Origin: Methanovulcanius yangii
Lineage (GTDB): Archaea; Halobacteriota; Methanomicrobia; Methanomicrobiales; Methanomicrobiaceae
DNA length: 64,000 bases
Direction of reading: 5' to 3'
NCBI RefSeq assembly: GCF_018687785.1
Contig: NZ_LTBL01000001.1
Coordinates: 1,293,780 to 1,357,779, forward strand
Positions within the stretch are counted from its first letter, which is position 1; each line of letters opens with the position of its first letter. Under the pieces are notes generated by a model. That model ran no database searches. It was not told where the DNA came from and was given only the letters and a program-made list of their open reading frames with translations. Positions 1 through 64,000 of this stretch are shown here, one piece after another. Position numbers and translations under genes: made by a program.

Positions 1-513
1 CACCGGGAGGGACCCCTTCTCCGCCGCTTCAAGAATCACCCTGCAGAGTGCTGCGGGCGTCTCTTCATCGGCCCTCAGGCAGAGATCGGCCGCTGCCCGG
101 TAGCGGGCACGCCTGCGCTCAAGAACCGCTGCCACCTCCTCATCATGAGAGAGGGAGGTCAGCGCAGGGCGCATGCCCCCCCGGGTCCTGTCAGCAAGAA
201 CCGCCGCGGAGGCCTCGAGAAAGACCACCATGGCCTCCCTTCGCAGCATTCGGACATTCTCAGTCCTGCAGACTGCCCCCCCGCCGGTTGCGATCACCAG
301 GGGGCCTTCGGGAAGGTTTTGTATCACCTCTGTTTCATAGTCCCTGAAAGCATCCTCTCCATCCGCACGGAACAACTCCTCCACCGTCCGCCCGGTCCGG
401 CTCACAATTTCCTCATCTGTATCAATGAACGGGACACCACATGCCTGTGCCACCATGGGCCCGATCGTGGACTTGCCGGAACCCCGTGGTCCGATGAGGA
501 CGATGCGCTTCAT
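1..513 (-). CDS. aroK: shikimate kinase, AroK type (partial, C-terminus beyond window)
   Basis: Phosphorylates shikimate with ATP in the shikimate pathway. The frame is open from an ATG at 513 to the window edge. It starts MKRIVLIGPRGSGKSTIG, a P-loop (GPRGSGKST) at residues 8-16, followed by a shikimate-binding acidic motif (FIDTDEEI, about 29-36) and the Gly-rich GGGAV loop near residue 76. These are hallmarks of the bacterial P-loop AroK family; many archaea use an unrelated GHMP-type kinase. The ATG overlaps the aroA stop (ATGA, 513-510), so the two are translationally coupled. The C-terminus, or any fused domain, cannot be seen. Confidence 0.85.
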   Translation of the reverse strand, partial: MKRIVLIGPRGSGKSTIGPMVAQACGVPFIDTDEEIVSRTGRTVEELFRADGEDAFRDYETEVIQNLPEGPLVIATGGGAVCRTENVRMLRREAMVVFLEASAAVLADRTRGGMRPALTSLSHDEEVAAVLERRRARYRAAADLCLRADEETPAALCRVILEAAEKGSLPV

Positions 514-1781
514 ATTCCCGCCCCCCCGAGGGCATCCCAGAACCCGGGAAATGACTTGCTGACGCACTCAGCGTCTTTGATGGTGACATCCCCGCGACCA
601 AGGGCAACCACCGCACCACTCATGGCCGTCCGGTGATCATCAACCGGGTCAAGCATCCCGCCGCCGGGCCGGGTTCCCGGATGGATGGTAAGAGAATCAT
701 CCCCGACATCCACAGAGGCACCGGCACATGCGCTGATTGCCACAACGGCTGCAACCCTGTCACTCTCCTTGTGCCGGAGGTTTGCCGTCCCCTCTATGCT
801 GGTCGGGCCCGCCGCAAAGGACGCAACAGCGGCCACGGTCTGGATGATATCGGGGGTCTGGGCCATATTGAGGGAGACTCCCACAAGGGGCCCGTCCCGT
901 TCGACGGTCACAATCCCGGCCCCCGTATGGACCGAGCACCCCATCTCCTCAAGGATGTCAAGCATTCGGCGATCGCCCTGAAGAGAGGATGGATTGAGAT
1001 TACTGACGGTGACACATCCGCCGCATACCGCGGCTATCGCAAAGAAGTAGGATGCTGACGAATAGTCCCCTTCGACACGGTAGTCGCAGGCGCGGTATCC
1101 CCGATTGTGAATCACCATTCTTCCATCGCTCCTATGGATCACATCCGCGCCGAAACGGCCCATCACATCGGCAGTAAGGTCCACATATGAACGCGACACA
1201 CCCGGGCTCATGAGCGTGATCTCCACCGGTTCTTCTGCACAGGGGGCCGCCATCATGACAGAGGAGACGAACTGGCTGGAGATCCCTGCATCGATGGCGA
1301 CCGGTCCACCCATGAGCCTCCCGGTGACGGTGACAGGTGGGTATCCCTCCTGATTTTCATAGACCACCGCGGCCCCGATCGTCCTGAGCGCCTCGGCAAG
1401 GGGCCCTATCGGGCGTTCCTGCATCCGGGATGAACCGGTCAGGGTGACGGGGTGACGGTGGAGAAGGCCAACAGATGCGAGAAGCCGCAGGGTTGTCCCG
1501 GAATTGCGGCAGTCCAGGGTCACCGCCCCTCTGCCGCTGTCAAGAGTACATCCTGCCCCATCAACAATGATATCATCTCCCACATCCTCCATCAGGACTC
1601 CCATCTGCGCAAGTCCGGTACGGGTACACATGGTATCCTCCGACCGGAGAGAGCGGGTGATGGCGGAAGAACCTCCGTTTGCAAGGGATGCTGCAATGAA
1701 GGCACGGTGGGTGCCGCTCTTTGAGGGGGGCGCAGTAAACCTCTGTTCAATATTTTCAAGGCGGGGGAGACGGATATTCAC
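510..1781 (-). CDS. aroA: 3-phosphoshikimate 1-carboxyvinyltransferase (EPSP synthase)
   Basis: Transfers enolpyruvyl from PEP to shikimate 3-phosphate in the cytoplasm. The protein has 423 residues, normal for the family. Substrate-binding PPSKSGTHR lies near residue 18, the CRNSGTTLRLL signature near 91-101, GDYSSASYF near 238 and RHKESDR near 340. It starts one base before pheA stops and overlaps the shikimate kinase start, inside a seven-gene aromatic operon. It supplies EPSP for chorismate, which the pheA and tyrA products further upstream use after chorismate mutase. Confidence 0.95.
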   Translation of the reverse strand: MNIRLPRLENIEQRFTAPPSKSGTHRAFIAASLANGGSSAITRSLRSEDTMCTRTGLAQMGVLMEDVGDDIIVDGAGCTLDSGRGAVTLDCRNSGTTLRLLASVGLLHRHPVTLTGSSRMQERPIGPLAEALRTIGAAVVYENQEGYPPVTVTGRLMGGPVAIDAGISSQFVSSVMMAAPCAEEPVEITLMSPGVSRSYVDLTADVMGRFGADVIHRSDGRMVIHNRGYRACDYRVEGDYSSASYFFAIAAVCGGCVTVSNLNPSSLQGDRRMLDILEEMGCSVHTGAGIVTVERDGPLVGVSLNMAQTPDIIQTVAAVASFAAGPTSIEGTANLRHKESDRVAAVVAISACAGASVDVGDDSLTIHPGTRPGGGMLDPVDDHRTAMSGAVVALGRGDVTIKDAECVSKSFPGFWDALGGAGI

Positions 1782-2570
1782 TTATTTCTCCTCCATCAAG
1801 CCATAGCATCCCAGATGCTTCACCTCTGCCATCGAGCGGAGCCTGGAAAGGGCACAATCGAGCCCCTCGCCTACGGCTACGTCGATGAAGAAGACATAGT
1901 TCCCAATGTCCCGCTTCGATGGTCGCGATTCAATCCTCGTGAGGTTGAGGGAGAGCGAATAGAATATCCCCAGGATCTCATACAGCAGGCCGGGACGATC
2001 TTCCCGGGGGTCGATGATGAAACTGCACTTTCCCGATGTCACTGCGGGTCCGGGAGAGCGTTCGATACGGATGAACCGTGTGATGTTCGTATGGACGTTC
2101 TGGATATCCTCCTGCACGATCGTAAGTCCTTCGCTGAGCGCAGCAGCACTCGTCGTAACGGCAGCCGCATCTACGGACTGTGCGGCCATTCTGGCGCTCG
2201 CGCTGTTGCTGCTGGTATGGATGATCTCTGCCCCCAGCGTCTCAAGAACCCGCCGACACTGGTCGTGGGCCTGCGGATGGGCATAGATGACTGAAATCGG
2301 CCCGGCAGGATTCTTTGCCGCCAGGTGATGCCGGATATTGAGATACCCCTCGCCGGTGATGAATACGGGGTATTCACGCAGGCAGTCCATCACAGGCCCG
2401 ACAGCCCCTGCGTCGCTGTTTTCAACCGGGACAATACCAGGACAGCCCTGATCGATGGCCGTTGCAAATACATCCCCTATCGTGGGAAGGAGGAGGATAT
2501 CGCCTTCATACACCTTCATCGCCATCTCATGGCTGAACGTTCCGTAGGGGCCAAGACAAACCACGTTCAT
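1782..2570 (-). CDS. pheA: prephenate dehydratase with ACT domain
   Basis: Converts prephenate to phenylpyruvate for phenylalanine synthesis. The 262-residue protein has the N-terminal periplasmic-binding-like fold start (LGPYGTFSHEMA), the catalytic TNITRFIRI motif near residue 160 and a C-terminal ACT domain with the ESRPSKRD signature near 215, which is the usual phenylalanine feedback site. No chorismate mutase domain is fused. The start overlaps the tyrA stop by four bases (2570-2567), which supports coupling within the aromatic operon. Confidence 0.93.
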   Translation of the reverse strand: MNVVCLGPYGTFSHEMAMKVYEGDILLLPTIGDVFATAIDQGCPGIVPVENSDAGAVGPVMDCLREYPVFITGEGYLNIRHHLAAKNPAGPISVIYAHPQAHDQCRRVLETLGAEIIHTSSNSASARMAAQSVDAAAVTTSAAALSEGLTIVQEDIQNVHTNITRFIRIERSPGPAVTSGKCSFIIDPREDRPGLLYEILGIFYSLSLNLTRIESRPSKRDIGNYVFFIDVAVGEGLDCALSRLRSMAEVKHLGCYGLMEEK

Positions 2571-3394
2571 GGATTCACCAGCGACGCAATAAGACGGTCG
2601 GTCACATCCGTACTTTCGGGGATCACCGGCAGGAAGAACTCACGGTTCGCCGCGAAGAACGCATCGAATTTTCCGGTATCGCCACCTGTAACAATTTCTG
2701 CCAGACGTTCAGAGGCCTGGACGAAGGAAGAGACGATTCTTCCAACTTCGGGATTCTCCTGGAGGATGGGGCCATAGAGATCAGCCTCCTGACCGAGGAT
2801 TCGTCCGACGATCCCGGTTTCGATACGGTAAACAGGACTCGTAAACCGCTGCATCTCAACCGGGGAGACCCCTGCACTCCGCATCGTTTCTGCAACGACC
2901 AGGGTCGAAAAATGCATCAGGCCCTGGATGACCGCCATGATTCGGTCGTGCTCCTCCGGAGTGGTGATTGTTACCCGGGCACCTTCGTTCCTGAATACAT
3001 CCAGGATCTCAGTACAGACCGGTGACGCACACCGGGCTGGCGTTGCAATCACCGTTTGTCCGGCAAGGGATGCAACCCCCGGCCCGAACATCGGATGCAG
3101 GCCCAACACCTGCGCCGGTGTTCCAAGCATTGCAGCAATGGGTTTCACCTTCAGGGACGTGAAATCGCAGAGGACCTGATCCGCCGAGAGAAACGGTGCT
3201 ATCTCCTCAATGACCTTCACCGTCTCCCGGATGGGAACCGAGATGATGACGATATCCGAATCCATCGCAAGGTCCCGATTGCTCAGGGGTGTCGTTCTTC
3301 CCGAGATTTCCACATCAAATCCCGCACGGGAAAAGACAGGAGCAAAGAGCCCCCCCATCGCGCCGGTCCCGCCAATAATTCCTACCGTCTTCAT
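2567..3394 (-). CDS. tyrA: prephenate dehydrogenase
   Basis: NAD(P)-dependent oxidative decarboxylation of prephenate to 4-hydroxyphenylpyruvate for tyrosine synthesis. I chose ATG 3394 because it opens directly into the Rossmann motif (MKTVGIIGGTGAMGG) and follows the upstream gene's stop by a few bases; a longer frame to 3493 would overlap that gene with no matching sequence. The protein has 275 residues. The HPMFGPG motif near 126 is typical of the TyrA catalytic region. No chorismate mutase or ACT domain is evident. Confidence 0.92.
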   Translation of the reverse strand: MKTVGIIGGTGAMGGLFAPVFSRAGFDVEISGRTTPLSNRDLAMDSDIVIISVPIRETVKVIEEIAPFLSADQVLCDFTSLKVKPIAAMLGTPAQVLGLHPMFGPGVASLAGQTVIATPARCASPVCTEILDVFRNEGARVTITTPEEHDRIMAVIQGLMHFSTLVVAETMRSAGVSPVEMQRFTSPVYRIETGIVGRILGQEADLYGPILQENPEVGRIVSSFVQASERLAEIVTGGDTGKFDAFFAANREFFLPVIPESTDVTDRLIASLVNP

Positions 3395-3395
3395 A

Positions 3396-4391
3396 TCACT
3401 GTTCCATGATGGTCTCTTCGACCGCAATGCCGAAATGGCGGCCGCCGCGCTGCACATGGCCGAGAACCACATCTCCCGGACGGATGGCCGCAACCGAGAG
3501 GGCGGACCCGTCCGGAGCCACCAGTCGTACCGTCTCTGCGTTCTGGAGAACGGCGCTGAACGTCGTCCCGTCGGGCCCTTCCAGGTCGATCACCACGAGG
3601 GGACGGCGCTCCACCTTCACTCTTCCCACCATCGCCTCGCGTGCCGAACCGTCGGCGGCTGCAACGAGTACGCGGTCGCCCGCCCGGACTTCCGAGAGGT
3701 ATTTGGTCTTGCCGTCCGCCATCATCGCATAGGCATGGACGGCCCCGGCATTCACCCGGAACGGCCGCGGTGCGACATAGGGGTTTTCCAGCGTCTCTGC
3801 ATGGACGAGAAGAAATGCCGACGACGAACTGCCGATGAGCATCCCTTCACCGTCATGCAGAAGAGAACAGGTGTCGACACAGACCCGGTCGCCCATGATG
3901 CCCTGCTCCACGTTCCTGACCGTCAGGGGAACGAGAACACAGGTGGCGGCTGTGCTCTCGGCGACCGCGGCCACCGCCGGTACGACCGCAGGATCATTCG
4001 TCCGGAGGAGAATCCCCGCACAGCCTTTCTCCAAAACAGTCAGTGCGACGCGGGCTTCTTCGGCATCCGTGACGACGGCAATTATCCTGTCGGACTGGGC
4101 GACGAGGTTCTCCAGGGGGATGACCGACCAGTCCGTGGTCGAGACAATGGCATAGCCCTGCCTCGAACGGGCCAGCGCTTCCTCCTCTCCCGCCTTTCCG
4201 TCGATGACGACTTCAAAGACATCCCGGCCCGGTTCGAGATCCCCGCCGGGGGCGATGGTGGTCACTCTGCCGAGTGCGCGGGCCTTTTCCGGATCCTCGA
4301 CAAAGAGCGCCCCTGCACCCCGTTCCAGTGCCGTCGTTGCGATCTCCTTGTTCCACGGGCGCACATCCACCCAGAAGAGCTTCACCGGCAT
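3396..4391 (-). CDS. aroB': 3-dehydroquinate synthase II (archaeal AroB')
   Basis: NAD-dependent oxidative deamination and cyclisation of the ADTH-synthase product to 3-dehydroquinate, the archaeal replacement for DAHP-dependent AroB. The start MPVKLFWVDVRPWNKE at 4391 matches the family N-terminus. The product has 331 residues. Internal motifs include TDWSVIPLENLVAQ and the C-terminal PGDVVLGHVQRGGRHFG. It overlaps the preceding aldolase stop by ten bases and sits directly after it, as expected for the two consecutive pathway enzymes. Confidence 0.93.
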   Translation of the reverse strand: MPVKLFWVDVRPWNKEIATTALERGAGALFVEDPEKARALGRVTTIAPGGDLEPGRDVFEVVIDGKAGEEEALARSRQGYAIVSTTDWSVIPLENLVAQSDRIIAVVTDAEEARVALTVLEKGCAGILLRTNDPAVVPAVAAVAESTAATCVLVPLTVRNVEQGIMGDRVCVDTCSLLHDGEGMLIGSSSSAFLLVHAETLENPYVAPRPFRVNAGAVHAYAMMADGKTKYLSEVRAGDRVLVAAADGSAREAMVGRVKVERRPLVVIDLEGPDGTTFSAVLQNAETVRLVAPDGSALSVAAIRPGDVVLGHVQRGGRHFGIAVEETIMEQ

Positions 4392-5170
4392 TCCTCCAGG
4401 GCGGTGTGCGGATCCTCGCCTCCATGCACCACCCGGCATATGGCACGGATGAACCCTGATGGGTTTTCGCGCTGGAAGGCATTGCGCCCCATCGCAACAC
4501 CCGCAGCCCCGGCACTTATTGCATCACGAATCATGGCAAGCGCCGCGAGGTCATCGCCTTTTTCCCCGCCCGCAACCACCACCGGGATGGCACAGGCGCC
4601 TGTGATGGCGGCAAAACTTGCCGGATCGCCAGTATAGCTGGTCTTGATGATATCGGCACCGAGCTCTTCGGCCACCCGGACACAGTGGCCGATGGCATGC
4701 GGGTCGGTGGGGTCGATATGATCACCCCGTGGGTAGATCATCACGAGAAGCGGCATTCCCCACCGCGTGCATTCCTTTGAGATTGCTCCCGCTTCCTCGA
4801 GCATTCTCGACTCGTTGGATGCTCCCAGATTCACATGAATGGAAACACAATCGGCTCCGAGCGCGATCGCCTCTTCCACCGTGCAGACACTCACCTTGTC
4901 GTTTGGGTCGGGATTCATGCTGGTGCTTGCCGACAGGTGGACGACGAGGCCGATATCCCGGCCATGTTTCCTGTGACCGTGTCGTACCATGCCCTTGTGG
5001 AGAACGATGGCGTTCGCCCCTCCTTCACTGACATCGGATATCACCTGCGACATATCCCCAAGGCCGTATATCTGGCCGAGGGAAAAGCCATGGTCCATCG
5101 GTATGATAACCGACTTCCCGGTGTTTCTGTCCATGATCCGCTCCAGACGTATCGCCTTTCCGATTTCCAT
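4382..5170 (-). CDS. aroA': 2-amino-3,7-dideoxy-D-threo-hept-6-ulosonate (ADTH) synthase, DhnA aldolase family
   Basis: Class I (Schiff-base) aldolase that makes ADTH for the archaeal shikimate route. It has 262 residues, with PMDHG at 24-28, the LHKGMVRHGHR stretch near 57-67 and a probable Schiff-base lysine K176 in IIKTSYTGD. Of the two tandem paralogues, this one looks more like the ADTH synthase of Methanocaldococcus as I recall it (the HKG tripeptide is kept), and it directly precedes DHQ synthase II. The assignment between the two copies is inference; fructose-bisphosphate aldolase is the alternative. Confidence 0.85.
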   Translation of the reverse strand: MEIGKAIRLERIMDRNTGKSVIIPMDHGFSLGQIYGLGDMSQVISDVSEGGANAIVLHKGMVRHGHRKHGRDIGLVVHLSASTSMNPDPNDKVSVCTVEEAIALGADCVSIHVNLGASNESRMLEEAGAISKECTRWGMPLLVMIYPRGDHIDPTDPHAIGHCVRVAEELGADIIKTSYTGDPASFAAITGACAIPVVVAGGEKGDDLAALAMIRDAISAGAAGVAMGRNAFQRENPSGFIRAICRVVHGGEDPHTALEECR

Positions 5171-5171
5171 A

Positions 5172-5963
5172 TTATACCCTCAGAATCTCCATTGCCTCTT
5201 CGGCGCTCCGGTGTTCATGCACGACCATGGCCATTGCCCGTACAAAGAGGTCAGGATTCGGATGCTGAAATGCATTGCGCCCGATGGATATTCCTGCGGC
5301 GCCCGCTTCCATCGCCCCCTCTATCAGTTCGAGGGTGGTGCGATCATCGGTCTTCGACCCGCCGGCGACGACCACCGGCACATGGCAGCCCATCGTCACC
5401 TCACGGAATGAGTCCGGATCGCCGGTGTAGGGAGTCTTGACGATGTCCGCCCCGAGTTCGGATGCGACACGTGCCGCGTGTTTGACGTTCTCCACACCCT
5501 TTTCATCCTCGACCTTTGCTCCGCGCGGGTACATCATGGCAAGGAGCGGCATGCCCCATTCCATACATTCCACAGCAATTCTGCCGAGGTCTGCAAGCAT
5601 CCGTGCTTCCGACTCGGCACCGATGTTGCAGTGCACGCTGACCCCGTCGGCGCCCATCTTCAGGGCATTGGTGACCGTATTTACGATCACCTTGTCATTC
5701 GGGTCGGGTCCGAGGTCGGTGCTTGCAGAGAGATGCAGGATGAGCCCGATGTCCGGCCCTCCCTTCCGATGACCGTGCAATGCAAGTCCTATGTGGCCTA
5801 TTACGGCATTTGCTCCGCCGCGGGCGACCTTGCCGACCGCATCATCAAGGTCGATAAGACCTGCGACAGGGCCCGACGATACCCCGTGGTCCATGGGCAC
5901 GATGACGGTGGTGCCCGTTTCACGGTTCATGATTCTTTCAAGACGAATTTCTTTTCCTCTCAT
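5172..5963 (-). CDS. DhnA-family class I aldolase, tandem paralogue (ADTH synthase or fructose-bisphosphate aldolase)
   Basis: First gene of the aromatic operon. Its 263-residue product aligns end to end with the next gene: PMDHG at 23-27, probable Schiff-base lysine K176 in IVKTPYTGD, and the [14 protein letters not shown] phosphate-binding end. It differs at the HKG position (HIG, residues 57-59). A strong site (GGGGAGGAAT) precedes ATG 5963. It may be a second ADTH synthase, or an aldolase that makes the 6-deoxy-5-ketofructose phosphate precursor or fructose 1,6-bisphosphate. The family is certain, the substrate is not. Confidence 0.8.
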
Positions 5964-6277
5964 AGGTATTCCTCCCCGGTTGGATGCGAACGGGAACAGG
6001 AGAAAAATTCCGGCATCTACCAGAGAGTCTGCGTAAACCAGTTAAAGATTACGCTCTCTCCGCTATAGTGCTGGAAAAAAGTGCTAAAACGATATGTGCA
6101 GTCTGCGTGGCCCGGGCTAGAGGTGATAAAAGCAATCACGGGCAAAAAAACATTCACCACACATTGGGGAAATGTTCGTCCCAGCCAATATAAATAGGTT
6201 ATGCCGGTTACCGGTGGCATCCGTTTCCCCCGGCGGGCGAAATACATTAACCCTGCCATCGCAATGAATATATACAG
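5964..6277. promoter_or_regulatory. divergent promoter region between the aromatic and NAD operons
   Basis: Non-coding, 314 bases, A+T-richer than its flanks. It contains the strong ribosome-binding site of the first aldolase gene, T-rich TATA-like stretches reading left around 6040-6085, and the TATA box and palindrome of the nad operon at 6187-6214. An AGTGCT direct repeat (6067-6085) lies on the aromatic side. No ORF or RNA gene was recognised. Confidence 0.6.
6187..6214 (+). promoter_or_regulatory. nad operon TATA box and overlapping operator-like palindrome
   Basis: AATATAAAT at 6187-6195 fits an archaeal TATA box, with a start expected near 6218. Immediately downstream is the perfect inverted repeat CCGGT-T-ACCGG (6204-6214), lying between the TATA box and the predicted start, where an archaeal repressor would block polymerase. 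The regulator is unknown. Confidence 0.5.
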
Positions 6278-7036
6278 ATGAAAAAGGTCGGACTCCTTGG
6301 GTGTGGCAATGTCGGTCATATCATTGCCGAAAGGTGTGACGGATTCGTCGTAACTGCAGTCTTTGATGTGGATACCAGAAGGGCCGAAGAGGTCGCAAAC
6401 CTCTGTGGTGCGAGAGTATATCCCGACTTTGACAGATTTCTGGAATCCGATGCCGACATCATCGTCGAGGCGGCATCGGTCGCGGCCGTCAGGGAATATG
6501 CACAGACGATCCTCACAAAGGGAAAGGACATCGTAATACTCAGCGTTGGCGCGCTAGCCGATGAAGAACTCAGAAGGGGCATCGAGCAGCTTGCCGCTGC
6601 GACAGACCACAGGGTCTACATTCCATCAGGGGCTATTGTCGGGCTCGACGGACTCAAGACAGGTGAATTTGCAAATATCACCCGTGTCGTTCTGCGGACA
6701 ACCAAGAACCCCGCCTCCCTCGGGATTGCCACAAATGAGAGGATGCTTGTCTTCAAGGGAACCGCAGCGGACTGTATCAGGGAATTCCCGAAAAATATTA
6801 ATGTCGCAGTTGCAATTGAACTTGCATCCGGTGTGAAGGCAGAGGTCGAACTCTGGGCTGATCCCGCAGCAATAAGGAATATTCATGAACTCACATATGA
6901 AGGAGAATTCGGTGAAGTGACGATCACCGTCAGGAACAATCCAAGTCCGGACAATCCTGCAACAAGTTATCTTGCTGCCCTGTCCATCCTCACCCTGCTG
7001 CGCAATCTCGACCGACCGTTACAGATTGGAACCTGA
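6278..7036 (+). CDS. nadX: L-aspartate dehydrogenase (NAD biosynthesis)
   Basis: Oxidises L-aspartate to iminoaspartate with NAD(P), replacing the oxygen-linked NadB oxidase. The 252-residue product has a Rossmann motif (GLLGCGNVGHII, residues 4-15) and the conserved PSGAIVGLDGLK region near 114. It is the first of three genes (nadX, nadA, nadC) with five-base spacing to nadA, so iminoaspartate is passed directly to quinolinate synthase. Use of a dehydrogenase suits a strict anaerobe. Confidence 0.92.
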   Translation: MKKVGLLGCGNVGHIIAERCDGFVVTAVFDVDTRRAEEVANLCGARVYPDFDRFLESDADIIVEAASVAAVREYAQTILTKGKDIVILSVGALADEELRRGIEQLAAATDHRVYIPSGAIVGLDGLKTGEFANITRVVLRTTKNPASLGIATNERMLVFKGTAADCIREFPKNINVAVAIELASGVKAEVELWADPAAIRNIHELTYEGEFGEVTITVRNNPSPDNPATSYLAALSILTLLRNLDRPLQIGT

Positions 7037-7041
7037 AAACC

Positions 7042-7941
7042 ATGAACGAAGAAATCATTCGCGAAATATTGGAACTGAAAAAACGCAGAAATGCCGTGAT
7101 TCTTGCACATAATTATCAGCCCCCGGAAATTCAGGATATCGCCGATATCCTGGGTGACAGTCTCGAGCTTGCGATACGGGCAAAGGAGGCACGGGAAGAT
7201 GTCATCGTGTTCTGTGGCGTTCTCTTCATGGCAGAGACTGCAAAGATCCTCAATCCATCAAAGACCGTTCTGCTTCCGGAAAAGGACGCAGGATGTCCCC
7301 TCGCAGATTTTCTCACACCGGAGATGATCAGGGAGGCACGCAGGGAGCATCCGGGTGCCGCTGTCGTCCTCTATGTAAACTCCACCGCCGCCTCAAAGGC
7401 GGAGGCGGATATCACCTGCACCTCGGCCAATGCGGTGGATGTCGTGCGGTCGCTCGAGGCCGAAACCGTCCTCTTCGGCCCGGATTCGAATCTGGCCGAC
7501 TATGTCCAGTCAAAAATTCCGGAGAAGCAGATCATTCCTCTTCCCCGCGGCGGTCACTGCTATGTGCATCAGCAGTTCACCTGTGACGATGTCATCGAAG
7601 CTGCCGAACGGGGCGATGTGACCATATGTCACCCTGAATGTCCACGTGAGGTGCGCAATGGGTCCGACCTTGTTGCATCGACCGGAGGAATGGTGCGGAT
7701 GGCAGAGAGTGCCCGTACCTGGACACTCCTGACCGAACGCGACATGGCGTACCGCCTGCGCACCCTCTACCCCGACAGGATCTTCCACGTGAAGGAGGGA
7801 GCGGTATGCAGGGATATGAAAAAGATCACCCTTGATTCGGTCCTTCGGTCACTCAGGACCGACACCTATGAGATTGAACTCCCCGATGAAATTATGGAGC
7901 GGGCGAAAGTACCCATCGAACGTATGCTTGCCCTGAGGTAG
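7042..7941 (+). CDS. nadA: quinolinate synthase
   Basis: Condenses iminoaspartate with dihydroxyacetone phosphate to quinolinate; an oxygen-sensitive [4Fe-4S] enzyme. The product has 299 residues. AHNYQPPEIQDIAD near residue 22 is the family signature. Candidate cluster cysteines occur in VFCGVLFMAET, TCTSANAVD and CHPECP. It lies between the aspartate dehydrogenase and nadC genes with gaps of only a few bases. Confidence 0.95.
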   Translation: MNEEIIREILELKKRRNAVILAHNYQPPEIQDIADILGDSLELAIRAKEAREDVIVFCGVLFMAETAKILNPSKTVLLPEKDAGCPLADFLTPEMIREARREHPGAAVVLYVNSTAASKAEADITCTSANAVDVVRSLEAETVLFGPDSNLADYVQSKIPEKQIIPLPRGGHCYVHQQFTCDDVIEAAERGDVTICHPECPREVRNGSDLVASTGGMVRMAESARTWTLLTERDMAYRLRTLYPDRIFHVKEGAVCRDMKKITLDSVLRSLRTDTYEIELPDEIMERAKVPIERMLALR

Positions 7942-7945
7942 AAGG

Positions 7946-8800
7946 ATGACCGAAATAGAACGTCTTCTCCAATTCATTGAAGAAGATTCCCCGTATGGCG
8001 ATATTACATCAGAATCACTGATCCCGCCGGAACGGGAATGCAGTGCACGAATCCTTACCCGGCAGGCGTGTACCATCGCGGGGGTGGAGGAGGCATCGCT
8101 CCTCTTCACGCACTACGGATGCACGGTGCGGCGGAGCGTTCAGGACGGAGACAAACTGTCGTCCGGGGCAACCGTCATCGAGATCTCCGGGAAAACCATT
8201 ACTATTCTCCTGCTGGAACGCCCCGTCCTCAATCTGATGGGACGTATGAGCGGGATCGCCACTGCCACCGCCCGTGCGGCCGGACTGGCACGGGAGGCAA
8301 ATTCCCGTGTCCGGGTCGCAGGAACACGAAAAACCGCTCCAGGACTCAGGTTCTTTGACAAAAAGGCTGTTCGGCTTGGTGGTGGTGACCCGCACCGGTC
8401 CAGCCTCTCCGACCAGATACTCATCAAGGACAATCATCTCGAGATCATTCCCATCGAGGAGGCCGTGGCCCGGGCCCGCGCTGTAACCCGGTACAAAACG
8501 ATCGAAGTGGAGGTCGAAACACCCGAAGAGGCTCTGCGCGGAGCACAGGCAGGAGCGGACATCCTTCTCCTCGACAATATGAAACCGATCACGGTCCAGA
8601 AGACTCTGGACCTTCTCGAGAGCAGGGATGTGCGCAGGAACGTGCTCATCGAGGTGTCCGGGACCATTACCGAAGAAACCCTTGAGGCATATGCAGTTCT
8701 CGATATCGACCTCATCAGTATGGGAAGCCTCACTCACAGTGTCGTCAACACCGACGTCTCCCTCGAGATCCTTCCCGGCATGCAGACCATCCGGTTGTAA
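7946..8800 (+). CDS. nadC: nicotinate-nucleotide diphosphorylase (quinolinate phosphoribosyltransferase)
   Basis: Converts quinolinate and PRPP to nicotinate mononucleotide. The 284-residue product carries GTRKTAPGLRFFDKKAV near 130-146 (quinolinate-binding Arg/Lys), GGGDPHR, ILIKDNH and the C-terminal DIDLISMGSLTHS of the type II PRTase barrel. It is the last gene of the NAD operon; a T-rich stretch follows the stop. Confidence 0.95.
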   Translation: MTEIERLLQFIEEDSPYGDITSESLIPPERECSARILTRQACTIAGVEEASLLFTHYGCTVRRSVQDGDKLSSGATVIEISGKTITILLLERPVLNLMGRMSGIATATARAAGLAREANSRVRVAGTRKTAPGLRFFDKKAVRLGGGDPHRSSLSDQILIKDNHLEIIPIEEAVARARAVTRYKTIEVEVETPEEALRGAQAGADILLLDNMKPITVQKTLDLLESRDVRRNVLIEVSGTITEETLEAYAVLDIDLISMGSLTHSVVNTDVSLEILPGMQTIRL

Positions 8801-8802
8801 CC

Positions 8803-8820
8803 CTTTTTGCCTTTTTTCCG
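8803..8820 (+). terminator. U-rich terminator after nadC
   Basis: Two runs of T (CTTTTTG and CTTTTTTCC) directly after the nadC stop, as seen at archaeal U-tract terminators. No strong hairpin precedes them. Confidence 0.5.
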
Positions 8821-9182
8821 CTCAAACCGACATTTGCATAAATCCATCCGGAAAGCCGGACTCTGCCGGATGAAAGCCTGATAATCGTGTTTTTCCAGGA
8901 GACTCCATGAACATCAACCATAACGCCACTTGCGGATACCGGAATTCCGGAAGGTGAGAAAAGCATCCGGCCTTCTCCCGCATCCCCGGAAAAAATGGCG
9001 ATCCAGTCAATCTATACCAGATATTCGAATGGAAACCATACTGATGATTTACTGTGTCCGGATCCGTACACCATAGCCCATACCTCATCTTTTCCGGAAC
9101 AGGACATCAGATTCCACATTCACCATTATTCTCTGAATCGGAAAACAGATTCCTCATTCAGCATGATATTCTGGATGGGAAA
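8821..9182. other. intergenic stretch between nadC and mtrH, no convincing gene
   Basis: About 360 bases between two convergent operons. It holds a CATCCGG/CCGGATG inverted repeat (8845-8851 and 8866-8872) and several other short CCGG-centred repeats. A plus-strand frame at 8995-9204 (69 codons) has no good ribosome-binding site or recognisable motif, so I leave it out. Base composition is more A+T-rich than the flanking genes. Confidence 0.5.
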
Positions 9183-9203
9183 ACACGGAAAAAAGAATAT
9201 TTG
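9183..9203 (-). terminator. U-rich terminator after mtrH
   Basis: Reading the minus strand just past the mtrH stop gives ATATTCTTTTTTCCGTGTTTTCC, two T-runs within about 30 bases of the stop. It fits a U-tract terminator of the mtr operon. Confidence 0.5.
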
Positions 9204-9213
9204 AGGGAGAATT

Positions 9214-10236
9214 TCAGCACAGCTTGAAGAGCGGGTGCTCTTCGGTCTGCGGCTGGAGGCCGAATTCTCTTGCTGCCTCGGCGAGTACGATATCGGAGAA
9301 GGCGATTGCAGTCGTTGCTGCTTCACAGTTCTCGATAGGTCCGTACATGATGAGGTCTGCACCAAGGGTTGCTGCCATGATGTTACAGCCGATATCAGGA
9401 GCCGACCATGCAGCCTGCCTGATACCTTCGAAACCGCCAAAGTGGTGGTGGGCCATCTGCTCAAGGAGGATGTCCTTGCCTTCGTACTGCTGGGCAAGAA
9501 CATTTTTCCTCCAGCGCTTCAGCCAGGTCCAGGACACGGTCATGTTGTGGTAGGCACCACCGGTGGGGAGACCGTGGATTGCCTTGCAGGCGAGAATCTC
9601 ACGGAATGAACCGCCGGAACCAAGACCGAGGGGAGTTGCCGCTGTGTCGAGAATGGGGCGGGTGATACCGCACTCTTCTGCGATTGCAAGCATGGACTTT
9701 GCCTGTCCTGCAACGCCACCCTCTGCGAGCACCTTCTCACGGCCGATAACCGAGGCATCGCCAGGGTTGAAGGCGAGGACGATTGCTGCATTGACGTCAC
9801 TGTTCTTCAGTGCCTCAATGTTCTCCGGGAGGATTGAACCATTGATCGAGTTGTAGATTGCACGATCTGCAAGACCAACCTCGGTTACGTACTCACATGC
9901 GTGGGCAAGTGCCCCAGGCATGGATGAGTCCATCAGAAATGCATTCTTGTTGTCAATGGAGTCAAACCATGAGAAGTAGCTCTCAAATGCCTCTCCTGAT
10001 TCAGAGATGATCTGGATGAAGTGTTTGATTCCAGTCTGATCTGAAAGTTCAAGACACCTGTTCCAGAGCGCCTCTGCGCGATCCTTGTCAATTATGCCCT
10101 TCTCATCGTCGATAACAGTCTCGTGCTTGTTATAGAAGATGGAGGCTCCGAGAACCCGCGGGTATTCCCCGGGCTGCCCGCCTATCTTGGTACCGTTAAA
10201 GTCGTGTACCGCCTGCTCTTTTTCAAATTTGAACAT
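9214..10236 (-). CDS. mtrH: tetrahydromethanopterin S-methyltransferase subunit H
   Basis: Peripheral catalytic subunit that transfers the methyl group from methyl-H4MPT to the Co(I) corrinoid on MtrA. The start MFKFEKEQAVHDFNG at 10236 is the family N-terminus and follows GGAGTGACAGGT; a GTG three codons upstream is less likely. The product has 340 residues, somewhat longer than the usual 310-320, with a TIM-barrel fold expected. DSSMPGALAHACEYV and NPGDASVIGREKVL are recognisable family stretches. Last gene of the mtr operon, seven bases after the A-G fusion gene whose corrinoid domain it could also serve. Confidence 0.95.
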   Translation of the reverse strand: MFKFEKEQAVHDFNGTKIGGQPGEYPRVLGASIFYNKHETVIDDEKGIIDKDRAEALWNRCLELSDQTGIKHFIQIISESGEAFESYFSWFDSIDNKNAFLMDSSMPGALAHACEYVTEVGLADRAIYNSINGSILPENIEALKNSDVNAAIVLAFNPGDASVIGREKVLAEGGVAGQAKSMLAIAEECGITRPILDTAATPLGLGSGGSFREILACKAIHGLPTGGAYHNMTVSWTWLKRWRKNVLAQQYEGKDILLEQMAHHHFGGFEGIRQAAWSAPDIGCNIMAATLGADLIMYGPIENCEAATTAIAFSDIVLAEAAREFGLQPQTEEHPLFKLC

Positions 10237-10251
10237 ACCTGTCACTCCTCC

Positions 10252-10992
10252 TCAGATGAATCCGCCTAATTTGGGGAGTAATACCAACAACATCATGAAT
10301 ACGATCAGACCAGCCACAAGGCCATAGAGAATACCGATGTCACGGCCTACCTTGCGTCCGAATCTCTGTGCAAGTTCTGCTTCTGCGAACTCGAGTTTTT
10401 CCTCGATTGCATTGAGTTTTGCCTCAATTTCAAGGAACTGCGGGTTTGCAGTTGCCGATACTGCGCCACCGGCGCCGCCCTCTTCCTCGGACACTTCGAC
10501 AACCATCGGGTCGGCATCAAATGCACCAGGGTCCTTGCCCTCGCACTCTTTGATCTTGCCGGTGATTGCGCCCATGTCCTCGGATTCCATGATATCGATG
10601 ATCTCGACCTGCTGCTGGAACCGCTCGATTGCGGCTGCATCGAGGTTCTCGATGAATGCGATTGCACCCTGTGAACCGACGATCTTTCCGCCTTCGACAC
10701 CATTCTCGTGCAGTGCCTTGAGCGACTGACCGGAAAGGTGACCCTTCACTTCTGTTCCACAGAAGAGGATGAAGCGGATGTTCGGGTTCGATATGGTGTT
10801 TGCAATCAGCTTCTCGAGACCAAGGTTCTCCGTCTTACAGGAACCACAGATTGCGGCGCCTGCATCACAGATACCCTGCTCATCCAGGTGAGACCCGAAG
10901 GTACAGACTGCAACACAGCTCTCTGCGTTTCCGGAGTGATAATCGCCTGCGATAATAGGCCATCCGGATGCCGGAGACTTTTTCGCTGCCAT
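10252..10992 (-). CDS. mtrG: MtrA corrinoid domain fused to MtrG (occupies the mtrG position)
   Basis: Residues 3-178 match the MtrA encoded by 11206-11931 almost exactly, including the candidate cobalt-ligand His85 in EVKGHLSGQ. The C-terminal 68 residues are not the MtrA tail: [17 protein letters not shown] followed by [13 protein letters not shown] and one membrane helix are the MtrG signature. Gene order E-D-C-B-A-F-here-H places it exactly at mtrG. It is therefore not a simple mtrA duplicate but an MtrA(soluble)-MtrG fusion, which would bring an extra corrinoid domain to the Na+-pumping methyltransferase. Two bases separate it from mtrF. Confidence 0.88.
10478..10971 (-). repeat. 494-bp perfect direct repeat, copy 1 (within the A-G fusion gene)
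   Basis: I compared it base by base with 11417-11910 and found no difference. The identity starts and stops sharply: one side breaks in the GGAGG linker codons, the other in the third codon region after the start. Synonymous positions are also identical, so the copies are very recent or kept uniform by gene conversion. Confidence 0.95.
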
Positions 10993-10993
10993 A

Positions 10994-11200
10994 TCAGATA
11001 CCTCCCAGCATCAGGCCCGGAACGAGCACAAGGATGAGTGCAACGATAAGGCCTATTGCAAAGCCCATGACACCGCCCGACTGGATTGCAGACTCAAGCT
11101 TGTTGGTACGGGCGAGAATCTGGCCCTTGTACTTGATGTCCGACATGATCTGGTCGATGGCAGCGGTGCGAATTGGTCCGGATTGATTTCCTTCTGCCAT
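10994..11200 (-). CDS. mtrF: tetrahydromethanopterin S-methyltransferase subunit F
   Basis: Small membrane-anchored subunit of the Mtr complex, 68 residues. An N-terminal cytoplasmic helix ([20 protein letters not shown], about 16-35) is typical of MtrF, and a single C-terminal transmembrane helix ([17 protein letters not shown]) follows. It lies between mtrA and the A-G fusion gene with gaps of five and one bases. Confidence 0.92.
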
Positions 11201-11205
11201 TTACA

Positions 11206-11931
11206 TCACCCTATCAACAGGAATCCAAGCAGGATGAACGAAATGATCAACCCAATCATGATTCCTTCAATTTTTCCTGAATACACACCGGCCGCATAGC
11301 GGTCACGGTATCCCATGCTGGTCACCATCATCTGGATGGTCTTCATCCGGGCATGGATGAGTGCAAGCTCAGCGGTCAGGGGGACTTCCTCGCCCGCACC
11401 TTCTCCACCGGCGCCACCCTCTTCCTCGGACACTTCGACAACCATCGGGTCGGCATCAAATGCACCAGGGTCCTTGCCCTCGCACTCTTTGATCTTGCCG
11501 GTGATTGCGCCCATGTCCTCGGATTCCATGATATCGATGATCTCGACCTGCTGCTGGAACCGCTCGATTGCGGCTGCATCGAGGTTCTCGATGAATGCGA
11601 TTGCACCCTGTGAACCGACGATCTTTCCGCCTTCGACACCATTCTCGTGCAGTGCCTTGAGCGACTGACCGGAAAGGTGACCCTTCACTTCTGTTCCACA
11701 GAAGAGGATGAAGCGGATGTTCGGGTTCGATATGGTGTTTGCAATCAGCTTCTCGAGACCAAGGTTCTCCGTCTTACAGGAACCACAGATTGCGGCGCCT
11801 GCATCACAGATACCCTGCTCATCCAGGTGAGACCCGAAGGTACAGACTGCAACACAGCTCTCTGCGTTTCCGGAGTGATAATCGCCTGCGATAATAGGCC
11901 ATCCGGATGCTGGTGATTTCTTGTTTGCCAT
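11206..11931 (-). CDS. mtrA: tetrahydromethanopterin S-methyltransferase subunit A
   Basis: Corrinoid-carrying subunit that accepts the methyl group from MtrH and passes it to coenzyme M. The 241-residue product has the soluble corrinoid domain (residues 1-178, His85 in KGHLSGQ as probable lower ligand) and the canonical tail: [19 protein letters not shown], then GKIEG and one C-terminal transmembrane helix. This is the authentic MtrA; the near-identical domain at 10252-10992 has a different tail. RBS GGTGGTGAAAG precedes ATG 11931. Confidence 0.95.
11417..11910 (-). repeat. 494-bp perfect direct repeat, copy 2 (within mtrA)
   Basis: Partner of 10478-10971, offset by exactly 939 bases. It covers nearly all of the soluble corrinoid domain of MtrA. 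Confidence 0.95.
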
Positions 11932-11942
11932 CTTTCACCACC

Positions 11943-12227
11943 TCAAATGAACCCAAACGCGATTACTCCCGCGATGAAGAGACCGACTGCAAGGCCATAC
12001 CACATTGCCGTGACACTTCCTGCATAGAGGAGTGATTTCTCACGGTTGGGGAACGACGCCTTGAAGTTGCCTTCACCGGAAAGCATGTTCACAATGTCAT
12101 CTGCAATTTTGTCGAGCTCGTCGACCCGCTCGATAACCGGGCCAAGAGATGCTCCGGCAGTGGTCACAAGACCGACGATGGGGTCAGCGACGAGTCCGAA
12201 CTCAGGCAGTACTTCTACATATCCCAT
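11943..12227 (-). CDS. mtrB: tetrahydromethanopterin S-methyltransferase subunit B
   Basis: Small Mtr subunit, 94 residues. It has a soluble N-terminal part (EFGLVADPIVGLV) and a C-terminal transmembrane helix (SVTAMWYGLAVGLFIAGVIAFG). Position between mtrC and mtrA with short spacers matches the conserved mtr order, and GGAGGTGAGTAAG precedes the start. Confidence 0.92.
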   Translation of the reverse strand: MGYVEVLPEFGLVADPIVGLVTTAGASLGPVIERVDELDKIADDIVNMLSGEGNFKASFPNREKSLLYAGSVTAMWYGLAVGLFIAGVIAFGFI

Positions 12228-12229
12228 TC

Positions 12230-13090
12230 TTACTCACCTCCAACCTCTCGGATCGGCTTGGAGTCAAGCCAGTCAAATGCGTCACGCTTCGAGAGCTTGA
12301 TGTACTCGCTGTAAGACCAGCCCCAGAGAATGACGGAGATCGCAAAGGAAATCACGACTGCAAAGAGGCCAAGGAATGCAACGGACATGATTGCAACTAC
12401 AAGCATGCTCAGGAACCCGCACTCGAGAGCGCACATCTGGGTCCTGTCCCAGGATTCGTTCGGGCCAAGGCAGGCGTTGAACGGGTGCTGGATTGCGATT
12501 GCACCAAGCATGAAGATCGTTGCAAGCACACAGCCTCCGATGACGGACGCCGCGTAGCTGGTGACTTCCATGCCGAGGAACGAGACGGATCCTGCAATCA
12601 GGTCAGTGAAGATAAACGAACCGGAGACCATTGCGGTGAATCCGAGCATCGTCAGGGAACCGACGATGGTCAGCTCGGCAATCATGCGGGTCATGACCGG
12701 GATGTTCATGTTCAGAACCTTGTCTGCAATAAATCCGAGGATTGCTCCGATAATTGCTGCAATGACGACACAGCCGATAGGGACTGCAAGCGGGGAGATT
12801 CCCGCGAGTTTCGTTGCAAAGAGGAACGCGATGACACCGGACCCGAGCGAGATCATACCCGCTGACGGGACACCGGTACCAAGACCATAGCTGCACAGCG
12901 TCTTGATGGAGTCAGTACCCCACCACAGTGCGATGACTGCTGCAAGGCCGCCGAAGAAGGCAAAGACCTCAGTAGACATCAGGCTGTTGAGGTAGACAAT
13001 GTACAGACATACCAGTGCTCCGACAACGCCGATGCCCAGCATTTTGTCATGGGGCATGCCGCCTTCGGATGCTTCAATTTTAACCGACAT
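12230..13090 (-). CDS. mtrC: tetrahydromethanopterin S-methyltransferase subunit C
   Basis: Integral membrane subunit of the sodium-pumping Mtr complex. The 286-residue product is almost entirely hydrophobic, with about seven predicted transmembrane segments; HPFNACLGPNESWDRTQ near 200-216 is a conserved loop. It follows mtrD by eleven bases and precedes mtrB by two. Confidence 0.93.
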   Translation of the reverse strand: MSVKIEASEGGMPHDKMLGIGVVGALVCLYIVYLNSLMSTEVFAFFGGLAAVIALWWGTDSIKTLCSYGLGTGVPSAGMISLGSGVIAFLFATKLAGISPLAVPIGCVVIAAIIGAILGFIADKVLNMNIPVMTRMIAELTIVGSLTMLGFTAMVSGSFIFTDLIAGSVSFLGMEVTSYAASVIGGCVLATIFMLGAIAIQHPFNACLGPNESWDRTQMCALECGFLSMLVVAIMSVAFLGLFAVVISFAISVILWGWSYSEYIKLSKRDAFDWLDSKPIREVGGE

Positions 13091-13101
13091 CTTGTCTCAC
13101 C

Positions 13102-13929
13102 TCAGATAACCACCAGAAGAATTGCAAACAGACCGCAGACTGCGGAAGCTGCACTTGATCCGATAACTGCACGGGGCCAGCGCTTGAACTTCGGGTCGTG
13201 CGGACCTTCGATGGTACCGGTAATGTTGTACGCGGTCAGAACAGCCGCAACGAGGAACATACCGACAGCAAAGATACCGGCGAGAGAGACAGCAAGAATG
13301 CTCATGCCCTCGGTGACACCGAGGAACGAGGGGAGTGCCTCCTCATAGACCTGGAGAAGTTCGTAATAGATGAGCGTACCGCCGAGACCACCGAAGAAAC
13401 CACCGATGACACCTCCGACATAGGAGATGAACGGGAGGCCGTGACCTTCAGTACCCTGTGACTTGTATGCAGGGAAGGTGTCGCCCGTGATCGGGTCCTT
13501 GTCAACCTTACCGGATGCAGCGGGAATACCCATGGCGTAGACGTAGACAACATTCACCATCAGACAGGTGATTGCCATCAGAAGTGCACCGCCGATTGCA
13601 CCTGCGGCAAGAGAGAGAGCGAGACCGAATTCAGCTGCCCATGCGCCTCCGAAGAGACCTGCAAGGCCACCACCGGCTGCAAGCATTGCGACACCGGTTG
13701 CAATACCGGGTGCCTGTCCCATAGCTGCGGGAGCACCACCGACCGGCACGAAGTGCACACCGAATGAGATGAGCACGCCGCCGATGATAACACCGATGAG
13801 CGGAACGAGAGCTGCAGGGTAGGCGACAAAGACGACAGCAACAGCGACAAGGACAATGACAAGCGCGATAAGCGAAGCCGTCGGGTTGATGCCTTCTCCT
13901 CCGGAAGATCCACCACCAAGTGCGCTCAT
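13102..13929 (-). CDS. mtrD: tetrahydromethanopterin S-methyltransferase subunit D
   Basis: Integral membrane subunit of Mtr, 275 residues with about six to seven hydrophobic segments. I placed the start at ATG 13929 (MSALGGGSSGGEG), which overlaps the mtrE stop as ATGA; a longer frame upstream only mirrors mtrE. Motifs such as SFGVHFVPVGGAPAAMGQ and GHGLPFISYVGGVIGG are typical of MtrD. Confidence 0.93.
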   Translation of the reverse strand: MSALGGGSSGGEGINPTASLIALVIVLVAVAVVFVAYPAALVPLIGVIIGGVLISFGVHFVPVGGAPAAMGQAPGIATGVAMLAAGGGLAGLFGGAWAAEFGLALSLAAGAIGGALLMAITCLMVNVVYVYAMGIPAASGKVDKDPITGDTFPAYKSQGTEGHGLPFISYVGGVIGGFFGGLGGTLIYYELLQVYEEALPSFLGVTEGMSILAVSLAGIFAVGMFLVAAVLTAYNITGTIEGPHDPKFKRWPRAVIGSSAASAVCGLFAILLVVI

Positions 13930-14834
13930 GCTGCTGCCTCCTCTTCTGCTGCCTCTTCCGTGTACGGACCGTAGGTCTTGCGTGCCCAGGTCTCTACATA
14001 GCGGTCGATTACCATGAAGACGATAATTACTACAACACCGGCGATAACCGCACCCCATCCAGCCGCAAACGGCTCGAAGAGGATCGTACGCCAGAGTTCA
14101 AAGAATACAATGAGACCGAAACAGATACCCGATGCAGGGCCTGCGCCCTTCGAGGTAAACCACCCGTTGTCAAGGGAGCTCCTCTGACCTGCTTCAGCAT
14201 ACCGGACAATGTCTCCGGATGCAGAAATGGGCAGACCCGCGCCGAAGGCATACTTCTGGTACTGGCGTTCCTTTCCGTAGAACGGATTACCGGTTGCAGA
14301 ACCTGCCGCACCAAGCGCAATACCCCAGACGATACCCATCAGGGGAAGGGGGAACGGGTGTCCAAGTGCTTCAATCATAAGGAAACACATAGTTACGGTC
14401 GCAAAGATGGCCACAAATGCGTGTGCCATAGTCACGGATGTCACCGATTTTAAGATATCGATGTACACCGGCTGTTCAAACTTTGCAAGACTTGCCGTAC
14501 GGCCGAGATATGCAGTTGTGGCGTACACGCCCTGCACAAACACTGCAACCGCCGAACCAATGACGAGAGCAAGAATTGCATTAAACTGAATCGCCATCAG
14601 CGCCCATGCGACGCCGGCAGCCAATGCCACCCAGAGACCATACGCAGGGGGTTCACCGGATACAGCTTTGTTGTATATGCGGTGAACGTATCCCATCTGC
14701 GGAGCAAGCTGAACCTGTGAGTTCGGGTCACCCTGTGATCCGATATCAGATTCAGTATCCTCCGCTGCGCCGGCCACGGTGGCAAGAGCGCCAGCTAAAG
14801 CGCTGATACCGATGCCAAACAGTATTTCTTCCAT
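13926..14834 (-). CDS. mtrE: tetrahydromethanopterin S-methyltransferase subunit E
   Basis: Large integral membrane subunit of Mtr and the first gene of the operon. The product has 302 residues with about six or seven transmembrane segments and the long loop MGYVHRIYNKAVSGEPPAYG near 48-67. The C-terminus ends in an acidic, Ala/Glu-rich tail. GGAGGATGCCTGA precedes ATG 14834; the promoter lies within the next 100 bases. Confidence 0.94.
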   Translation of the reverse strand: MEEILFGIGISALAGALATVAGAAEDTESDIGSQGDPNSQVQLAPQMGYVHRIYNKAVSGEPPAYGLWVALAAGVAWALMAIQFNAILALVIGSAVAVFVQGVYATTAYLGRTASLAKFEQPVYIDILKSVTSVTMAHAFVAIFATVTMCFLMIEALGHPFPLPLMGIVWGIALGAAGSATGNPFYGKERQYQKYAFGAGLPISASGDIVRYAEAGQRSSLDNGWFTSKGAGPASGICFGLIVFFELWRTILFEPFAAGWGAVIAGVVVIIVFMVIDRYVETWARKTYGPYTEEAAEEEAAA

Positions 14835-14916
14835 TCAGGCATCCTCCTGTGTGCCAACATGCACCAGAGTAACACGTTACACAAACCCTTTTTGGTTCAA
14901 AATAAGGTTGATAGGT

Positions 14917-14936
14917 ATTTTATTAAAGGTTTCGAA
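14917..14936 (-). promoter_or_regulatory. mtr operon promoter (BRE + TATA)
   Basis: On the minus strand, CGAAACC followed by TTTAATAAAA (TATA at 14927-14918) is a good archaeal BRE/TATA pair about 85 bases upstream of mtrE. A start near 14893 gives a leader of about 60 bases. The mtr operon can therefore be transcribed separately from mcr just upstream. Confidence 0.6.
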
Positions 14937-15019
14937 AAATCAATTTGCCTTATTTTAAAAAATAGCGCCAAATTCAGCGGTATTTGAGATCAATACCCCT
15001 GTTATGTCACAATAGATTG

Positions 15020-15045
15020 AATTAAATAAAAAAAAATGGGGTAGT
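15020..15045 (-). terminator. U-tract terminator after mcrA
   Basis: Minus strand downstream of the mcrA stop reads CCCCATTTTTTTTTATTTAA, a nine-base T run within 30 bases of the stop, typical for archaeal termination. Confidence 0.65.
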
Positions 15046-15058
15046 TCCGGTTCCGCGA

Positions 15059-16765
15059 TCAGCGTGCCGGAATGATGAGTGAGCGCTCGCCAGCAGGCTT
15101 GAACTCGCGGATTGCACCCTTTGCGAACTCGCGGCGCGGTTCGGCAAAGTCGAAGGTGAGTGACGGGTCTGCGAAGCAGATCTTCACAAGCGGGTCGAAG
15201 CAGAATGCGTCGTTGCGGCCGTAGTGTGCACCACCGACGATAGCTGCGTATTCTCCCTGGTGACCCACGTTCATGGCGTAGTTCGGGTAGTTCGGTCCAC
15301 GAAGTTCACCCATCAGACCGCGGTCGGGCTCCATGGAGAGAGAGTTTGCGGAACCACACTGGTCCTGCAGGTCGTATCCGAAGAAGCCGAGACGTGACCA
15401 TCCTTCCTTGTGCATGAGCATGGAAAGGTACCATCCGTTCAGACCGGCGTTGGAGTTGCCGGTACCGATGGAACAGGTCAGACCACAGGCTGCTGCCATG
15501 ACACCAGCACGCTGGGAACCTCCGAAGTGGTCCTCCATCATGGTGGGGTACTGTTCGTACTGCTCCATTGCGTTGAGGTTGACCTCGGTTGCAAGGTCGT
15601 TGACAACTTCCTGGGTCGGTGCAACGATCGTGTCGGGGTTCGGGTTCTTGAAGTCGTAGCCGTACTTGTCCTTCAGGTAGTCCATACCGTAGTAGGTGTA
15701 CTCGTCAAGGATGTTGTCGGTGTATGCTGCGGTTGCATACTGGGTAAATCCGACACCACCGGACATGTAGGAACCAAGCCAGATCTGGTCGAAGAGCATG
15801 GTACCTGCACCGACAACCTCAAGGGATGCACGGGCGGGGTCCTTCGGGTACTTGCGGTTTGCCTGGACAATATCGGAGAAGACACCGAACTTGATACCAC
15901 CGGGCTCGTTCGGGCCACGGGCACGGCGAGCGGGCAGGATGGATGCCATCTGCGAGACACCGGCGTGCTTTGCGGCGTAGGAGAGGTCAGCGACTGCTGC
16001 TTCACCGGCGCACATCCTGTATGCTGCGATGAAGGACATACCGATCTGCATTGCAGACCACCTGGAGGTGGTTCCACCATCACACGTGCGTGATACGGTG
16101 GTCGGGATGTGGATTGCCTGGTACATCGACTTGCCGACTTCCTTCTTGAGAACTTCTGCCTGCTCTGCAGGGAAGAGCTTCTCAATGTTGATGAGGAACT
16201 GGGGCTCGATGTCGTCTGCCATGGCGTCGTCGCCGGTGAAGACCTTCACGTAACAGTCATCGACGAGGCCGGGGTGGGTCTCGACCATGTGTTCCTGAAC
16301 CACTGCTGCACCGGGCATTGCGTGGTTGAGGATGTGGAGGTACTCGTTGATGGTCTCGGGGGTAACTTCCTTGCCGAGACGCTTCTGGAGCGTTGCGTGT
16401 GCAAGGTCCATGCCGACAACCACGGTACGGCGGATGTCGTCCCACATCTGCTGCATGGCGGCGTTGTTGACGAAGTGCAGGTCATCACCCTCCACGAAGA
16501 CTCCGGTCTGGGAGACCTCGTAGGTCATGAGCTGTCTCTGACCCATGGGCAGACCGCCAAGGTGGCAGTGCTCGGGGTCGTACATGGAAATTCCACGCTC
16601 CATCTCGATGCCCTTTGCTGCCTTCATGAACTCGCGCTTACGCGGAGACTGCTTGAGGCCGCCAAAGTTGTAGAAGGTGGTCTTTACTGACTCGGGGTCC
16701 TCGCCCTCGAACTTCTCCTTCAGTGCGTTGAGGAAGAGCTTCTGTGATCTCTCAATTTTTCCCAT
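15059..16765 (-). CDS. mcrA: methyl-coenzyme M reductase subunit alpha
   Basis: Catalytic alpha subunit of the F430 enzyme that releases methane from methyl-CoM and coenzyme B. The 568-residue product has the diagnostic [19 protein letters not shown] block (thioglycine and S-methylcysteine sites), [19 protein letters not shown] (methylhistidine and methylarginine sites) and [34 protein letters not shown] precedes ATG 16765. It is the last gene of mcrBDCGA; the presence of mcrC marks isoenzyme I rather than Mrt. Confidence 0.98.
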
Positions 16766-16770
16766 TTAAA

Positions 16771-17535
16771 TCACTCCTCTTTCGGCATGAAGCCGTATTT
16801 TGTCCTGAGCGTGTGGACACGCACGATGTACTCTACATACTCCTCGTCGTCACGGTATGATTCACCGACGAGAGAGTGGAAGATGGTCGACTTTGCCTTG
16901 GTCCATGACTCGTCCATCGGCTTGCCGACAAGGACTTCACGGTCAAGTGCTTCACCGATCTGGTCTTTCACGTAGCGGACGACACCGTCGTCTCCGAGGA
17001 TGCACCTCTGGAGCATGTCGAACATCAGGCCGTCTTCTGCAAGACGGAGTGAGTGACCGTGCACGGTTGCACCACGGATGGAGGTCAGTGCGGGGTCGAA
17101 CATCTCGGTCTCGATGAGCCACTTGGAGTATGCCTCGAGGTCACGCTCACGGCACTCGACGATCTGGCGACCGGAGAGTGTACCGGGGTCGATACCACGG
17201 AAGCGGTAGCACTCGGTGTAGGTACGCTGGTAGGGCTGTGAAGGGCCGTTGAACATCGAGTCGACAAACTGGACGTAACGGACACGGTCTCCTGCCTTTG
17301 CACCCTCGGTCGGGGCGACGATCTTCCTGATGGGGCAGTCGGGTTCCTGCTGCTCTGCGAGCGGCGGGTGTGCGGTCGGATATGCGGAACCAGGTGCGCG
17401 GTGTCCGAGGACAAGCACGACATCTTCATCAGTGACTTCACGAACTTTCTCAAGTTCGACGGCGGGGTTCATCTGGCGGCGCCTGTTCTCGGCGACGGTA
17501 GAGGTACCCGGACCATACTGCGGTTTGTATGCCAT
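16771..17535 (-). CDS. mcrG: methyl-coenzyme M reductase subunit gamma
   Basis: Gamma subunit of MCR, 254 residues. The start MAYKPQYGPGTSTVAENRRR at 17535 is the family N-terminus and is preceded by GAGGTGAAATAT; an in-frame GTG nine bases upstream overlaps that site and is unlikely. LVLGHRAPGSAYPTAHPPLAE near 43-63 is a conserved stretch. Five bases separate it from mcrA. Confidence 0.97.
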   Translation of the reverse strand: MAYKPQYGPGTSTVAENRRRQMNPAVELEKVREVTDEDVVLVLGHRAPGSAYPTAHPPLAEQQEPDCPIRKIVAPTEGAKAGDRVRYVQFVDSMFNGPSQPYQRTYTECYRFRGIDPGTLSGRQIVECRERDLEAYSKWLIETEMFDPALTSIRGATVHGHSLRLAEDGLMFDMLQRCILGDDGVVRYVKDQIGEALDREVLVGKPMDESWTKAKSTIFHSLVGESYRDDEEYVEYIVRVHTLRTKYGFMPKEE

Positions 17536-17545
17536 ATATTTCACC

Positions 17546-18172
17546 TCAATTAGATTTTTTCATCTCTTTCATTACAGCCTGAATGACTTCAGAGAGTTTC
17601 TCCCGTGGAGGGGTCTGACCACGCGTGACACCGCCGACGATGGCAACAACCGTACCTTTGGTGCGGATAGCGCCCTCAGGGGGCATCACATACGCTGTCT
17701 TTACACCGACCTTTGCGAGGTCCTCGTAATCGATCGGTGCCTGTGAGACAACCACTGCCTTCACATCCGCCTGCGCCAGAATGAACCTGACCTTCTCGAC
17801 GACATGGGAACGCACATTCCCGTGATGGAGAATTGCAACTTTATGCTGTTCAATCTGGGACACTTCCTTTGCCGAGAGGCCGAAATACGCTCCCAGCACG
17901 GAACCGGCAATCTTCGGAGCGTCGGCGGGTACGCCGCTTCCGGCATTGAGCACAAGTGTGCTCACCGAAAATTCCACTCCTTCCCTGCGAAGGGCAGAGG
18001 TAATGTCACACACCGGCTTGGTAACGTGTCTGCGCCCGGGTGACATCCCGACGACGATCACATCCGGATGGCGGCACTCTGAAATAGTGCCACGCTGGGC
18101 AAGGCCACCGCCTTTCCCCATCCCCATGGATTCGCGACAGTCAACAACCTGGGTTACACGTCCAATCGGCAT
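17546..18172 (-). CDS. mcrC: methyl-coenzyme M reductase operon protein C
   Basis: McrC is part of the ATP-dependent MCR activation machinery in methanogens. The 208-residue product starts MPIGRVTQVVDCRESMGMGKGGGLAQRG and includes the VLNAGSGVPADAPKI and VVSQAPIDYEDL stretches of the family. Two short cysteines (C12, C33) are kept. It is coupled between mcrD and mcrG. Confidence 0.94.
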   Translation of the reverse strand: MPIGRVTQVVDCRESMGMGKGGGLAQRGTISECRHPDVIVVGMSPGRRHVTKPVCDITSALRREGVEFSVSTLVLNAGSGVPADAPKIAGSVLGAYFGLSAKEVSQIEQHKVAILHHGNVRSHVVEKVRFILAQADVKAVVVSQAPIDYEDLAKVGVKTAYVMPPEGAIRTKGTVVAIVGGVTRGQTPPREKLSEVIQAVMKEMKKSN

Positions 18173-18175
18173 GCG

Positions 18176-18652
18176 TTATCTTCCCTGTATAATGATCGGA
18201 CCTTCTTTCTTCCGTGGGTCCGTGAGCCCAATCACTGCGGGGTCCGCATGCGGACCATACTTCGCGTAATCAGCGGTAGTCGCCTGAGTTTTCATGAATT
18301 TTCTCCCGCTCTGAAGTTGATACGGGAATTTTTTCTCTTCAAAAAAGGCGTCACAAAGGGCTCGGATTTCCTCAATAACACTATCGTCCTCGACTTCCAT
18401 CGTGATCGAACCCACCTGCACCTGGAGTTCAAAGTCGGACGTACCGACTGTGATCACTCTACGGTTGGTATTGGGGTTCGGTTTTCCCCGGGCCGGACCG
18501 TATGGTACTGTCCGGGGAAGACTTGGGCCGTTTATCATCATGCGGCGGATTCCGGGAACCTTCACAATAAGATTGAGAAGCTTCTCGGAGGACTCCGGCT
18601 TAAGCATGCGAAGCGGGACGATTCTGCACTGAGGGTAATCTGCTTCAGTCAT
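18176..18652 (-). CDS. mcrD: methyl-coenzyme M reductase operon protein D
   Basis: McrD, 158 residues, associates with MCR and has been implicated in F430/MCR handling during assembly. Recognised by its position between mcrB and mcrC and by PQCRIVPLRMLKPESSEKLL and IRRMMINGPSLPRTVPYGPA. Seventeen bases follow mcrB. Confidence 0.93.
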   Translation of the reverse strand: MTEADYPQCRIVPLRMLKPESSEKLLNLIVKVPGIRRMMINGPSLPRTVPYGPARGKPNPNTNRRVITVGTSDFELQVQVGSITMEVEDDSVIEEIRALCDAFFEEKKFPYQLQSGRKFMKTQATTADYAKYGPHADPAVIGLTDPRKKEGPIIIQGR

Positions 18653-18669
18653 TCGGATCGAATCTCAAT

Positions 18670-19971
18670 TCAGACGCCGTTGGCGATCTGCTGGATCGGC
18701 TTGCTGAACACGTCAATCTGTCCGTAGGTCTCGCCCATGATGGCAGAGGTGCCCTCAGGAGTGAACATCTGGGTTCCTGCATCGAGTGCACAGGCTGCTA
18801 CCACACACGGAATTGCACAGCCGTTTGCGTGGCGCGTCACGACGTGGTTACCGTTGAAGATACCGGGACCACCGCCACCATAGATGGAGTGGCTGAAGAA
18901 CGAGAAACCGACGGCAGTACCCATGACACGACCGAAGTCGGTGCCGGGGAGACCGGTCTCGTGCTCAAGCAGGTCGTTGAAGTACAGGAGAGTCGAGGAG
19001 ACTGCCTGTGCGAAACGTCCTGCACCACAGTTGACCATGGTAGCTGCCATGGTACCGGCTGCTGCGTATGCGTTCCACATCATGGGGTCCTTCGTGTCGT
19101 AGAACTGGAAGTACCCGCCCTTCTTGCCGGGCACGATGACCTTGTCAGCGATTGCACGCTCGACAAGCGACTGGACGACAGTACCGATGGTACCGGTCTG
19201 ACCGTTCTCCTTGACGAGGTCGTAGACGAGGTTGTTTGCATTCAGACCCTGGTATGCGTACTGCAGGAGCATGTGGCGCTCGAACGGGCCGATTGCACCG
19301 CCCATCTCGAACTCACCGGCAGTCTCGAGCGTGGCTGCGAGGGTTGCACCCTGCATTGCATTGCGCTGGGTCATCATGACCACGTGGTTGACACCGATGT
19401 TACGGAGTGCGAAACCAAGACCTTCGTTGTTCTGGGGGATGGAAAGCACTGAGGAGACGCCTGCTCCGGGCATGTCCATGGTGTGCGGGTATCCGCCCCA
19501 GCATGCGGCCTTGACGGTGGATGCATTGAATGCATCGATGTTGAACTGGTCAACAATTGCGTAGGTGGTTGCTGCTGCAACTGACGTGATAGCTGCATCG
19601 TAGGTGGATGCTGCCTCGAGACGTGCCTTCGGGACCTCAATGAGGAGAAGGTTTCCGCCCTTGAACTCGTTGACGACGGTCTCGCCGCCCTCGATGTCGA
19701 GCATCTCCTTGATTGAGCCGACGATGGCGTCCTTGTTTGCCATGATCGGAAGGTCGAGCTCACGGCCGAGGATCTTGCCCTTGCCGAGCTTGCCGGACTT
19801 CAGGCCAGCCTCGATTCCACCGAGGTTGACTGCGATGGACCTCTTGGTGAGGTCGATGATCTTCATGGTTGCCGGGTTCACGAGCGGGCTGATCTTGTCA
19901 AGCACGACATCGCTCTTCAGCAGCTTTCCGTCATCCGAATAGAGATCGATTGTGTCGGAATATTTTGCCAT
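18670..19971 (-). CDS. mcrB: methyl-coenzyme M reductase subunit beta
   Basis: Beta subunit of MCR and first gene of the operon. The 433-residue product begins [20 protein letters not shown] and ends in the conserved [20 protein letters not shown] and [19 protein letters not shown] region. A strong site, GGAGGAAAATAA, precedes ATG 19971. A long untranslated leader lies upstream. Confidence 0.97.
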
Positions 19972-20409
19972 TTATTTTCCTCCAATTACCCATTAGTGCA
20001 ATGCATTACATTTACTGAACAACGTCAGGCGAACCTGACCGGATATCGATGAGGGTAACTACTGCACGTCCCCGCATGGGACAAGAGGATATTCCTTATC
20101 GAAGGATATAAGGATTGCTAAAAACTTGGCGTATAATCCGATTTGAATAAATCCCATTTTTCACCTATAATTCGAGAAAAAGCTCAAATCAGGCTTTTTA
20201 TACAGGTTGTAATACGAATATTCGTTCCGCGTAGCACTATGTATAACTCCGGGACGGGGTTTTCTCAATAAATCAATGCGCTCCATAATTATCGATTAAA
20301 CGCCGTATTGCAAGCGCATGGGGCTAAAAAAGCAAATCGAAAGGAACATACATGAGAACAAAATCCGGACTCTTACCCCTCCGGTAAAAATGAGATGAAA
20401 CGGGGCCTT
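19972..20409 (-). promoter_or_regulatory. mcr promoter region and long structured leader
   Basis: 438 bases without a gene. A good TATA box (TATAAAAAG, minus strand 20202-20194) predicts a start near 20170 and a leader of about 200 bases; a second candidate (ATTATACG near 20130) would shorten it to about 135. The leader contains GTCAGG-TTCG-CCTGAC (20039-20024), a six-base-pair stem with a UUCG tetraloop, and a GTAATGCATTGC palindrome nearer the start. The distal part, toward 20409, is the A+T-rich end of the previous transcription unit. Confidence 0.65.
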
Positions 20410-21294
20410 TCACCACTCGGACACAATATTTTCCGGAGGAATTTTTTTCTCAATTTCCGAGAGGATTATGCTGAGATATGCATCATCCAACTGGTCGCCG
20501 AGGAGGAGACCACTCACCGCATGCCGGTAAATTCTGTACATCAGAATGTCGATTACCTTTGATGCCGTCTCCACCCCCGATACGGTGATGATATGGTGCC
20601 CAAGCTTGGGATGGCGTCCCCTCTTTCCCCCGAATGTAATCTGGTACCACGGTTCACCCGCGGTGATGACGTCATACGGACAGGTATGGACACAGGACCC
20701 GCAGCGTATACACCGGTCATTATTCAGAATGATGACACCGTTGACGACCTCAAGGGCATCCTCCTTGCAGTATTCTACACACGTGCCACAGCCGGTGCAC
20801 TTTTCCGGGTGCCGTACCGGCTTGAGAAGTCCTGTCACACCCACCTCACAGAGTCGTTCGCTAACACACGCGTTCGGGCACGCAGAAATACCGATCCTTG
20901 TCTTTACCGGCATATCACGGCCAAAATATTTCTTGTCGACATCCATGGCAAGAGAGAGCGAATCGACATTCGCAAGACGGCATCGCTCATTCCCGGGACA
21001 GGCGGTGATATTGACGACGGTCTCATGCTCTGCACCAATGGGCGTACCATTCTCCTCGAGAGCGATCTGCAGAGGCGCAACGTTCTCTTCGGTGACATGA
21101 GGTATCTCGATCGTCTGGCGTGTAGTCAGATGCAGCATATCGGTCCCGAATTCCTGAGCAAGGTCGGCCACCTTCTTAATCTGCCCGGGGGTGATGACCC
21201 CTGCCGGGACTCTCAGTCGGACAGTGTAGCTCCGGGCCCCTTCTTCAACAATGACGCCGGGAAGTGCGTCTATACCTTCTGTGACCAGTTTCAT
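20410..21294 (-). CDS. small dissimilatory sulfite reductase-like protein (group I Dsr-LP)
   Basis: The 294-residue protein has a sirohaem/[4Fe-4S] signature, C-x5-C in TACPGNERC near 97 followed by C-x3-C in SACPNAC near 137, and then two ferredoxin motifs, CTGCGTCVEYC near 165 and CIRCGSCVHTC near 193. This single-gene architecture, half the length of assimilatory sulfite reductase plus a ferredoxin insert, matches the group I Dsr-LP proteins found in methanogens. Their substrate is uncertain; sulfite is toxic to MCR, so sulfite reduction is possible. It is encoded directly upstream of the mcr promoter. RBS GGTGACCA precedes ATG 21294. Confidence 0.85.
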   Translation of the reverse strand: MKLVTEGIDALPGVIVEEGARSYTVRLRVPAGVITPGQIKKVADLAQEFGTDMLHLTTRQTIEIPHVTEENVAPLQIALEENGTPIGAEHETVVNITACPGNERCRLANVDSLSLAMDVDKKYFGRDMPVKTRIGISACPNACVSERLCEVGVTGLLKPVRHPEKCTGCGTCVEYCKEDALEVVNGVIILNNDRCIRCGSCVHTCPYDVITAGEPWYQITFGGKRGRHPKLGHHIITVSGVETASKVIDILMYRIYRHAVSGLLLGDQLDDAYLSIILSEIEKKIPPENIVSEW

Positions 21295-21386
21295 TGGTCA
21301 CCATTTATGACCTTGATCATAATAGAGACTGCGGCACATTGTTCGGAGGACCAGTGTCCAAAATGAACAATTGAGTTGCATTTCAG

Positions 21387-21409
21387 GCCCCTAATCAGGA
21401 ATTAGGGGC
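21387..21409. repeat. strong hairpin between clC and dsr-like genes
   Basis: GCCCCTAAT-CAGGA-ATTAGGGGC: nine perfectly paired bases around a five-base loop. It lies 22 bases after the ClC stop and about 90 bases before the sulfite reductase-like start on the same strand. No T-run follows, so it may be an mRNA 3'-end stabiliser, an attenuator or an operator. Confidence 0.7.
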
Positions 21410-21430
21410 TCCACAGCCCCAAACCACTGC

Positions 21431-23131
21431 TCAGGAGGCACCCGTATCCAGCTGCAGGGCCTTCGCATATGCACGCATAATATCCGTTGAAGTGAGAAAT
21501 CCTGCAAGCCTGTCCTTCTCGTTGGAAAATACAACAGGGATGTGATGCATGTCTTTTCCCGTCATCAGAAGAACCGCATCTTCGAGGGTATCGGCGGTGG
21601 AAAGGGTAATCAACGGAGTCGTCATGCAGTCACGCACTGTCAGGGAGCGGTTGTCAGGGGCCGTTCCGCCCCGGAGATCCCCTATGGTTATTATCCCCAC
21701 CAGTCGACCCTCCTCGATGACCGGATATCCGGTATGCCCGGTACGTTCAATGATCTCCAGCACCTCGTTCGTCTCCATATCCCCGGTCACCGTAATCACC
21801 GCATCCCCGGTGATCATTGCACCGGCCACCCCGATTTCCTGGAGAATATCGATCCGGTAATCCCCACGATGTGCAGGAGAATGTGCACGGTCTTCCACCT
21901 GAGCCAGAAAGATGGACGAATCCCAGGTCACTATCGAGGATACAGCCACAGCGGCCATTGCAGGCACAAAAAGGGAGAGATTACCGGTCATTTCGACAAT
22001 CATGATGAGCACTGCCACAGGGGCATGGGAAATGCCGCCAAAAAGGGATATCATGCCCACCACGGCAAATGCGGGTATGGACGCTGCCGGGACATACGCC
22101 GGCAGAAGGATATGCAGGAGAGTCCCGAGTGCCCCACCGGTTGCGGCACCGATGACAAGTGCCGGAGCAAAGACTCCTCCGCTCCCCCCGGACCCTATGG
22201 TAAGCGAAGTGGTGACGATCTTCATGAAAGGGAGGAGGAGAAGAACGGAGAGCGGAATCATTGCATAGATAATCATCTGCAGGGCGCCATACCCCGTCCC
22301 GAGACTTGCAATGCCTGCCAGAAAGGTCTCAGGTGAGAGGAGACTGAGAGCAATAACAAGCACGCCCACGAGAAAAGCACCTGCCGCGGGCTTTAAATAT
22401 GGAGGAAGCCCGCTTGACTCGATAAATCCGCTGAAAGAAACGCGGGATGCGATATAGGTCCTTATATAGAGAAGCCCCATCAGACCGGTTACGAGGCCGG
22501 CAATGAGGAAGAACGGAATCTGGGCATATGTCCAGTACATCTCAGCAGTCGCAAAGATTGGCATATATCCGACAAAATACCCGAATATTGAATAACCGAC
22601 AATGGATGAGAGGAACGCCGGGATGAGCACCTCGGATTCGAAGTCGTGCCGGTACAGGATCTCGCCACAAAGTACGGCACCTCCGAGCGGAGCCTTGAAG
22701 ATTGTTGCAATTCCTGCTCCAAATCCTGCGGCAATGATGATGCGCCGTTCTTTTTCGGTAAGCCCGAACATATCGGCCACCATGGAGCCAAATCCCGCCG
22801 ATATCTGGCCGACCGGTCCGAGACGCCCTCCGCTTCCCCCTGTCGCGATGATAAGAATAGAACTGATGCCCTTAATGAACGGTACACGCCAGCGGATACG
22901 GCCTTCGTTATGATAACTGCTGATGGCCGCATCGGTTCCCGCTCCTTCTGCCTCCGGACAGAACCGCCATACAAGATAGCCTGATACAAGGCCCCCGAGG
23001 GTGATTACCGGCAGGAGAAGAAGAATGCTGTCCGGGGCCTCCCAACCTGCCATGCTCTCGAAACTCTGACCGGGAGAGGGCAGATTGATGCCGACGACGG
23101 TATTCATGAAGAAATCCACTGCAACGGCCAT
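21431..23131 (-). CDS. ClC-family chloride channel/transporter with C-terminal CBS pair
   Basis: The product has about ten to twelve hydrophobic segments with ClC selectivity-filter motifs: GSGGRLGPVGQ near 99, GFGAGIATIFKAPLGGA near 135 and GSGGSGGVFAPALVIG near 315. Two CBS domains follow (about 435-560). The first in-frame ATG (23131) falls inside the first membrane helix. The frame stays open upstream to a stop at 23248-23246 but offers no ATG, GTG or TTG; the expected N-terminus (SREHRRLIIISVILG) is there. A good start, MTEGGMVYDR, exists in the next frame at 23249, so a frameshift or sequencing indel near 23210-23230 is likely. Confidence 0.85.
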   Translation of the reverse strand: MAVAVDFFMNTVVGINLPSPGQSFESMAGWEAPDSILLLLPVITLGGLVSGYLVWRFCPEAEGAGTDAAISSYHNEGRIRWRVPFIKGISSILIIATGGSGGRLGPVGQISAGFGSMVADMFGLTEKERRIIIAAGFGAGIATIFKAPLGGAVLCGEILYRHDFESEVLIPAFLSSIVGYSIFGYFVGYMPIFATAEMYWTYAQIPFFLIAGLVTGLMGLLYIRTYIASRVSFSGFIESSGLPPYLKPAAGAFLVGVLVIALSLLSPETFLAGIASLGTGYGALQMIIYAMIPLSVLLLLPFMKIVTTSLTIGSGGSGGVFAPALVIGAATGGALGTLLHILLPAYVPAASIPAFAVVGMISLFGGISHAPVAVLIMIVEMTGNLSLFVPAMAAVAVSSIVTWDSSIFLAQVEDRAHSPAHRGDYRIDILQEIGVAGAMITGDAVITVTGDMETNEVLEIIERTGHTGYPVIEEGRLVGIITIGDLRGGTAPDNRSLTVRDCMTTPLITLSTADTLEDAVLLMTGKDMHHIPVVFSNEKDRLAGFLTSTDIMRAYAKALQLDTGAS

Positions 23132-23357
23132 GCCCCAGAAAAATATCAGGGTCCCGAAACCGACGATGCAGCCAAGAATAACGGAAATAATGATGAGCCG
23201 TCTATGCTCGCGTGATGCATCGGTCGTACACCATTCCCCCTTCTGTCATTTTGCCCCCGGCTCAATCGTCTGGTGCGAAATGGTTTTATTCCATTCAAGA
23301 AGAAAATGCCGGTTTTCCAAAACCACCGGTTCTTCCGGACAGTCCCTGAATACGAAG
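23132..23357 (-). other. 5' extension of the ClC frame and its upstream region
   Basis: 23132-23245 continues the ClC reading frame without a standard start codon (see the ClC entry). The rest, toward fwdC, holds a GGTTTT-CC-AAAACC hairpin at 23311-23324 and A+T-rich sequence suitable for a promoter. No separate gene was recognised. Confidence 0.55.
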
Positions 23358-23375
23358 GATGAGAAAAAAAGAGGG
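23358..23375 (-). terminator. U-rich terminator after fwdC
   Basis: Minus strand directly after the fwdC stop reads ACCCTCTTTTTTTCTCATCC, a seven-base T run. It ends the long fwd-hdr operon. Confidence 0.55.
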
Positions 23376-24176
23376 TTAGTATTTCATATAGAGCTGGCCG
23401 TAGATGGTTTCGCCCTTCTTCTTACCGTGACGCTCGCCGATGTCACCCTCATACAGGGCAAACGATCCTTCGGTACCATCTACTTCGATATCGACATCTT
23501 TCCGGTACTGGAAACCTGGCATCATAACTTCGATATCGCCGAATACGTAAATTTCTCCCTTGACCATCTGGCCGCCAACGCGTGACTTCGCATCGCCTTT
23601 GACGATTATGGTGCCGCCCTCCATGTGGGTACCGACGTGGACATCAACATTGCCGCCGATGATGATGGTCCCGCCCCGCATGAATGTACCAATATCGCTG
23701 CCTGCGTTGCCTGATACACGGATGATGCCGCCCTGCATACCGCGCCAGTCGCCGCGGTACGCAGCTCCAAGGTAGTTGCCTGCATTGCCTTTGACAGTGA
23801 GTTCACCGCCGGTCATACCAAGACCGGAGAATGCATCCACGCTGCCATTGGCAGTGATTTTACCGCCGCTCATCCAGGCACCGACGTACATGTCAGCGTC
23901 GCCGTTGATGATGACCTCACCATCGGTCATCTTCATGCCAATGTATTTGACACGGCTGACGTCGCCGTTGATGACGATCGTGGTGTTCGCAGCGGTGCTG
24001 CCGGACTCCCCGGCAACCTCAAAGTAGTCACCGAGCTTCTGGCTTTCCTTACCCACAAAGACATGGAGCTGTGCAATTTCAGCAACAGACTTTCCTGCAA
24101 AGATATCGGGTGAGATGTTCTCTGCCTCAAGCCTGAGTTCGGGGGTTTTGGTAGCTGTAAGTGTAATCTTTGCCAT
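23376..24176 (-). CDS. fwdC: formylmethanofuran dehydrogenase subunit C
   Basis: Structural subunit of the W/Mo formylmethanofuran dehydrogenase, 266 residues. It has the glutamate-synthase-alpha-like right-handed beta-helix seen as regularly spaced GG and NG repeats (GGKITANG, GGELTVKGNAG, GGIIRVSGNAG, GGTIIIGGNVD, GGTIIVKGDAK). Last gene of the operon, eleven bases after fwdA. Confidence 0.95.
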   Translation of the reverse strand: MAKITLTATKTPELRLEAENISPDIFAGKSVAEIAQLHVFVGKESQKLGDYFEVAGESGSTAANTTIVINGDVSRVKYIGMKMTDGEVIINGDADMYVGAWMSGGKITANGSVDAFSGLGMTGGELTVKGNAGNYLGAAYRGDWRGMQGGIIRVSGNAGSDIGTFMRGGTIIIGGNVDVHVGTHMEGGTIIVKGDAKSRVGGQMVKGEIYVFGDIEVMMPGFQYRKDVDIEVDGTEGSFALYEGDIGERHGKKKGETIYGQLYMKY

Positions 24177-24187
24177 TCAAATCCACC

Positions 24188-25912
24188 TCACTTCGTTGCA
24201 TCAACCTCAATGACATACGGGTTCGGGACATAGTGGTGACCCTCAACCGCGTAGTTGTTCTGGGTAACAGTGTAGTACCGCTTGAACTTCTCCGAGATGT
24301 CACGTTCGACAACAGGGTTCTCGTTGGTCTTGGCGTTAACCCAGAAGGTACGCTTCTGCTTGCCGTTCGAGACCACTTCGCCGTCCTTGACGATGAGTTC
24401 GCCACCCTTAAGAAGGGTGTTACAGTTGCCGAATGCGTACTCGATCTTCTCGGGGTCGTCGGTGTCGGATTCGGGGTTGTACGGGTAGACCACGACATCT
24501 CCCTCGAGACCTGCCTTGAGTGAACCAAACATGTGCGAAAGACCGAGCGTCTTCGCGGGACCTGCACGGGTCATCATTGCAAGTTCGTAGAGGGATATCT
24601 CACGGTCAAGTTCGCCGATATAACACCGTTCGCGGACCGAATCGCCGTACTTCAGGACATTGTCAAGCATGTCATCACGGGCCTTCGCCGACATGAGCCA
24701 CTTGTAGACACGCGGGTAGCGCATCAGCGGACCTGCATTGGGTGCATCGGTCGTGATGTAGGCTTTCATCGGGTCCTTGATCAACAGTCCGAGTTCAAGA
24801 CCGATTGCCCACTGGGCACCGGCGATGAACGTCTTCGGGTTGTAGATGAACGGCACAACGCCGGCAGCGGTCTCAAGCTCCACATCGGTGTTTGCCCACT
24901 TGAGGTTGTTCATGTGGGAGAGGTGGAACTCGAACGGACCGTCCGCGGTCATCGTGGTCGTCTCGTCAAGCGTCACGACACCAAGGTCGAAGGTGATGTT
25001 GTCCGTCGAGTTGACGTATTCCATGACTTCCTTTGACTTGGACTCGAAAGACTTGGAGGCATAGCTCTCACCACCATAGCAGTGGAACTGCAGGTGAGTG
25101 TGGTGGAGAACCGACTCACGACCGAACTCGTTGTTGGGCTTGTGCCCTTCTGCGATCTTGAGCGTATCAAGGGTAACACCGTAGTTGCCGGGCTCTCCGA
25201 GGGAGTTGCCGTGGACATGCATACAGTGCGGAAGTCCGAGCATCTCGTTTGCGGCAATGAGGCCGTCGACGATCTGCCGCGGGGTAACATCGAAGTACGG
25301 GACGACATCGTCGACCGTCTCACAGTTCATACCCCATCCCCATGACTCGGTGCCACCGGGGTTCACACACTTCACACCATAGCCCTTGGTCTGTGCCAGA
25401 AGCCATGCGATGTATGCTGCGGTGTTCTCTACTTCATTCTCCTTGATGTATTCAAGAACAAACCAGTTGTTCCCGAACACCGGAAGTGCGCCCTGATCGA
25501 TGATCGGGGTGTCGACGATCTCTTCGTGCGTGTGGCGTGCATACAGCGGAGGCATTGCAGCTTCCATCGAGAAGCCGAATCCCATCCGTGCATACAGGTA
25601 CCCGGTCCGGATCGTGGTCGGGACGGAAAATCCTGCTTCCATCCTCTTGATACCGGAACGCGGAGAGCAGCTGAAGAGCTTGTCTTCCGGACGGAAATTC
25701 CGTCCGACGTTGACCTTGGGGCCTGCAACATGGGCGTGGACATCCACACCGGCAGCCATGACGGTCATACCGGATGCATCGATCTCGGTTGCCTTCGTGA
25801 CATCGCCGGCATCGACGATCTTGCCGTCTTTGACAGCGACATCCATGATGTCGCCATTGATGCCAAGGATCGGGTCGAAGACAAAACCATTTCTGATAAT
25901 ATAATCTGCCAT
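24188..25912 (-). CDS. fwdA: formylmethanofuran dehydrogenase subunit A
   Basis: Dinuclear-zinc amidohydrolase subunit that condenses formate with methanofuran. The 574-residue product has the metal-binding GVDVHAHVAGPKVNVGR near 56-72, HCMHVHGNSLG near 230 and HHTHLQFHCYGG near 270. It follows fwdB by two bases. In the complex, formate produced at the FwdB tungstopterin site reaches this site through a tunnel (family knowledge). Confidence 0.96.
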   Translation of the reverse strand: MADYIIRNGFVFDPILGINGDIMDVAVKDGKIVDAGDVTKATEIDASGMTVMAAGVDVHAHVAGPKVNVGRNFRPEDKLFSCSPRSGIKRMEAGFSVPTTIRTGYLYARMGFGFSMEAAMPPLYARHTHEEIVDTPIIDQGALPVFGNNWFVLEYIKENEVENTAAYIAWLLAQTKGYGVKCVNPGGTESWGWGMNCETVDDVVPYFDVTPRQIVDGLIAANEMLGLPHCMHVHGNSLGEPGNYGVTLDTLKIAEGHKPNNEFGRESVLHHTHLQFHCYGGESYASKSFESKSKEVMEYVNSTDNITFDLGVVTLDETTTMTADGPFEFHLSHMNNLKWANTDVELETAAGVVPFIYNPKTFIAGAQWAIGLELGLLIKDPMKAYITTDAPNAGPLMRYPRVYKWLMSAKARDDMLDNVLKYGDSVRERCYIGELDREISLYELAMMTRAGPAKTLGLSHMFGSLKAGLEGDVVVYPYNPESDTDDPEKIEYAFGNCNTLLKGGELIVKDGEVVSNGKQKRTFWVNAKTNENPVVERDISEKFKRYYTVTQNNYAVEGHHYVPNPYVIEVDATK

Positions 25913-25914
25913 GC

Positions 25915-27231
25915 TTACGCGACCCCCTTAATCTTCTTTACACGGTCGAGAACCTTTGCAAGGAACTCTTCATCCGTGAGCATACCCTCGGGCGGTTCGA
26001 CAACCTTCCTTGTCTCAATCGGGACATTGTCCATACGATATGCACAACCTCCCACCTCAACACCGACAAACGCCACGGGAACGTGAAGTTTCGAGACGGC
26101 GGACGTCGGGGTGATGTGCGGATCGATACAGACCGACGGAAGCTGTGCGATCTTTTTGACCGAGCCGACCGGGAAGTGTGCACCCGGATCACTGCCAAGC
26201 GTAAAGACCGCATCGACCTCATCACGAATGAGGAGATCATTCGAGGACGAGTCACCCGGATTGTACCGGGGGAATCCACGGCTCAGGTCAAGACAGAACG
26301 GGTATCCGAACTGCCATCCCCAGACCTGACCGGACCCTGTGACGTTGTAGTGGCCACGCATCGGAATGATGGCTGCCTTTGTGTAGTCATTCAGGTCACG
26401 GGTGACCGCGATGGCGATGTCGATGTTGTGATTCTTTCCAAGCGAGTGAGTTACACCCATACCGAAGAAGATGACCGAAAACCTGCCGGACTTAAGCGTG
26501 TCGGCAACTTCTTTGATCGTCTTTGCCGGAATGCCTGCAACGGTCTCCGGGAGTTTCTCACCACGGATGGCGATACGGATTGCACTGAGAAGTTCGTAGT
26601 CGCGGCCCTGCTCAAGCTGAAGGTGGATGTCCGCCATCTTGGCGGTGTCCGTCTTGCGCGGGTCGACGACGACCATCTTTCTCGACTTCGATCCCTTGCC
26701 GGTGAAGAAACCACGGGGGAAGATCGAATAGCGCGACATGTGACGCGGATGTGCATGTGCCGGATTGCAGCCCCAGAAGACCACACGGTCTGCACGGTTT
26801 GCAATTTCACCGAGAGTTGCCGAGGGGACACCAACGTCCTGGACAGCAATCAGGGTTGAACCGTGGCACACTGTTGCGGTGTTATCCATGCAGGCACCGA
26901 CCTCTTCACCGAGTTCGGAACCGATGGACTGCGCACTGCAGCTCGTTGAGGACCAGCCGTACATAAGCGGCTTTTTCGCATCGACGAGCATCTTCGCGGT
27001 ATATTCTACTGCCTCATCATAGGTTACATCTTTCCAGGAGCCGTCTTCCTGCTTCATTCGTGGCCGGGTAAGACGGTCTTCTGCCTGTGAGTGGAGGAAC
27101 TTCGTCGCACCGATTGCGCATGCGTTATAGACCTCAAGGATCTTTTCGCCACTGTCATCAAGTGCGACCTCAAGGTCATCACAGAGCGTACCACAGAACG
27201 GGCATACGACGTCTGTTACAATTTTAGCCAA
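25915..27231 (-). CDS. fwdB: formylmethanofuran dehydrogenase subunit B (molybdopterin/tungstopterin subunit)
   Basis: Catalytic subunit reducing CO2 to formate; formate-dehydrogenase-like. It carries a [4Fe-4S] site, CPFCGTLCDD near residue 10, and the metal-ligand cysteine in FWGCNPAHAHPRH; it is cysteine and not selenocysteine. I favour TTG 27231 (MAKIVTDVVCPFCG), since GGTGGG lies four bases upstream; GTG 27240 is the alternative and would place that site inside the gene. The product has 438 residues. Whether W or Mo is used cannot be told from sequence. Confidence 0.93.
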   Translation of the reverse strand: MAKIVTDVVCPFCGTLCDDLEVALDDSGEKILEVYNACAIGATKFLHSQAEDRLTRPRMKQEDGSWKDVTYDEAVEYTAKMLVDAKKPLMYGWSSTSCSAQSIGSELGEEVGACMDNTATVCHGSTLIAVQDVGVPSATLGEIANRADRVVFWGCNPAHAHPRHMSRYSIFPRGFFTGKGSKSRKMVVVDPRKTDTAKMADIHLQLEQGRDYELLSAIRIAIRGEKLPETVAGIPAKTIKEVADTLKSGRFSVIFFGMGVTHSLGKNHNIDIAIAVTRDLNDYTKAAIIPMRGHYNVTGSGQVWGWQFGYPFCLDLSRGFPRYNPGDSSSNDLLIRDEVDAVFTLGSDPGAHFPVGSVKKIAQLPSVCIDPHITPTSAVSKLHVPVAFVGVEVGGCAYRMDNVPIETRKVVEPPEGMLTDEEFLAKVLDRVKKIKGVA

Positions 27232-27244
27232 ATTTCCCACCTGC

Positions 27245-27637
27245 CTATAAGCACTCCTGCGTAATGAGCGCAATCGCATCAAGGACGGGCTCATCGGATG
27301 CAACCTCAACCTTCACGGGTGTGCCCTTGAATGTAGGCATACCGGTGGAGTAGGTGTTGGGGTCGACAACCGCATTCGCCCAGGGTCCCATCGGGATCCA
27401 GCCGAGGCCAGGGTGTGGACCCTGGGTCGCCTGGATCGCCTTGACGATGACGCTCCCATATTCGCTCGTGACGCGGACGTTCGTATTCCGGTATGCACCG
27501 AGTTTTTTGAACTCCTCGTCATCGAGCTCGATTATACCACAGGCGTTACGGTAGGCAAGTTTTTCCTTGCCATTCTCCATACTGACGCCCTGGTCAATCG
27601 TACGACCTGAAATCAGGTTAATCTCTATTTCTGGCAC
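27245..27637 (-). CDS. fwdD: formylmethanofuran dehydrogenase subunit D
   Basis: Corresponds to the C-terminal dinucleotide-binding domain of molybdopterin oxidoreductases and completes the FwdB active site. I chose GTG 27637 (VPEIEINLISGRTIDQG), preceded by GGAGATGAGG, giving 130 residues, the normal length. GIIELDDEEFKKLG and HPGLGWIPMGPWANAVV are family stretches. Translation upstream of this start has no similarity to FwdD. Confidence 0.92.
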   Translation of the reverse strand: MPEIEINLISGRTIDQGVSMENGKEKLAYRNACGIIELDDEEFKKLGAYRNTNVRVTSEYGSVIVKAIQATQGPHPGLGWIPMGPWANAVVDPNTYSTGMPTFKGTPVKVEVASDEPVLDAIALITQECL

Positions 27638-27659
27638 AACCTCATCTCCAATTTCGGGA

Positions 27660-28085
27660 TTACTTCTGGTACTCCGACAATGGGCTGGGGCCGAGTTCTT
27701 TGACCGTTTTGACAACGTCTTCCATGACCATACCCCATTTTGCACCCTCGGATGCAGAAACGAAAGTCATGCGGAGACGCTTGTCGTTGAGACCAATGTT
27801 TTTGAGGACGTTTTTCACGAGGAACATACGCTTGGCGCACTTGTAGTTGCCCTCAAGGTAGTGGCAGTCACCAAAGTGACATCCCGAGATGAGCATGCCA
27901 TCGGCACCGTCCTGGAACGCCTTCATGATAAAGAGCGGGTCCACACGTCCGGTACACATCACACGGATAGCGCGGATGTCGGGAGGGTACTGAATACGGG
28001 CACCACCGGCCAGGTCAGCCCCGGCATAGGAACACCAGTTGCAGATGATTGCGATAATTTTCGGATTCCAGTTCTCGTCAGCCAT
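27660..28085 (-). CDS. mvhD: F420-non-reducing hydrogenase iron-sulfur subunit D
   Basis: [2Fe-2S] protein that links an electron donor to HdrA. The 141-residue product has CNWCSYAGADLAG near 15, CTGRVDP near 44, GCHFGDCHYLEGN near 69 and CAKR, the usual five-cysteine pattern. The start overlaps the hdrA stop by one base (TAATG). No mvhA or mvhG is in the window, so hydrogenase, or formate dehydrogenase as reported in other Methanomicrobiales, may be supplied from another locus. Confidence 0.94.
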   Translation of the reverse strand: MADENWNPKIIAIICNWCSYAGADLAGGARIQYPPDIRAIRVMCTGRVDPLFIMKAFQDGADGMLISGCHFGDCHYLEGNYKCAKRMFLVKNVLKNIGLNDKRLRMTFVSASEGAKWGMVMEDVVKTVKELGPSPLSEYQK

Positions 28086-30109
28086 TACTGTTCGCCTCCT
28101 TCAAGAAGGAATGCATCAATCTGAGCACAGATCTGCGGAGAGGTGAAGTGCTGCATCTTGATTGCGCCACCCGGACAGAATCCTCCACAGGTTCCACAGC
28201 CCTTGCACTTCGCTTCGGTCACTTCCATGACCTGGCGACCGTTCTTCTCAACGAGGGCAAGTGCACCATACGGGCACTGCGGGACACACATTCCACAGCC
28301 TGCGCAGAGATCATCCATGCATATGGCGAAATACGGCTCGAGCTGGACTTCTCCGGTGTGAATGGGGATGGATGCTGCGGATGCCGCACCTTCTGCCTGT
28401 GCAACCGTGTCGGGAATATCCTTCGGACCCTGGCAGACACCGGCAAGGTAGATACCTGCAGTCGTGGTGCCGCACGGGTTGAGTTTCGGGTGGGCCTCAA
28501 GGAGCCATCCGTCCTGCGACTTGGAGACACCGAACATCTGACGGATACGCTCTGCCTCGGGCTTGGGCTGGATTGCCGCTGCGAGGACGACCATGTCCAT
28601 CTCAAGGCTGAGTGGCCTGCCGAGGAGGGTGTCTTCGGTAAAGACGGTCAGGTTCTTCGTGCTCGGGTCTTCGAGAATGTTGGCCACACGGCCGCGGATG
28701 AACTTTGCACCCTCATTCTGGATACGGTAGTAGAACTCCTCGTACATCTTGCCGAACGACCGGATGTCCATGTAGAAAATGTACGGCACTGCGCCGGGTA
28801 TCTTCTCCATGATCTGGTGGGCGTGCTTGAGCGAGTACATACAACAGAACCGGGAACAGTACGGCTTTGCCACACCGCCGGTGTTGTCACGGGATCCTGC
28901 ACAGAGGACGAATCCTACCTTCTTCGGGATCTGACCGTCGGACGGACGAATCAGCTTGCCGCCGGTAGGTCCGGATGCACAGATCAGGCGCTCGAACTCA
29001 AGACCGGTGATGACGTTGTCATACCGCTTGTATCCCCACTCGGTTTTCTCCTCGATCGGAATGAGATCATATCCGATTGCAAGGATACAGGTACCGACCT
29101 TGACCTCCTCGAAGGTGTCGACCATATCGAGGTCGATGGCTTTCTTCTCTTCACCGCATGCCTCGACACAAAGACCGCACTTCACACAGGAGTCGAAGTC
29201 AACGGTAAACTGCAGGGGCATGACCTGCGGGTGATAGATGTAGATTGCCTTTCTGGGGGCCATCCCGAACTCGAACGGGTTCGGCTTGATGACAGGACAT
29301 ACTTCTGCACAGTCACCACAGCCATTACAGCCGCCACCGATAATGCCGCGTGCTTCCGCCTCATCAGGAGAGAGAACACCGCGTGCCTTCTTCCGGATGG
29401 TGACCGTGAAGTTACCGATGTACCCCTCAACATTCTCAACTTCCGCGTACGTATAGAGTTCAATGTTGGGGTGGCGTCCGACATCCACCATCTTCGGGGT
29501 CAGGATACACTGTGAACAGTCAAGTGTCGGGAAGGTCTTGTCAAGCTGGGACATGCGTCCACCAATTGAGGGGGACTTCTCGATGAGATACGTCTTGATT
29601 CCCGCACCTGCAAGGTCAAGTGCTGCCTGCATACCACCGACACCGCCACCGAGGACGAGTGCGGAGTGTTCGACAGGTACACTCTTGGGAATAAGGTCCT
29701 CAAGCATGCGGGCCTTTGCAACGGCAATCCGGACCTGGTCCTTTGCCTTTGCGGTTGCACCTTCCCAGTCGTGCATGTGAACCCATGAGTTCTGGTCACG
29801 GATGTTTGCCATCTCGAACCGGAACTTGTTCAGGCCACCCTCCTGGGTTGCCGTACGGAAGGTCGGCTCGTGGAGACGCGGGGAACAGGCCGCAACGACG
29901 ATGCCGTTGAGGTTGTGTTCTGCAATTGCCTCGACGATCTTCTTCTGTCCGGGGGTGGAACACATATACTGGTATTCATCCGCAACGATGACGCCGGGAA
30001 GGGTCTTTGCGTATTCCATGACCTCCTCAATAGAGAGAGAACCTGCGATGTTCGTACCGCAGTGACAGATGAATACACCAATTCTTGGTTCTTCTTTTGC
30101 TTCAGCCAT
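28085..30109 (-). CDS. hdrA: heterodisulfide reductase subunit A
   Basis: FAD-containing electron-bifurcating subunit. The 674-residue product has an N-terminal CHCGTNIAG motif, a flavin-binding GGGVGGMQAALDLAGAG near 153, CNGCGDCAEVCP and CVKCGLCVEACG cluster motifs near 250-320, and two C-terminal ferredoxin motifs (CAGCGMCVPQCP, CKGCGTCGGFCP near 600-645). It takes electrons through MvhD and passes them to HdrB and to ferredoxin; the surrounding fwd genes suggest direct delivery to formylmethanofuran dehydrogenase. Confidence 0.97.
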   Translation of the reverse strand: MAEAKEEPRIGVFICHCGTNIAGSLSIEEVMEYAKTLPGVIVADEYQYMCSTPGQKKIVEAIAEHNLNGIVVAACSPRLHEPTFRTATQEGGLNKFRFEMANIRDQNSWVHMHDWEGATAKAKDQVRIAVAKARMLEDLIPKSVPVEHSALVLGGGVGGMQAALDLAGAGIKTYLIEKSPSIGGRMSQLDKTFPTLDCSQCILTPKMVDVGRHPNIELYTYAEVENVEGYIGNFTVTIRKKARGVLSPDEAEARGIIGGGCNGCGDCAEVCPVIKPNPFEFGMAPRKAIYIYHPQVMPLQFTVDFDSCVKCGLCVEACGEEKKAIDLDMVDTFEEVKVGTCILAIGYDLIPIEEKTEWGYKRYDNVITGLEFERLICASGPTGGKLIRPSDGQIPKKVGFVLCAGSRDNTGGVAKPYCSRFCCMYSLKHAHQIMEKIPGAVPYIFYMDIRSFGKMYEEFYYRIQNEGAKFIRGRVANILEDPSTKNLTVFTEDTLLGRPLSLEMDMVVLAAAIQPKPEAERIRQMFGVSKSQDGWLLEAHPKLNPCGTTTAGIYLAGVCQGPKDIPDTVAQAEGAASAASIPIHTGEVQLEPYFAICMDDLCAGCGMCVPQCPYGALALVEKNGRQVMEVTEAKCKGCGTCGGFCPGGAIKMQHFTSPQICAQIDAFLLEGGEQ

Positions 30110-30123
30110 TCATCACACCTCTT

Positions 30124-31026
30124 TCAAAGGATCTTCTCCAGGAATGGTTTGCAGTCGATTCCGTGCAGGTCAAGTGCAAGCTCCTGCGGGCTCATGCCCT
30201 GGGCAAGGCCGAGGAGTTCGTTGAAGTGGAGAACCGGAATGTTGTACGTCTGACCGAATTTCTCCTCGATCTCAATCTGACCGCGGTCGAACTGAAGCTG
30301 ACAGAACGGACAGACCTCCGTGATTGCATCTGCACCGACCTCGCGAATATTGATCATCTTCTCGTTGGTGATGTCCAGGGCATGGGTAATGTCGTATCCA
30401 CGGACACCGCCACCGGCACCACAGCACTGCATCTTGTTGCGATACTGAACCGGCTCCGCACCGAGTGCCGCGACGAGTTCGTCAATCCACATGGGGTGCT
30501 CGGTGTCGCCGAAGTGGCGTTCCTTGCCCGGCTTCATCAGGTGGCAGCCGTAGTGGACTGCAATCTTGGTTCCGGTCAGGGGACGGGTGACAGACGCTGC
30601 GAGCTTCTTTGCACCGCAGATCTTCTCGTCATAGTAGAGCTCTGCAAGGTGCCATACATCGATGGAACCCTTGAATTCCATGTCGACTTCCTTGAGAACC
30701 TCATTGACACCATCACGGAGTTCGTCGTTGTGCTTGAGAATGTGGTTGACTTCCCAGATGGACTTGTAACATCCGTTGCAGATGAGCGCAATGTCCATGT
30801 TCATCTGTTCGGCAAGCACGATGTTGCGTGCTGCAAGGGCGTACCAGACGTTCAGGTCGATTGCTCCGAACGCACCAGGTGCCGGACAGCATCCCGCACC
30901 CTTCAGGGGAAGGAGCTCGATGCCGACCTTTTCACTGGTCTTGATGGCGGCTGCCTCACATCCGGGGTACCGGTTGGGGGCGATACAGCCAAGGAAGAAC
31001 GCGTACTGATGCATATTTCCAGCCAT
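30124..31026 (-). CDS. hdrB: heterodisulfide reductase subunit B
   Basis: Active-site subunit with two non-cubane [4Fe-4S] clusters that reduces CoM-S-S-CoB. The start MAGNMHQYAFFLGCIAPNRY at 31026 gives 300 residues. Both CCG domains are complete: CIAPNRYPGC, GAGCCPAPG and CNGCY in the first; YGCHLM, CCGAGGGVRG and CPFCQLQFD in the second. It overlaps or abuts hdrC within two bases. Confidence 0.96.
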   Translation of the reverse strand: MAGNMHQYAFFLGCIAPNRYPGCEAAAIKTSEKVGIELLPLKGAGCCPAPGAFGAIDLNVWYALAARNIVLAEQMNMDIALICNGCYKSIWEVNHILKHNDELRDGVNEVLKEVDMEFKGSIDVWHLAELYYDEKICGAKKLAASVTRPLTGTKIAVHYGCHLMKPGKERHFGDTEHPMWIDELVAALGAEPVQYRNKMQCCGAGGGVRGYDITHALDITNEKMINIREVGADAITEVCPFCQLQFDRGQIEIEEKFGQTYNIPVLHFNELLGLAQGMSPQELALDLHGIDCKPFLEKIL

Positions 31027-31027
31027 G

Positions 31028-31612
31028 TTACTGACCCTCCTCGGCGAGAATCCTGTCTGCATTCTCTTTCATCTTGTAGTGGTCCATGATCTTCTGGATA
31101 CCCGGCATAAACTCGGGATAGCTGTGTGTCGTGGGCGGGTCGGCGGTCAGGCCAAGCTTCTCGCGGGCTGCCCTGTTGACATCATTGTTCGGTACACCGT
31201 GGCCGGTGGTGTAGATGAGCTGCACGGTCTTGAGGAAGTTGCGGGGCACGATATCGTACTTGAACGCGAGGTTCCTCATTGCCATGATAACATCTGTCGG
31301 GGCGATGTCACGCGGACAGCGGTCCGTACACGAATAACAGGTCGTACAGAGCCAGAGGTCCGGATCATTCAGTGCTTCCTGCTCGAGTCCGAGAACTCCC
31401 CGGCGCATGAAGAGACGAATCCGGTAGGAGCTCCTCGGTGCGGATGGGCACGACCCGGTACAGGTACCACACTGGTAGCACATGTGTGCAATAGTGCGGC
31501 TGATTTTTTTCACATCGGCAAGGAATTCAGGGTTTGAATCGGTCGTATAGAAGTACCGGTCCCTGAGTTTGTTTTCCAGTTCGGGATTGCCGTAATTTTT
31601 CTCAGTTGCCAT
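31028..31612 (-). CDS. hdrC: heterodisulfide reductase subunit C
   Basis: Two-[4Fe-4S] ferredoxin subunit between HdrA and HdrB. CYQCGTCTGSCP near 57 and CTTCYSCTDRCP near 97 are both intact. I chose ATG 31612 (MATEKNYGNPELEN) because GGGAGAAGGAT lies just upstream; an ATG at 31627 overlaps the fwdF stop and would add five residues. The product has 194 residues with no membrane segment, so it is the soluble HdrC type. Confidence 0.95.
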   Translation of the reverse strand: MATEKNYGNPELENKLRDRYFYTTDSNPEFLADVKKISRTIAHMCYQCGTCTGSCPSAPRSSYRIRLFMRRGVLGLEQEALNDPDLWLCTTCYSCTDRCPRDIAPTDVIMAMRNLAFKYDIVPRNFLKTVQLIYTTGHGVPNNDVNRAAREKLGLTADPPTTHSYPEFMPGIQKIMDHYKMKENADRILAEEGQ

Positions 31613-31623
31613 ATCCTTCTCCC

Positions 31624-32787
31624 TCACGCGGTTTCAACCATCTTAAGCTCAACCTTGTCGGCTGCGCCCTCTTTGACCTTTGAGGTACGCGGCGTGCAGA
31701 GTTTGTCCTTAATCTTCAGGAAGAGGTCGGTTTCCTTGCCTTTGATGCGGATGCCGGTGCGCTTGAGGGTAATGATATCTTCACCCGGGCAGGCATTGAC
31801 GCATGCACCACAGAGGATACAGAAATCCTTGTTGACGGCAATGACAGGCTCGACTTCGCCTTTCAGCTCCTTTGCAGGCTTTGCAGACGGCAGGTAAATT
31901 GCGTTTGCCGGACAGACCTCAACACAGGTGGAACACCCTGAGGGGCACTTCTCCGCGTTGAATTCTATGTCACCTTCAAAGATCTTCTCAACGGTGATTG
32001 CCTCGGTCGGACAGTTGATTGCACACCAGCGGCAGGTGCAACAGTTCTCGTCCATAATCGAGACGGTGCCATCGAGTTTGCCGGAGGAAACGATGCGCTC
32101 AACGGTGATTGCCTCTTCGGGGCATGCCTCGACACAGACCGTACAGCCGTCGCAGAGCTCTTCGTTCCAGACCACTTCTCCCTCAACCTTGCCGGATTCG
32201 GCGCTGAAGGGCTTGCGGTTTACATCGATTGCAGGGCAGAGGTCGCCACAGATACCGCACTTCGTACACTTCTCGTCATCGACGGTGAACTTCGTCGTTG
32301 CCTCAAGTGCGGTCTGGCGTGCCTTCGCGCCCTCTTCTGCCCCTTCGTACACAGCGACCTGACGGTCGATTGCGTCACGGGGACAGACATCTTCACATAT
32401 GGTACAGCGGACACACTTTTCCTGGTCGATCGCTGTGACCATATCATACTCAGGGAATCCTTCACGCTCAATAATCGGGAGGGCTTCCTCGCCGTCGATC
32501 TTAAGAGTCAGTGCATTGAAGGGGCACATAACGACGCAGACACCACAATACGAGCATTTCTTCTCGTCAATGTAAACAGGTTCAGCGTAGTCGACCGCTC
32601 CACGAATAACTGCACCAACCAGACCAAGGCTGATTGCTTCCTCCGGACATGCTTCAGAACAGATCCCACATCCGGTACACGTCTGTGCATTAAGAATCAG
32701 GTTGTTTACGTTCTTCAGGAGCTTCTGCTCCATAATAACGTTAACACCTTCACGCTTCTTGGAGAATTTCGGGAAGAATGTTTCCAT
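31624..32787 (-). CDS. fwdF: polyferredoxin subunit of formylmethanofuran dehydrogenase
   Basis: The 387-residue product contains eight CxxCxxCxxxCP-type motifs (the seventh variant CPSGCSTCVEVCP has one extra residue), enough for 16 iron-sulfur atoms sets of [4Fe-4S] clusters along the chain: CTGCGICSEACP, CSYCGVCVVMCP, CVRCTICEDVCP, CTKCGICGDLCP, CDGCTVCVEACP, CCTCRWCAINCP and CILCGACVNACP among them. It works as the electron wire to FwdB. GAGGTTTAAAC precedes ATG 32787. It lies between fwdG and hdrC, so the wire and the bifurcating reductase are made together. Confidence 0.94.
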   Translation of the reverse strand: METFFPKFSKKREGVNVIMEQKLLKNVNNLILNAQTCTGCGICSEACPEEAISLGLVGAVIRGAVDYAEPVYIDEKKCSYCGVCVVMCPFNALTLKIDGEEALPIIEREGFPEYDMVTAIDQEKCVRCTICEDVCPRDAIDRQVAVYEGAEEGAKARQTALEATTKFTVDDEKCTKCGICGDLCPAIDVNRKPFSAESGKVEGEVVWNEELCDGCTVCVEACPEEAITVERIVSSGKLDGTVSIMDENCCTCRWCAINCPTEAITVEKIFEGDIEFNAEKCPSGCSTCVEVCPANAIYLPSAKPAKELKGEVEPVIAVNKDFCILCGACVNACPGEDIITLKRTGIRIKGKETDLFLKIKDKLCTPRTSKVKEGAADKVELKMVETA

Positions 32788-32796
32788 GTTTAAACC

Positions 32797-33072
32797 TCAC
32801 TCCATTCCTTCTGCCAGGGATTTGGAAATTGAGTCCCACGGTCCTGCCAGCCGTATCACATTGAATGGACATGCCTCAACACATACACCGCAACCGGCGC
32901 AGAGTTCATTATCAACATCGAGAATCATGGCCTTGCCATTTTTCACTTTGTAGATTTTTTCGTTGGTGACTGGATCCAGTGTAAAGAGCTCCAGTGCATC
33001 AACAGGACATGCGACCACGCATGCGTTACAACCGGTACACCGCTCCATGTTGATATGCAATGCAAATGCCAT
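32797..33072 (-). CDS. fwdG: ferredoxin subunit G of formylmethanofuran dehydrogenase
   Basis: First gene of the fwd-hdr operon. The 91-residue product has two ferredoxin motifs, CTGCNACVVACP near 12 and CAGCGVCVEACP near 57, with an insertion between them as in FwdG. The start at 33072 (MAFALHINMERC) is preceded by GGTGCGTGAAACC. It connects the FwdF polyferredoxin to the catalytic FwdB cluster in the known structure. Confidence 0.85.
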   Translation of the reverse strand: MAFALHINMERCTGCNACVVACPVDALELFTLDPVTNEKIYKVKNGKAMILDVDNELCAGCGVCVEACPFNVIRLAGPWDSISKSLAEGME

Positions 33073-33091
33073 GGTTTCACGCACCAGTATC

Positions 33092-33106
33092 ATCGATTAA
33101 ATCGAT
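33092..33106. repeat. inverted repeat upstream of fwdG
   Basis: ATCGATT-A-AATCGAT, two perfect seven-base arms around one base, 20 bases upstream of the fwdG start. It is an operator or leader-structure candidate. Confidence 0.6.
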
Positions 33107-33199
33107 TACAGGAAAAGTTGTTGAAAAGAATAGATAAAGGTATTGAAGTTGGATGTGGAGAAAAAAAGCGCAAATCTCGGTTTATATTGACAATTATTG

Positions 33200-33230
33200 A
33201 TTTACAATGAGAATAAATTAAATTGTAAAT
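33200..33230. repeat. inverted repeat in the fwd/moeA control region
   Basis: Perfect nine-base arms ATTTACAAT (33200-33208) and ATTGTAAAT (33222-33230) with a 13-base spacer. It lies just upstream of the minus-strand TATA candidate and is a regulator-site candidate. Confidence 0.6.
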
Positions 33231-33486
33231 GTTAATTCATACGCTTTTTTTCCACAGATATTCACCAAATCTGCAATATATTCGACCAGAGGAATTTCCA
33301 CCAAATGCCCCACGAATACCTGTGGAATTCTATGCGAAAAACACCTGAAAACCAATCATTTCTGTACATTTTTTATGCGCTGCCCTTCCGCCTCCTCAAA
33401 AGCCGTTTTGAACGGATTTCAATAACGAGCGCTCGCTGATTTTACATATCAGTAAACCTAATTTCAATCGAAGACCACACTACATC

Positions 33487-33669
33487 ATGGACAAACAACT
33501 CATCGAAGATGCATTCAGGGAATTTGGGATCACAAATGAAATCCGGTGCGAGCAGGCATTTGAGATCTGTGAGAAATATGATATCAAAAAACTGGATATC
33601 GCCAGATACTGCAACACGCACGATCCAAAAATCAAAATCAGAGGCTGCCAGCTCGGTTGTTTCAGATGA
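33487..33669 (+). CDS. small Cys-rich protein coupled to moeA, function unknown
   Basis: Sixty residues with five cysteines (C21, C28, C42, C54, C58), ending in RGCQLGCF. The middle (QAFEICEKYDIKKLDIARYC) could form a helix-turn-helix. The stop overlaps the moeA ATG (ATGA, 33666-33669), so it is translated with moeA. I do not recognise the family. The Cys pattern and the neighbours suggest a metal-responsive or metal-handling role in Mo/W cofactor synthesis or control of the divergent fwd operon; this is inference. No clear ribosome-binding site precedes it, and the leader appears short. Confidence 0.6.
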   Translation: MDKQLIEDAFREFGITNEIRCEQAFEICEKYDIKKLDIARYCNTHDPKIKIRGCQLGCFR

Positions 33670-34868
33670 ATTACTTTCTTGATCTTGTTCCGGTGACAGA
33701 GGCTGCAAGGGTTCTTCAAACCTGTGCGCCGCGGCTTCCGGGTGAGACGGTGCCTCTCCCGGCAGCACTCGGACGGATACTTGCAGCACCGGTCAGCGCC
33801 CGTGAGGACATTCCCGGGTTTTCCCGATCGGTCGTTGACGGGTATGCGGTATATGCGGCCGACACCACAGGGGCAGGAGAAGCCATTCCCGCACTACTGA
33901 CCATCACCGGCAGAATCAGCATGGGGGAGGGCAGCATTCCCCCCCTCAACCGGGGCGAGTGCATGTATGTCCCCACGGGAGGAGTCCTCCCCCATGGCGC
34001 CGATGCTGTGGCCATGATTGAATACTCGGAGGAGATGGGCAGAGACGTCCTGGTGCGCCGGGCGGTGGCACAGGGGGAGAATGTGACCCTCAGCGGGGAC
34101 GATTTTCGTGCGGGCGTCGAGGTCTTCGAAACCGGCAGACGTCTCTCACCGCGTGATCTGGGTGTGCTGGGGGGACTCGGGTACGACACGGTGAACGTTG
34201 TCAGACGACCAAAGGTGGGCATCATATCCACCGGCAACGAGCTCGTCCCGGTGGATCAGGTGCCAGCCCCCGGGGAGATCCGGGATGTGAATACGTATCT
34301 CTGCCATGGGTATGTCATGGAACGCGGCGGAGATCCGGAGATCTTCGGGATCGTACCCGACGAACGCGAGGCGCTGGAAGAAGCCATTTCCCGGGCAGTC
34401 GAATCATGCGACATTGTCCTGATTTCGGGAGGGAGCTCCAAGGGTGAGCGTGACATGTGCGCTGCCATCATAGAGGAAATGGGGACAGTCCATATTCATG
34501 GCATAGCACTCGCACCGGGCAAACCGACAATCATTGGAACCATAGGAACAACGCCGGTCATCGGCCTTCCCGGCCACCCGGCATCATCGTATGTCGTGCT
34601 CATCGCCCTCGTGGACGAACTAATCGGGGCGATGACGCGCTCAGGAGTCCACCGGAACATACGAAAAGCGACCCTTAGGACGAATATTGCCTCTGCACGG
34701 GGACGGGAAGACTATGTACGGGTCCGCCTCACAGGTGACGAGGCGACACCCCTCTTTGGAAAGTCGGGCCTGACAAATACGCTCATTTATAGTAGTGGGC
34801 TTGTCCGGGTCCCGGAGTCCAGGGAAGGACTGGAGACAGGAGAAGAGGTGGAGGTCATTTTATGGTAA
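33666..34868 (+). CDS. moeA: molybdopterin molybdenumtransferase MoeA
   Basis: Inserts molybdate or tungstate into adenylated molybdopterin. The start MNYFLDLVPVTEAARVLQ at 33666 overlaps the small protein's stop. The 400-residue product contains FSRSVVDGYAVYAADT near 52, the VGIISTGNELVP motif near 181 (MogA-like domain) and SGGSSKGERDM near 257. A second MoeA follows with a seven-base overlap. One paralogue may handle tungsten and the other molybdenum, as suggested for archaeal MoeA pairs. Confidence 0.93.
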   Translation: MNYFLDLVPVTEAARVLQTCAPRLPGETVPLPAALGRILAAPVSAREDIPGFSRSVVDGYAVYAADTTGAGEAIPALLTITGRISMGEGSIPPLNRGECMYVPTGGVLPHGADAVAMIEYSEEMGRDVLVRRAVAQGENVTLSGDDFRAGVEVFETGRRLSPRDLGVLGGLGYDTVNVVRRPKVGIISTGNELVPVDQVPAPGEIRDVNTYLCHGYVMERGGDPEIFGIVPDEREALEEAISRAVESCDIVLISGGSSKGERDMCAAIIEEMGTVHIHGIALAPGKPTIIGTIGTTPVIGLPGHPASSYVVLIALVDELIGAMTRSGVHRNIRKATLRTNIASARGREDYVRVRLTGDEATPLFGKSGLTNTLIYSSGLVRVPESREGLETGEEVEVILW

Positions 34869-36724
34869 AACGGTATTTCAGTCTCGTCTCACTCGAAGAG
34901 GCACAACAGACGATTGCAGATTCATTTTCCTTTGTGCCGGGGTACAGCAGGGTCCCGCTTTCTGCAGCGGCCGGCAGGATTACCTCCGCTCCGGTCTTTG
35001 CCCGATCCTCCATCCCCCCCGTTCATCTTTCGGCGATGGACGGCATTGCCGTCAGAAGTGCCGACACCACCGGTGCTCATGAACAGCGCCCGGTCACTCT
35101 CCATGACGCCGTACGCCTCAACACCGGAAACGTCGTCCCGGAAGGATATGACGCAGTGGTGATGATAGAAGATGTGGAGATCGGAGCTGACGACACCTTC
35201 GTTATCCGAAGGGCGGCAGCACCATGGCAGCATATCCGCCCCGTCGGAGAGGACATTGCAGAGTCCGAGATGGTCATTCCCTCGAACCACCGCATCCGCG
35301 CCCATGAGATAGGAGCCCTTGCGGCGTACGGGATAACGGAGGTCGAGGTCAGGGATCTCCATGTAGGGCTCATCCCGACCGGCAGTGAACTCGTTCCCCC
35401 CGGCACCAGACCCCTCCCCGGTCAGGTTGTTGAAAGTAATATGCAGATGGCTGCGGCATATCTCCAGGAACTGGGAGCCACCCCCCGCCAGTACGGCATC
35501 GTCCCCGATGATCAGGAGGTCATCAGGGATGCCATCATGAGGGGGGTCGGGGAAAATGATATGCTTGTCATCTCAGCTGGTTCATCGAAGGGGACGCGGG
35601 ATTATACCGCCGACCTCATCGGTGAACTCGGGGAACTGATGATACATGGTGTCGCCATAAAACCGGCCAAACCGGTCATCATTGGAAAAATCGAGGACAA
35701 ACCGGTCATCGGCATGCCCGGCTACCCGCTCGCCGCATTTACCATCCTTCGCGAGGTCATCCGCCCGATGATGGACCGGTATGGCCTGCAGCCGCCCGCC
35801 CCCGAACAGTTGCAGGTGCATCTTGCAACGACCCTCGATTCGGCGGCCGGAACCGACGAGTTCGTCCTTCTCTCGGTAGGAAATGTCAATGGTCGATGGG
35901 TAGCCGTCCCCCAGTCACGGGGAGCGGGGGTCCAGATGAGTGCAGTCCGTGCCAACGCCTACCTCCGGATTCCCGCATCACGGGAAGGATTGATGGCAGG
36001 CGAGGAAGTATCGGCGTTCCTAAGCGTCCCCCGCAGGGTGGCCGGGGAATCGCTGCTTGTCACCGGCAGCCATGACCCGGCGCTGGATTACCTGGCAGAC
36101 TATCTGACCGCAGACGGCGTCCTCATGCACTCTACCCACGTCGGGAGCATGGGAGGTATTCTCGCACTCAGACAGGGAGCCTGCCATACTGCACCCATGC
36201 ATCTCCTCGGGGAAGGCGGCGAGTACAATATCCCTTATCTGAAGCGCTATCTTCCTGATGAGGAGCTCTCGCTGATCTGTGTTGCAGAGAGAGAACAGGG
36301 AGTCATCTCAAGAGACGGGCTTGGATTTGAAGACCTGGGCACTGCCCGCATCATCAACCGCCAGCGGGGCTCCGGGACCAGGGTCCTCTTCGATCATCTC
36401 CTCGGACAGAAAGGGATCGATCCCGTCTCTGTTGCCGGGTATGATCACGAGGTCACCACCCATCTCGCCGTAGCTCTCTCCGTCAGTGCAGGAGAGTGTG
36501 ACGCAGGCATTGGGGTGTACAGTGCCGCAAAGACCCTGGGACTCGCATTCAGAGCCATAGGGACGGAACGGTATGAGATGGTCTGTCGCACACGTGATGT
36601 TGAAGAAAACGAGCAGGTGGCAGGACTCCTGAAAACCATCGCATCGGAGCGGTTCCGGGAATGCCTGAAGCATCTCGGCGGATACCGGACGGAAGAGACG
36701 GGAGCTATCCGGACGGTCCCCTGA
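34862..36724 (+). CDS. moeA: MoeA fused to a periplasmic-binding-protein-like domain
   Basis: Residues 1-395 are a full MoeA (VHLSAMDGIAVRSADT near 56, VGLIPTGSELVPPGTRPLPG near 167, SAGSSKGTRDYTADL near 238). From about residue 400 comes a second domain starting VTGSHDPALDYLADYL, with GEGGEYNIPYLKRYL and INRQRGSGTRVLFD, matching the ModA/LysR-substrate-binding-like domain found fused to MoeA in many archaea and bacteria. That domain may sense or bind oxyanion or cofactor. The start overlaps the previous moeA. Confidence 0.9.
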   Translation: MVKRYFSLVSLEEAQQTIADSFSFVPGYSRVPLSAAAGRITSAPVFARSSIPPVHLSAMDGIAVRSADTTGAHEQRPVTLHDAVRLNTGNVVPEGYDAVVMIEDVEIGADDTFVIRRAAAPWQHIRPVGEDIAESEMVIPSNHRIRAHEIGALAAYGITEVEVRDLHVGLIPTGSELVPPGTRPLPGQVVESNMQMAAAYLQELGATPRQYGIVPDDQEVIRDAIMRGVGENDMLVISAGSSKGTRDYTADLIGELGELMIHGVAIKPAKPVIIGKIEDKPVIGMPGYPLAAFTILREVIRPMMDRYGLQPPAPEQLQVHLATTLDSAAGTDEFVLLSVGNVNGRWVAVPQSRGAGVQMSAVRANAYLRIPASREGLMAGEEVSAFLSVPRRVAGESLLVTGSHDPALDYLADYLTADGVLMHSTHVGSMGGILALRQGACHTAPMHLLGEGGEYNIPYLKRYLPDEELSLICVAEREQGVISRDGLGFEDLGTARIINRQRGSGTRVLFDHLLGQKGIDPVSVAGYDHEVTTHLAVALSVSAGECDAGIGVYSAAKTLGLAFRAIGTERYEMVCRTRDVEENEQVAGLLKTIASERFRECLKHLGGYRTEETGAIRTVP

Positions 36725-36779
36725 CCGGTAAGACAAGGGAAAATATATGCTCCCTTCCGGGAGCACCATTCAACACGAT

Positions 36780-37175
36780 TTATTCAGCGGGAAGGGTCTT
36801 CTTCCACCAGAGAATCTGACCGTCCTCGACCTTGAGAACTTTGAGATATTTCACCACGATGCCATCCGGAATTGCGGAGACATCTGCATCTGTCGGTACA
36901 AACAGCATCAGCGGTTCGAGTGCAATTTTTGCCTTCTTTGCTGCTGCTATCTTTGTTGCGAACTCCTCGACCTTCTTTCCCGAAACTGACGGTTCGATGA
37001 CCACTTCGACCGGATACCGCTTCGTCTGGCCAAAACGCTTGCGCCACACGACATATGGGAAGGTAACACCACCACAGTCCGGCGTTTTCTCAATCATCCA
37101 GCCTTCTTTGGGGGAAAACTGACGCTTGAGGTCACGGGAAATGTACGAGTTCATTGAATCTGTAGAAACGCCCAT
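36780..37175 (-). CDS. conserved hypothetical protein near ftr
   Basis: 131 residues with no recognised domain. It is soluble, basic in the N-terminal half (KRQFSPKEGWMIEKTPDCGG, FPYVVWRKRFGQTKRYPVEV), with a hydrophobic strand near 100 (LEPLMLFVPTDADV) and a C-terminal ILWWKKTLPAE. The alternation of Lys/Arg-rich strands could be a small nucleic-acid-binding or nuclease-like fold, but that is a guess. GAGGAGATTGGATT precedes ATG 37175, so it looks like a true gene, divergent from ftr. Confidence 0.7.
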   Translation of the reverse strand: MGVSTDSMNSYISRDLKRQFSPKEGWMIEKTPDCGGVTFPYVVWRKRFGQTKRYPVEVVIEPSVSGKKVEEFATKIAAAKKAKIALEPLMLFVPTDADVSAIPDGIVVKYLKVLKVEDGQILWWKKTLPAE

Positions 37176-37456
37176 AATCCAATCTCCTCTAAATTAACGT
37201 TCTATTTTGTGAAATTTAAATCTATTGCTATGGTTAGCACGGAGCCGGGGGACATAAAATTCGTTTTATCCCACAATCCTAAAAATACGGGAATTTGTCA
37301 GTTTTTTTAAAATACCTTCAGCTTCGCAGTCGTCCCATTCCATGCCGGAAGAAAAGACTGTCCTGCGTTATCCTCCTGACAGACGCCTTCCTAAAAAAGA
37401 AACCTTATAGTATCCCGAAACCTCACCTAAAGAATTACTGAAACGAGGTATTATTC
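37176..37456. promoter_or_regulatory. divergent promoter region of ftr and the hypothetical gene
   Basis: A+T-rich spacer of 281 bases. For ftr, CGAAACCTTATAGTA-type sequence occurs: GAAACC plus TTATAGTA at 37400-37412 gives a start near 37435 and a short leader with GAGGT before the ATG. For the minus-strand gene, GATTTAAATTT near 37225-37213 is a TATA candidate. No ORF is convincing. Confidence 0.55.
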
Positions 37457-38338
37457 ATGGAATTAAACGGAGTACTTATCGAAGACGAGTACGCAGAAGC
37501 ATTCCCCAACTGGGCATGCCGCGTCGTTATTACTGCAATCAACGAAAAGTGGGCCATCCAGGCAGCAACCGAAGCCACCGGCTTTGCAACCTCGGCCATC
37601 GGATGCCCCTGCGAAGCAGGCATCGAGCGCATTCTCGACCCCTCCGAGACTCCTGACGGACGTCCCGGTGTTGCAGTCATGTTCTTTGCCGGCGGCAAGA
37701 AGAAGCTCAAGGAGCAGGTCGTTGAGCGCCTTGCAGAGTGTGTACTGACCTCACCCACCACGGCTGTCTTCGATGGTATGCCGGAAGCTGAGGAACGCAT
37801 CGATGTCAAACTCCACTTCTTCGGCGACGGTTACGAACACAAGATCGAAGTAGGTGGCCGCAACTGCTGGGCAATCCCCATCATGAACGGCGAATACATC
37901 GGCGAAGAAGAATTTGGTATTGTCAAGGGTATTGCAGGCGGCAACTTCTTCATCATGGGCGAGAGCGTCCCCGCGGCACTCATGGCAGCAGAAGCAGCCG
38001 TTGACGCCATTGCAAAAGAGGCAGGCAGCATCTGCTCCTTCCCGGTCGTTGCATCCGGCTCGAAGGTGGGCAGCAACAAGTACAAATTCATGGTTGCAAC
38101 GACCAACGAGAAATACTGCCCAACCATCCGTGACCAGGTGGAAGACAGCAAGGTCCCCGAGGGAGTAAAGGCAGTCTACGAAATCGTCATTGACGGTGTC
38201 GACGAAGCGGCCATCAAGGCGGCGACGAAGGCAGGCATCGAGGCGGCAACCAAGATTGACGGCGTCCTTCTCATCAGTGCCGGCAACTTCGGCGGAAACC
38301 TTGGCCCATTCAAGTTTGTCCTGAAGGACATCCTCTAA
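37457..38338 (+). CDS. ftr: formylmethanofuran:tetrahydromethanopterin formyltransferase
   Basis: Second step of CO2 reduction to methane: moves the formyl group from methanofuran to H4MPT. The 293-residue product begins MELNGVLIEDEYAEAFPNW and has GCPCEAGIER near 54 and SICSFPVVASGSKVGSNKYKF near 194, all typical. It is acidic overall, as known for Ftr. RBS GAGGTATTATTC. It is monocistronic: a T8 run follows the stop. Confidence 0.96.
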   Translation: MELNGVLIEDEYAEAFPNWACRVVITAINEKWAIQAATEATGFATSAIGCPCEAGIERILDPSETPDGRPGVAVMFFAGGKKKLKEQVVERLAECVLTSPTTAVFDGMPEAEERIDVKLHFFGDGYEHKIEVGGRNCWAIPIMNGEYIGEEEFGIVKGIAGGNFFIMGESVPAALMAAEAAVDAIAKEAGSICSFPVVASGSKVGSNKYKFMVATTNEKYCPTIRDQVEDSKVPEGVKAVYEIVIDGVDEAAIKAATKAGIEAATKIDGVLLISAGNFGGNLGPFKFVLKDIL

Positions 38339-38350
38339 TCTTTTTTTTAT
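38339..38350 (+). terminator. U-tract terminator after ftr
   Basis: Eight consecutive T residues at 38341-38348, immediately after the ftr stop. Confidence 0.6.
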
Positions 38351-38391
38351 CACGCCCATGCGGCATGTTTTGCAGAGGTCACGAACGAATT

Positions 38392-38402
38392 GTTAAATAT
38401 CT
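38392..38402 (+). promoter_or_regulatory. TATA box of the coenzyme B operon
   Basis: TTAAATATC at 38393-38401 places a start near 38422, about 24 bases ahead of ATG 38446, whose site GGTGA lies seven bases upstream of the codon. Confidence 0.5.
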
Positions 38403-38445
38403 TGTTGCCGATATTCCTGTTAACGAAAATTTCGGTGACGAAAAT

Positions 38446-39402
38446 ATGGTTGTACTGACCCCGGAAGAAGTCAAAGAGAGATTCGGGCCCCTTTTTTCAC
38501 GGCGGCTCCTGGTAATGGTCGATGAACGTGCACAACTTGCTGAGATCATCGAAGAGTGCCGTCACCGGGGTTCCATAGAATGGGATGTGATGAACAGGAA
38601 TCGTGCCGGCGGAGCGGTCAGGAAGATCACCGTGGAAGGCTCGACAATGACGATCACCGCAAAACTGGGTACCCATGCGGCCCACTTTGGTGCGGCGGAT
38701 GCAGAGATCGGCGGACAGGCCCTCGAAGGGGTCGAGGTTGACGGTGACGAGGTCATCACGCGCTGGGCAGGTATCGCCGGCGCCGGCGTGGGAGTTGCCG
38801 CATGCCTTCCCCAGGCGCCGGGTGTCCTTCGCACCGAATATGCAAGCGAAGAGGACCTGAAAGTCGGCGGAGCCCGTGCCAACCGTGCCAACATCATCCT
38901 CCCCCGCTATGAAAAGGTCACCATCGGCATCGACGACACCGACACGAAGGAGGAGGGGGCCACATGGGTGCTTGCAAGCAAATGTGCGGAGGCATGCACC
39001 ATCCCGGGCGTCGAATACCTGAATATGCGCCTGATCCAGCTCAACCCGAAGGTTCCGAACAAAACGACGAACTGTGTCGGCTCTGCCCTCAACTTTGCGG
39101 TCCGCCCGGAGGCCGTCGATGACCTCTGCGCCTTTGTGCGTGATTTCATCCAGGAAAATTCGGTCAGCAGCGACACCGGGATCGCTGTTTACCGGGGAAT
39201 CGAGCTGCCGTTCGAGTCCTCAATAAAGAAACGCGTGAAGACGGAGGTCCTCACCAAGGATGTCTGCGAGGAGGAGGCGGCACGCCTCGGGATTACATAT
39301 ATCGACACATGCGGCGGTAAGGGGCGTATCGGAGCACTCGGAGCAGTACTCTGGGCAAATGAAGGAATCGAAGCGGCAGGCCTCTATGGAGAACATCTCT
39401 GA
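38446..39402 (+). CDS. methanogenesis marker protein 11-like protein (TiaS-related), paralogue 1
   Basis: The 318-residue product (start MVVLTPEEVKERFG at 38446, RBS GGTGA) has the TiaS/DUF1743-type core: TIGIDDTDTKEEGATW near 164, then NMRLIQLNPKVPNKTTNCVG near 193. TiaS uses ATP to activate a cytidine carbonyl and attach agmatine; this protein lacks the OB-fold and zinc ribbon of true TiaS. It opens a nine-gene overlapping operon with the aks genes, so a role in coenzyme B synthesis is more likely than tRNA modification. Which paralogue is the reference Mmp11 is not certain. Confidence 0.78.
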   Translation: MVVLTPEEVKERFGPLFSRRLLVMVDERAQLAEIIEECRHRGSIEWDVMNRNRAGGAVRKITVEGSTMTITAKLGTHAAHFGAADAEIGGQALEGVEVDGDEVITRWAGIAGAGVGVAACLPQAPGVLRTEYASEEDLKVGGARANRANIILPRYEKVTIGIDDTDTKEEGATWVLASKCAEACTIPGVEYLNMRLIQLNPKVPNKTTNCVGSALNFAVRPEAVDDLCAFVRDFIQENSVSSDTGIAVYRGIELPFESSIKKRVKTEVLTKDVCEEEAARLGITYIDTCGGKGRIGALGAVLWANEGIEAAGLYGEHL

Positions 39403-40276
39403 ACCATATGCGATATCCTACCCCGACATCACGGCGGTTGCGGACAGCGAAGGCACCGCGGTTGAACTTATCGAGACATTCGACTGTGTAGGCGGCGCCC
39501 TCTGGGCGGGCCATCACTACCGGAAAAGCCCCCTCGTCCGCGACATCAGGGTTCTTGGGAATACGCAGCGTTTTCTCCTCGATACAGGGTGTGTCGACCT
39601 CGAACTGGTGGGATCACACTTTCCTGCGGGAATCAGCGCGGTCGAGGTCACCGAGGATACCATCGGGATCTCCTACCGCGGCATGGGAGGCGGCGGCGTG
39701 GGTGCAAGTGTCTGCCGGGCAACGGCTCACGGTGTCCTGCGGGCGGATACCGATCCATCGGGCGGAGGACGTGAGGCTGGTTCGCGGATCTGGCTGCCCA
39801 GAAGGGAGCGGGTGGTAATCGGCATCGACGATACGGACACCCCCGAGGAGGGAGCCACATGGACCCTCGCTCATAACATTTCCCGGGCGGTGGAGGATAA
39901 GGCGACACGCTACCTCTCGCACACGATTGTTCAGCTCTTCCCGGTCCCGTACAGGACGAAAAACTGTGTCGGACTCGCATGCGAATTTGCCACCACCGAT
40001 GCGGAGGGCCTCATCACCCGGTTTGCCGCTCTTCTTGAGAAGTACACCCTCTCGGAGGATACCGGAATGGCTGCATTCCGGGGATTTGATCCGGCCCCGC
40101 TTCGCCCCTTCGGATGGGCAGTCAAGAGGGGAGAGGTATCACGCAGCGACCTCGACGCCATCCGTCCGCTTCTCGATATCCGGATGGAGGGGAGAGGGAT
40201 CATCGGCGCGGCGGCGGCCATTCCGTTTGCCACCCGCTATAAGGAGGCACTTGAACTATGCACTGGAGACGGCTAA
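39386..40276 (+). CDS. methanogenesis marker protein 11-like protein (TiaS-related), paralogue 2
   Basis: 296 residues from ATG 39386 (MENISEPYAISYPDITAV). It keeps the same core as the gene before it: VIGIDDTDTPEEGATW near 152, HTIVQLFPVPYRTKNCVGLA near 180, and SEDTGMAAFRG near 225. The two proteins align over most of their length, so they are an ancient tandem duplication and could form a heterodimer. The first 16 bases overlap paralogue 1, and the end overlaps the radical SAM gene by 19 bases. Confidence 0.78.
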   Translation: MENISEPYAISYPDITAVADSEGTAVELIETFDCVGGALWAGHHYRKSPLVRDIRVLGNTQRFLLDTGCVDLELVGSHFPAGISAVEVTEDTIGISYRGMGGGGVGASVCRATAHGVLRADTDPSGGGREAGSRIWLPRRERVVIGIDDTDTPEEGATWTLAHNISRAVEDKATRYLSHTIVQLFPVPYRTKNCVGLACEFATTDAEGLITRFAALLEKYTLSEDTGMAAFRGFDPAPLRPFGWAVKRGEVSRSDLDAIRPLLDIRMEGRGIIGAAAAIPFATRYKEALELCTGDG

Positions 40277-41223
40277 AGGCCGAAATACTTGCACATGGCG
40301 GCGCACGCCCGGAAGGCGTGCCGGACCGGTGGAGAGACCGGTCGACTGCAGGTCCCGGTGCCCGGGGACCTGGAAGCTATTTTTTTGCCACCGATGCCGG
40401 ACGGGTCCGGGTGGCAGTCAATCCCGACAGTCCGTTATCCCTGAAGGTCGCCGATGACGGAACGGCGGTGATCACCGGGCCGGACATGCAGGTGAAGGGA
40501 TGGCTGGAGAAGGTCGCCCTTCACTGTCCCCGGCAGGCCTATATCACCCTCTCGGAGGGGTGCATCTTCGGGTGCAGGTATTGTGCTGTCCCGTCGGGGC
40601 CCGGTCGCTACAAGACCGCCGACGACGTCGAGACGCTCGTCAGAACCGTCCTCGACCGGATTGATGCCATATCGATTACGAGCGGGGTGCTCGGCTCCGT
40701 CGCAGCGGACGAGGCACGTGCGCTTGTGGTTGTCGAACGGGTGATGCAGTTTGGCATCCCGGTCGGAGTCTCCATTTACCCGACGCGGGAGACACCGCGA
40801 CGCCTCCATGACCTGGGGGTGGCCGAGGTGAAATTCAATGTGGAGACTGCAACAGCCGATCTCTTCGCTGAGATGTGCCCCGGACTGGAGTATGAACTGA
40901 TCTGGGAGGTCCTGAGAGAGTCCGTCGCTCTCTTTGGAAGGAACCGGGTCTTCTCCAATGTGATCCTGGGTCTCGGAGAGACCGACGACGAGATGGCGGC
41001 ATGCATCCGCCGCCTGACGGAGATGGGAGTCATCCCGGTGATCCGCCCCCTGACGCCGGCGGCCGGGGTGGCCCACCTCCCCCGCCCCGGTGCGGACCGC
41101 ATCCTGCATATAGCTGATATCCAGGAAGAGGCGCTCGCACAGGCGGGTCTCGACCCTTCACAGGCACGGACGATGTGTTCGGCATGTACCGGGTGCGACC
41201 TGGTACCGGGGGTGGATCTGTGA
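40258..41223 (+). CDS. radical SAM protein, biotin-synthase-related
   Basis: The 321-residue product has a standard CIFGCRYC cluster motif (CxxxCxxC, about residues 102-109) that binds a [4Fe-4S] cluster and SAM, followed by SITSGVLGS, a substrate region FNVETATADLFAEMCPGLEYE and ILGLGETDDEMAACIRRL. It ends in a Cys-rich tail, CSACTGCDL, which could hold a second cluster, as sulfur-inserting radical SAM enzymes do. It resembles biotin-synthase-related proteins and not Mmp10. Sitting between Mmp11-like and aks genes, it is a candidate for thiol introduction in coenzyme B synthesis. Confidence 0.8.
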   Translation: MHWRRLKAEILAHGGARPEGVPDRWRDRSTAGPGARGPGSYFFATDAGRVRVAVNPDSPLSLKVADDGTAVITGPDMQVKGWLEKVALHCPRQAYITLSEGCIFGCRYCAVPSGPGRYKTADDVETLVRTVLDRIDAISITSGVLGSVAADEARALVVVERVMQFGIPVGVSIYPTRETPRRLHDLGVAEVKFNVETATADLFAEMCPGLEYELIWEVLRESVALFGRNRVFSNVILGLGETDDEMAACIRRLTEMGVIPVIRPLTPAAGVAHLPRPGADRILHIADIQEEALAQAGLDPSQARTMCSACTGCDLVPGVDL

Positions 41224-42407
41224 ACGGCGAAGCGACACTCTCACGGGCGCTCAATGCCGCAGCGGACCGGTGGTATGCGGTGCCGGGCTACCCGGTTACC
41301 GGGATTGCGGATGCCTGTCGGGCCGAGATTACGGTAAACGAGAAGGTCGCCCTCGAATACGCACTCGGGGACTCGCTCTCCGGCAGGCGGGCTGCCGTCA
41401 TCATGAAAAACGTGGGGCTGAATGCCTGTGCCGATACGCTCGTTGCTGCAGCGGTGGAGGGAACCCGTGCAGGGGTGGTCATCCTCGCCGGTGACGATGA
41501 GGAGGTGAGTGGATCCCAGCATGCCCAGGACTCCCGCTGCTACGGCAAGGTGGCGGGAGTCCCGGTCTTCTCCCCCCGCCCGGATGAGTTTGGTGAGGCG
41601 GTTGAGACGGCATTTCGTGCCTCTGAGATGTTTTCCCGGCCTGCGATCCTCCGCATCGCCTCAGGGATGCTCACCCGGCCCGCGGGCGGGGTTCCGCTCG
41701 AACGAAAGGGCATCAAAAAACCACGTCCCGACGACCGGGGGCTCACCATGCGGGGTCGCTCAGAAGCGGCAGAATACCGGCGGATGGAGATGTGCATCTG
41801 GGCGTCATCCTCTGCCCCCCGCTATATCACCTACCCTCCAAAGGTCGGCAGTGAGAGCGGATGCACCACCATCGATATCAGCGGAGATCCGCCACAGACC
41901 GTCCACACACGCGGCTATGCCCGCACCTTCTGTCATGACTGTCCGTTTCTGCCGGTGCTGGGGCTGATGCGCGAGAGGGAGATCCTCCCCGTCTGCGACA
42001 TCGGATGCGCCGTCCTTGCCAAAAATCCCCCCTATTCCCTCTGCGCCGCAAGCTATTCACTCGGCTCATCCCCCGCTGTGGCGGCAACGAGCACCGGCAC
42101 TGCCCTTACCGGCGATTATGCCCTCCTCCATTCGGGCATCAACGCCCTCATCGATATTGCCGAAAAGGAGAGGGACCTCCTGCTGGTGGTTCTTGCCAAC
42201 GGGACGATGGGGATGACCGGCGGCCAAAGAACACCCGATATCCTGCCATATCTTTCATGGGCAGACCCGATCGTCTGCGCGGCGGACGATATCGCCCGTA
42301 TCGAAGAACAGCTACTTTCTGAGAAGGCTTCCCGGAAGGGGCTGCGTATCATCTGTATTGTGGGGGAGTGTCCCCCAGGAGCACATCATGAAACCGTGGA
42401 ATGTTGA
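41220..42407 (+). CDS. IorA-like thiamine-diphosphate enzyme without ferredoxin domain
   Basis: 395 residues from GTG 41220 (VNGEATLSRALNAAADR), overlapping the radical SAM stop as GTGA. The N-terminal half is a pyrimidine-binding domain with VNEKVALEYALGDSLSG near 36; the C-terminal half matches the diphosphate-binding part of indolepyruvate oxidoreductase alpha: CDIGC, GDYALLHSGINALIDIA and LLVVLANGTMGMTGGQ. The ferredoxin domain of IorA is absent and no IorB lies nearby, so a non-oxidative 2-oxoacid decarboxylase is plausible. Directly before aksA, 2-oxosuberate is the obvious candidate substrate (inference). Confidence 0.78.
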   Translation: MNGEATLSRALNAAADRWYAVPGYPVTGIADACRAEITVNEKVALEYALGDSLSGRRAAVIMKNVGLNACADTLVAAAVEGTRAGVVILAGDDEEVSGSQHAQDSRCYGKVAGVPVFSPRPDEFGEAVETAFRASEMFSRPAILRIASGMLTRPAGGVPLERKGIKKPRPDDRGLTMRGRSEAAEYRRMEMCIWASSSAPRYITYPPKVGSESGCTTIDISGDPPQTVHTRGYARTFCHDCPFLPVLGLMREREILPVCDIGCAVLAKNPPYSLCAASYSLGSSPAVAATSTGTALTGDYALLHSGINALIDIAEKERDLLLVVLANGTMGMTGGQRTPDILPYLSWADPIVCAADDIARIEEQLLSEKASRKGLRIICIVGECPPGAHHETVEC

Positions 42408-43527
42408 GATCTGTGATGTAACACTGCGAGACGGGGAGCAGACTCCCGGCGTCTCCTTCACCTGCGAAGAGAAGATGGAGATCGCTGCGCAGATAGATGC
42501 CATCGGCGTCGAGGTCATCGAGGCAGGCTTTCCTGTCGTATCGGAGAACGAAAAGGCATGCGTCCGTGCGGTCTGCAACATGGGACTCGACGCCCGTGTC
42601 TGCTGCCTCTCCCGGGCACTGAAGCAGGATGTGGATGCGGCCATCGACTGCGGCGTCGATCTCGTCAGTATCTTCTTTGCCACATCGGACCGTCACATCC
42701 GGGTCAAATACCGGTGCTCGCGAGAGGAGATGACGGACCAGGCCCTCGGCATGATCGATTATGCCCATGACCACGGCATCGCCGTCAGGTTTGCCGCTGA
42801 GGACGCTTCACGAACGGATATCGATGTCCTGAAGGATCTGTATCTCCGGGGTGCGGAGCACGGAGCGGAATACTCCGGGTTTGCCGATACGGTGGGATAT
42901 CTCACCCCTCTCGAAATGGAAGCGGCCATGCGTGACATCTGTTCCGTCGTCCCGAACAAGGTCGCAGTGCACTGCCACAATGACATGGGGTGTGCCGCTG
43001 CAAATACCATCACCGCGGCGGCGTGCGGGGCATTCCAGCTGCATACAACCGTCAACGGGATTGGCGAACGGGCCGGAAACGCCCCGCTCGAGGAGATACT
43101 GGTCGCCCTCAGGATGAAGGGGGGCATCGATCGCTACGATCTCACCGGCATCCCCTTCCTCTCCGAGTTGGTCCAGGACCATTCGGGCATCAGGATGATG
43201 GCGACAAAACCGGTCGTCGGCAGGAACGTGTTCTCGCATGAAAGCGGCATCCATATCGCCGCCATACTCGAAGACCCGGAGACATACGAATACATCCTCC
43301 CCGAGCATGTCGGACGCCACCGCCAGTTCATTCTCGGGAAACACACCGGAAGAAAAGGGCTCGAGCACATCCTGCAGAAAACCGGTACCGAACTCACCCC
43401 CGAACAGATCGGCTGGGTCCTCAACCGCGTCAAGGAGATATCGGAAGGAAAGTGTGCGGTCACCCAGGATGTCCTCCTCAGGGTCATCGAAAAAGCGCAG
43501 GAGGGCACCGATGACGACACTTGCTGA
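42388..43527 (+). CDS. aksA: (R)-homocitrate synthase family, AksA
   Basis: Condenses acetyl-CoA with 2-oxoglutarate, and then with its longer homologues, on the way to 2-oxosuberate. The 379-residue product starts MKPWNVEICDVTLRDGEQTPG and has HCHNDMGCAAANT near 200 and NGIGERAGNAPLEE near 225, the signatures of the LeuA/NifV family. RBS GGAGCACATC. It overlaps the IorA-like gene by 20 bases and aksD by 17. The operon context separates it from isopropylmalate or citramalate synthases. Confidence 0.9.
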   Translation: MKPWNVEICDVTLRDGEQTPGVSFTCEEKMEIAAQIDAIGVEVIEAGFPVVSENEKACVRAVCNMGLDARVCCLSRALKQDVDAAIDCGVDLVSIFFATSDRHIRVKYRCSREEMTDQALGMIDYAHDHGIAVRFAAEDASRTDIDVLKDLYLRGAEHGAEYSGFADTVGYLTPLEMEAAMRDICSVVPNKVAVHCHNDMGCAAANTITAAACGAFQLHTTVNGIGERAGNAPLEEILVALRMKGGIDRYDLTGIPFLSELVQDHSGIRMMATKPVVGRNVFSHESGIHIAAILEDPETYEYILPEHVGRHRQFILGKHTGRKGLEHILQKTGTELTPEQIGWVLNRVKEISEGKCAVTQDVLLRVIEKAQEGTDDDTC

Positions 43528-44722
43528 GCGCATTCTCGATGCCCCCGCAGGTGCCTATGTGGATCGGAACGTCGACCGGGCGTTTGCCCACGACGGGACC
43601 GGCGTCCTCGCCCTGGAAGCATTCCGTGAAATGGGAAAAAAGGTTCCGGCATACCCGGAGCGGATATCCATTCTCTTCGATCATCTCGCCCCGGCAAACA
43701 ACAGCCAGACCGCGACCCTCCAGGCGGAACTGCGGGAATTTGCCATTGAGTGCGGCCTGCATTTCAGTGATGTCGGGGAAGGGATCTGCCACCAGCTGAT
43801 GAGCGAGGGACAGGTGCTTCCGGGCGAGATCGTGGTCGGTGCCGACTCGCACTCCTGTACGGCAGGCGCATTCGGGGCCTTTGCCACCGGCGTGGGGGCG
43901 ACCGACATGGCTGCCATCTGGGCCGGAGGCAGCACATGGTTCCGGGTGCCGGAGACGACCGGGATACATCTGGAAGGAACCCTTGCGGGCTGTGCCGAGG
44001 CAAAGGACATCGCCCTCACCTATGTGGGCCGGCTCGGGATGGACGGTGCGACCTACCGGGCCCTCGAGTTCACCGGCGAAGGAGCGGCAGGCATACCCAT
44101 GGACGGGCGGCTGACGCTCTCCAACATGGCCATCGAAGCGGGGGCGAAGACCGGCCTCTTCTACGCCGATGCCATCACCCGGCAGTACCTCGCCGGCTAC
44201 GGGCACGATGTTTCGGAGCAGGTGCCGGACGACCCGGACTATGCCGAAGAGATCACCATCGATCTTGCGGACGTCGCCCCGGTACTCTCCGTCCCGCACC
44301 GGGTCGATACCGTCGCAGAAGTGACAGCCTACGAGGGGACCCCCCTCGACCAGGTCTTTGTTGGGACCTGCACGAACGGGAGGTATTCGGACATCGAACG
44401 GTTTGCATCCCTTGTACGGGGTAAGAAGGTAAAGACCCGGACCATCGTGGTGCCGGCTTCCCGGGACGTCCTGCTCCGTGCCGGGCGGGCGGGCCTTCTC
44501 ACGGACCTCATCGAGGCCGGGTGCATCATCGGGTCACCGGGCTGCGGCCCCTGCCTGGGGATGCATATGGGCGTCCTCGGGGAGGGCGAGGTGGCTCTCT
44601 CGACGGCCAACAGGAACTTCAGGAACCGGATGGGCGTCGGGGCAGAGTATTACCTCGGTTCGGTCGCAACAGCGGCTGCCAGTGCGCTCGCGGGTGAGAT
44701 CCGTTCCCCGGAGGTGCTCTGA
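43511..44722 (+). CDS. aksD: homoaconitase large subunit, AksD
   Basis: [4Fe-4S] hydro-lyase isomerising homocitrate homologues. The product has 403 residues from ATG 43511. ADSHSCTAGAFGAFATGVGATD near 113, FVGTCTNGRYSD near 284 and GCGPCLGMHMG near 344 hold the three cluster cysteines and the active-site region of the LeuC/AksD family. One base is shared with aksE (TGATG). Confidence 0.93.
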   Translation: MTTLAERILDAPAGAYVDRNVDRAFAHDGTGVLALEAFREMGKKVPAYPERISILFDHLAPANNSQTATLQAELREFAIECGLHFSDVGEGICHQLMSEGQVLPGEIVVGADSHSCTAGAFGAFATGVGATDMAAIWAGGSTWFRVPETTGIHLEGTLAGCAEAKDIALTYVGRLGMDGATYRALEFTGEGAAGIPMDGRLTLSNMAIEAGAKTGLFYADAITRQYLAGYGHDVSEQVPDDPDYAEEITIDLADVAPVLSVPHRVDTVAEVTAYEGTPLDQVFVGTCTNGRYSDIERFASLVRGKKVKTRTIVVPASRDVLLRAGRAGLLTDLIEAGCIIGSPGCGPCLGMHMGVLGEGEVALSTANRNFRNRMGVGAEYYLGSVATAAASALAGEIRSPEVL

Positions 44723-45195
44723 TGGAAGGAACGGGACACGCGGTCTGCCTCGGCCCTGACGTCGACACCGACCTCATCATCGCCGGACGGTATCTCCGCA
44801 CGAAGGATCGCTCGATCTGGGCAGAGCATGTCCTCGAGGACTACGACCCCGCCCTTGCGCCGCGCCTGCGGGGGGCGGTCATCGTCGCAGGGAAGAACAT
44901 GGGATGCGGGTCATCGCGAGAACAGGCACCGGTTGCCCTCAGGGAGGCGGGAGTGGTGGCGGTCATTGCCCCGTCCTTTGCCCGCATCTTCTTCAGGAAC
45001 GCCATCAACGTCGGCCTTCCGGCCATCGAATGCGACGGTCTCCCCTGCACAGGTGGCGAGTGTGTCTCCTTCTCCCTTGACGAAGGGTGGGTGGAGACGG
45101 GAGGCATCCGCTACCCTGCACGCCCACTCTCCGGGCGGATGCAGGAGATCCTTGACGCGGGCGGCCTCGTGAACTACTGGAGAGAAAAGGCATGA
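44722..45195 (+). CDS. aksE: homoaconitase small subunit, AksE
   Basis: Swivel-domain partner of AksD, 157 residues. VDTDLIIAGRYL near 14 and GKNMGCGSSREQAPVAL near 55 are the LeuD/AksE signatures; the loop after residue 20 decides chain-length specificity in this family. It overlaps the next gene by four bases (ATGA). Confidence 0.92.
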   Translation: MEGTGHAVCLGPDVDTDLIIAGRYLRTKDRSIWAEHVLEDYDPALAPRLRGAVIVAGKNMGCGSSREQAPVALREAGVVAVIAPSFARIFFRNAINVGLPAIECDGLPCTGGECVSFSLDEGWVETGGIRYPARPLSGRMQEILDAGGLVNYWREKA

Positions 45196-45995
45196 TCTTT
45201 CCGGAGGAGTGCAAACAGGTCGGATGGGCGGAAGGATTCCCCGTCGGCGAGAAAGTCTATTTTCTCTCCCGGTATCTCATCCACCCGGTGGAGGACGGGT
45301 TTGAGATAATCGCTGTGACCCTCTCTGATACCGGCGGGATGATGAGGGATGTCGTTAATGCAACGGTCCTTGCGGGACCCGGGGATGTGGAGATGTATCC
45401 CGGCAGGGTGAATCTCCATGACCGCACCCGCCTCATCCGTCTGGCGTCGGCATCGGGACACCGTGGTACGATCTTCACCGGTCACGACGAGCACACCACC
45501 TTCATCCTCGACCCTGTCCCGGAGGAGTTGACGACCGTGCATATCTACGACGTCTCACCACCACGCCCCCACCTCGCCGACACTCTCAGAGAGCTCGAGG
45601 CGGCAGGCCTCTTCGGGGAACTCGGTATACGCTTCGAATGGCATATTGCAGATATCGCGGCAGTCGGAGCCGATGCCTATCCCTGCCGGGCGGCGGGATT
45701 TTCCTGCACCGTGGACAACGACCCCCTATCCGGGACCGAACGGGTCGCCGGATGCCTCACCGCCCGCCAGGTTCTGGGGGAATGCTACAGGGATGCCGCA
45801 TTCGAGTTCGTGAATATCTGCCCTGCCGACGCCGTCGACGCCGAACCCTTCATTGCCCGGTGCTGCCGCTCCGAACGAAGCGGCATCGGGGAACACAACG
45901 GCTACTTTGGCGCCGTCGTCCACTGGGGGGCCACCCCGAAGACGATTGCCGACGCCGTCTTTGGGATGATCGAACGGTGGAGGGGGTGCCAATGA
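45192..45995 (+). CDS. Cys-rich protein of unknown function between aksE and aksF
   Basis: 267 residues that I do not recognise. No signal peptide or membrane helix. The N-terminal half is rich in beta-strand pattern and His (GTIFTGHDEHTTFILD near 92-107); the C-terminal half has eight cysteines in spaced groups (YPCRAAGFSC, AGCLTARQVLGEC, FVNICPADAV, ARCCRSERSG). Both junctions overlap by four bases, so it is co-translated with the homoaconitase and dehydrogenase genes. A metal- or sulfur-handling step in coenzyme B synthesis is the best contextual guess. Confidence 0.75.
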   Translation: MIFPEECKQVGWAEGFPVGEKVYFLSRYLIHPVEDGFEIIAVTLSDTGGMMRDVVNATVLAGPGDVEMYPGRVNLHDRTRLIRLASASGHRGTIFTGHDEHTTFILDPVPEELTTVHIYDVSPPRPHLADTLRELEAAGLFGELGIRFEWHIADIAAVGADAYPCRAAGFSCTVDNDPLSGTERVAGCLTARQVLGECYRDAAFEFVNICPADAVDAEPFIARCCRSERSGIGEHNGYFGAVVHWGATPKTIADAVFGMIERWRGCQ

Positions 45996-46963
45996 AGGTC
46001 GCCGTCGTCGAGGGGGACGGCATCGGCCGCGAGGTGATCCCGGTCGCCCACCGGGTGCTTGCAACCGTACGTCCCGACATTGACTTCTTCCCCGTCGAGG
46101 TGGGATATGGGAAATGGGCCCGTACCGGATGTGCCTGTGATGCCGACGACATTGCCGCCCTGAAATCCGCGGACGCCATCCTTTTCGGGGCGATCACCAC
46201 CCCGCCGGACCCCGGATACAACAGCATCCTCCTGCAGATCCGCAAGGAACTGGACCTCTACGCAAACGTCCGCCCGGTGAAGGGCGAAGGATTTGATATC
46301 CTTGTTGTCCGGGAGAATACGGAAGGGCTCTACTCGGGGATTGAATGGCGCGAGGAAGACCGGTCCTGCACCGTCCGGGTGATCACCGTGAAGGGAAGCC
46401 GGCGCATCGGACGATATGCCGCCGGGCGTGTGAGGGGGCACGGCGGGCACCTGACCATCGGCAACAAGGCAAACGTCCTCAAGTCCGATGTCCTCTTCAG
46501 GGAGATCTGCATCGAAGAGGCGATCGCAGCAGGGGTCCATTGGGATACCGCCTTCATAGATGCCCTCACCCTCGATGTCCTGATGCACCCGGCGCGATAT
46601 GACGTGATCGTAACGACAAACATGTTCGGGGACATCCTCTCCGATGCCGCCGGGTACCTTGTGGGGGGCCTCGGCCTCCTCCCCAGCGCGAACATCGGCG
46701 ACCGCCACGCTCTCTTCGAACCGGTGCACGGGAGCGCCCCCGACATCGCGGGGACCGACCGGGCAAACCCCATCGCCGCAGTCAGGAGTGCGGCAATGCT
46801 CCTCGACCATGCAGGAGACCATGAGAACGCCGTTCTCATTGGGACCGCCATCGAAGATGTCCTCTCCCTCGGGATCCGGACCGCGGATATGGGGGGCGTC
46901 GCCGGCACCAGGGCGTTCGGCGATGCTCTTGTGCGGGCCCTCATCCGGCGGAAGAATTCCTGA
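45992..46963 (+). CDS. aksF: isohomocitrate dehydrogenase, AksF
   Basis: NAD-dependent oxidative decarboxylation giving 2-oxoadipate, 2-oxopimelate and 2-oxosuberate. The 323-residue product from ATG 45992 (MKVAVVEGDGIGREVIP) has VRENTEGLYSGIEW near 107, NKANVLKSDVLFREIC near 156, and the catalytic DALTLDVLMHP and NMFGDILSD stretches of the isocitrate/isopropylmalate dehydrogenase family. It is last in the nine-gene operon. Confidence 0.92.
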   Translation: MKVAVVEGDGIGREVIPVAHRVLATVRPDIDFFPVEVGYGKWARTGCACDADDIAALKSADAILFGAITTPPDPGYNSILLQIRKELDLYANVRPVKGEGFDILVVRENTEGLYSGIEWREEDRSCTVRVITVKGSRRIGRYAAGRVRGHGGHLTIGNKANVLKSDVLFREICIEEAIAAGVHWDTAFIDALTLDVLMHPARYDVIVTTNMFGDILSDAAGYLVGGLGLLPSANIGDRHALFEPVHGSAPDIAGTDRANPIAAVRSAAMLLDHAGDHENAVLIGTAIEDVLSLGIRTADMGGVAGTRAFGDALVRALIRRKNS

Positions 46964-47060
46964 AGCAGGCGAACATCCCCTTCATCCACCGCTCTGTTTT
47001 TTCGGATGACCACATCCCTGCCCACACAACCCCGATTATATCCATGGAGAACCACAAGAG
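46964..47060 (+). promoter_or_regulatory. short spacer with nfo promoter
   Basis: 97 bases. CTCTGTTTTTTCGG near 46990-47003 can end the coenzyme B operon. GATTATATCC at 47033-47042 is a TATA box about 25 bases before the nfo ATG, so that message is leaderless or nearly so. Confidence 0.45.
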
Positions 47061-47936
47061 ATGTATATGAAGGTTCGTATCGGGTGCCACGTCTCCATCG
47101 CGGGGTCCCTTGCCGCTGCCATCCCGCGTGCCCTGAAGAGGGAGTGCAGCACTTTCCAGATCTTTACCCGCAACCCGCGGGGCTGGCAATACAAGGACAT
47201 CGCAGAGGAGGATTCCGCCGCCTTCAGGGAGGCGGTCGCCGCTTCGGGAATGAATCCGGTGGTCGCCCACATGCCCTATCTCCCCAACCTCGCCTCTCCC
47301 AGGGATGAGGTCTACGACAAATCCGTCACTACGCTCTGCGCGGAACTGGAGCGTTGCCACCACCTCGGCATCCCGTATCTCGTTACGCACCTCGGCAGCA
47401 CGCTCGGGACCCCGGCAGAAGAGGGTCGGGAGCGTGTTGTCCGGGCACTCGGTGCAGCACTCAACACCCATGCAACGGAGGTCACCATTCTTCTCGAAAA
47501 CACCGCCGGCTCAAAGAACACCATCGGAAATCGATTCGATGAAATCGGGAGCATATTAGACGAAACCGGCGAAAATAACCGGCTCGGCATATGTTTTGAC
47601 ACCTGCCATGCCTTCGCCGCCGGCTACGACCTGAGAACCTCCGCTTCGGTGGATGCGGTGATGGAGGAATGTGACGACACAGTGGGAAGTGAGAGAATCC
47701 ATCTCGTTCACCTGAACGATGCAAAGGCGGACCTCGGGTCCGGGCGCGACCGTCACGAACACCTGGGCGAAGGCATGATCGGACCGGAGGGCCTTGCGGC
47801 GGTTCTGCGGCATCGCGCTCTCCACCATCTCCCCTTCATCTGCGAGACACCCGTTGACGACCGCCGGGATGATCTCGGCAATATCCGGTACGCCGTCTCT
47901 CTTGCAGAGGGGACGACCGGCACCGGGCCACTGTGA
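47061..47936 (+). CDS. nfo: endonuclease IV (apurinic/apyrimidinic)
   Basis: Zinc-dependent AP endonuclease. The 291-residue product has RIGCHVSIAGSLAAA near 5, VAHMPYLPNLASP near 70, THLGSTLGTPAEEG near 111, ILLENTAGSKNTIG near 144, CFDTCHAFAAGYDL near 178 and HLVHLNDAKADLGSGRDRHE near 215, i.e. all Zn-ligand blocks. ATG 47067 (MKVRIG) is an equally possible start. Excess processing of oxidised bases would link it to the OGG1-type glycosylase at 57573. Confidence 0.94.
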   Translation: MYMKVRIGCHVSIAGSLAAAIPRALKRECSTFQIFTRNPRGWQYKDIAEEDSAAFREAVAASGMNPVVAHMPYLPNLASPRDEVYDKSVTTLCAELERCHHLGIPYLVTHLGSTLGTPAEEGRERVVRALGAALNTHATEVTILLENTAGSKNTIGNRFDEIGSILDETGENNRLGICFDTCHAFAAGYDLRTSASVDAVMEECDDTVGSERIHLVHLNDAKADLGSGRDRHEHLGEGMIGPEGLAAVLRHRALHHLPFICETPVDDRRDDLGNIRYAVSLAEGTTGTGPL

Positions 47937-47969
47937 TCATTATTAGGGATCGAACCCAATGCTTGAAGA

Positions 47970-48968
47970 GTGATTGGAAAGCGCGAGGGCACAACGGTCG
48001 TGCTGGGGAAAGATGGCACAGCACTCCATGAGCAGAGCGGTTTTGGCCGGGTCACACGGGATAAACTGACGCTTGCGCCTGAAGAAGCGCTCTATCTCGT
48101 CCACCGGAACAAGATTGAGGTGAAAGGTGAAGACTTTACCTCGCTCCTGGCGGTTTTTTCAGTAGAACATGGATTTATGCGCAGGTTTCTCGTGTATCGC
48201 GATATGCGTGAGCGTGGATATGTGATCCAGCCCGGCCCGCATGACTTCCGTGTCTTCCGGCGGGGGGAAAAACCGGGAAAGGGCCGTTCCCAGTACATGA
48301 TCCGTGTGCTCTCGGAACGGGATCTGGTAAACTTCACCGAGATTGCCGCCGACGTCGGAACGACGGGAAACATGCGTAAACAGTATGTGATTGCAGTCGT
48401 CGACGATGAAGACGAGATCACCTACTACGAGGTGAAGACGGATGGGCTCAAATCAGCGGGCCCGGCGATCTCCTGCCCACCCATCGAGGCGGGGGTGTTC
48501 GGCAGTGCGGTCCTCACCCTCCAGCGGGAGGCGTTTCCTGATGATGCATGGATAGGGACGCCGTTGGATAAGACGCGGCTTCTTCTCTCGCCAATGGAAG
48601 CACTCTATCTGCAGGAACGCGGCCTTCTCGTATTCCAGCCCGATGCCGCTGCGGGAGAGGAGTTTTTCCGTCGCGCCTGCGCCGAAGACCCTGAGCTCCC
48701 CGAGAAAGGCGCCACCTACAGTCACATGCGTGACCTCGGCTATATTCCACGAACCGCATATAAATTCGGTCACCACTTCCGGGTCTATTCCGGGGGGAAA
48801 AAGCACTCGGAACTGCTGGTTCATGCCATTGCATCCGGCATCGCCCTCCCCATGAGCGTGATTTCCCGGTCTGTCCGTCTTGCCCACAGCGTGCGCAAGA
48901 AGATGCTTTTTGCATGTGTAGATCAAAAAAATATTGAATTCATAGAATTTGCCCGAATAAAATTGTAA
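47970..48968 (+). CDS. endA: tRNA-intron endonuclease, two-domain homodimeric type
   Basis: Splices introns at bulge-helix-bulge sites in tRNA. Length 332 and the tandem repeat of the fold indicate the two-domain (alpha'2) form. The second domain keeps the catalytic block YKFGHHFRVYSGGKKHSELLVH near 265-286 (candidate Tyr/His) and a Lys near 299-320; the first repeat (DFRVFRRGEKPGKGRSQYM) is degenerate and structural. The start codon is GTG 47970; an alternative start slightly downstream cannot be excluded. Confidence 0.9.
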   Translation: MIGKREGTTVVLGKDGTALHEQSGFGRVTRDKLTLAPEEALYLVHRNKIEVKGEDFTSLLAVFSVEHGFMRRFLVYRDMRERGYVIQPGPHDFRVFRRGEKPGKGRSQYMIRVLSERDLVNFTEIAADVGTTGNMRKQYVIAVVDDEDEITYYEVKTDGLKSAGPAISCPPIEAGVFGSAVLTLQREAFPDDAWIGTPLDKTRLLLSPMEALYLQERGLLVFQPDAAAGEEFFRRACAEDPELPEKGATYSHMRDLGYIPRTAYKFGHHFRVYSGGKKHSELLVHAIASGIALPMSVISRSVRLAHSVRKKMLFACVDQKNIEFIEFARIKL

Positions 48969-48980
48969 GAGAGTCTGTCC

Positions 48981-50237
48981 ATGGAGCAGGAGATGAACCC
49001 GTGGTCTGCAAACCAGTCCATAGATACGGAGAAATTTTTTACGGAATTCGGCATTGAACCGATTGAGACGGTTCTCGAGCACATTCCAGACCCACCGGTC
49101 TTTTTACGCCGGGGTATTGTCATCGGCCAGAGGGATTACCGCCCCATCGTCGAGGCGATGAACACCGGTGCCCCCTTCCATGTGCTCACCGGATTTATGC
49201 CGTCCGGCCATCCCCACCTCGGCCACCTGATGGTGATGAAGGAGGTCGTCTGGCATGTCCGGCAGGGAGGCAACGGATATGTTGCGGTGGCCGACCGCGA
49301 GGCTCATGCGGTCCGTAACATTTCATGGGATAAATGCGACGAATATGCACGGGAATACCTGAAATGCCTCTATGCACTGGGATATGAGGGCCAGACCTAC
49401 TACCAGAGCAGAAACGCGGGAGTCAAGGACCTCGCCTTTGAGGCGGCCATCAAAATGAACTTCTCCGACCTGCAGGCGATATACGGGTTCGGGCAGGAGA
49501 CGGCGCTTGCCCATGCCATGAGCGTCGCCACCCAGGTTGCAGATATCCTCTATCCCCAGACGGATGCAGGACCTGCCCCCACCATCGTCCCGGTCGGTCT
49601 CGACCAGGATCCCCATATCCGCCTGACCCGTGATGTGGCGTTCAAACTCAGGATGTTTACCGTCGAACAGCGTGACGGCTATGTGAGCGTACGGTCGAAG
49701 AACGCTCCCGAAGCCGCACTCGCGGCGGTCCACAAGGCGTTTGCCGGTTCGAAGAAGTACGAGGGGCATGTCGATATCCCCGGTGCCCCCTATGATGAGG
49801 TGAGCACGCGGGTTCGTTTCATCGAGATCGACCACGGAGGCTACGGATTCTACAGCCCGTCGGCGACCTATCACTACTTCATGCCGGGGCTCCAGGGGGG
49901 CAAGATGTCTTCCAGTATCCCGGAGAGCTCGTTCGGGTTCTGCGACCCCGACAAGGATATTAAAAAGAAGGTGATGTCGGCGCTCACCGGCGGCAGGATG
50001 ACCCTCGAGGAGCAGAAGCGTCTCGGCGGCGAACCGGACAAATGTTCGGTTTATCTCCTCAATCTCTTCCACATGTGCGAGGATGACGGGGAACTCGCAG
50101 AGGTCCACCGTGCCTGTCGGGCAGGGGAACTGATGTGCGGGACCTGCAAGAAGGCGACGTGGGAGCGGGTGCGAGAGTTCCTTGCGGACTTCCGGGAGAA
50201 GATGGACGAAGTAGAACACAAGGTGGATGGAGACTGA
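48981..50237 (+). CDS. trpS: tryptophanyl-tRNA synthetase
   Basis: Class I synthetase, archaeal/eukaryotic type, 418 residues. The HIGH-like motif PSGHPHLGHL is near residue 74 and GGKMSSSIPES near 306. VPVGLDQDPHIRLTRDVAFK near 200 is characteristic of the archaeal type. The stop shares one base with the pheS start (TGATG). Confidence 0.95.
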   Translation: MEQEMNPWSANQSIDTEKFFTEFGIEPIETVLEHIPDPPVFLRRGIVIGQRDYRPIVEAMNTGAPFHVLTGFMPSGHPHLGHLMVMKEVVWHVRQGGNGYVAVADREAHAVRNISWDKCDEYAREYLKCLYALGYEGQTYYQSRNAGVKDLAFEAAIKMNFSDLQAIYGFGQETALAHAMSVATQVADILYPQTDAGPAPTIVPVGLDQDPHIRLTRDVAFKLRMFTVEQRDGYVSVRSKNAPEAALAAVHKAFAGSKKYEGHVDIPGAPYDEVSTRVRFIEIDHGGYGFYSPSATYHYFMPGLQGGKMSSSIPESSFGFCDPDKDIKKKVMSALTGGRMTLEEQKRLGGEPDKCSVYLLNLFHMCEDDGELAEVHRACRAGELMCGTCKKATWERVREFLADFREKMDEVEHKVDGD

Positions 50238-51673
50238 TGGAAGAACTAACGTACAATGAAAAACGGCTGATGGTCGTCCTCAATACCGTATCTGAGGCAG
50301 ACCCCGCCGTCCTCGCCGGCGAACTGAACACCACCGAAGAGGCAGTGGTGCAGTTCGCCCATCTCTGTGCCGACAAGGGAATTGCCACTCTCGAACGGAT
50401 GGTGAAGGTCGACTACGGACTGACCGATGAGGGACGACAGTACAGCACGCTCGGACTGCCCGAACGCCAGGTCTATGCCTCCTTCGAGGGCGAGATCCCG
50501 ATGAAGGATCTCCAGGCCCATCCCCTCGCCCGCATCGCGGTCGGATGGATGAAGAAGAAGGGCTGGATTGCCATCGAGAAAGGCATGGTAAAAAAGACCG
50601 GCGAAGCGGCCGAAGGCGATGACGAGCGGGCACTCCGGGATCCGGCCGCAGGCGGGAACGGCCTCGCCGAACTCATCAAACGCGGCCTCGTCGAGGAACA
50701 GGAGACGATTTCGTACCGTATCGCCATCACCCCGGGGGGCAAGGAACTCGTCGCGGCCGGTCTTGATCTCAGGGAGGAGGTCGGCACCCTCACCCGGGAG
50801 CAGATCATCAGCGGTGCATGGAAGGACCTGAACCTGCGCCGCTACAGTGTCGGCAAACTCCCGAAGAAGGTGTGGCCCGGCAAGATTCACCCCTATCAGC
50901 ACCTCATCGACGAGATGCGCCAGATTCTCCTGGAGATGGGCTTTGAAGAGATGCAGGGGAGCATCATCCAAAGCTCGTTCTGGAACTTCGATGCCCTCTT
51001 CCAGCCGCAGGATCACCCGGCACGCGAGATGCAGGACACGTTCTTCCTCAAAGAAGAGGCAGACCTGCCTGATGGGTGGGAAGGCATCCGTGATGTGCAT
51101 GAACACGGTGGCACGACATCATCTGCCGGCTGGGGGGGAATCTGGAACCAGGACAAGGCACGCCAGAACGTGCTTCGTACCCATACCACCGGGCTTTCCA
51201 TCCAGCATCTGGTGCAGCATCCCGAACCGCCGGTCAAGGCATTCTGTATCGGGAGGGTCTACCGGCGCGAGGCGATCGATCCCACCCATACGCCGGAATT
51301 CGAGCAGCTGGAGGGAATCGTCATGGATGAAGGCGTTTCCTTCCGCCACCTGATGGGATTTTTGAAGGAGTTTTATGCACGGATGGGATTCGAGAATGTC
51401 CGCTTCCGGCCGGGGTACTTCCCCTATACCGAACCCTCCGTCGAACCGGAAGTCTGGGTTGACGGGCTCGGGTGGGTCGAACTTGGCGGTGCGGGAATCT
51501 TCCGCGAGGAAGTGACAGCACCGTGGGGTATTACCACCCCCGTCCTCGCATGGGGCCTTGGCGTGTCCCGTGTTGCAATGCTGCGCATGGGACTGACCGA
51601 CCTTCGCCAGCTCTACCGCAGTGACATCGACTGGATCAAAGAGTATCCCGCATATTCCCGAGGGAGGAACTGA
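50237..51673 (+). CDS. pheS: phenylalanyl-tRNA synthetase subunit alpha
   Basis: Class II synthetase catalytic subunit, archaeal length (478 residues). N-terminal winged-helix DNA-binding-like repeats occupy about 1-200; motif 2 region is near 330-370 (HTTGLSIQHL, CIGRVYRREAID) and motif 3 (LGVSRVAMLRMG) near 450. Start ATG 50237 overlaps trpS. It is followed by pheT after three bases. Confidence 0.95.
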   Translation: MEELTYNEKRLMVVLNTVSEADPAVLAGELNTTEEAVVQFAHLCADKGIATLERMVKVDYGLTDEGRQYSTLGLPERQVYASFEGEIPMKDLQAHPLARIAVGWMKKKGWIAIEKGMVKKTGEAAEGDDERALRDPAAGGNGLAELIKRGLVEEQETISYRIAITPGGKELVAAGLDLREEVGTLTREQIISGAWKDLNLRRYSVGKLPKKVWPGKIHPYQHLIDEMRQILLEMGFEEMQGSIIQSSFWNFDALFQPQDHPAREMQDTFFLKEEADLPDGWEGIRDVHEHGGTTSSAGWGGIWNQDKARQNVLRTHTTGLSIQHLVQHPEPPVKAFCIGRVYRREAIDPTHTPEFEQLEGIVMDEGVSFRHLMGFLKEFYARMGFENVRFRPGYFPYTEPSVEPEVWVDGLGWVELGGAGIFREEVTAPWGITTPVLAWGLGVSRVAMLRMGLTDLRQLYRSDIDWIKEYPAYSRGRN

Positions 51674-51676
51674 CAC

Positions 51677-53293
51677 ATGCCGATTATTCACCTTCCCTAT
51701 AACTATCTCGAAGAACTGACCGGCACCGACCGGGAAACCATCATCGAGCGGCTGCCGATGATCGGCGCCGACATCGAACGCTTCGAGGAGGAACGCACCG
51801 ACGTGGAATTCTTCCCCGACCGGCCGGACCTCTTCTCGACCGAAGGCGTGGCCCGGGCGATGCGGGGATTTCTCGGGATGGAGACGGGATGTCCCGCCTA
51901 CGACGTGCAGCCATCGGGCATCTCCTTCTCGGTCGACCCGAACCTTGAAGGAATCCGCCCCTTCCTGGGCTCGGCGGTCATCCGCAACGTCTCCCTGAAC
52001 GGCGAGAGGATCGAGACCCTGATGGGCCTGCAGGAGGCGCTGCACTGGGCAGTCGGCCGCGGCAGGGGAAAGGTCGCCATCGGCGTGCACGATATGGACA
52101 CGGTCACAGCGCCATTTTCCTACATCGCCTCGCCGCGGGACCGGTCCTTCGTTCCCCTCGATTTCGAGGAGGAGATGACGCTCGATGAGATCATGGGGCG
52201 TCACCCGAAGGGCATCGATTATGCCCATATCGTCGACTCCTTCGACCTGATGCCTCTCATCGTCGATGCCGAGGACAACGTCCTCTCGTTTCCCCCGATC
52301 ATCAACGGCGAACTGACGAAGGTGACGGAGACAACGACAAACATCCTCCTCGACTGCACGGGGACCGACGAGCGGGCGGTGATGACGGCGGTCAACATCA
52401 TCTGCACCGCTCTTGCGGAGGCGGGCGCGACCATAGAGAGCGTCGAGGTGAATGGCACCCCGATGCCCTCGCTTGCCCCGCAGACCCGCCGTGTCGGTGT
52501 CGCCGAGTGCAACCGGCTTCTCGGTATCGACCTTGACGCCGCGACGATGGCATCGATGCTTGCAAAGATGCGAATCGGTGCAAAACCTGCCGGCGAGGAC
52601 GTCCTTGAGGTTACCATCCCCTGCTACCGTGCAGATATCATGCATGACTGGGATGTCTTCGAAGACGTGGCCATTGCCTACGGCTTTGACAACTTCGACG
52701 CGCAACTGCCGGCATCCTTCACCATCGGAAAGGAGCACCCGGTGAATGTGATGATGGGAGCAGTGCGGCGAATCATTGCCGGACTCGGGTTTGTCGAGCT
52801 GATGCCCTTCACCCTGACGAGCGAACGCGTCCTCTTCCGCAATATGCAGCGCGAACCCGCTCCCGGCGCCCTGTGGGTCATGCACCCCATCAGCGAGGAG
52901 CAGACGACGGTCAGAACGGATATCCTCCCCCTCCTGATGGAAACCCTCCAGATCAATCACCACCGGGAACTCCCTCAGCGGATCTTTGCCACGGGCGATG
53001 TGGTGGAAGGACTCAGGACCTTCCAGAAGGTGGCCGCCGCCTCCATCCACACCGACGCAGACTTCTCGGAGATGTATGCAACCACCGACGCCCTCCTGCG
53101 CGAACTTGGTCTTGCCTATACGGTTGAGGAGTCTGCAGACCCTGCGTTCATCCCCGGCCGTCGCGGTGATATCATCGTGGACGGCAAAAAAGTAGGCGTC
53201 TTCGGGGAGATATCCCCTGCGGTGATCCTGAACTTCGAGCTGGATCAGCCCGTTGCAGCCTTCGAACTCGATCTCCGGGTTCTCAGGGCGTAA
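51677..53293 (+). CDS. pheT: phenylalanyl-tRNA synthetase subunit beta
   Basis: Beta subunit, 538 residues, the shorter archaeal type without the bacterial N-terminal EMAP and anticodon-binding extensions. It has [18 protein letters not shown] near 40 and the B5-type [20 protein letters not shown] near 312. A T8 run follows the stop. Confidence 0.95.
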
Positions 53294-53306
53294 TCATTTT
53301 TTTTGC
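53294..53306 (+). terminator. U-tract terminator after pheT
   Basis: Eight T residues at 53297-53304 directly after the pheT stop. Confidence 0.6.
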
Positions 53307-53328
53307 GGAAATTTCAGGCCGCACATCG

Positions 53329-53847
53329 CTATACTTTATACCAGATATTGAAATCTGCCACGGTCAGACGGGCCCCCTGGTTCCAGACGACGACATTGAG
53401 ATCCTCGTCGGATTCCACCTCGATCAGCTGATAATTGACATCGTCATACCGGGCAATGGGCATGAATTCCCCGGCATTGGTTGCCATCTTCGCCTCGAAT
53501 TTTGCAAGTTCGCGGTCATTCAGGAAGAGGACAGTCACCGGTTCCTGCGAGCGCACCTCGACCTTCAGGGCATTGAATTTCTTCCCGTCCACATTGGGAC
53601 CGTAGGCGAAGTAATCCCCAAGGGGATTGAGAGTGTTGGACCCTTCCCGCCATACTATCCATTCTTCCCCGGCGGCGGGTTCGATTGTAGGCACCTTTGT
53701 GGGGGAGGTTGTCAGCACGGTGATTTCCGGCGGAGAACCAGATTCCCCGCCGGAATATCCCGTGCACCCGCACAGGAATACCGCTCCGGCGAGGAGAATC
53801 ATCATCGCCATCGGAAAAGCCCGTTTCACTTGTTTGGCACTGCGCAT
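53329..53847 (-). CDS. predicted lipoprotein, function unknown
   Basis: The 172-residue product begins MRSAKQVKRAFPMAMMILLAG, a lipoprotein signal with a lipobox-like VFLCGC near 25. A Ser/Pro/Thr-rich linker (PTKVPTIEPAAGEE) follows, then a beta-rich domain that includes WIVWREGSNTLNPLGDYFAY and ends VVVWNQGARLTVADFNIWYK. Probably exported and membrane-anchored. Similar Thr-rich lipoproteins are common in this order; no domain was recognised. I chose 53847 as start because the longer frame adds a non-signal stretch. Confidence 0.8.
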   Translation of the reverse strand: MRSAKQVKRAFPMAMMILLAGAVFLCGCTGYSGGESGSPPEITVLTTSPTKVPTIEPAAGEEWIVWREGSNTLNPLGDYFAYGPNVDGKKFNALKVEVRSQEPVTVLFLNDRELAKFEAKMATNAGEFMPIARYDDVNYQLIEVESDEDLNVVVWNQGARLTVADFNIWYKV

Positions 53848-53955
53848 GAATGTGGATGATTCCGGCGATGCATTAAATGTTTCAAAAAGAATCAGGGAGG
53901 ACGCAATGCCCCTGCGCTGCACCGCATGGCAATGGAGAGAGGCACATTGTCCCCG

Positions 53956-54762
53956 TCAGAGTCTGACCGGGACACCCCGTGCGGCCAGGTCTTCCTTGAC
54001 CTCCCGAACCGTCATCTCGCCGAAATGGAACACCGACGCCGCCAGGCATGCGTCCGCCTTTCCCTCCACGAATCCCTCGTAGAAATGCTCTATGGCACCG
54101 ACACCTCCGCTTGCAATGACCGGGATGGTCACCCGTTCGGAGATGGCCCGGGTGACGGCGATATCAAACCCGGTCTTCACACCGTCCGTCTCCATGGAGG
54201 TGAGGAGGATCTCCCCCGCACCACGCCGCTCGGCCTCCAGCGCCCACCCGACGGCGTCTATACCGGTCGGATGACTGCCGCCGTAGATGACGACTTCATA
54301 CCAGCAGACGGCACCGTCCGGCAGGTCGATGGGAGTGACACCCTCACGCATCTCATAATTGCGCCGCACATCCATTGCAACTACGATACACTGGGCCCCG
54401 AACTTTGCGGCACCTTCACTGATGAGCTCCGGGTGCTGCACCGCACTCGTATTGATACTCACCTTGTCCGCACCGGCACGGAGAATCTGCTGCATATCAT
54501 CGAGACTGCGGATACCGCCGCCGACCGTGAGCGGAAGAAAGAGCTCGTCGGCCGCCCGCCGGATCACATCGATGATAATCCCCCGCGCTTCTTTGGACGC
54601 GGTGATATCGAGGAAGACCACCTCGTCCGCACCCTGCTCGTTGTACCTGGCGGCAAGTTCGACGGGATCTCCCGCATCACGGAGCCCGAGAAAGTTCGTT
54701 CCCTTGACTACCCGTCCGTCTTTGATATCCAGGCAGGGAATGATACGTTTGGTGAGTGTCAT
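53956..54762 (-). CDS. hisF: imidazole glycerol phosphate synthase subunit HisF
   Basis: Cyclase subunit of IGP synthase in histidine synthesis. The 268-residue TIM barrel starts [21 protein letters not shown] and includes [14 protein letters not shown] near 46, [15 protein letters not shown] near 76 and [13 protein letters not shown] near 225; the catalytic Asp residues (D11 and one near 130) are present. No hisH in the window. Confidence 0.95.
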
Positions 54763-54792
54763 TGCTGGAATAATCTCTGCAGCAGGGGCGTA

Positions 54793-56181
54793 TTAGGGTT
54801 TTGTATCCTGCACCCCGGCACGATATCGTCTCTTCAGATCCTCCACCCGGTCGACATATGCATCGATGGCGAATTTACGGCGCAGCCCGGCATCGTTCAT
54901 ATACCTTACCTTCCCGAAGATCTCCCGCTCCTTCCATGCACGGTCATGCTTCCCGAAACACCAGGCGACACCCGTATAGCTGTTGGGATCCCGACCGTCG
55001 AGTTCGTACCGGTTGTTCAGAACAAGGGCGGTTGCAAAGGCCTCATCGGGCGTTGCGGACCACTCGAGGATCTTTTTCCCCCAATACATCCGCATGTATC
55101 CCTGCATCATGCCGGTGACAACCATCTCCTCCTGGGCGGCATTCCAGTAGGGATCATGCGTCCGCGCCGCCTCCAGCTCTTCCGGGGTATAGACATATGG
55201 TCGCGGATCCCCCCGGTGTTCGGAGAGCGTGGTGCGGGCCCAGTCGGGGAGTGCTGCAAAGGTGGCATGAGCGGGATTTTTCTCGGTGAAGTTGACGGCG
55301 AGTTCCCGGCGGACGATCAGCTGTTCGAGGAAGGGTTCGACGGCGTCCTTCCCGGTCGCAATGGCAGCGAGGGCCACCGAAAGCGGCGATATCTGACCGA
55401 AATGAAGGTATGGGCTGAGGTGGGAGGCGTAATCCAGCGATGGATCGTTTCTCAGGTCACCGAAATGGTCCAGCTTCTCCGCAAGAAAGACCTTCAGCAA
55501 CCGGCGGGCCTCATCTGCTCCCCCCCGGTAGAGAGGGGACGGGGGCACGGATCGGTCGATGGCAGGGTCCGACAGACAGGCAGTAATATCCGCACTCTCG
55601 TGGAGCACCGGTTCATTCCTGTCAAATGGAATCTCCGGTCCGGATTCTTTCAGGGGCACGAGATAGTCAGGGAGAAGACGGTTGATCTTTCGCCGAAGCG
55701 TCGCGGCCGACCACTCCTCCTTCTCCGATGCGGTGTCGACCGGAACGACGACGTCCGACTCCACCTGAATGAAGGGAGAGGATATTTCCCGGGCAACATC
55801 AACCCGCCAGGATTTTGGTGCTGCCAGATAACTCCTGTCCGTCACCGTGCAGGCTGCACCCGCCGAGAGGCGAAGCACCTCTTCCGGCGGGTTGCCGCAC
55901 CTGACCACCCACCCGATACCGCGGGCTTTGAGGGCGGCAGCCGTCTCCTCCAGTCCTTCGGCCATGAAGGCATAGTGGCGCAGATTCGCCTCCGGGTAGT
56001 CCGGCGTCCAGACAAAGCAGACGCAGAGCGGAAGTCCGAGATCATTTGCCCTCCTGACCGCATATTCAAGGGCATGATTCCCCATTGCTCGCTGCGACGC
56101 CTGCATCCAGTACAGGACATATGCCCCATCGTCCTCTACATCCCTGTCGTTCAGGGCCCGGATGCGTGACGGCTGGATCAT
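54793..56181 (-). CDS. phr: deoxyribodipyrimidine photolyase, class II
   Basis: FAD-dependent, light-driven repair of cyclobutane pyrimidine dimers. The 462-residue product fits class II: VLYWMQASQRAMGNHALEYA near 22, LRHYAFMAEGLEE near 68, LIVRRELAVNFTEKNPAH near 282, and the conserved MYWGKKILEW near 375 and NNRYELDGRDPNSYTGVAW near 405. It precedes hisF with a 30-base gap. GGAGGATCA precedes ATG 56181. Confidence 0.93.
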   Translation of the reverse strand: MIQPSRIRALNDRDVEDDGAYVLYWMQASQRAMGNHALEYAVRRANDLGLPLCVCFVWTPDYPEANLRHYAFMAEGLEETAAALKARGIGWVVRCGNPPEEVLRLSAGAACTVTDRSYLAAPKSWRVDVAREISSPFIQVESDVVVPVDTASEKEEWSAATLRRKINRLLPDYLVPLKESGPEIPFDRNEPVLHESADITACLSDPAIDRSVPPSPLYRGGADEARRLLKVFLAEKLDHFGDLRNDPSLDYASHLSPYLHFGQISPLSVALAAIATGKDAVEPFLEQLIVRRELAVNFTEKNPAHATFAALPDWARTTLSEHRGDPRPYVYTPEELEAARTHDPYWNAAQEEMVVTGMMQGYMRMYWGKKILEWSATPDEAFATALVLNNRYELDGRDPNSYTGVAWCFGKHDRAWKEREIFGKVRYMNDAGLRRKFAIDAYVDRVEDLKRRYRAGVQDTKP

Positions 56182-56287
56182 TGATCCTCCATAGGATACA
56201 ATCCTGTATAAGTATGAAACCTAATTAGGCCCCCCGACACACCTAATATGGACTGCCGCCGGTTCCCGGCGGCTACAGGTGTGGATC
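56182..56287. promoter_or_regulatory. divergent phr / homocysteine hydrolase promoter
   Basis: GTATAAGTAT at 56206-56215 can serve as a TATA box on either strand. The perfect palindrome CCTAATTAGG (56220-56229) lies just beyond it and GGATACAATCC (56195-56205) on the phr side. GGTGTGGATC is the ribosome-binding site of the plus-strand gene. Confidence 0.5.
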
Positions 56288-57517
56288 ATGACGAATACCG
56301 GACGAAAGAAGATGGACTGGGCACGGCAGTATATGCCGGTGCTCGGTGCAATCAGGGAGCGGTTCGAGGCGGAGCGGCCCCTGGAAGGTGTGAAAATCGG
56401 CATGGCGCTGCATGTCGAGGCGAAGACGGCGGTGCTGGTGGAGACACTTGCGGCTGGCGGCGCCGAGGTGCATATTACCGGCTGCAACCCCCTCTCAACA
56501 CAGGACGATGTGGCCGAGGCCTTAAACGATGTAGCCGGCGTGCACTGCTACGCGAAACGGGCGTGTGCCGTGGATGAGTATTATGCGGCCATCGACAGGG
56601 TGCTGGATGCCCGTCCCACCGTTACCATCGACGACGGCATGGACCTTATCCACCGCCTCCACACCGAACGGCGCGACCTCCTCGATGGGATCGTCGGTGG
56701 ATGCGAGGAGACGACAACCGGCATTCACCGCCTCCGTTCGATGGCTGCGGACGGAAAACTCGCGTTTCCGGTCATCGCCGTCAACGACACCCCCATGAAG
56801 CGGTTCTTTGACAATGTCCACGGCACCGGCGAGAGCGCCCTCTCCTCGATCATGATCACGACCAACACCCTCATAGGGGGCAAGGCGTTCGTGGTCGCCG
56901 GGTACGGCTACTGTGGCAGGGGACTTGCACGGATGGCCCACGGCCTCGGCGCACGGGTGATCGTCACTGAAATCGATTCCCGCCGGGCCCTCGAGGCGCA
57001 TATGGATGGCTACAGCGTCATGCCCATGACAGACGCCGCACGCGAGGGTGACATATTCGTGACCACCACCGGCAACACCTCCATTCTCACCGGGGAGCAC
57101 TTCCCCCGGATGAAGGACGGTGTCATCCTCTCCAATGCCGGTCACTTCAATGTGGAGATCGATATCCCGTGGCTCGAGGAGCATGCAGAGTCAAAAGAGA
57201 CGCGCGATGGCATCGATACCTATGTGATCAATGGCCGGCGCATCAATGTCCTCGCCGAAGGGCGACTGGTCAACCTTGCCACCCCGAAGGGCATGGGCCA
57301 CCCCATTGAGGTGATGGACCTCTCCTTTGCCCTCCAGGCACTCTGCACGGAATATATCCACACCAATGGTGCGAGCCTCAACGGCGGCGTCTATGAAGTG
57401 CCCGAAGCAATAGACACCACCGTTGCCGCCATCAAACTGCAGTCCCTCGGCATCAGCATCGACACCCTGACCGAGGACCAGTGCACCTATATGAACAGCT
57501 GGGACATCGGCACATAA
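56288..57517 (+). CDS. ahcY: S-inosyl-L-homocysteine (or S-adenosyl-L-homocysteine) hydrolase
   Basis: Recycles the product of SAM-dependent methylation to homocysteine. Start ATG 56288 (MTNTGRKKMDWARQYMPVL) lies seven bases after GGTG. The 409-residue product has HITGCNPLSTQDDVAEAL near 62, the NAD-binding GYGYCGRGLARMAHGLGARV near 204 and SNAGHFNVEID near 277. Methanogen members of this family hydrolyse S-inosylhomocysteine after deamination; which substrate this one uses cannot be read from sequence. Confidence 0.9.
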   Translation: MTNTGRKKMDWARQYMPVLGAIRERFEAERPLEGVKIGMALHVEAKTAVLVETLAAGGAEVHITGCNPLSTQDDVAEALNDVAGVHCYAKRACAVDEYYAAIDRVLDARPTVTIDDGMDLIHRLHTERRDLLDGIVGGCEETTTGIHRLRSMAADGKLAFPVIAVNDTPMKRFFDNVHGTGESALSSIMITTNTLIGGKAFVVAGYGYCGRGLARMAHGLGARVIVTEIDSRRALEAHMDGYSVMPMTDAAREGDIFVTTTGNTSILTGEHFPRMKDGVILSNAGHFNVEIDIPWLEEHAESKETRDGIDTYVINGRRINVLAEGRLVNLATPKGMGHPIEVMDLSFALQALCTEYIHTNGASLNGGVYEVPEAIDTTVAAIKLQSLGISIDTLTEDQCTYMNSWDIGT

Positions 57518-57572
57518 GGCCCCCCTCTTTTTTACAATTGCATCCCGGCAGGCTGGCACCCCCGTGCATGGA

Positions 57573-58484
57573 TTATTTCACTCTGTTCACTCGAATCAGG
57601 TGCTCACGGTCGGCGAAAAGATATTCCTGGGCGTACCCCGCATAGAGTCCAAAATAACGCTGTCCGAATCGACGAATGGTCTCATATTCCTTTGGCGTGA
57701 GGGTCCTTGCCTGCGAGCCGACGCCGTAGCAGGTGTGCATGATTGACCGAACCCATACATCGACCGGAAACGACTCGTACCTCTGGAAGCCAAACAGGAG
57801 GATACAGTCGGCGACCTTCGGGCCCACACCCGGAAACCGCATCATCTCCCTCCTCGCGTCCTCGTACTCCATCTCCCGTATCCGTTCGGACCACTGTGCA
57901 TCCACCGCGACGGCTTCGGCGGTCCGGTGAATATACCCGGCCCGGTACCCGAATGCACAGGCCTTCTTCTCTTCCGCCGGAAGGGCGGCAACCACCTCCG
58001 CCGCCGGGAAGGCATGCCCGGTTCCGGCAGGTCCGCATACCTCCTCGCCTGCACGCGAGCAGAGATTGCGCAGCATGCGCTGGATATGCGGGATGGACGT
58101 GTTCTGCGCACAGAGATAGGAGACCAGACACTCCCACGGATCCTGCCGGATTATCCGAAGACCCCGGTGTCGCCGGGCCGCCGCTTCGAGATAGCCGTCG
58201 TCACCGGCACTCCGGAGGACGGCTTCCAGGTCGACATCGAGACCAAAATACCGGATAAGGGCAGCTTCGCTGCATCCTGCGTAGGTCAGAAGAGTACCGG
58301 ACTGGCGGATCACCACCGGCTTGTTGTCTATGGCCCCGTACCAGGTGCTCCCGCTGCGTTCCCACCGGAAGACCTGACCGCAGGAGAGGGTGGGGTCAAG
58401 ATCAAAGGGTTGGTCGGGGGAGAGCCGGTAGGTCGGGGAAGTGGAAGGAAGGCAGGATATTTCGGGCACCACGTGTTCAGACAT
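57573..58484 (-). CDS. ogg: 8-oxoguanine DNA glycosylase, OGG1 type
   Basis: Removes oxidised guanine and cuts the strand. The 303-residue product has an N-terminal TBP-like domain, LCAQNTSIPHIQRML near 124, the catalytic lysine region FPGVGPKVADCILLFG near 234 and PVDVWVRSIMH near 259, with candidate catalytic Lys near 240 and Asp near 261. HhH-GPD fold. It follows the response regulator gene on the same strand after 62 bases. An OGG1 rather than the more common AGOG is notable in this clade. Confidence 0.85.
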   Translation of the reverse strand: MSEHVVPEISCLPSTSPTYRLSPDQPFDLDPTLSCGQVFRWERSGSTWYGAIDNKPVVIRQSGTLLTYAGCSEAALIRYFGLDVDLEAVLRSAGDDGYLEAAARRHRGLRIIRQDPWECLVSYLCAQNTSIPHIQRMLRNLCSRAGEEVCGPAGTGHAFPAAEVVAALPAEEKKACAFGYRAGYIHRTAEAVAVDAQWSERIREMEYEDARREMMRFPGVGPKVADCILLFGFQRYESFPVDVWVRSIMHTCYGVGSQARTLTPKEYETIRRFGQRYFGLYAGYAQEYLFADREHLIRVNRVK

Positions 58485-58546
58485 TGCCCCCGGTACGGTT
58501 CAATGATTGTGATCGATGCAAACCGCTGTTCAAAGAGAGGGGGATT

Positions 58547-59173
58547 TCATACCCTGAATATGCTGTTGTTGAGATCCCGAAGGTTCGCAGCAACCCTGTT
58601 GAGTTCCTCTACCTGCGAAGAGAGAATCACCGAAACGTCCTGAAGGTCTATCTGCTCCCGGTCTATGGAGGCAACCATTCCTTCAAGGCTCGTCTTCACC
58701 TGCTCGACCGGATTTTCCAGTTTGTTCGTCACCGCGGAGAGATATGCCAGTTTTTCGGCCTCTGCCCTGAGAGCCCGGTGCTTATAGACTGCCGTCTCAA
58801 TCGAGGTATAGAGTTCACGGGGGCGGATTGGTTTTATCAGGTAGCCGAAGGGGTTGGTCTTGATCGCCCGTGAGAGGGTCGTGTCATCCGAGTATGCTGT
58901 TAAAAATATCACAGGGATGTCCAGCCGACGACATATCCTGTTCGCAGCTTCGATGCCATCCATATCCCCGTTGAGGCGGATGTCGACAAGGGCAAGGTCC
59001 GGTTCGTTCTCTATTGCAAGTCGTATCGCATCCGCGCCGTTGGTTGCCCGCCCGGCTATCCGGTATCCGAAATCACGTAACGAGTCTTCCAGTGCCATCG
59101 CGATGATGACCTCATCCTCCACAAAGAAAATGCTCCTGTCCGTCAGGTCGTCCCCCGCACCCGTACCGTTCAT
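58547..59173 (-). CDS. response regulator with receiver domain and coiled coil
   Basis: Receiver domain about residues 12-130: FFVEDEVIIAMALED (acidic pocket), LALVDIRLNGDMDG with phospho-acceptor Asp near 62, FLTAYSD and LIKPIRP (switch Thr and Lys). The C-terminal 75 residues (HRALRAEAEKLAYLSAVTNK and beyond) form a coiled coil similar to a histidine-kinase dimerisation helix without kinase core. ATG 59173 has AAGGA six bases upstream; an ATG two codons earlier is an alternative. No cognate kinase is nearby. Confidence 0.88.
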   Translation of the reverse strand: MNGTGAGDDLTDRSIFFVEDEVIIAMALEDSLRDFGYRIAGRATNGADAIRLAIENEPDLALVDIRLNGDMDGIEAANRICRRLDIPVIFLTAYSDDTTLSRAIKTNPFGYLIKPIRPRELYTSIETAVYKHRALRAEAEKLAYLSAVTNKLENPVEQVKTSLEGMVASIDREQIDLQDVSVILSSQVEELNRVAANLRDLNNSIFRV

Positions 59174-59349
59174 CACCATTCCTTGGACCCAATCCCTACA
59201 TAAAGGTACTTCAGGAGGCCTTGCGAAGACCCGGAATCAGAAATAACTGAAATTATTCACCTGAATCAAAAAAAACAATCATAATGGCGATTTTTTCAAC
59301 CGCCACTCCCCCTCTGAAAGAGGAATTTGCCAATAACGGCAATATCACA
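59174..59349. other. A+T-rich intergenic stretch, no gene seen
   Basis: Upstream region of the response regulator. It contains candidate minus-strand TATA sequence (GAATAATTTCAG) and short A-runs. I see no ORF or RNA gene. Confidence 0.4.
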
Positions 59350-59508
59350 TTATTCTGCCCGATCATGAAAAGCGAGTGATTTCAGACCTTCTTTCAAGAA
59401 ATCACACCGTCCATAGAGATGTCGCACCCGTCCGTTTGCCTGCGCGACCTGATATTCAATGGGGCTTGGACAGCGTTTAAGGAGGATATTCACAGGAAAC
59501 AGGATCAT
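59350..59508 (-). CDS. possible small protein, doubtful
   Basis: 52 codons, starting MILFPVNILLKRCPSPIEYQ after AGAGGAATGAGC (GAGG seven bases from the ATG). It is basic, has two cysteines and no known motif. The good ribosome-binding site is the only support; it could be chance. The gene at 59576 ends just downstream on the same strand. Confidence 0.3.
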   Translation of the reverse strand: MILFPVNILLKRCPSPIEYQVAQANGRVRHLYGRCDFLKEGLKSLAFHDRAE

Positions 59509-59575
59509 GCTCATTCCTCTGCCACCATACTCAACGGGATGGTAAGGGAGGGATTGTCCAGTCCCCTGTCGAAGG

Positions 59576-60304
59576 TCAGGTAAACCCTCCCGGCCGGACG
59601 GGGGTGGAGACGATCTCTTCATACTCGTCTTCCGTCAGGACTTTGGGGGTATAGGATTCACCCTGCTGTTCGAGGTTTCGCACAAATGCCCGCAGGTGAT
59701 TCTCCGAACCACGCATCAGGTTTTCATAGACATAGCCGATATCGGCCTTGTCGGTCCGTGAGAGGGCGTCCTGAAGATCCACGATATCCGTCTCTTCCAC
59801 AAGAGCGGCGGAACGGAGAGCGTCTTGCGGAGACTGGAGACCGGAGTCGATCAGGCTGTCATACAATGCCTGGAGTTCGGCATTGGCAAACTCTCCGGGG
59901 ATGTTGATCCGGGAGGATGGTTCCAGCCCGTATCGTTCGACAAGGACGGAAACACTGTCCATATGCGTCTGCTCTGCGTTCCCGATGTTCCTGAATACCT
60001 GCATTCCCCAGGTCTCGTAGAAGACCGCATACACATCGCGGGCCAGTTTCTCTTCTTCCTGCATGAAGAGAATATCCGATTCCTCTTCCGCCGAAAGGGT
60101 GCCAACGGGATACCTGTCAATGAAGGATGCAAGGGTCCCCGGCTCCAGCACGGTTGCATAGGAATCTTCTCCTGCAGGAACGGTCGGTTCGACGGTTGCG
60201 GTCGGTTCGGTGGCCGGTTGCTGATCAGTAGTACACCCCGGGCTCATCACCGCCACGAGGCAGATGATCAGAACGAGGGGTAAAAGCGCAATCCTCTGCG
60301 TCAT
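59576..60304 (-). CDS. DUF2202 lipoprotein, ferritin-like fold expected
   Basis: From ATG 60304 (MTQRIALLPLVLIICLVAVM) a signal sequence leads to a lipobox-like SPGC near 25, a Thr/Glu-rich linker, and then the DUF2202 domain: SAEEESDILFMQEEEKLARDVY near 68, AEQTHMDSVSVLVERYG near 107 and YENLMRGSENHLRAFVRNLE near 190. The spaced E-x-x-H and H residues in helices suggest a di-iron site. The frame continues upstream to ATG 60322, ATG 60364 (after GGGTGA) or GTG 60376, so the start is uncertain. It is divergent from the Dps-like gene at 60542. Confidence 0.82.
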   Translation of the reverse strand: MTQRIALLPLVLIICLVAVMSPGCTTDQQPATEPTATVEPTVPAGEDSYATVLEPGTLASFIDRYPVGTLSAEEESDILFMQEEEKLARDVYAVFYETWGMQVFRNIGNAEQTHMDSVSVLVERYGLEPSSRINIPGEFANAELQALYDSLIDSGLQSPQDALRSAALVEETDIVDLQDALSRTDKADIGYVYENLMRGSENHLRAFVRNLEQQGESYTPKVLTEDEYEEIVSTPVRPGGFT

Positions 60305-60541
60305 GAGATGGGTTAGGGCCATAAGAAGCAATAATAATTGGGGCGGGTCGCAATCGAACGACATGCGGAGTTTCACCCGTGATTACCGGGAGCCTGAACC
60401 ATCAGCCCACAATGGCAGAAAGGTACGGGTGAACATGGAGGAGCGCGTCCGGCAGATGAGCATCCCCGGGAGCATGGGGGGGACCCATACGTTTTTTAAG
60501 CCATGAAGGTGAGTATCGGGCGTTCCAGGAGGTGGAACAGT

Positions 60542-61093
60542 ATGGCAACAGTTACACGAAAAATGGTGGAGGATGCAGGAGTTGATGTCGATCATCTCGT
60601 CAGTCTGCTGGTAAAAAATGCGGCGGCCGAACTGACGACCTTTTACTACTACACGATTCTGCGGGTCAACCTGATCGGCCTGGAGGGCGAGGGGCTCAAG
60701 GAGATCGCCGAAACGGCACGAATCGAGGACCGGAATCACTTCGAGGCGCTGGTCCCCCGTATTTATGAACTGGGCGGAGAACTCCCTGCAGACATGGTGG
60801 AATTCCACAACATCTCCGGGTGCCCTCCGGCGTCCCTGCCCGACGACCCGACCGATGTCGTCGCGATGATCAGGGTCCTGCTGCAGGCAGAGCAGTGTGC
60901 GGTCCGCCAGTACACCCATATCTGCAACCTGACGGCAGGCAAGGACCACCGGACCTATGATCTGGCCCTCTCAATCCTTCATGAGGAGATCGAGCACGAA
61001 TCATGGTTCTCGGAGTTCCTCGGCGAAGGGCCGTCGGGACATTTCCTCCGGCGGGGGGAGACGTCACCGTTCGTCTCAAAGTTCCTGCGGTAG
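60542..61093 (+). CDS. Dps-like (DPSL) ferritin-family protein
   Basis: 183 residues from ATG 60542 (MATVTRKMVEDAGVDVDHL), seven bases after AGGAGGTGG. Four-helix ferritin-like pattern: VKNAAAELTTFYYYTILRV near 25, AETARIEDRNHFEALVPRI near 58, LLQAEQCAVRQYTHIC near 118 and LHEEIEHESWFSEFLGEG near 147 supply Glu/His ligands for a di-iron site. Paired cysteines (C106-type in SGCPPAS, C120, C129) fit the archaeal DPSL class, which protects against peroxide. It suits oxidative-stress defence. Confidence 0.85.
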   Translation: MATVTRKMVEDAGVDVDHLVSLLVKNAAAELTTFYYYTILRVNLIGLEGEGLKEIAETARIEDRNHFEALVPRIYELGGELPADMVEFHNISGCPPASLPDDPTDVVAMIRVLLQAEQCAVRQYTHICNLTAGKDHRTYDLALSILHEEIEHESWFSEFLGEGPSGHFLRRGETSPFVSKFLR

Positions 61094-61235
61094 GGAGGGA
61101 AAACCCTTCCCCCTTTGCGACCGGACGAATGAGCTGAACAGCTTCGGATTTTGAATGGAAACCATCAAATGGGTGCGGTATGTGCGGGCGGCCTTCACAT
61201 CCGGACCTGCATGGCACCCCGCCGGGTGAATCACA

Positions 61236-62048
61236 ATGTGGGAATTCTTCCTCAATCTCAATCATGTGACGCAGGCGCTTCTGGCAGGTCTCTTTACCTG
61301 GGGGTTGACGGCGCTCGGGGCAGGGACGGTATTTCTGACGAGGGAGGTGAACAGGAAATTTTTGGATGTGATGCTCGGGTTTGCCGGCGGGGTGATGATC
61401 GCGGCGAGTTTCTGGTCGCTTCTTCTCCCGGCGATTGAACTTTCGGCGGGAGGATCTCTCCCGGAATGGCTCCCCGCCGCCATCGGATTCATCCTGGGGG
61501 GAATCACTCTCGGTGCCCTCGACAAGATGCTTCCTCATCTACACATAGGATTTCCCGATGAAGAGGCCGAAGGGATCTCGACCTCCTGGCACCGGAGCAC
61601 GCTTCTCATCCTTGCCATCACGATGCACAACATCCCCGAGGGGCTTGCCGTGGGCGTTGCATTCGGGGCCCTTGCCGCAGGATACCCCGTCGAGACCCTC
61701 ACCGCGGCCGTCGCTCTTGCCATCGGCATCGGCATTCAGAACTTCCCCGAGGGCATGGCCATCTCGATGCCCCTTCGAAGGGAAGGGTTCTCCTCACTGC
61801 GAAGTTTCTGGTACGGCCAGCTCTCCGGCCTCGTCGAACCGGTCGCAGCGGTCGCCGGGGCGGCTGCGGTGATCATCGCCAAACCCATCCTCCCCTATGC
61901 CCTCGCCTTCGCCGCGGGTGCGATGATCTTCGTCGTCATCGAAGAGGTTGTCCCGGAGTCGCAGCGAAACGGGAATGCGGATGCCGCGACGTTCGGGGCG
62001 ATGCTTGGGTTTGTTGTGATGATGATTCTCGATGTGGGGCTGGGGTGA
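61236..62048 (+). CDS. ZIP-family divalent metal transporter
   Basis: 270 residues with eight predicted transmembrane segments. The metal-binding helices HNIPEGLAVGVAFGA near 128 and IGIQNFPEGMAISMPLRREG near 163 match ZupT/GufA-like ZIP proteins; PHLHIGFPDEEAEGIS is the His-containing loop. GGTGAATCACA precedes ATG 61236. Likely imports zinc, iron or manganese. Confidence 0.9.
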   Translation: MWEFFLNLNHVTQALLAGLFTWGLTALGAGTVFLTREVNRKFLDVMLGFAGGVMIAASFWSLLLPAIELSAGGSLPEWLPAAIGFILGGITLGALDKMLPHLHIGFPDEEAEGISTSWHRSTLLILAITMHNIPEGLAVGVAFGALAAGYPVETLTAAVALAIGIGIQNFPEGMAISMPLRREGFSSLRSFWYGQLSGLVEPVAAVAGAAAVIIAKPILPYALAFAAGAMIFVVIEEVVPESQRNGNADAATFGAMLGFVVMMILDVGLG

Positions 62049-62117
62049 GGATGATACGAAACAGCCACTGAACCTCCATCCATCCCAGGAAGGAATGCCA
62101 AAACAGGCTTTCGGATC

Positions 62118-62149
62118 CGGATACGTCGGATTAAGGCCACCCGTATCCG
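62118..62149. repeat. inverted repeat in the ZIP-antiporter spacer
   Basis: CGGATACG (62118-62125) and CGTATCCG (62142-62149), perfect eight-base arms with a 16-base spacer, midway between the two genes. Either a terminator stem or an operator. Confidence 0.6.
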
Positions 62150-62225
62150 AAACGACATGGATGCCGGTTTTTCAATTATTCCCCGCCCAAGCACTTTTCA
62201 CCCCCCACAGCGGATAGTCCATTGA

Positions 62226-63410
62226 ATGGACGTCATCCTGGAGATCCTCCTGCTCCTCATCTGTGCCAAGCTCTTCGGCGAGCTCGTGGAGCGGGCGGGG
62301 TACCCGGCCCTCATCGGGGAGATTGCCGCAGGTATCCTCCTCGGCCCCTCCCTCCTCGGATGGGTCTCCACGAATGAGACGATCGAGATATTTGCCGACA
62401 TCGGTATCATTGCGCTCCTTTTTGTGAGCGGAGCGGAAATGAACCTGAAGTCATTCCTGGAACGGCGCAATATCGCGGTCACAACGGCGGCGGCAGGCGT
62501 TGTGATCCCCTTTGCCGCCGGAGCGCTCCTCGGGTATCTCCTGCACTTCTCCCAGGAAGAGACACTCTTTGTAGCGATTGCCCTCTCCATCACCTCCATC
62601 GGTGTTTCGGTCAGGATTCTCGTCGATTACAAACAGCTGAATACGGACGTCGGGACCGCCATCGTAAGCGCCGCGGTCCTGGATGACATCATCGGGATTG
62701 TGCTCCTCGGCATCCTCTCCGCTGTTGCGATGCCGGGGACCACGCTTGCCGCTGAATCGCTCTCCATGGGACTTCTCATCGCAGCCGTGTTTCTCGTACT
62801 CTTTGTTCTCATCGCACCCCGGGCTCTCCGGTGGATCTTCGATTGGGCGCGAAAGACTGAGACACACGAGATGGTCTATTCGATTGCCCTCATCCTCGCC
62901 ATCGGGAGCGCCTGGCTCTCCCACACCGCAGGGCTGCATTACTCCATCGGGGCGTTTATCGCAGGTCTCATCCTCGGCGACCAGATTCGAAAGGACCGTC
63001 TCCTCTTCGACAGCCTGATGGACTTCGGGTTCGGATTCTTCGTGACCTTCTTCTTTGCGTCCATCGGCCTTCTGTTCAGTTTTACTGCGGAGACATTCCT
63101 CTCCCCCTACATCATCCCCCTCGTCGTTGTGGCGATCGCAGGCAAGGTTCTGGGGGGATATATCGGGTCCATCCATTTCCTGAAAAAAACACAGGCCATC
63201 CTCGTCGGCCTCGGGATGATGCCGCGCGGGGAGATCGCACTCGTCGTTGCAAAGGTGGCCCTTGTCGGAGGCCTTATCGGGAGCGCTCTCTTCTCCGCCG
63301 TGACCGTGATGGTGATTGCAACGATCATCATCACCCCCCTCCTCATGAAGCATGCGTTCAAATGGGCGAACCTCCCCGGAAAGGAATCATCCCAGGACGC
63401 CGGTTCATAA
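62226..63410 (+). CDS. cation:proton antiporter, CPA2 family
   Basis: 394 residues with about twelve transmembrane segments. LICAKLFGELVERAGYPALIGEIAAGILLGPSLLG-type N-terminus (residues 8-42) and AVLDDIIGIVLLG near 155 (the Asp-Asp pair of the transport site) mark Na+/H+ or K+/H+ exchangers of the CPA2 family. No C-terminal TrkA domain. It is separated from the ZIP gene by 177 bases and ends convergently with the CBS gene. Confidence 0.9.
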   Translation: MDVILEILLLLICAKLFGELVERAGYPALIGEIAAGILLGPSLLGWVSTNETIEIFADIGIIALLFVSGAEMNLKSFLERRNIAVTTAAAGVVIPFAAGALLGYLLHFSQEETLFVAIALSITSIGVSVRILVDYKQLNTDVGTAIVSAAVLDDIIGIVLLGILSAVAMPGTTLAAESLSMGLLIAAVFLVLFVLIAPRALRWIFDWARKTETHEMVYSIALILAIGSAWLSHTAGLHYSIGAFIAGLILGDQIRKDRLLFDSLMDFGFGFFVTFFFASIGLLFSFTAETFLSPYIIPLVVVAIAGKVLGGYIGSIHFLKKTQAILVGLGMMPRGEIALVVAKVALVGGLIGSALFSAVTVMVIATIIITPLLMKHAFKWANLPGKESSQDAGS

Positions 63411-63484
63411 AAAAGGGCAATGAGCCATCTTCATGCATGCTCCGGTTTTACCATGCCCGGCGAAACTTCCCGCAAATACAAAGG

Positions 63485-63940
63485 TTATATATGCCCTTCA
63501 CGGACCAGAAACGCAATAATATCGCACATCTCCACCAGTCCCAGGGCGATGCCGTCATCATTGACCACCAGCACATCGGGATGCCTATTCTTTTCCATCG
63601 CCTGAAGAGTCTCCGCCACTGTCGCCGAGTCCGGGACCGTCACATGACTACGGGTCATGAGCTCAGAGGCATGTTTTGCCGCACTCTTGTGCAGACACTC
63701 CAGGCACCCAAGTTTTCGCCTGCTCCGGATACCCATGCCGGGGGTAATCGCGGAGAGAAGATCCATCCGGGTGATGATCCCCAGAAACCGGCACTCCTCG
63801 TCGCAGACGATGATGTCGACACATCCACGTCGGGTAAATGATTGGTAGATATCGGCCACCGGCGTCTCCGGGTGGACACGGGCAAAGTCCTCCTGCATGA
63901 TCTCGGTGATGGGTGTGTCTTCGGGGTCTGGTTTGTCCAC
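63485..63940 (-). CDS. CBS-domain pair protein
   Basis: 151 residues: two CBS domains and nothing else (TPITEIMQEDFARVHPETPVA near 8-28, VDIIVCDEECRFLGIITRMDLLS near 52, SHVTVPDSATVAETLQAMEKN near 95, LVVNDDGIALGLVEMCDIIAFL near 122). Start is GTG 63940. Such stand-alone proteins bind adenosyl nucleotides (AMP, ATP or SAM); the partner is not evident. Convergent with the antiporter. Confidence 0.88.
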   Translation of the reverse strand: MDKPDPEDTPITEIMQEDFARVHPETPVADIYQSFTRRGCVDIIVCDEECRFLGIITRMDLLSAITPGMGIRSRRKLGCLECLHKSAAKHASELMTRSHVTVPDSATVAETLQAMEKNRHPDVLVVNDDGIALGLVEMCDIIAFLVREGHI

Positions 63941-64000
63941 GGTTCGGGTCTCTCCTCTCCATACGATGTGGATAGTGTGTGATCAGCATCGCAGGAGATA
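63941..64000. other. upstream region of the CBS gene, cut by the window edge
   Basis: Sixty bases, no gene recognised. GGAGAGGAGAG lies 8-18 bases ahead of the GTG start of the CBS gene. Confidence 0.35.

Follow-up and report, generated by a model that had tools for sequence, protein, structure and literature searches.

An MtrA-MtrG fusion in the mtrG slot of a Methanogenium-like mtr operon, a member of mtrA-2b and candidate carrier of a second corrinoid arm

The window, i.e. the whole stretch of 64,000 nucleotides that was analyzed, contains an operon for Mtr, the energy-conserving Na+ pump of hydrogenotrophic methanogenesis. The operon lies on the minus strand, in the order mtrE, D, C, B, A, F, fusion, mtrH; its genes and features are reported in Table 1. 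The fusion occupies the mtrG slot, between mtrF and mtrH. The first-pass annotation had placed it at the mtrG locus on the basis of gene order, and the profile search agrees: the genes around it score as MtrE, D, C, B, A, F and H. The mtrD frame, taken at its longest, shares about 130 nt with mtrE; translation probably begins further downstream, at an internal ATG (MSALGGGSSGG), which would give a product of about 275 residues. Upstream of the operon lies what we take, by eye, to be the mcr cluster, with mcrA at 15059-16765. On its other side, on the opposite strand, look-alikes of aspartate dehydrogenase, nadA and nadC (6278-8800, +) presumably form a NAD biosynthesis cluster, also named by eye. 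When the operon was scanned for promoters and terminators with bacterial models, which are ill suited to archaea, only background was obtained.

Table 1. Genes and features of the mtr operon (positions are those of the window)
Feature	Position	Strand	Evidence or remarks
mtrH	9214-10245	-	PF02007; insertion at about residues 248-276 from alignment
mtrA-2b (MtrA-MtrG fusion)	10252-10992	-	Pfam/NCBIfam, AlphaFold, structure matches
Layout of the fusion product			MtrA corrinoid domain, residues 1 to about 168; Gly/Glu/Ala linker, about 169-183; MtrG stalk/membrane helix, 184-243
Identical tract in the fusion (nt 22-515 of the ORF)	10478-10971	-	DNA comparison
mtrF, flanked by both mtrA-domain genes	10994-11200	-	PF09472
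mtrA-1, canonical MtrA with its own stalk helix	11206-11931	-	PF04208; TIGR01111, 337.5 bits
Partner tract in mtrA-1 (nt 22-515 of the ORF)	11417-11910	-	DNA comparison
mtrB	11943-12227	-	PF05440
mtrC	12230-13090	-	PF04211
mtrD	13102-14058	-	PF04207 from ORF residue 84
mtrE	13926-14834	-	PF04206

The fusion frame encodes a product of 246 aa. Pfam assigns residues 4-172 to MtrA (PF04208, E 4e-84) and residues 184-237 to MtrG (PF04210, E 7.4e-23, 80.7 bits against a cut-off of 27); the NCBIfam model for mtrG, TIGR01149, scores 75.6 bits against a cut-off of 50.65. Both domains are thus above the curated cut-offs, as anticipated when the frame was first read as an MtrA-MtrG fusion, and the MtrG match of the tail, on which that reading depended, is well above them. 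The extents then proposed were residues 3-178 for MtrA and the last 68 residues for MtrG; the MtrG part covers about 63 residues (184-246), and is shorter than a full-length MtrG. At the first nine or so positions of the MtrG profile the fusion carries the MtrA linker instead, while the conserved MtrG sequence segment and the stalk/membrane helix are both present. The N-terminus is an MtrA domain devoid of the transmembrane tail found in mtrA itself. It had also been suggested that the gene may pass as a second mtrA: indeed it scores 290 bits with the NCBIfam mtrA equivalog, where the cut-off is 249, and its name in the literature is mtrA-2.

An AlphaFold model, built from 19 members of the order, features the MtrA alpha/beta fold, a low-confidence linker and a single long helix (184-243). 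The modelled MtrA domain matches the known structures 5l8x (TM 0.92 by target, rmsd 1.6 A), 5laa and 9qts; by sequence, the solved relatives of the first part of the fusion are MtrA chains, and those of its tail MtrG chains (9qtq_S, 8q3v_G). The frame at 10252-10992 is the mtrA-2b gene of Wang et al. (2015, G3 5:2475; PMC4632066), the MtrA-MtrG fusion found throughout the Methanomicrobiales.

A profile search of the host assembly (2.29 Mb, two contigs, 96% complete) returns a single MtrG match, the fusion, and MtrA is matched twice, by mtrA and by the fusion. A separate mtrG, which would contradict the first-pass annotation, was not found anywhere in these 2.29 Mb: as far as the 96% complete assembly tells, the fusion is the mtrG of the organism. 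The same holds for the order. MtrG matches are present in 54 of the 60 Methanomicrobiales genomes surveyed; in 46 of them the frame is long enough to include an MtrA domain, and the remaining eight are short frames, all cut by a contig end. No free-standing mtrG is present among the 54, including the eight with a frame cut by a contig end, and the fusion, for which a survey of the order had been suggested, is order-wide. Named Methanogenium isolates show the same arrangement (L082, and L083 for the fusion). In other families of the phylum, MtrG matches fall in short frames of 67-140 aa.

Several fragmented assemblies break inside the duplicated mtrA domain, at contig ends (G001, G011, G015, G019, G020, G028, G043, G059); an operon broken in this way can seem to lack mtrA or mtrG.

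In this genome, mtrA and the fusion are identical, base for base, over the 494 nt from nt 22 to nt 515 of both frames. Seven differences are found within nt 7-21, and the two sequences diverge heavily past about nt 528. Such sharp edges indicate gene conversion between mtrA and the fusion, and the 494-nt tract is presumed to be the latest conversion tract. Over the tract, identity is 100% within the genome, compared to at most 93.3% to any relative. Since the closest outside relative, locus L081, is only 93% identical, the last conversion postdates the split from it. The closest named loci, at 90-92% aa identity, are from Methanogenium marinum and M. cariaci, and the host is placed in the Methanomicrobiales.

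Two other origins of the identical tracts were considered. The segment of mtrA might have been misplaced before mtrG by the assembly: identical stretches of 494 nt are a classical source of such errors, and several fragmented assemblies break exactly at this point. The genome has no other mtrG, however, and complete single-contig genomes as well as named isolates, from six families, have an uninterrupted fusion frame, with copies which differ from each other. With the same arrangement recurring in relatives across the order, misassembly was rejected as practically inconceivable. Alternatively, the identity over 494 nt could reflect a duplication which occurred very recently in this species, rather than the conversion of old paralogues. 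Yet every informative genome of the order carries the fusion, in the same operon slot and with an orthologous tail; the fusion therefore predates the species, and only its MtrA domain has been copied recently. This origin too was rejected, as highly improbable, the informative genomes of the order being devoid of a free-standing mtrG.

Both copies are readable in 42 genomes, for a total of 84 domains. At the DNA level, MtrA domains from the same genome are on average 95.3% identical, those from different genomes 74.7%, for either gene. The opposite is seen in the tails: their similarity is 32% within a genome but 71-73% between orthologues, with 73% between genomes for the fusion tails. In a FastTree phylogeny of the domain, the two copies are sisters in 37 of the 42 genomes. 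Taken together, these comparisons indicate that gene conversion, recurring between the two nearby genes, keeps the MtrA domains alike; the concerted evolution reported by Wang et al. (2015) is reproduced in this set.

The five cases in which the copies are not sisters are groups of close congeners. In G007 and G012 (L054, L055) the mtrA of one genome groups with that of the other, as do the two fusions, the copies being 85-87% identical at the aa level; in G062 and G072 (L066, L073) the copies again do not pair by genome, and across both pairs identity is 85-89%. Judging from these groupings, conversion appears to have paused in both pairs, in G007/G012 since the species split. Such drifted congeneric pairs are natural material for asking whether the two arms specialise.

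As to whether the second corrinoid domain works, both copies in this genome carry a histidine, His85, where M. marburgensis MtrA has its cobalt ligand, His84. All 84 domains, the drifted pairs (85-89% aa identity) included, share this residue and a further 67 invariant columns. Copy-specific residues were sought in the same 84 domains: no column separates mtrA from the fusion, and drift is found in the linker only. The second domain seems therefore to be under the same constraint as MtrA, and both copies look like active methyl carriers. Two interchangeable methyl carriers are expected to leave such a pattern, which falls short of proof for the loading or use of a cobamide. Neither expression, cobalt content or stoichiometry data for the Mtr of Methanomicrobiales, nor usable proteomics or stoichiometry of the fusion, were found in the literature searched.

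The same observations may be read differently. An ancient fusion may be impossible to lose because MtrG is essential, and its MtrA domain, although redundant, may be passively kept by conversion from mtrA-1. Conversion is frequent, the copies appear interchangeable and no residue specific for either of them has been fixed in the domain; that gene conversion could preserve an unused domain weakens the argument from conservation for most genomes, though less for those with diverged copies. The diverged pairs, however, retain all 68 invariant positions. In addition, all genomes seen have kept the domain, though deletions leaving MtrG only should be possible, and the separate rise of MtrA-MtrF fusions in Methanococcales and Methanocella points to an advantage. 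Passive maintenance of a redundant domain is thus considered unlikely, and a working second domain is preferred.

A place for a working second domain is offered by the known Mtr structures. By cryo-EM, the central stalk is trimeric, and each protomer adds to it one long helix from each of MtrA, B, F and G; MtrG forms a three-helix bundle inside the membrane (PMC10998594, PMC12774963). The N-termini of the stalk helices are located at the cytoplasmic tip, from which the corrinoid domain of MtrA hangs by a flexible Glu/Gly linker (PMC10998594, PMC12774963). In the proposed architecture, the C-terminal helix of the fusion would fill the place of MtrG in the MtrABFG stalk. Its N-terminal domain would be a second working corrinoid domain, attached by a flexible linker to the cytoplasmic tip of the stalk, beside the MtrA arm: a corrinoid domain and a similar linker, standing in place of the MtrG N-terminus, would generate a second arm at the same spot. 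Each protomer would then feature two tethered corrinoid arms, and the trimer six. In M. mazei each protomer binds one MtrH dimer, whose two active sites point in opposite directions; the authors regard the distal site as sterically hard to reach for a single arm, which in that organism is on MtrA and not on MtrG (PMC12774963). Two arms per protomer would match the two MtrH sites, and the second active site might be used in this way; both domains would be loaded with cobamide, each of them serving one of the MtrH sites.

Since each protomer receives one stalk helix from MtrA and one from MtrG, the two-arm mechanism is favoured. Two corrinoid sites per protomer, as put forward in the first-pass annotation, are a reasonable proposal, in agreement with the MtrA/MtrG stoichiometry seen by cryo-EM in other methanogens and with the conserved His. 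To the whole explanation, in which the fusion acts as the sole MtrG of the stalk and carries a second working corrinoid arm, homogenised by gene conversion, we assign a probability of about 80%.

MtrH itself features, in all Methanomicrobiales aligned, an insertion of about 25-30 residues (RKNVLAQQYEGKDILLEQMAHHHFGG), at about residues 248-276. It comes after a conserved W-x-W-L-K segment, and is absent or much shorter in the other Halobacteriota families checked, including those bearing MtrA-MtrF. In M. mazei MtrH, Arg239, Lys242 and Lys243 form a basic patch at the active-site exit (PMC12774963); by eye, the insertion follows the equivalent stretch. A general correlation between MtrA fusions and the insertion was considered: the MtrA-MtrF bearers compared, two Methanocellales-like genomes, do not have the insertion. 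Accordingly, no general link is shown, and the correlation amounts to one clade. On a wider reading, the insertion specific to the order would be a co-adaptation to the second arm; this is possible, but rather doubtful.

Contrary to what the first-pass annotation had implied, the fusion is not new: Wang et al. reported the gene, its spread across the order and its gene conversion in 2015 (PMC4632066), and the gene described here is one more member of the known mtrA-2b. The order of the domains, the operon slot between mtrF and mtrH, the host order and the homogenised MtrA domain are all the same; nothing essential differs, the species being another, Methanogenium-like one. Wang et al. analyzed eight Methanomicrobiales, with no mention of Methanogenium or of stoichiometry (PMC4632066); the larger set used here adds the congeneric pairs in which the copies do not group by genome. 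Two later cryo-EM papers (PMC10998594, PMC12774963) mention neither the fusion nor the Methanomicrobiales.

A parallel case is mtrA-2a, an MtrA-MtrF fusion of separate origin, described in Methanococcales and Methanocella arvoryzae (PMC4632066). As in mtrA-2b, a normal mtrA is accompanied by a second, homogenised MtrA domain carried on a stalk subunit with a single helix; the partner, however, is MtrF and not MtrG. An MtrA-MtrF fusion next to a normal mtrA is also present in two Methanocellales-like genomes of family f14 (G085, L170; G103, L172), while a third member, G094 (L171), has one mtrA only, with F and G as separate genes, making the fusion patchy within the family. A whole order has doubled the number of methyl-carrier domains that it encodes, by fusing one to a stalk subunit; other lineages have done so through another stalk subunit.

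Canonical Mtr, as solved for M. marburgensis (8q3v, PMC10998594) and M. mazei (9qtq, 9qts, PMC12774963), is one-armed, and the availability of these structures makes the role of the second arm directly testable. The eight subunit families are the same, and MtrA is alike in its corrinoid domain, linker and stalk helix. The canonical complex differs in that each protomer has a single corrinoid arm and MtrG is a free protein of 72-86 residues, where the Methanomicrobiales encode the fusion.

Follow-up and report, generated by a model that had tools for sequence, protein, structure and literature searches.

We analyzed a window of 64,000 nucleotides from Methanovulcanius yangii, which contains a complete mtr operon on the minus strand in the order mtrE, mtrD, mtrC, mtrB, mtrA, mtrF, MtrA-MtrG fusion gene, and mtrH (Table 1). 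Mtr is the enzyme that generates the sodium gradient of methanogens, and the MtrA domain is the vitamin B12-carrying part of this key methane-making enzyme. Profile matches identified the ORF that follows mtrF as an MtrA-MtrG fusion and not as a second plain mtrA; here, the canonical gene is called mtrA-1 and the fusion gene mtrA-2.

Table 1. Genes of the mtr operon and repeat-associated features (window positions)
Feature	Position	Strand	Evidence
mtrH	9214..10245	-	PF02007, 318 bits
mtrA-2 (246 aa), fusion of a corrinoid domain with MtrG	10252..10992	-	PF04208, residues 4-172; PF04210 (MtrG), residues 184-237, 80.7 bits
Repeat copy 2 (corrinoid domain of mtrA-2)	10478..10971	-	Exact 494-bp identity with copy 1; PF04208, 281 bits
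First seven codons of mtrA-2, unhomogenized despite homology with mtrA-1; upstream conversion-tract edge	10972..10992	-	Only 2 of 7 codons match 11911-11931
mtrF (68 aa), separating the copies	10994..11200	-	PF09472, 69.5 bits
mtrA-1 (241 aa), corrinoid domain and own C-terminal membrane anchor	11206..11931	-	TIGR01111, 337.5 bits, above cut-off
Repeat copy 1 (corrinoid domain of mtrA-1)	11417..11910	-	Exact 494-bp identity with copy 2; PF04208, 281 bits
Codons 1-7 of mtrA-1, counterpart edge	11911..11931	-	Comparison with 10972..10992
mtrB	11943..12227	-	PF05440, 112.6 bits
mtrC	12230..13090	-	PF04211, 225.8 bits
mtrD (start codon not determined)	13102..13938	-	PF04207, 311.5 bits
mtrE	13926..14834	-	PF04206, 427.7 bits

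Both repeat copies lie inside the operon, as the earlier note on this DNA had placed them, at an offset of 939 bp; the 494 bp are the longest exact match, and chance is excluded as its origin. No third copy was found in the genome itself (2.29 Mb in two contigs), which has just these two, 100% identical. Each copy spans codons 8 to ~172 of its ORF, corresponding to the Pfam MtrA domain. The claim that the identity extends to synonymous sites was confirmed, all 73 comparable fourfold degenerate sites being the same in both copies. Selection alone could be proposed to keep the domains alike without conversion, in line with the low dN/dS between the copies in diverged lineages (see below), but selection at the protein level cannot explain synonymous identity, and we consider this proposal extremely improbable.

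The earlier note had described sharp repeat ends at the domain edges. The identity does correspond to the MtrA domain, but homology reaches slightly beyond its ends: codons 1 to 7 of the two copies are homologous, yet five of the seven are unlike, four of these five being synonymous differences. Past about codon 172, the two genes no longer share a sequence, one continuing into the MtrA anchor and the other into MtrG. Because these tails are not homologous, conversion would be unable to spread into them, which accounts for the sharp ends. A mobile element or a special recombination signal at the repeat ends was also considered and rejected, as the window contains no further direct repeat of ≥40 bp besides the 494-bp pair; since the repeat stops close to where the homology stops, no end signal is needed.

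The MtrA-MtrG fusion and its long-lasting conversion were described by Wang et al. in 2015 (G3; PMC4632066) for the mtrA-1/mtrA-2b pair of Methanomicrobiales. The window has a single-frame MtrA-MtrG gene flanked by mtrF and mtrH, its mtrEDCBAFGH operon is canonical in other respects, the MtrA domain is 100% identical between the window paralogues compared with 92.8% to the nearest genome, and the host belongs to the Methanomicrobiales. It resembles the published pairs in architecture, operon position, homogenized MtrA domain, and different membrane tails, and the same explanation applies; the window represents another species, with no difference in kind. The finding is already known, and this locus is an ordinary, well-preserved member of the published case (PMC4632066). 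Our survey differs in covering 94 pairs compared with eight in that study and in showing lineages in which conversion has largely stopped.

The Pfam MtrA model had matches in 190 of the 232 genomes searched across the order. The survey set consisted of the 94 Methanomicrobiales genomes, one per species, in which both domains were readable whole. In all 94, mtrF lies between the domains, copy 1 continues into the MtrA anchor, and copy 2 continues into MtrG (one tail each was unreadable in G104 and G107). The spacing between the copies is 926 to 956 bp, apart from 1,009 bp in G153, where there is a run of N. Nothing of this set (both domains, anchor, and mtrF) is missing from any of the 25 single-contig genomes examined. 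The pair occurs in Methanogenium, Methanoculleus, Methanocalculus, Methanocorpusculum, Methanolinea, Methanoregula, Methanospirillum, Methanomicrobium, and Methanofollis. As the same architecture is present throughout, the order cannot be older than the duplication and fusion. Third MtrA matches in G192, G207, and other genomes were set aside as distant paralogues outside the operon.

Within a genome, the two domains share a mean nucleotide identity of 94.4% (median, 96.4%) and are identical in the core in 9 of the 94 genomes. Between genomes, mtrA-1 orthologues share a mean of 74.3%, and mtrA-1 shares 74.1% with the mtrA-2 genes of other genomes. At fourfold degenerate sites, the copies are 86.7% identical within genomes versus 41.6% between genomes. 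We called a site concerted when the two copies of a species agreed and the species differed. In the domain core, comparison of the window species (G000) with its nearest relative, the sister genome G123 of the same genus, gave 30 concerted sites and no by-copy sites. In codons 1 to 7, two by-copy synonymous sites (third positions of codons 5 and 6) are common to both species, and the copies must therefore predate the split between them. Only the domain core was overwritten after that split; no such border would result from a fresh duplication. The MtrA domain is not unusually slow, since it differs by ~7% between these two species, compared with 4 to 10% in the neighboring genes.

In the tree, the two copies of one species are sisters in 59 of the 94 genomes, and in most of the remaining genomes they group with both copies of a few close relatives in a small clade. 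A tree with all mtrA-1 sequences as one clade was rejected for a set of 28 genomes (p-AU, 5e-109), in a test that used a quick tree and left five sets of identical rows free.

The comparison of related genomes, proposed in the earlier note, thus yielded copies that are near-identical within each species and differ between species. Because the architecture is also order-wide, the duplication is old and the homogenization recurrent. That note had offered two explanations, very recent duplication and ongoing gene conversion, and the concerted site patterns, identities, and trees, compared across species with one genome each, support gene conversion. A strain-specific, very recent duplication would fit the 100% identity over 494 bp in the genome, but it is refuted by the same fusion at the same place throughout the order and by codons 1 to 7, which are homologous but diverged and share their by-copy sites with G123; moreover, independent duplications and fusions would need to recur in dozens of species. 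We regard it as exceedingly unlikely. At the level of sequence comparison, the site patterns show that recurrent gene conversion, acting only within the shared domain, keeps the two domains alike.

We assign a probability of about 0.95 to the reading that the MtrA corrinoid domain underwent an old duplication and fusion, that conversion has recurred in the shared domain, and that both domains are probably working carriers. The duplication and fusion left the corrinoid domain once in canonical mtrA and once at the front of MtrG, and homogenization is limited to the shared domain, the MtrA anchor and MtrG tails being nonhomologous. We infer a recombination step behind the homogenization, for which the likely route would be homologous recombination, either from copy to copy within one chromosome or across genome copies. 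A review (PMC4056108), citing Hildenbrand 2011, states that conversion has been shown to equalize genome copies in methanogenic archaea. The locus offers a clean textbook case, with one domain homogenized across two genes while the other domains stay different.

Exact repeats this long do break short-read assemblies, and the suspicion of an assembly error, raised in the earlier note, is justified in general. Contigs end inside the repeat in at least nine genomes (G001, G015, G018, G078, G083, G090, G113, G160, and G223), the next copy runs off the contig in G161, and runs of N lie inside copy 1 in G062 and G079. Genomes with a single MtrA were considered as biological losses, but nearly all of those checked proved to be contig ends in the repeat, run-offs, or N-runs. 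The repeat regularly breaks or collapses Methanomicrobiales assemblies, and for this reason, a missing mtrF or a missing mtrA copy in a metagenome-assembled genome (MAG) is not to be read as biology. For the window, however, the suspicion does not hold, as unique sequence separates the copies. They have two different tails, mtrF lies between them, their codons 1 to 7 are unlike, and the same structure is found in 25 single-contig genomes and in the published study (PMC4632066). The likelihood that one copy is a false duplicate is negligible.

Two assemblies lack the MtrA anchor and mtrF and have the order mtrB-MtrA domain-MtrG-mtrH: G145 (Methanolinea sp. UBA275; L153:1843-2541) and G164 (Methanoregula sp. 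PD_MW2_B; L155:1608-2330). The MtrA-MtrG frame is intact in each, and mtrF was not found elsewhere in either assembly. Recombination between the repeats had been suggested to delete mtrF, and these two structures correspond to the predicted product, but such an event removes the MtrA anchor helix as well. Both genomes are fragmentary MAGs (about 70 and 810 contigs, respectively), and the structure was seen in none of the 25 single-contig genomes examined. Since all 25 keep everything, assembly collapse, with the short loop dropped, is the most likely origin. It is improbable that the two structures are real recombination deletions, which would mean that Mtr works without the anchor helix and MtrF or that such alleles persist in populations.

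Still less probable, in our estimation, is a phase switch in which part of the population loses the MtrA anchor and mtrF through recombination between the copies. G145 and G164 show exactly such a structure, with its intact frame and without mtrF, but a collapsed repeat in a fragmentary MAG gives the same picture, and the 25 single-contig genomes examined are uniformly intact. In addition, the MtrA helix that would be lost is the stalk core in the solved complex (PMC10998594), and both mtrA paralogues are cited as essential for growth and/or methanogenesis (PMC4632066). Because the deletion would be irreversible, would remove this core helix, and would affect paralogues cited as essential, the phase-like loss of mtrF put forward in the earlier note is not supported.

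In several lineages, conversion has largely stopped. The Methanospirillum genomes G197 and G199 gave 62 by-copy and no concerted sites, and the Methanomicrobium genomes G115 and G117 gave 56 and none, respectively. The by-copy pattern was also seen in the genome pairs G120/G121, G111/G112, and G024/G043 and in some Methanocorpusculum. In the by-copy lineages, dS between the copies is ~0.5 to 1.7 (near or above 1 in many), and in the more diverged ones the copies share 84 to 91% protein identity. The dN/dS ratio between diverged copies is only 0.03 to 0.13, and therefore both domains are constrained independently of conversion. Both copies from a group of six Methanospirillum species fall in a single clade and sort by copy inside it, which suggests that homogenization ended there before the six species diverged. 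According to the abstract of the 2015 paper (PMC4632066), conversion has taken place throughout the history of these methanogens; in our wider sample, it is neither universal nor continuous across the order, and this sample suggests that it is episodic. No report of stopped or episodic mtrA conversion was found in the literature searched, which comprised open-licence papers. The largely stopped conversion in several lineages is a modest extension of the published account; a further addition is that the repeat breaks assemblies. The lineages with stopped conversion would be the natural place to seek specialization of the two domains.

The cobalt-ligating histidine of MtrA is His84 in M. marburgensis (PMC4915002). 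The corresponding residue, His85, is present in both window copies and in 188 of 188 domains. Purifying selection and the retention of this residue suggest that both domains are probably working methyl carriers, and both would bind a cobamide and act in methyl transfer. In the central stalk of the solved Mtr complexes, the MtrA anchor helix lies beside MtrG, with the N-termini cytoplasmic; the soluble domain of MtrA moves and is not visible in the 2024 map (PMC10998594). As the N-terminus of MtrG is cytoplasmic, a second corrinoid domain fused to it would be on the correct side, and we infer that an Mtr trimer could have up to six corrinoid domains instead of three. Chains A and G of the Mtr structures 8q3v (PMC10998594) and 9qtq (M. 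mazei; PMC12774963) match both halves of the fusion; in these complexes, MtrA and MtrG are separate and there are three corrinoid domains per trimer, whereas the window encodes a fused second domain. A text search of these two papers gave no mention of an MtrA-MtrG fusion.

A 2018 survey lists mtrA among the rare cases of long-lasting concerted evolution (PMC6053082). The homogenization of a duplicated gene is likewise long-lasting in tuf and other concertedly evolving prokaryotic genes (PMC6053082), but only one domain is homogenized in mtrA because the tails differ. A closer parallel is mtrA-2a, the MtrA-MtrF fusion of Methanococcales and Methanocella arvoryzae, in which a second MtrA domain, also homogenized, is placed on a small stalk subunit; the partner is MtrF, in contrast to MtrG in the window, and this fusion was independently derived according to the same study (PMC4632066). 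Outside the order, tandem MtrA matches ~0.8 kb apart were seen in two genomes of family f14 (G239:C1:1028881-1030189, with equal scores, and G257:C14:68243-69534). They are as expected for the Methanocella-type MtrA-MtrF fusion, judged on the MtrA domains; another f14 genome, G248, has one MtrA copy only of such a type.

Another tandem duplicate in the window belongs to the start of the archaeal shikimate route. Two adjacent genes on the minus strand (4382-5170 and 5172-5963) encode 2-amino-3,7-dideoxy-D-threo-hept-6-ulosonate synthases (TIGR01949, both above cut-off) with ~55% protein identity, the pair being without homogenization, unlike mtrA, and are followed by a gene for 3-dehydroquinate synthase II (3396-4439).
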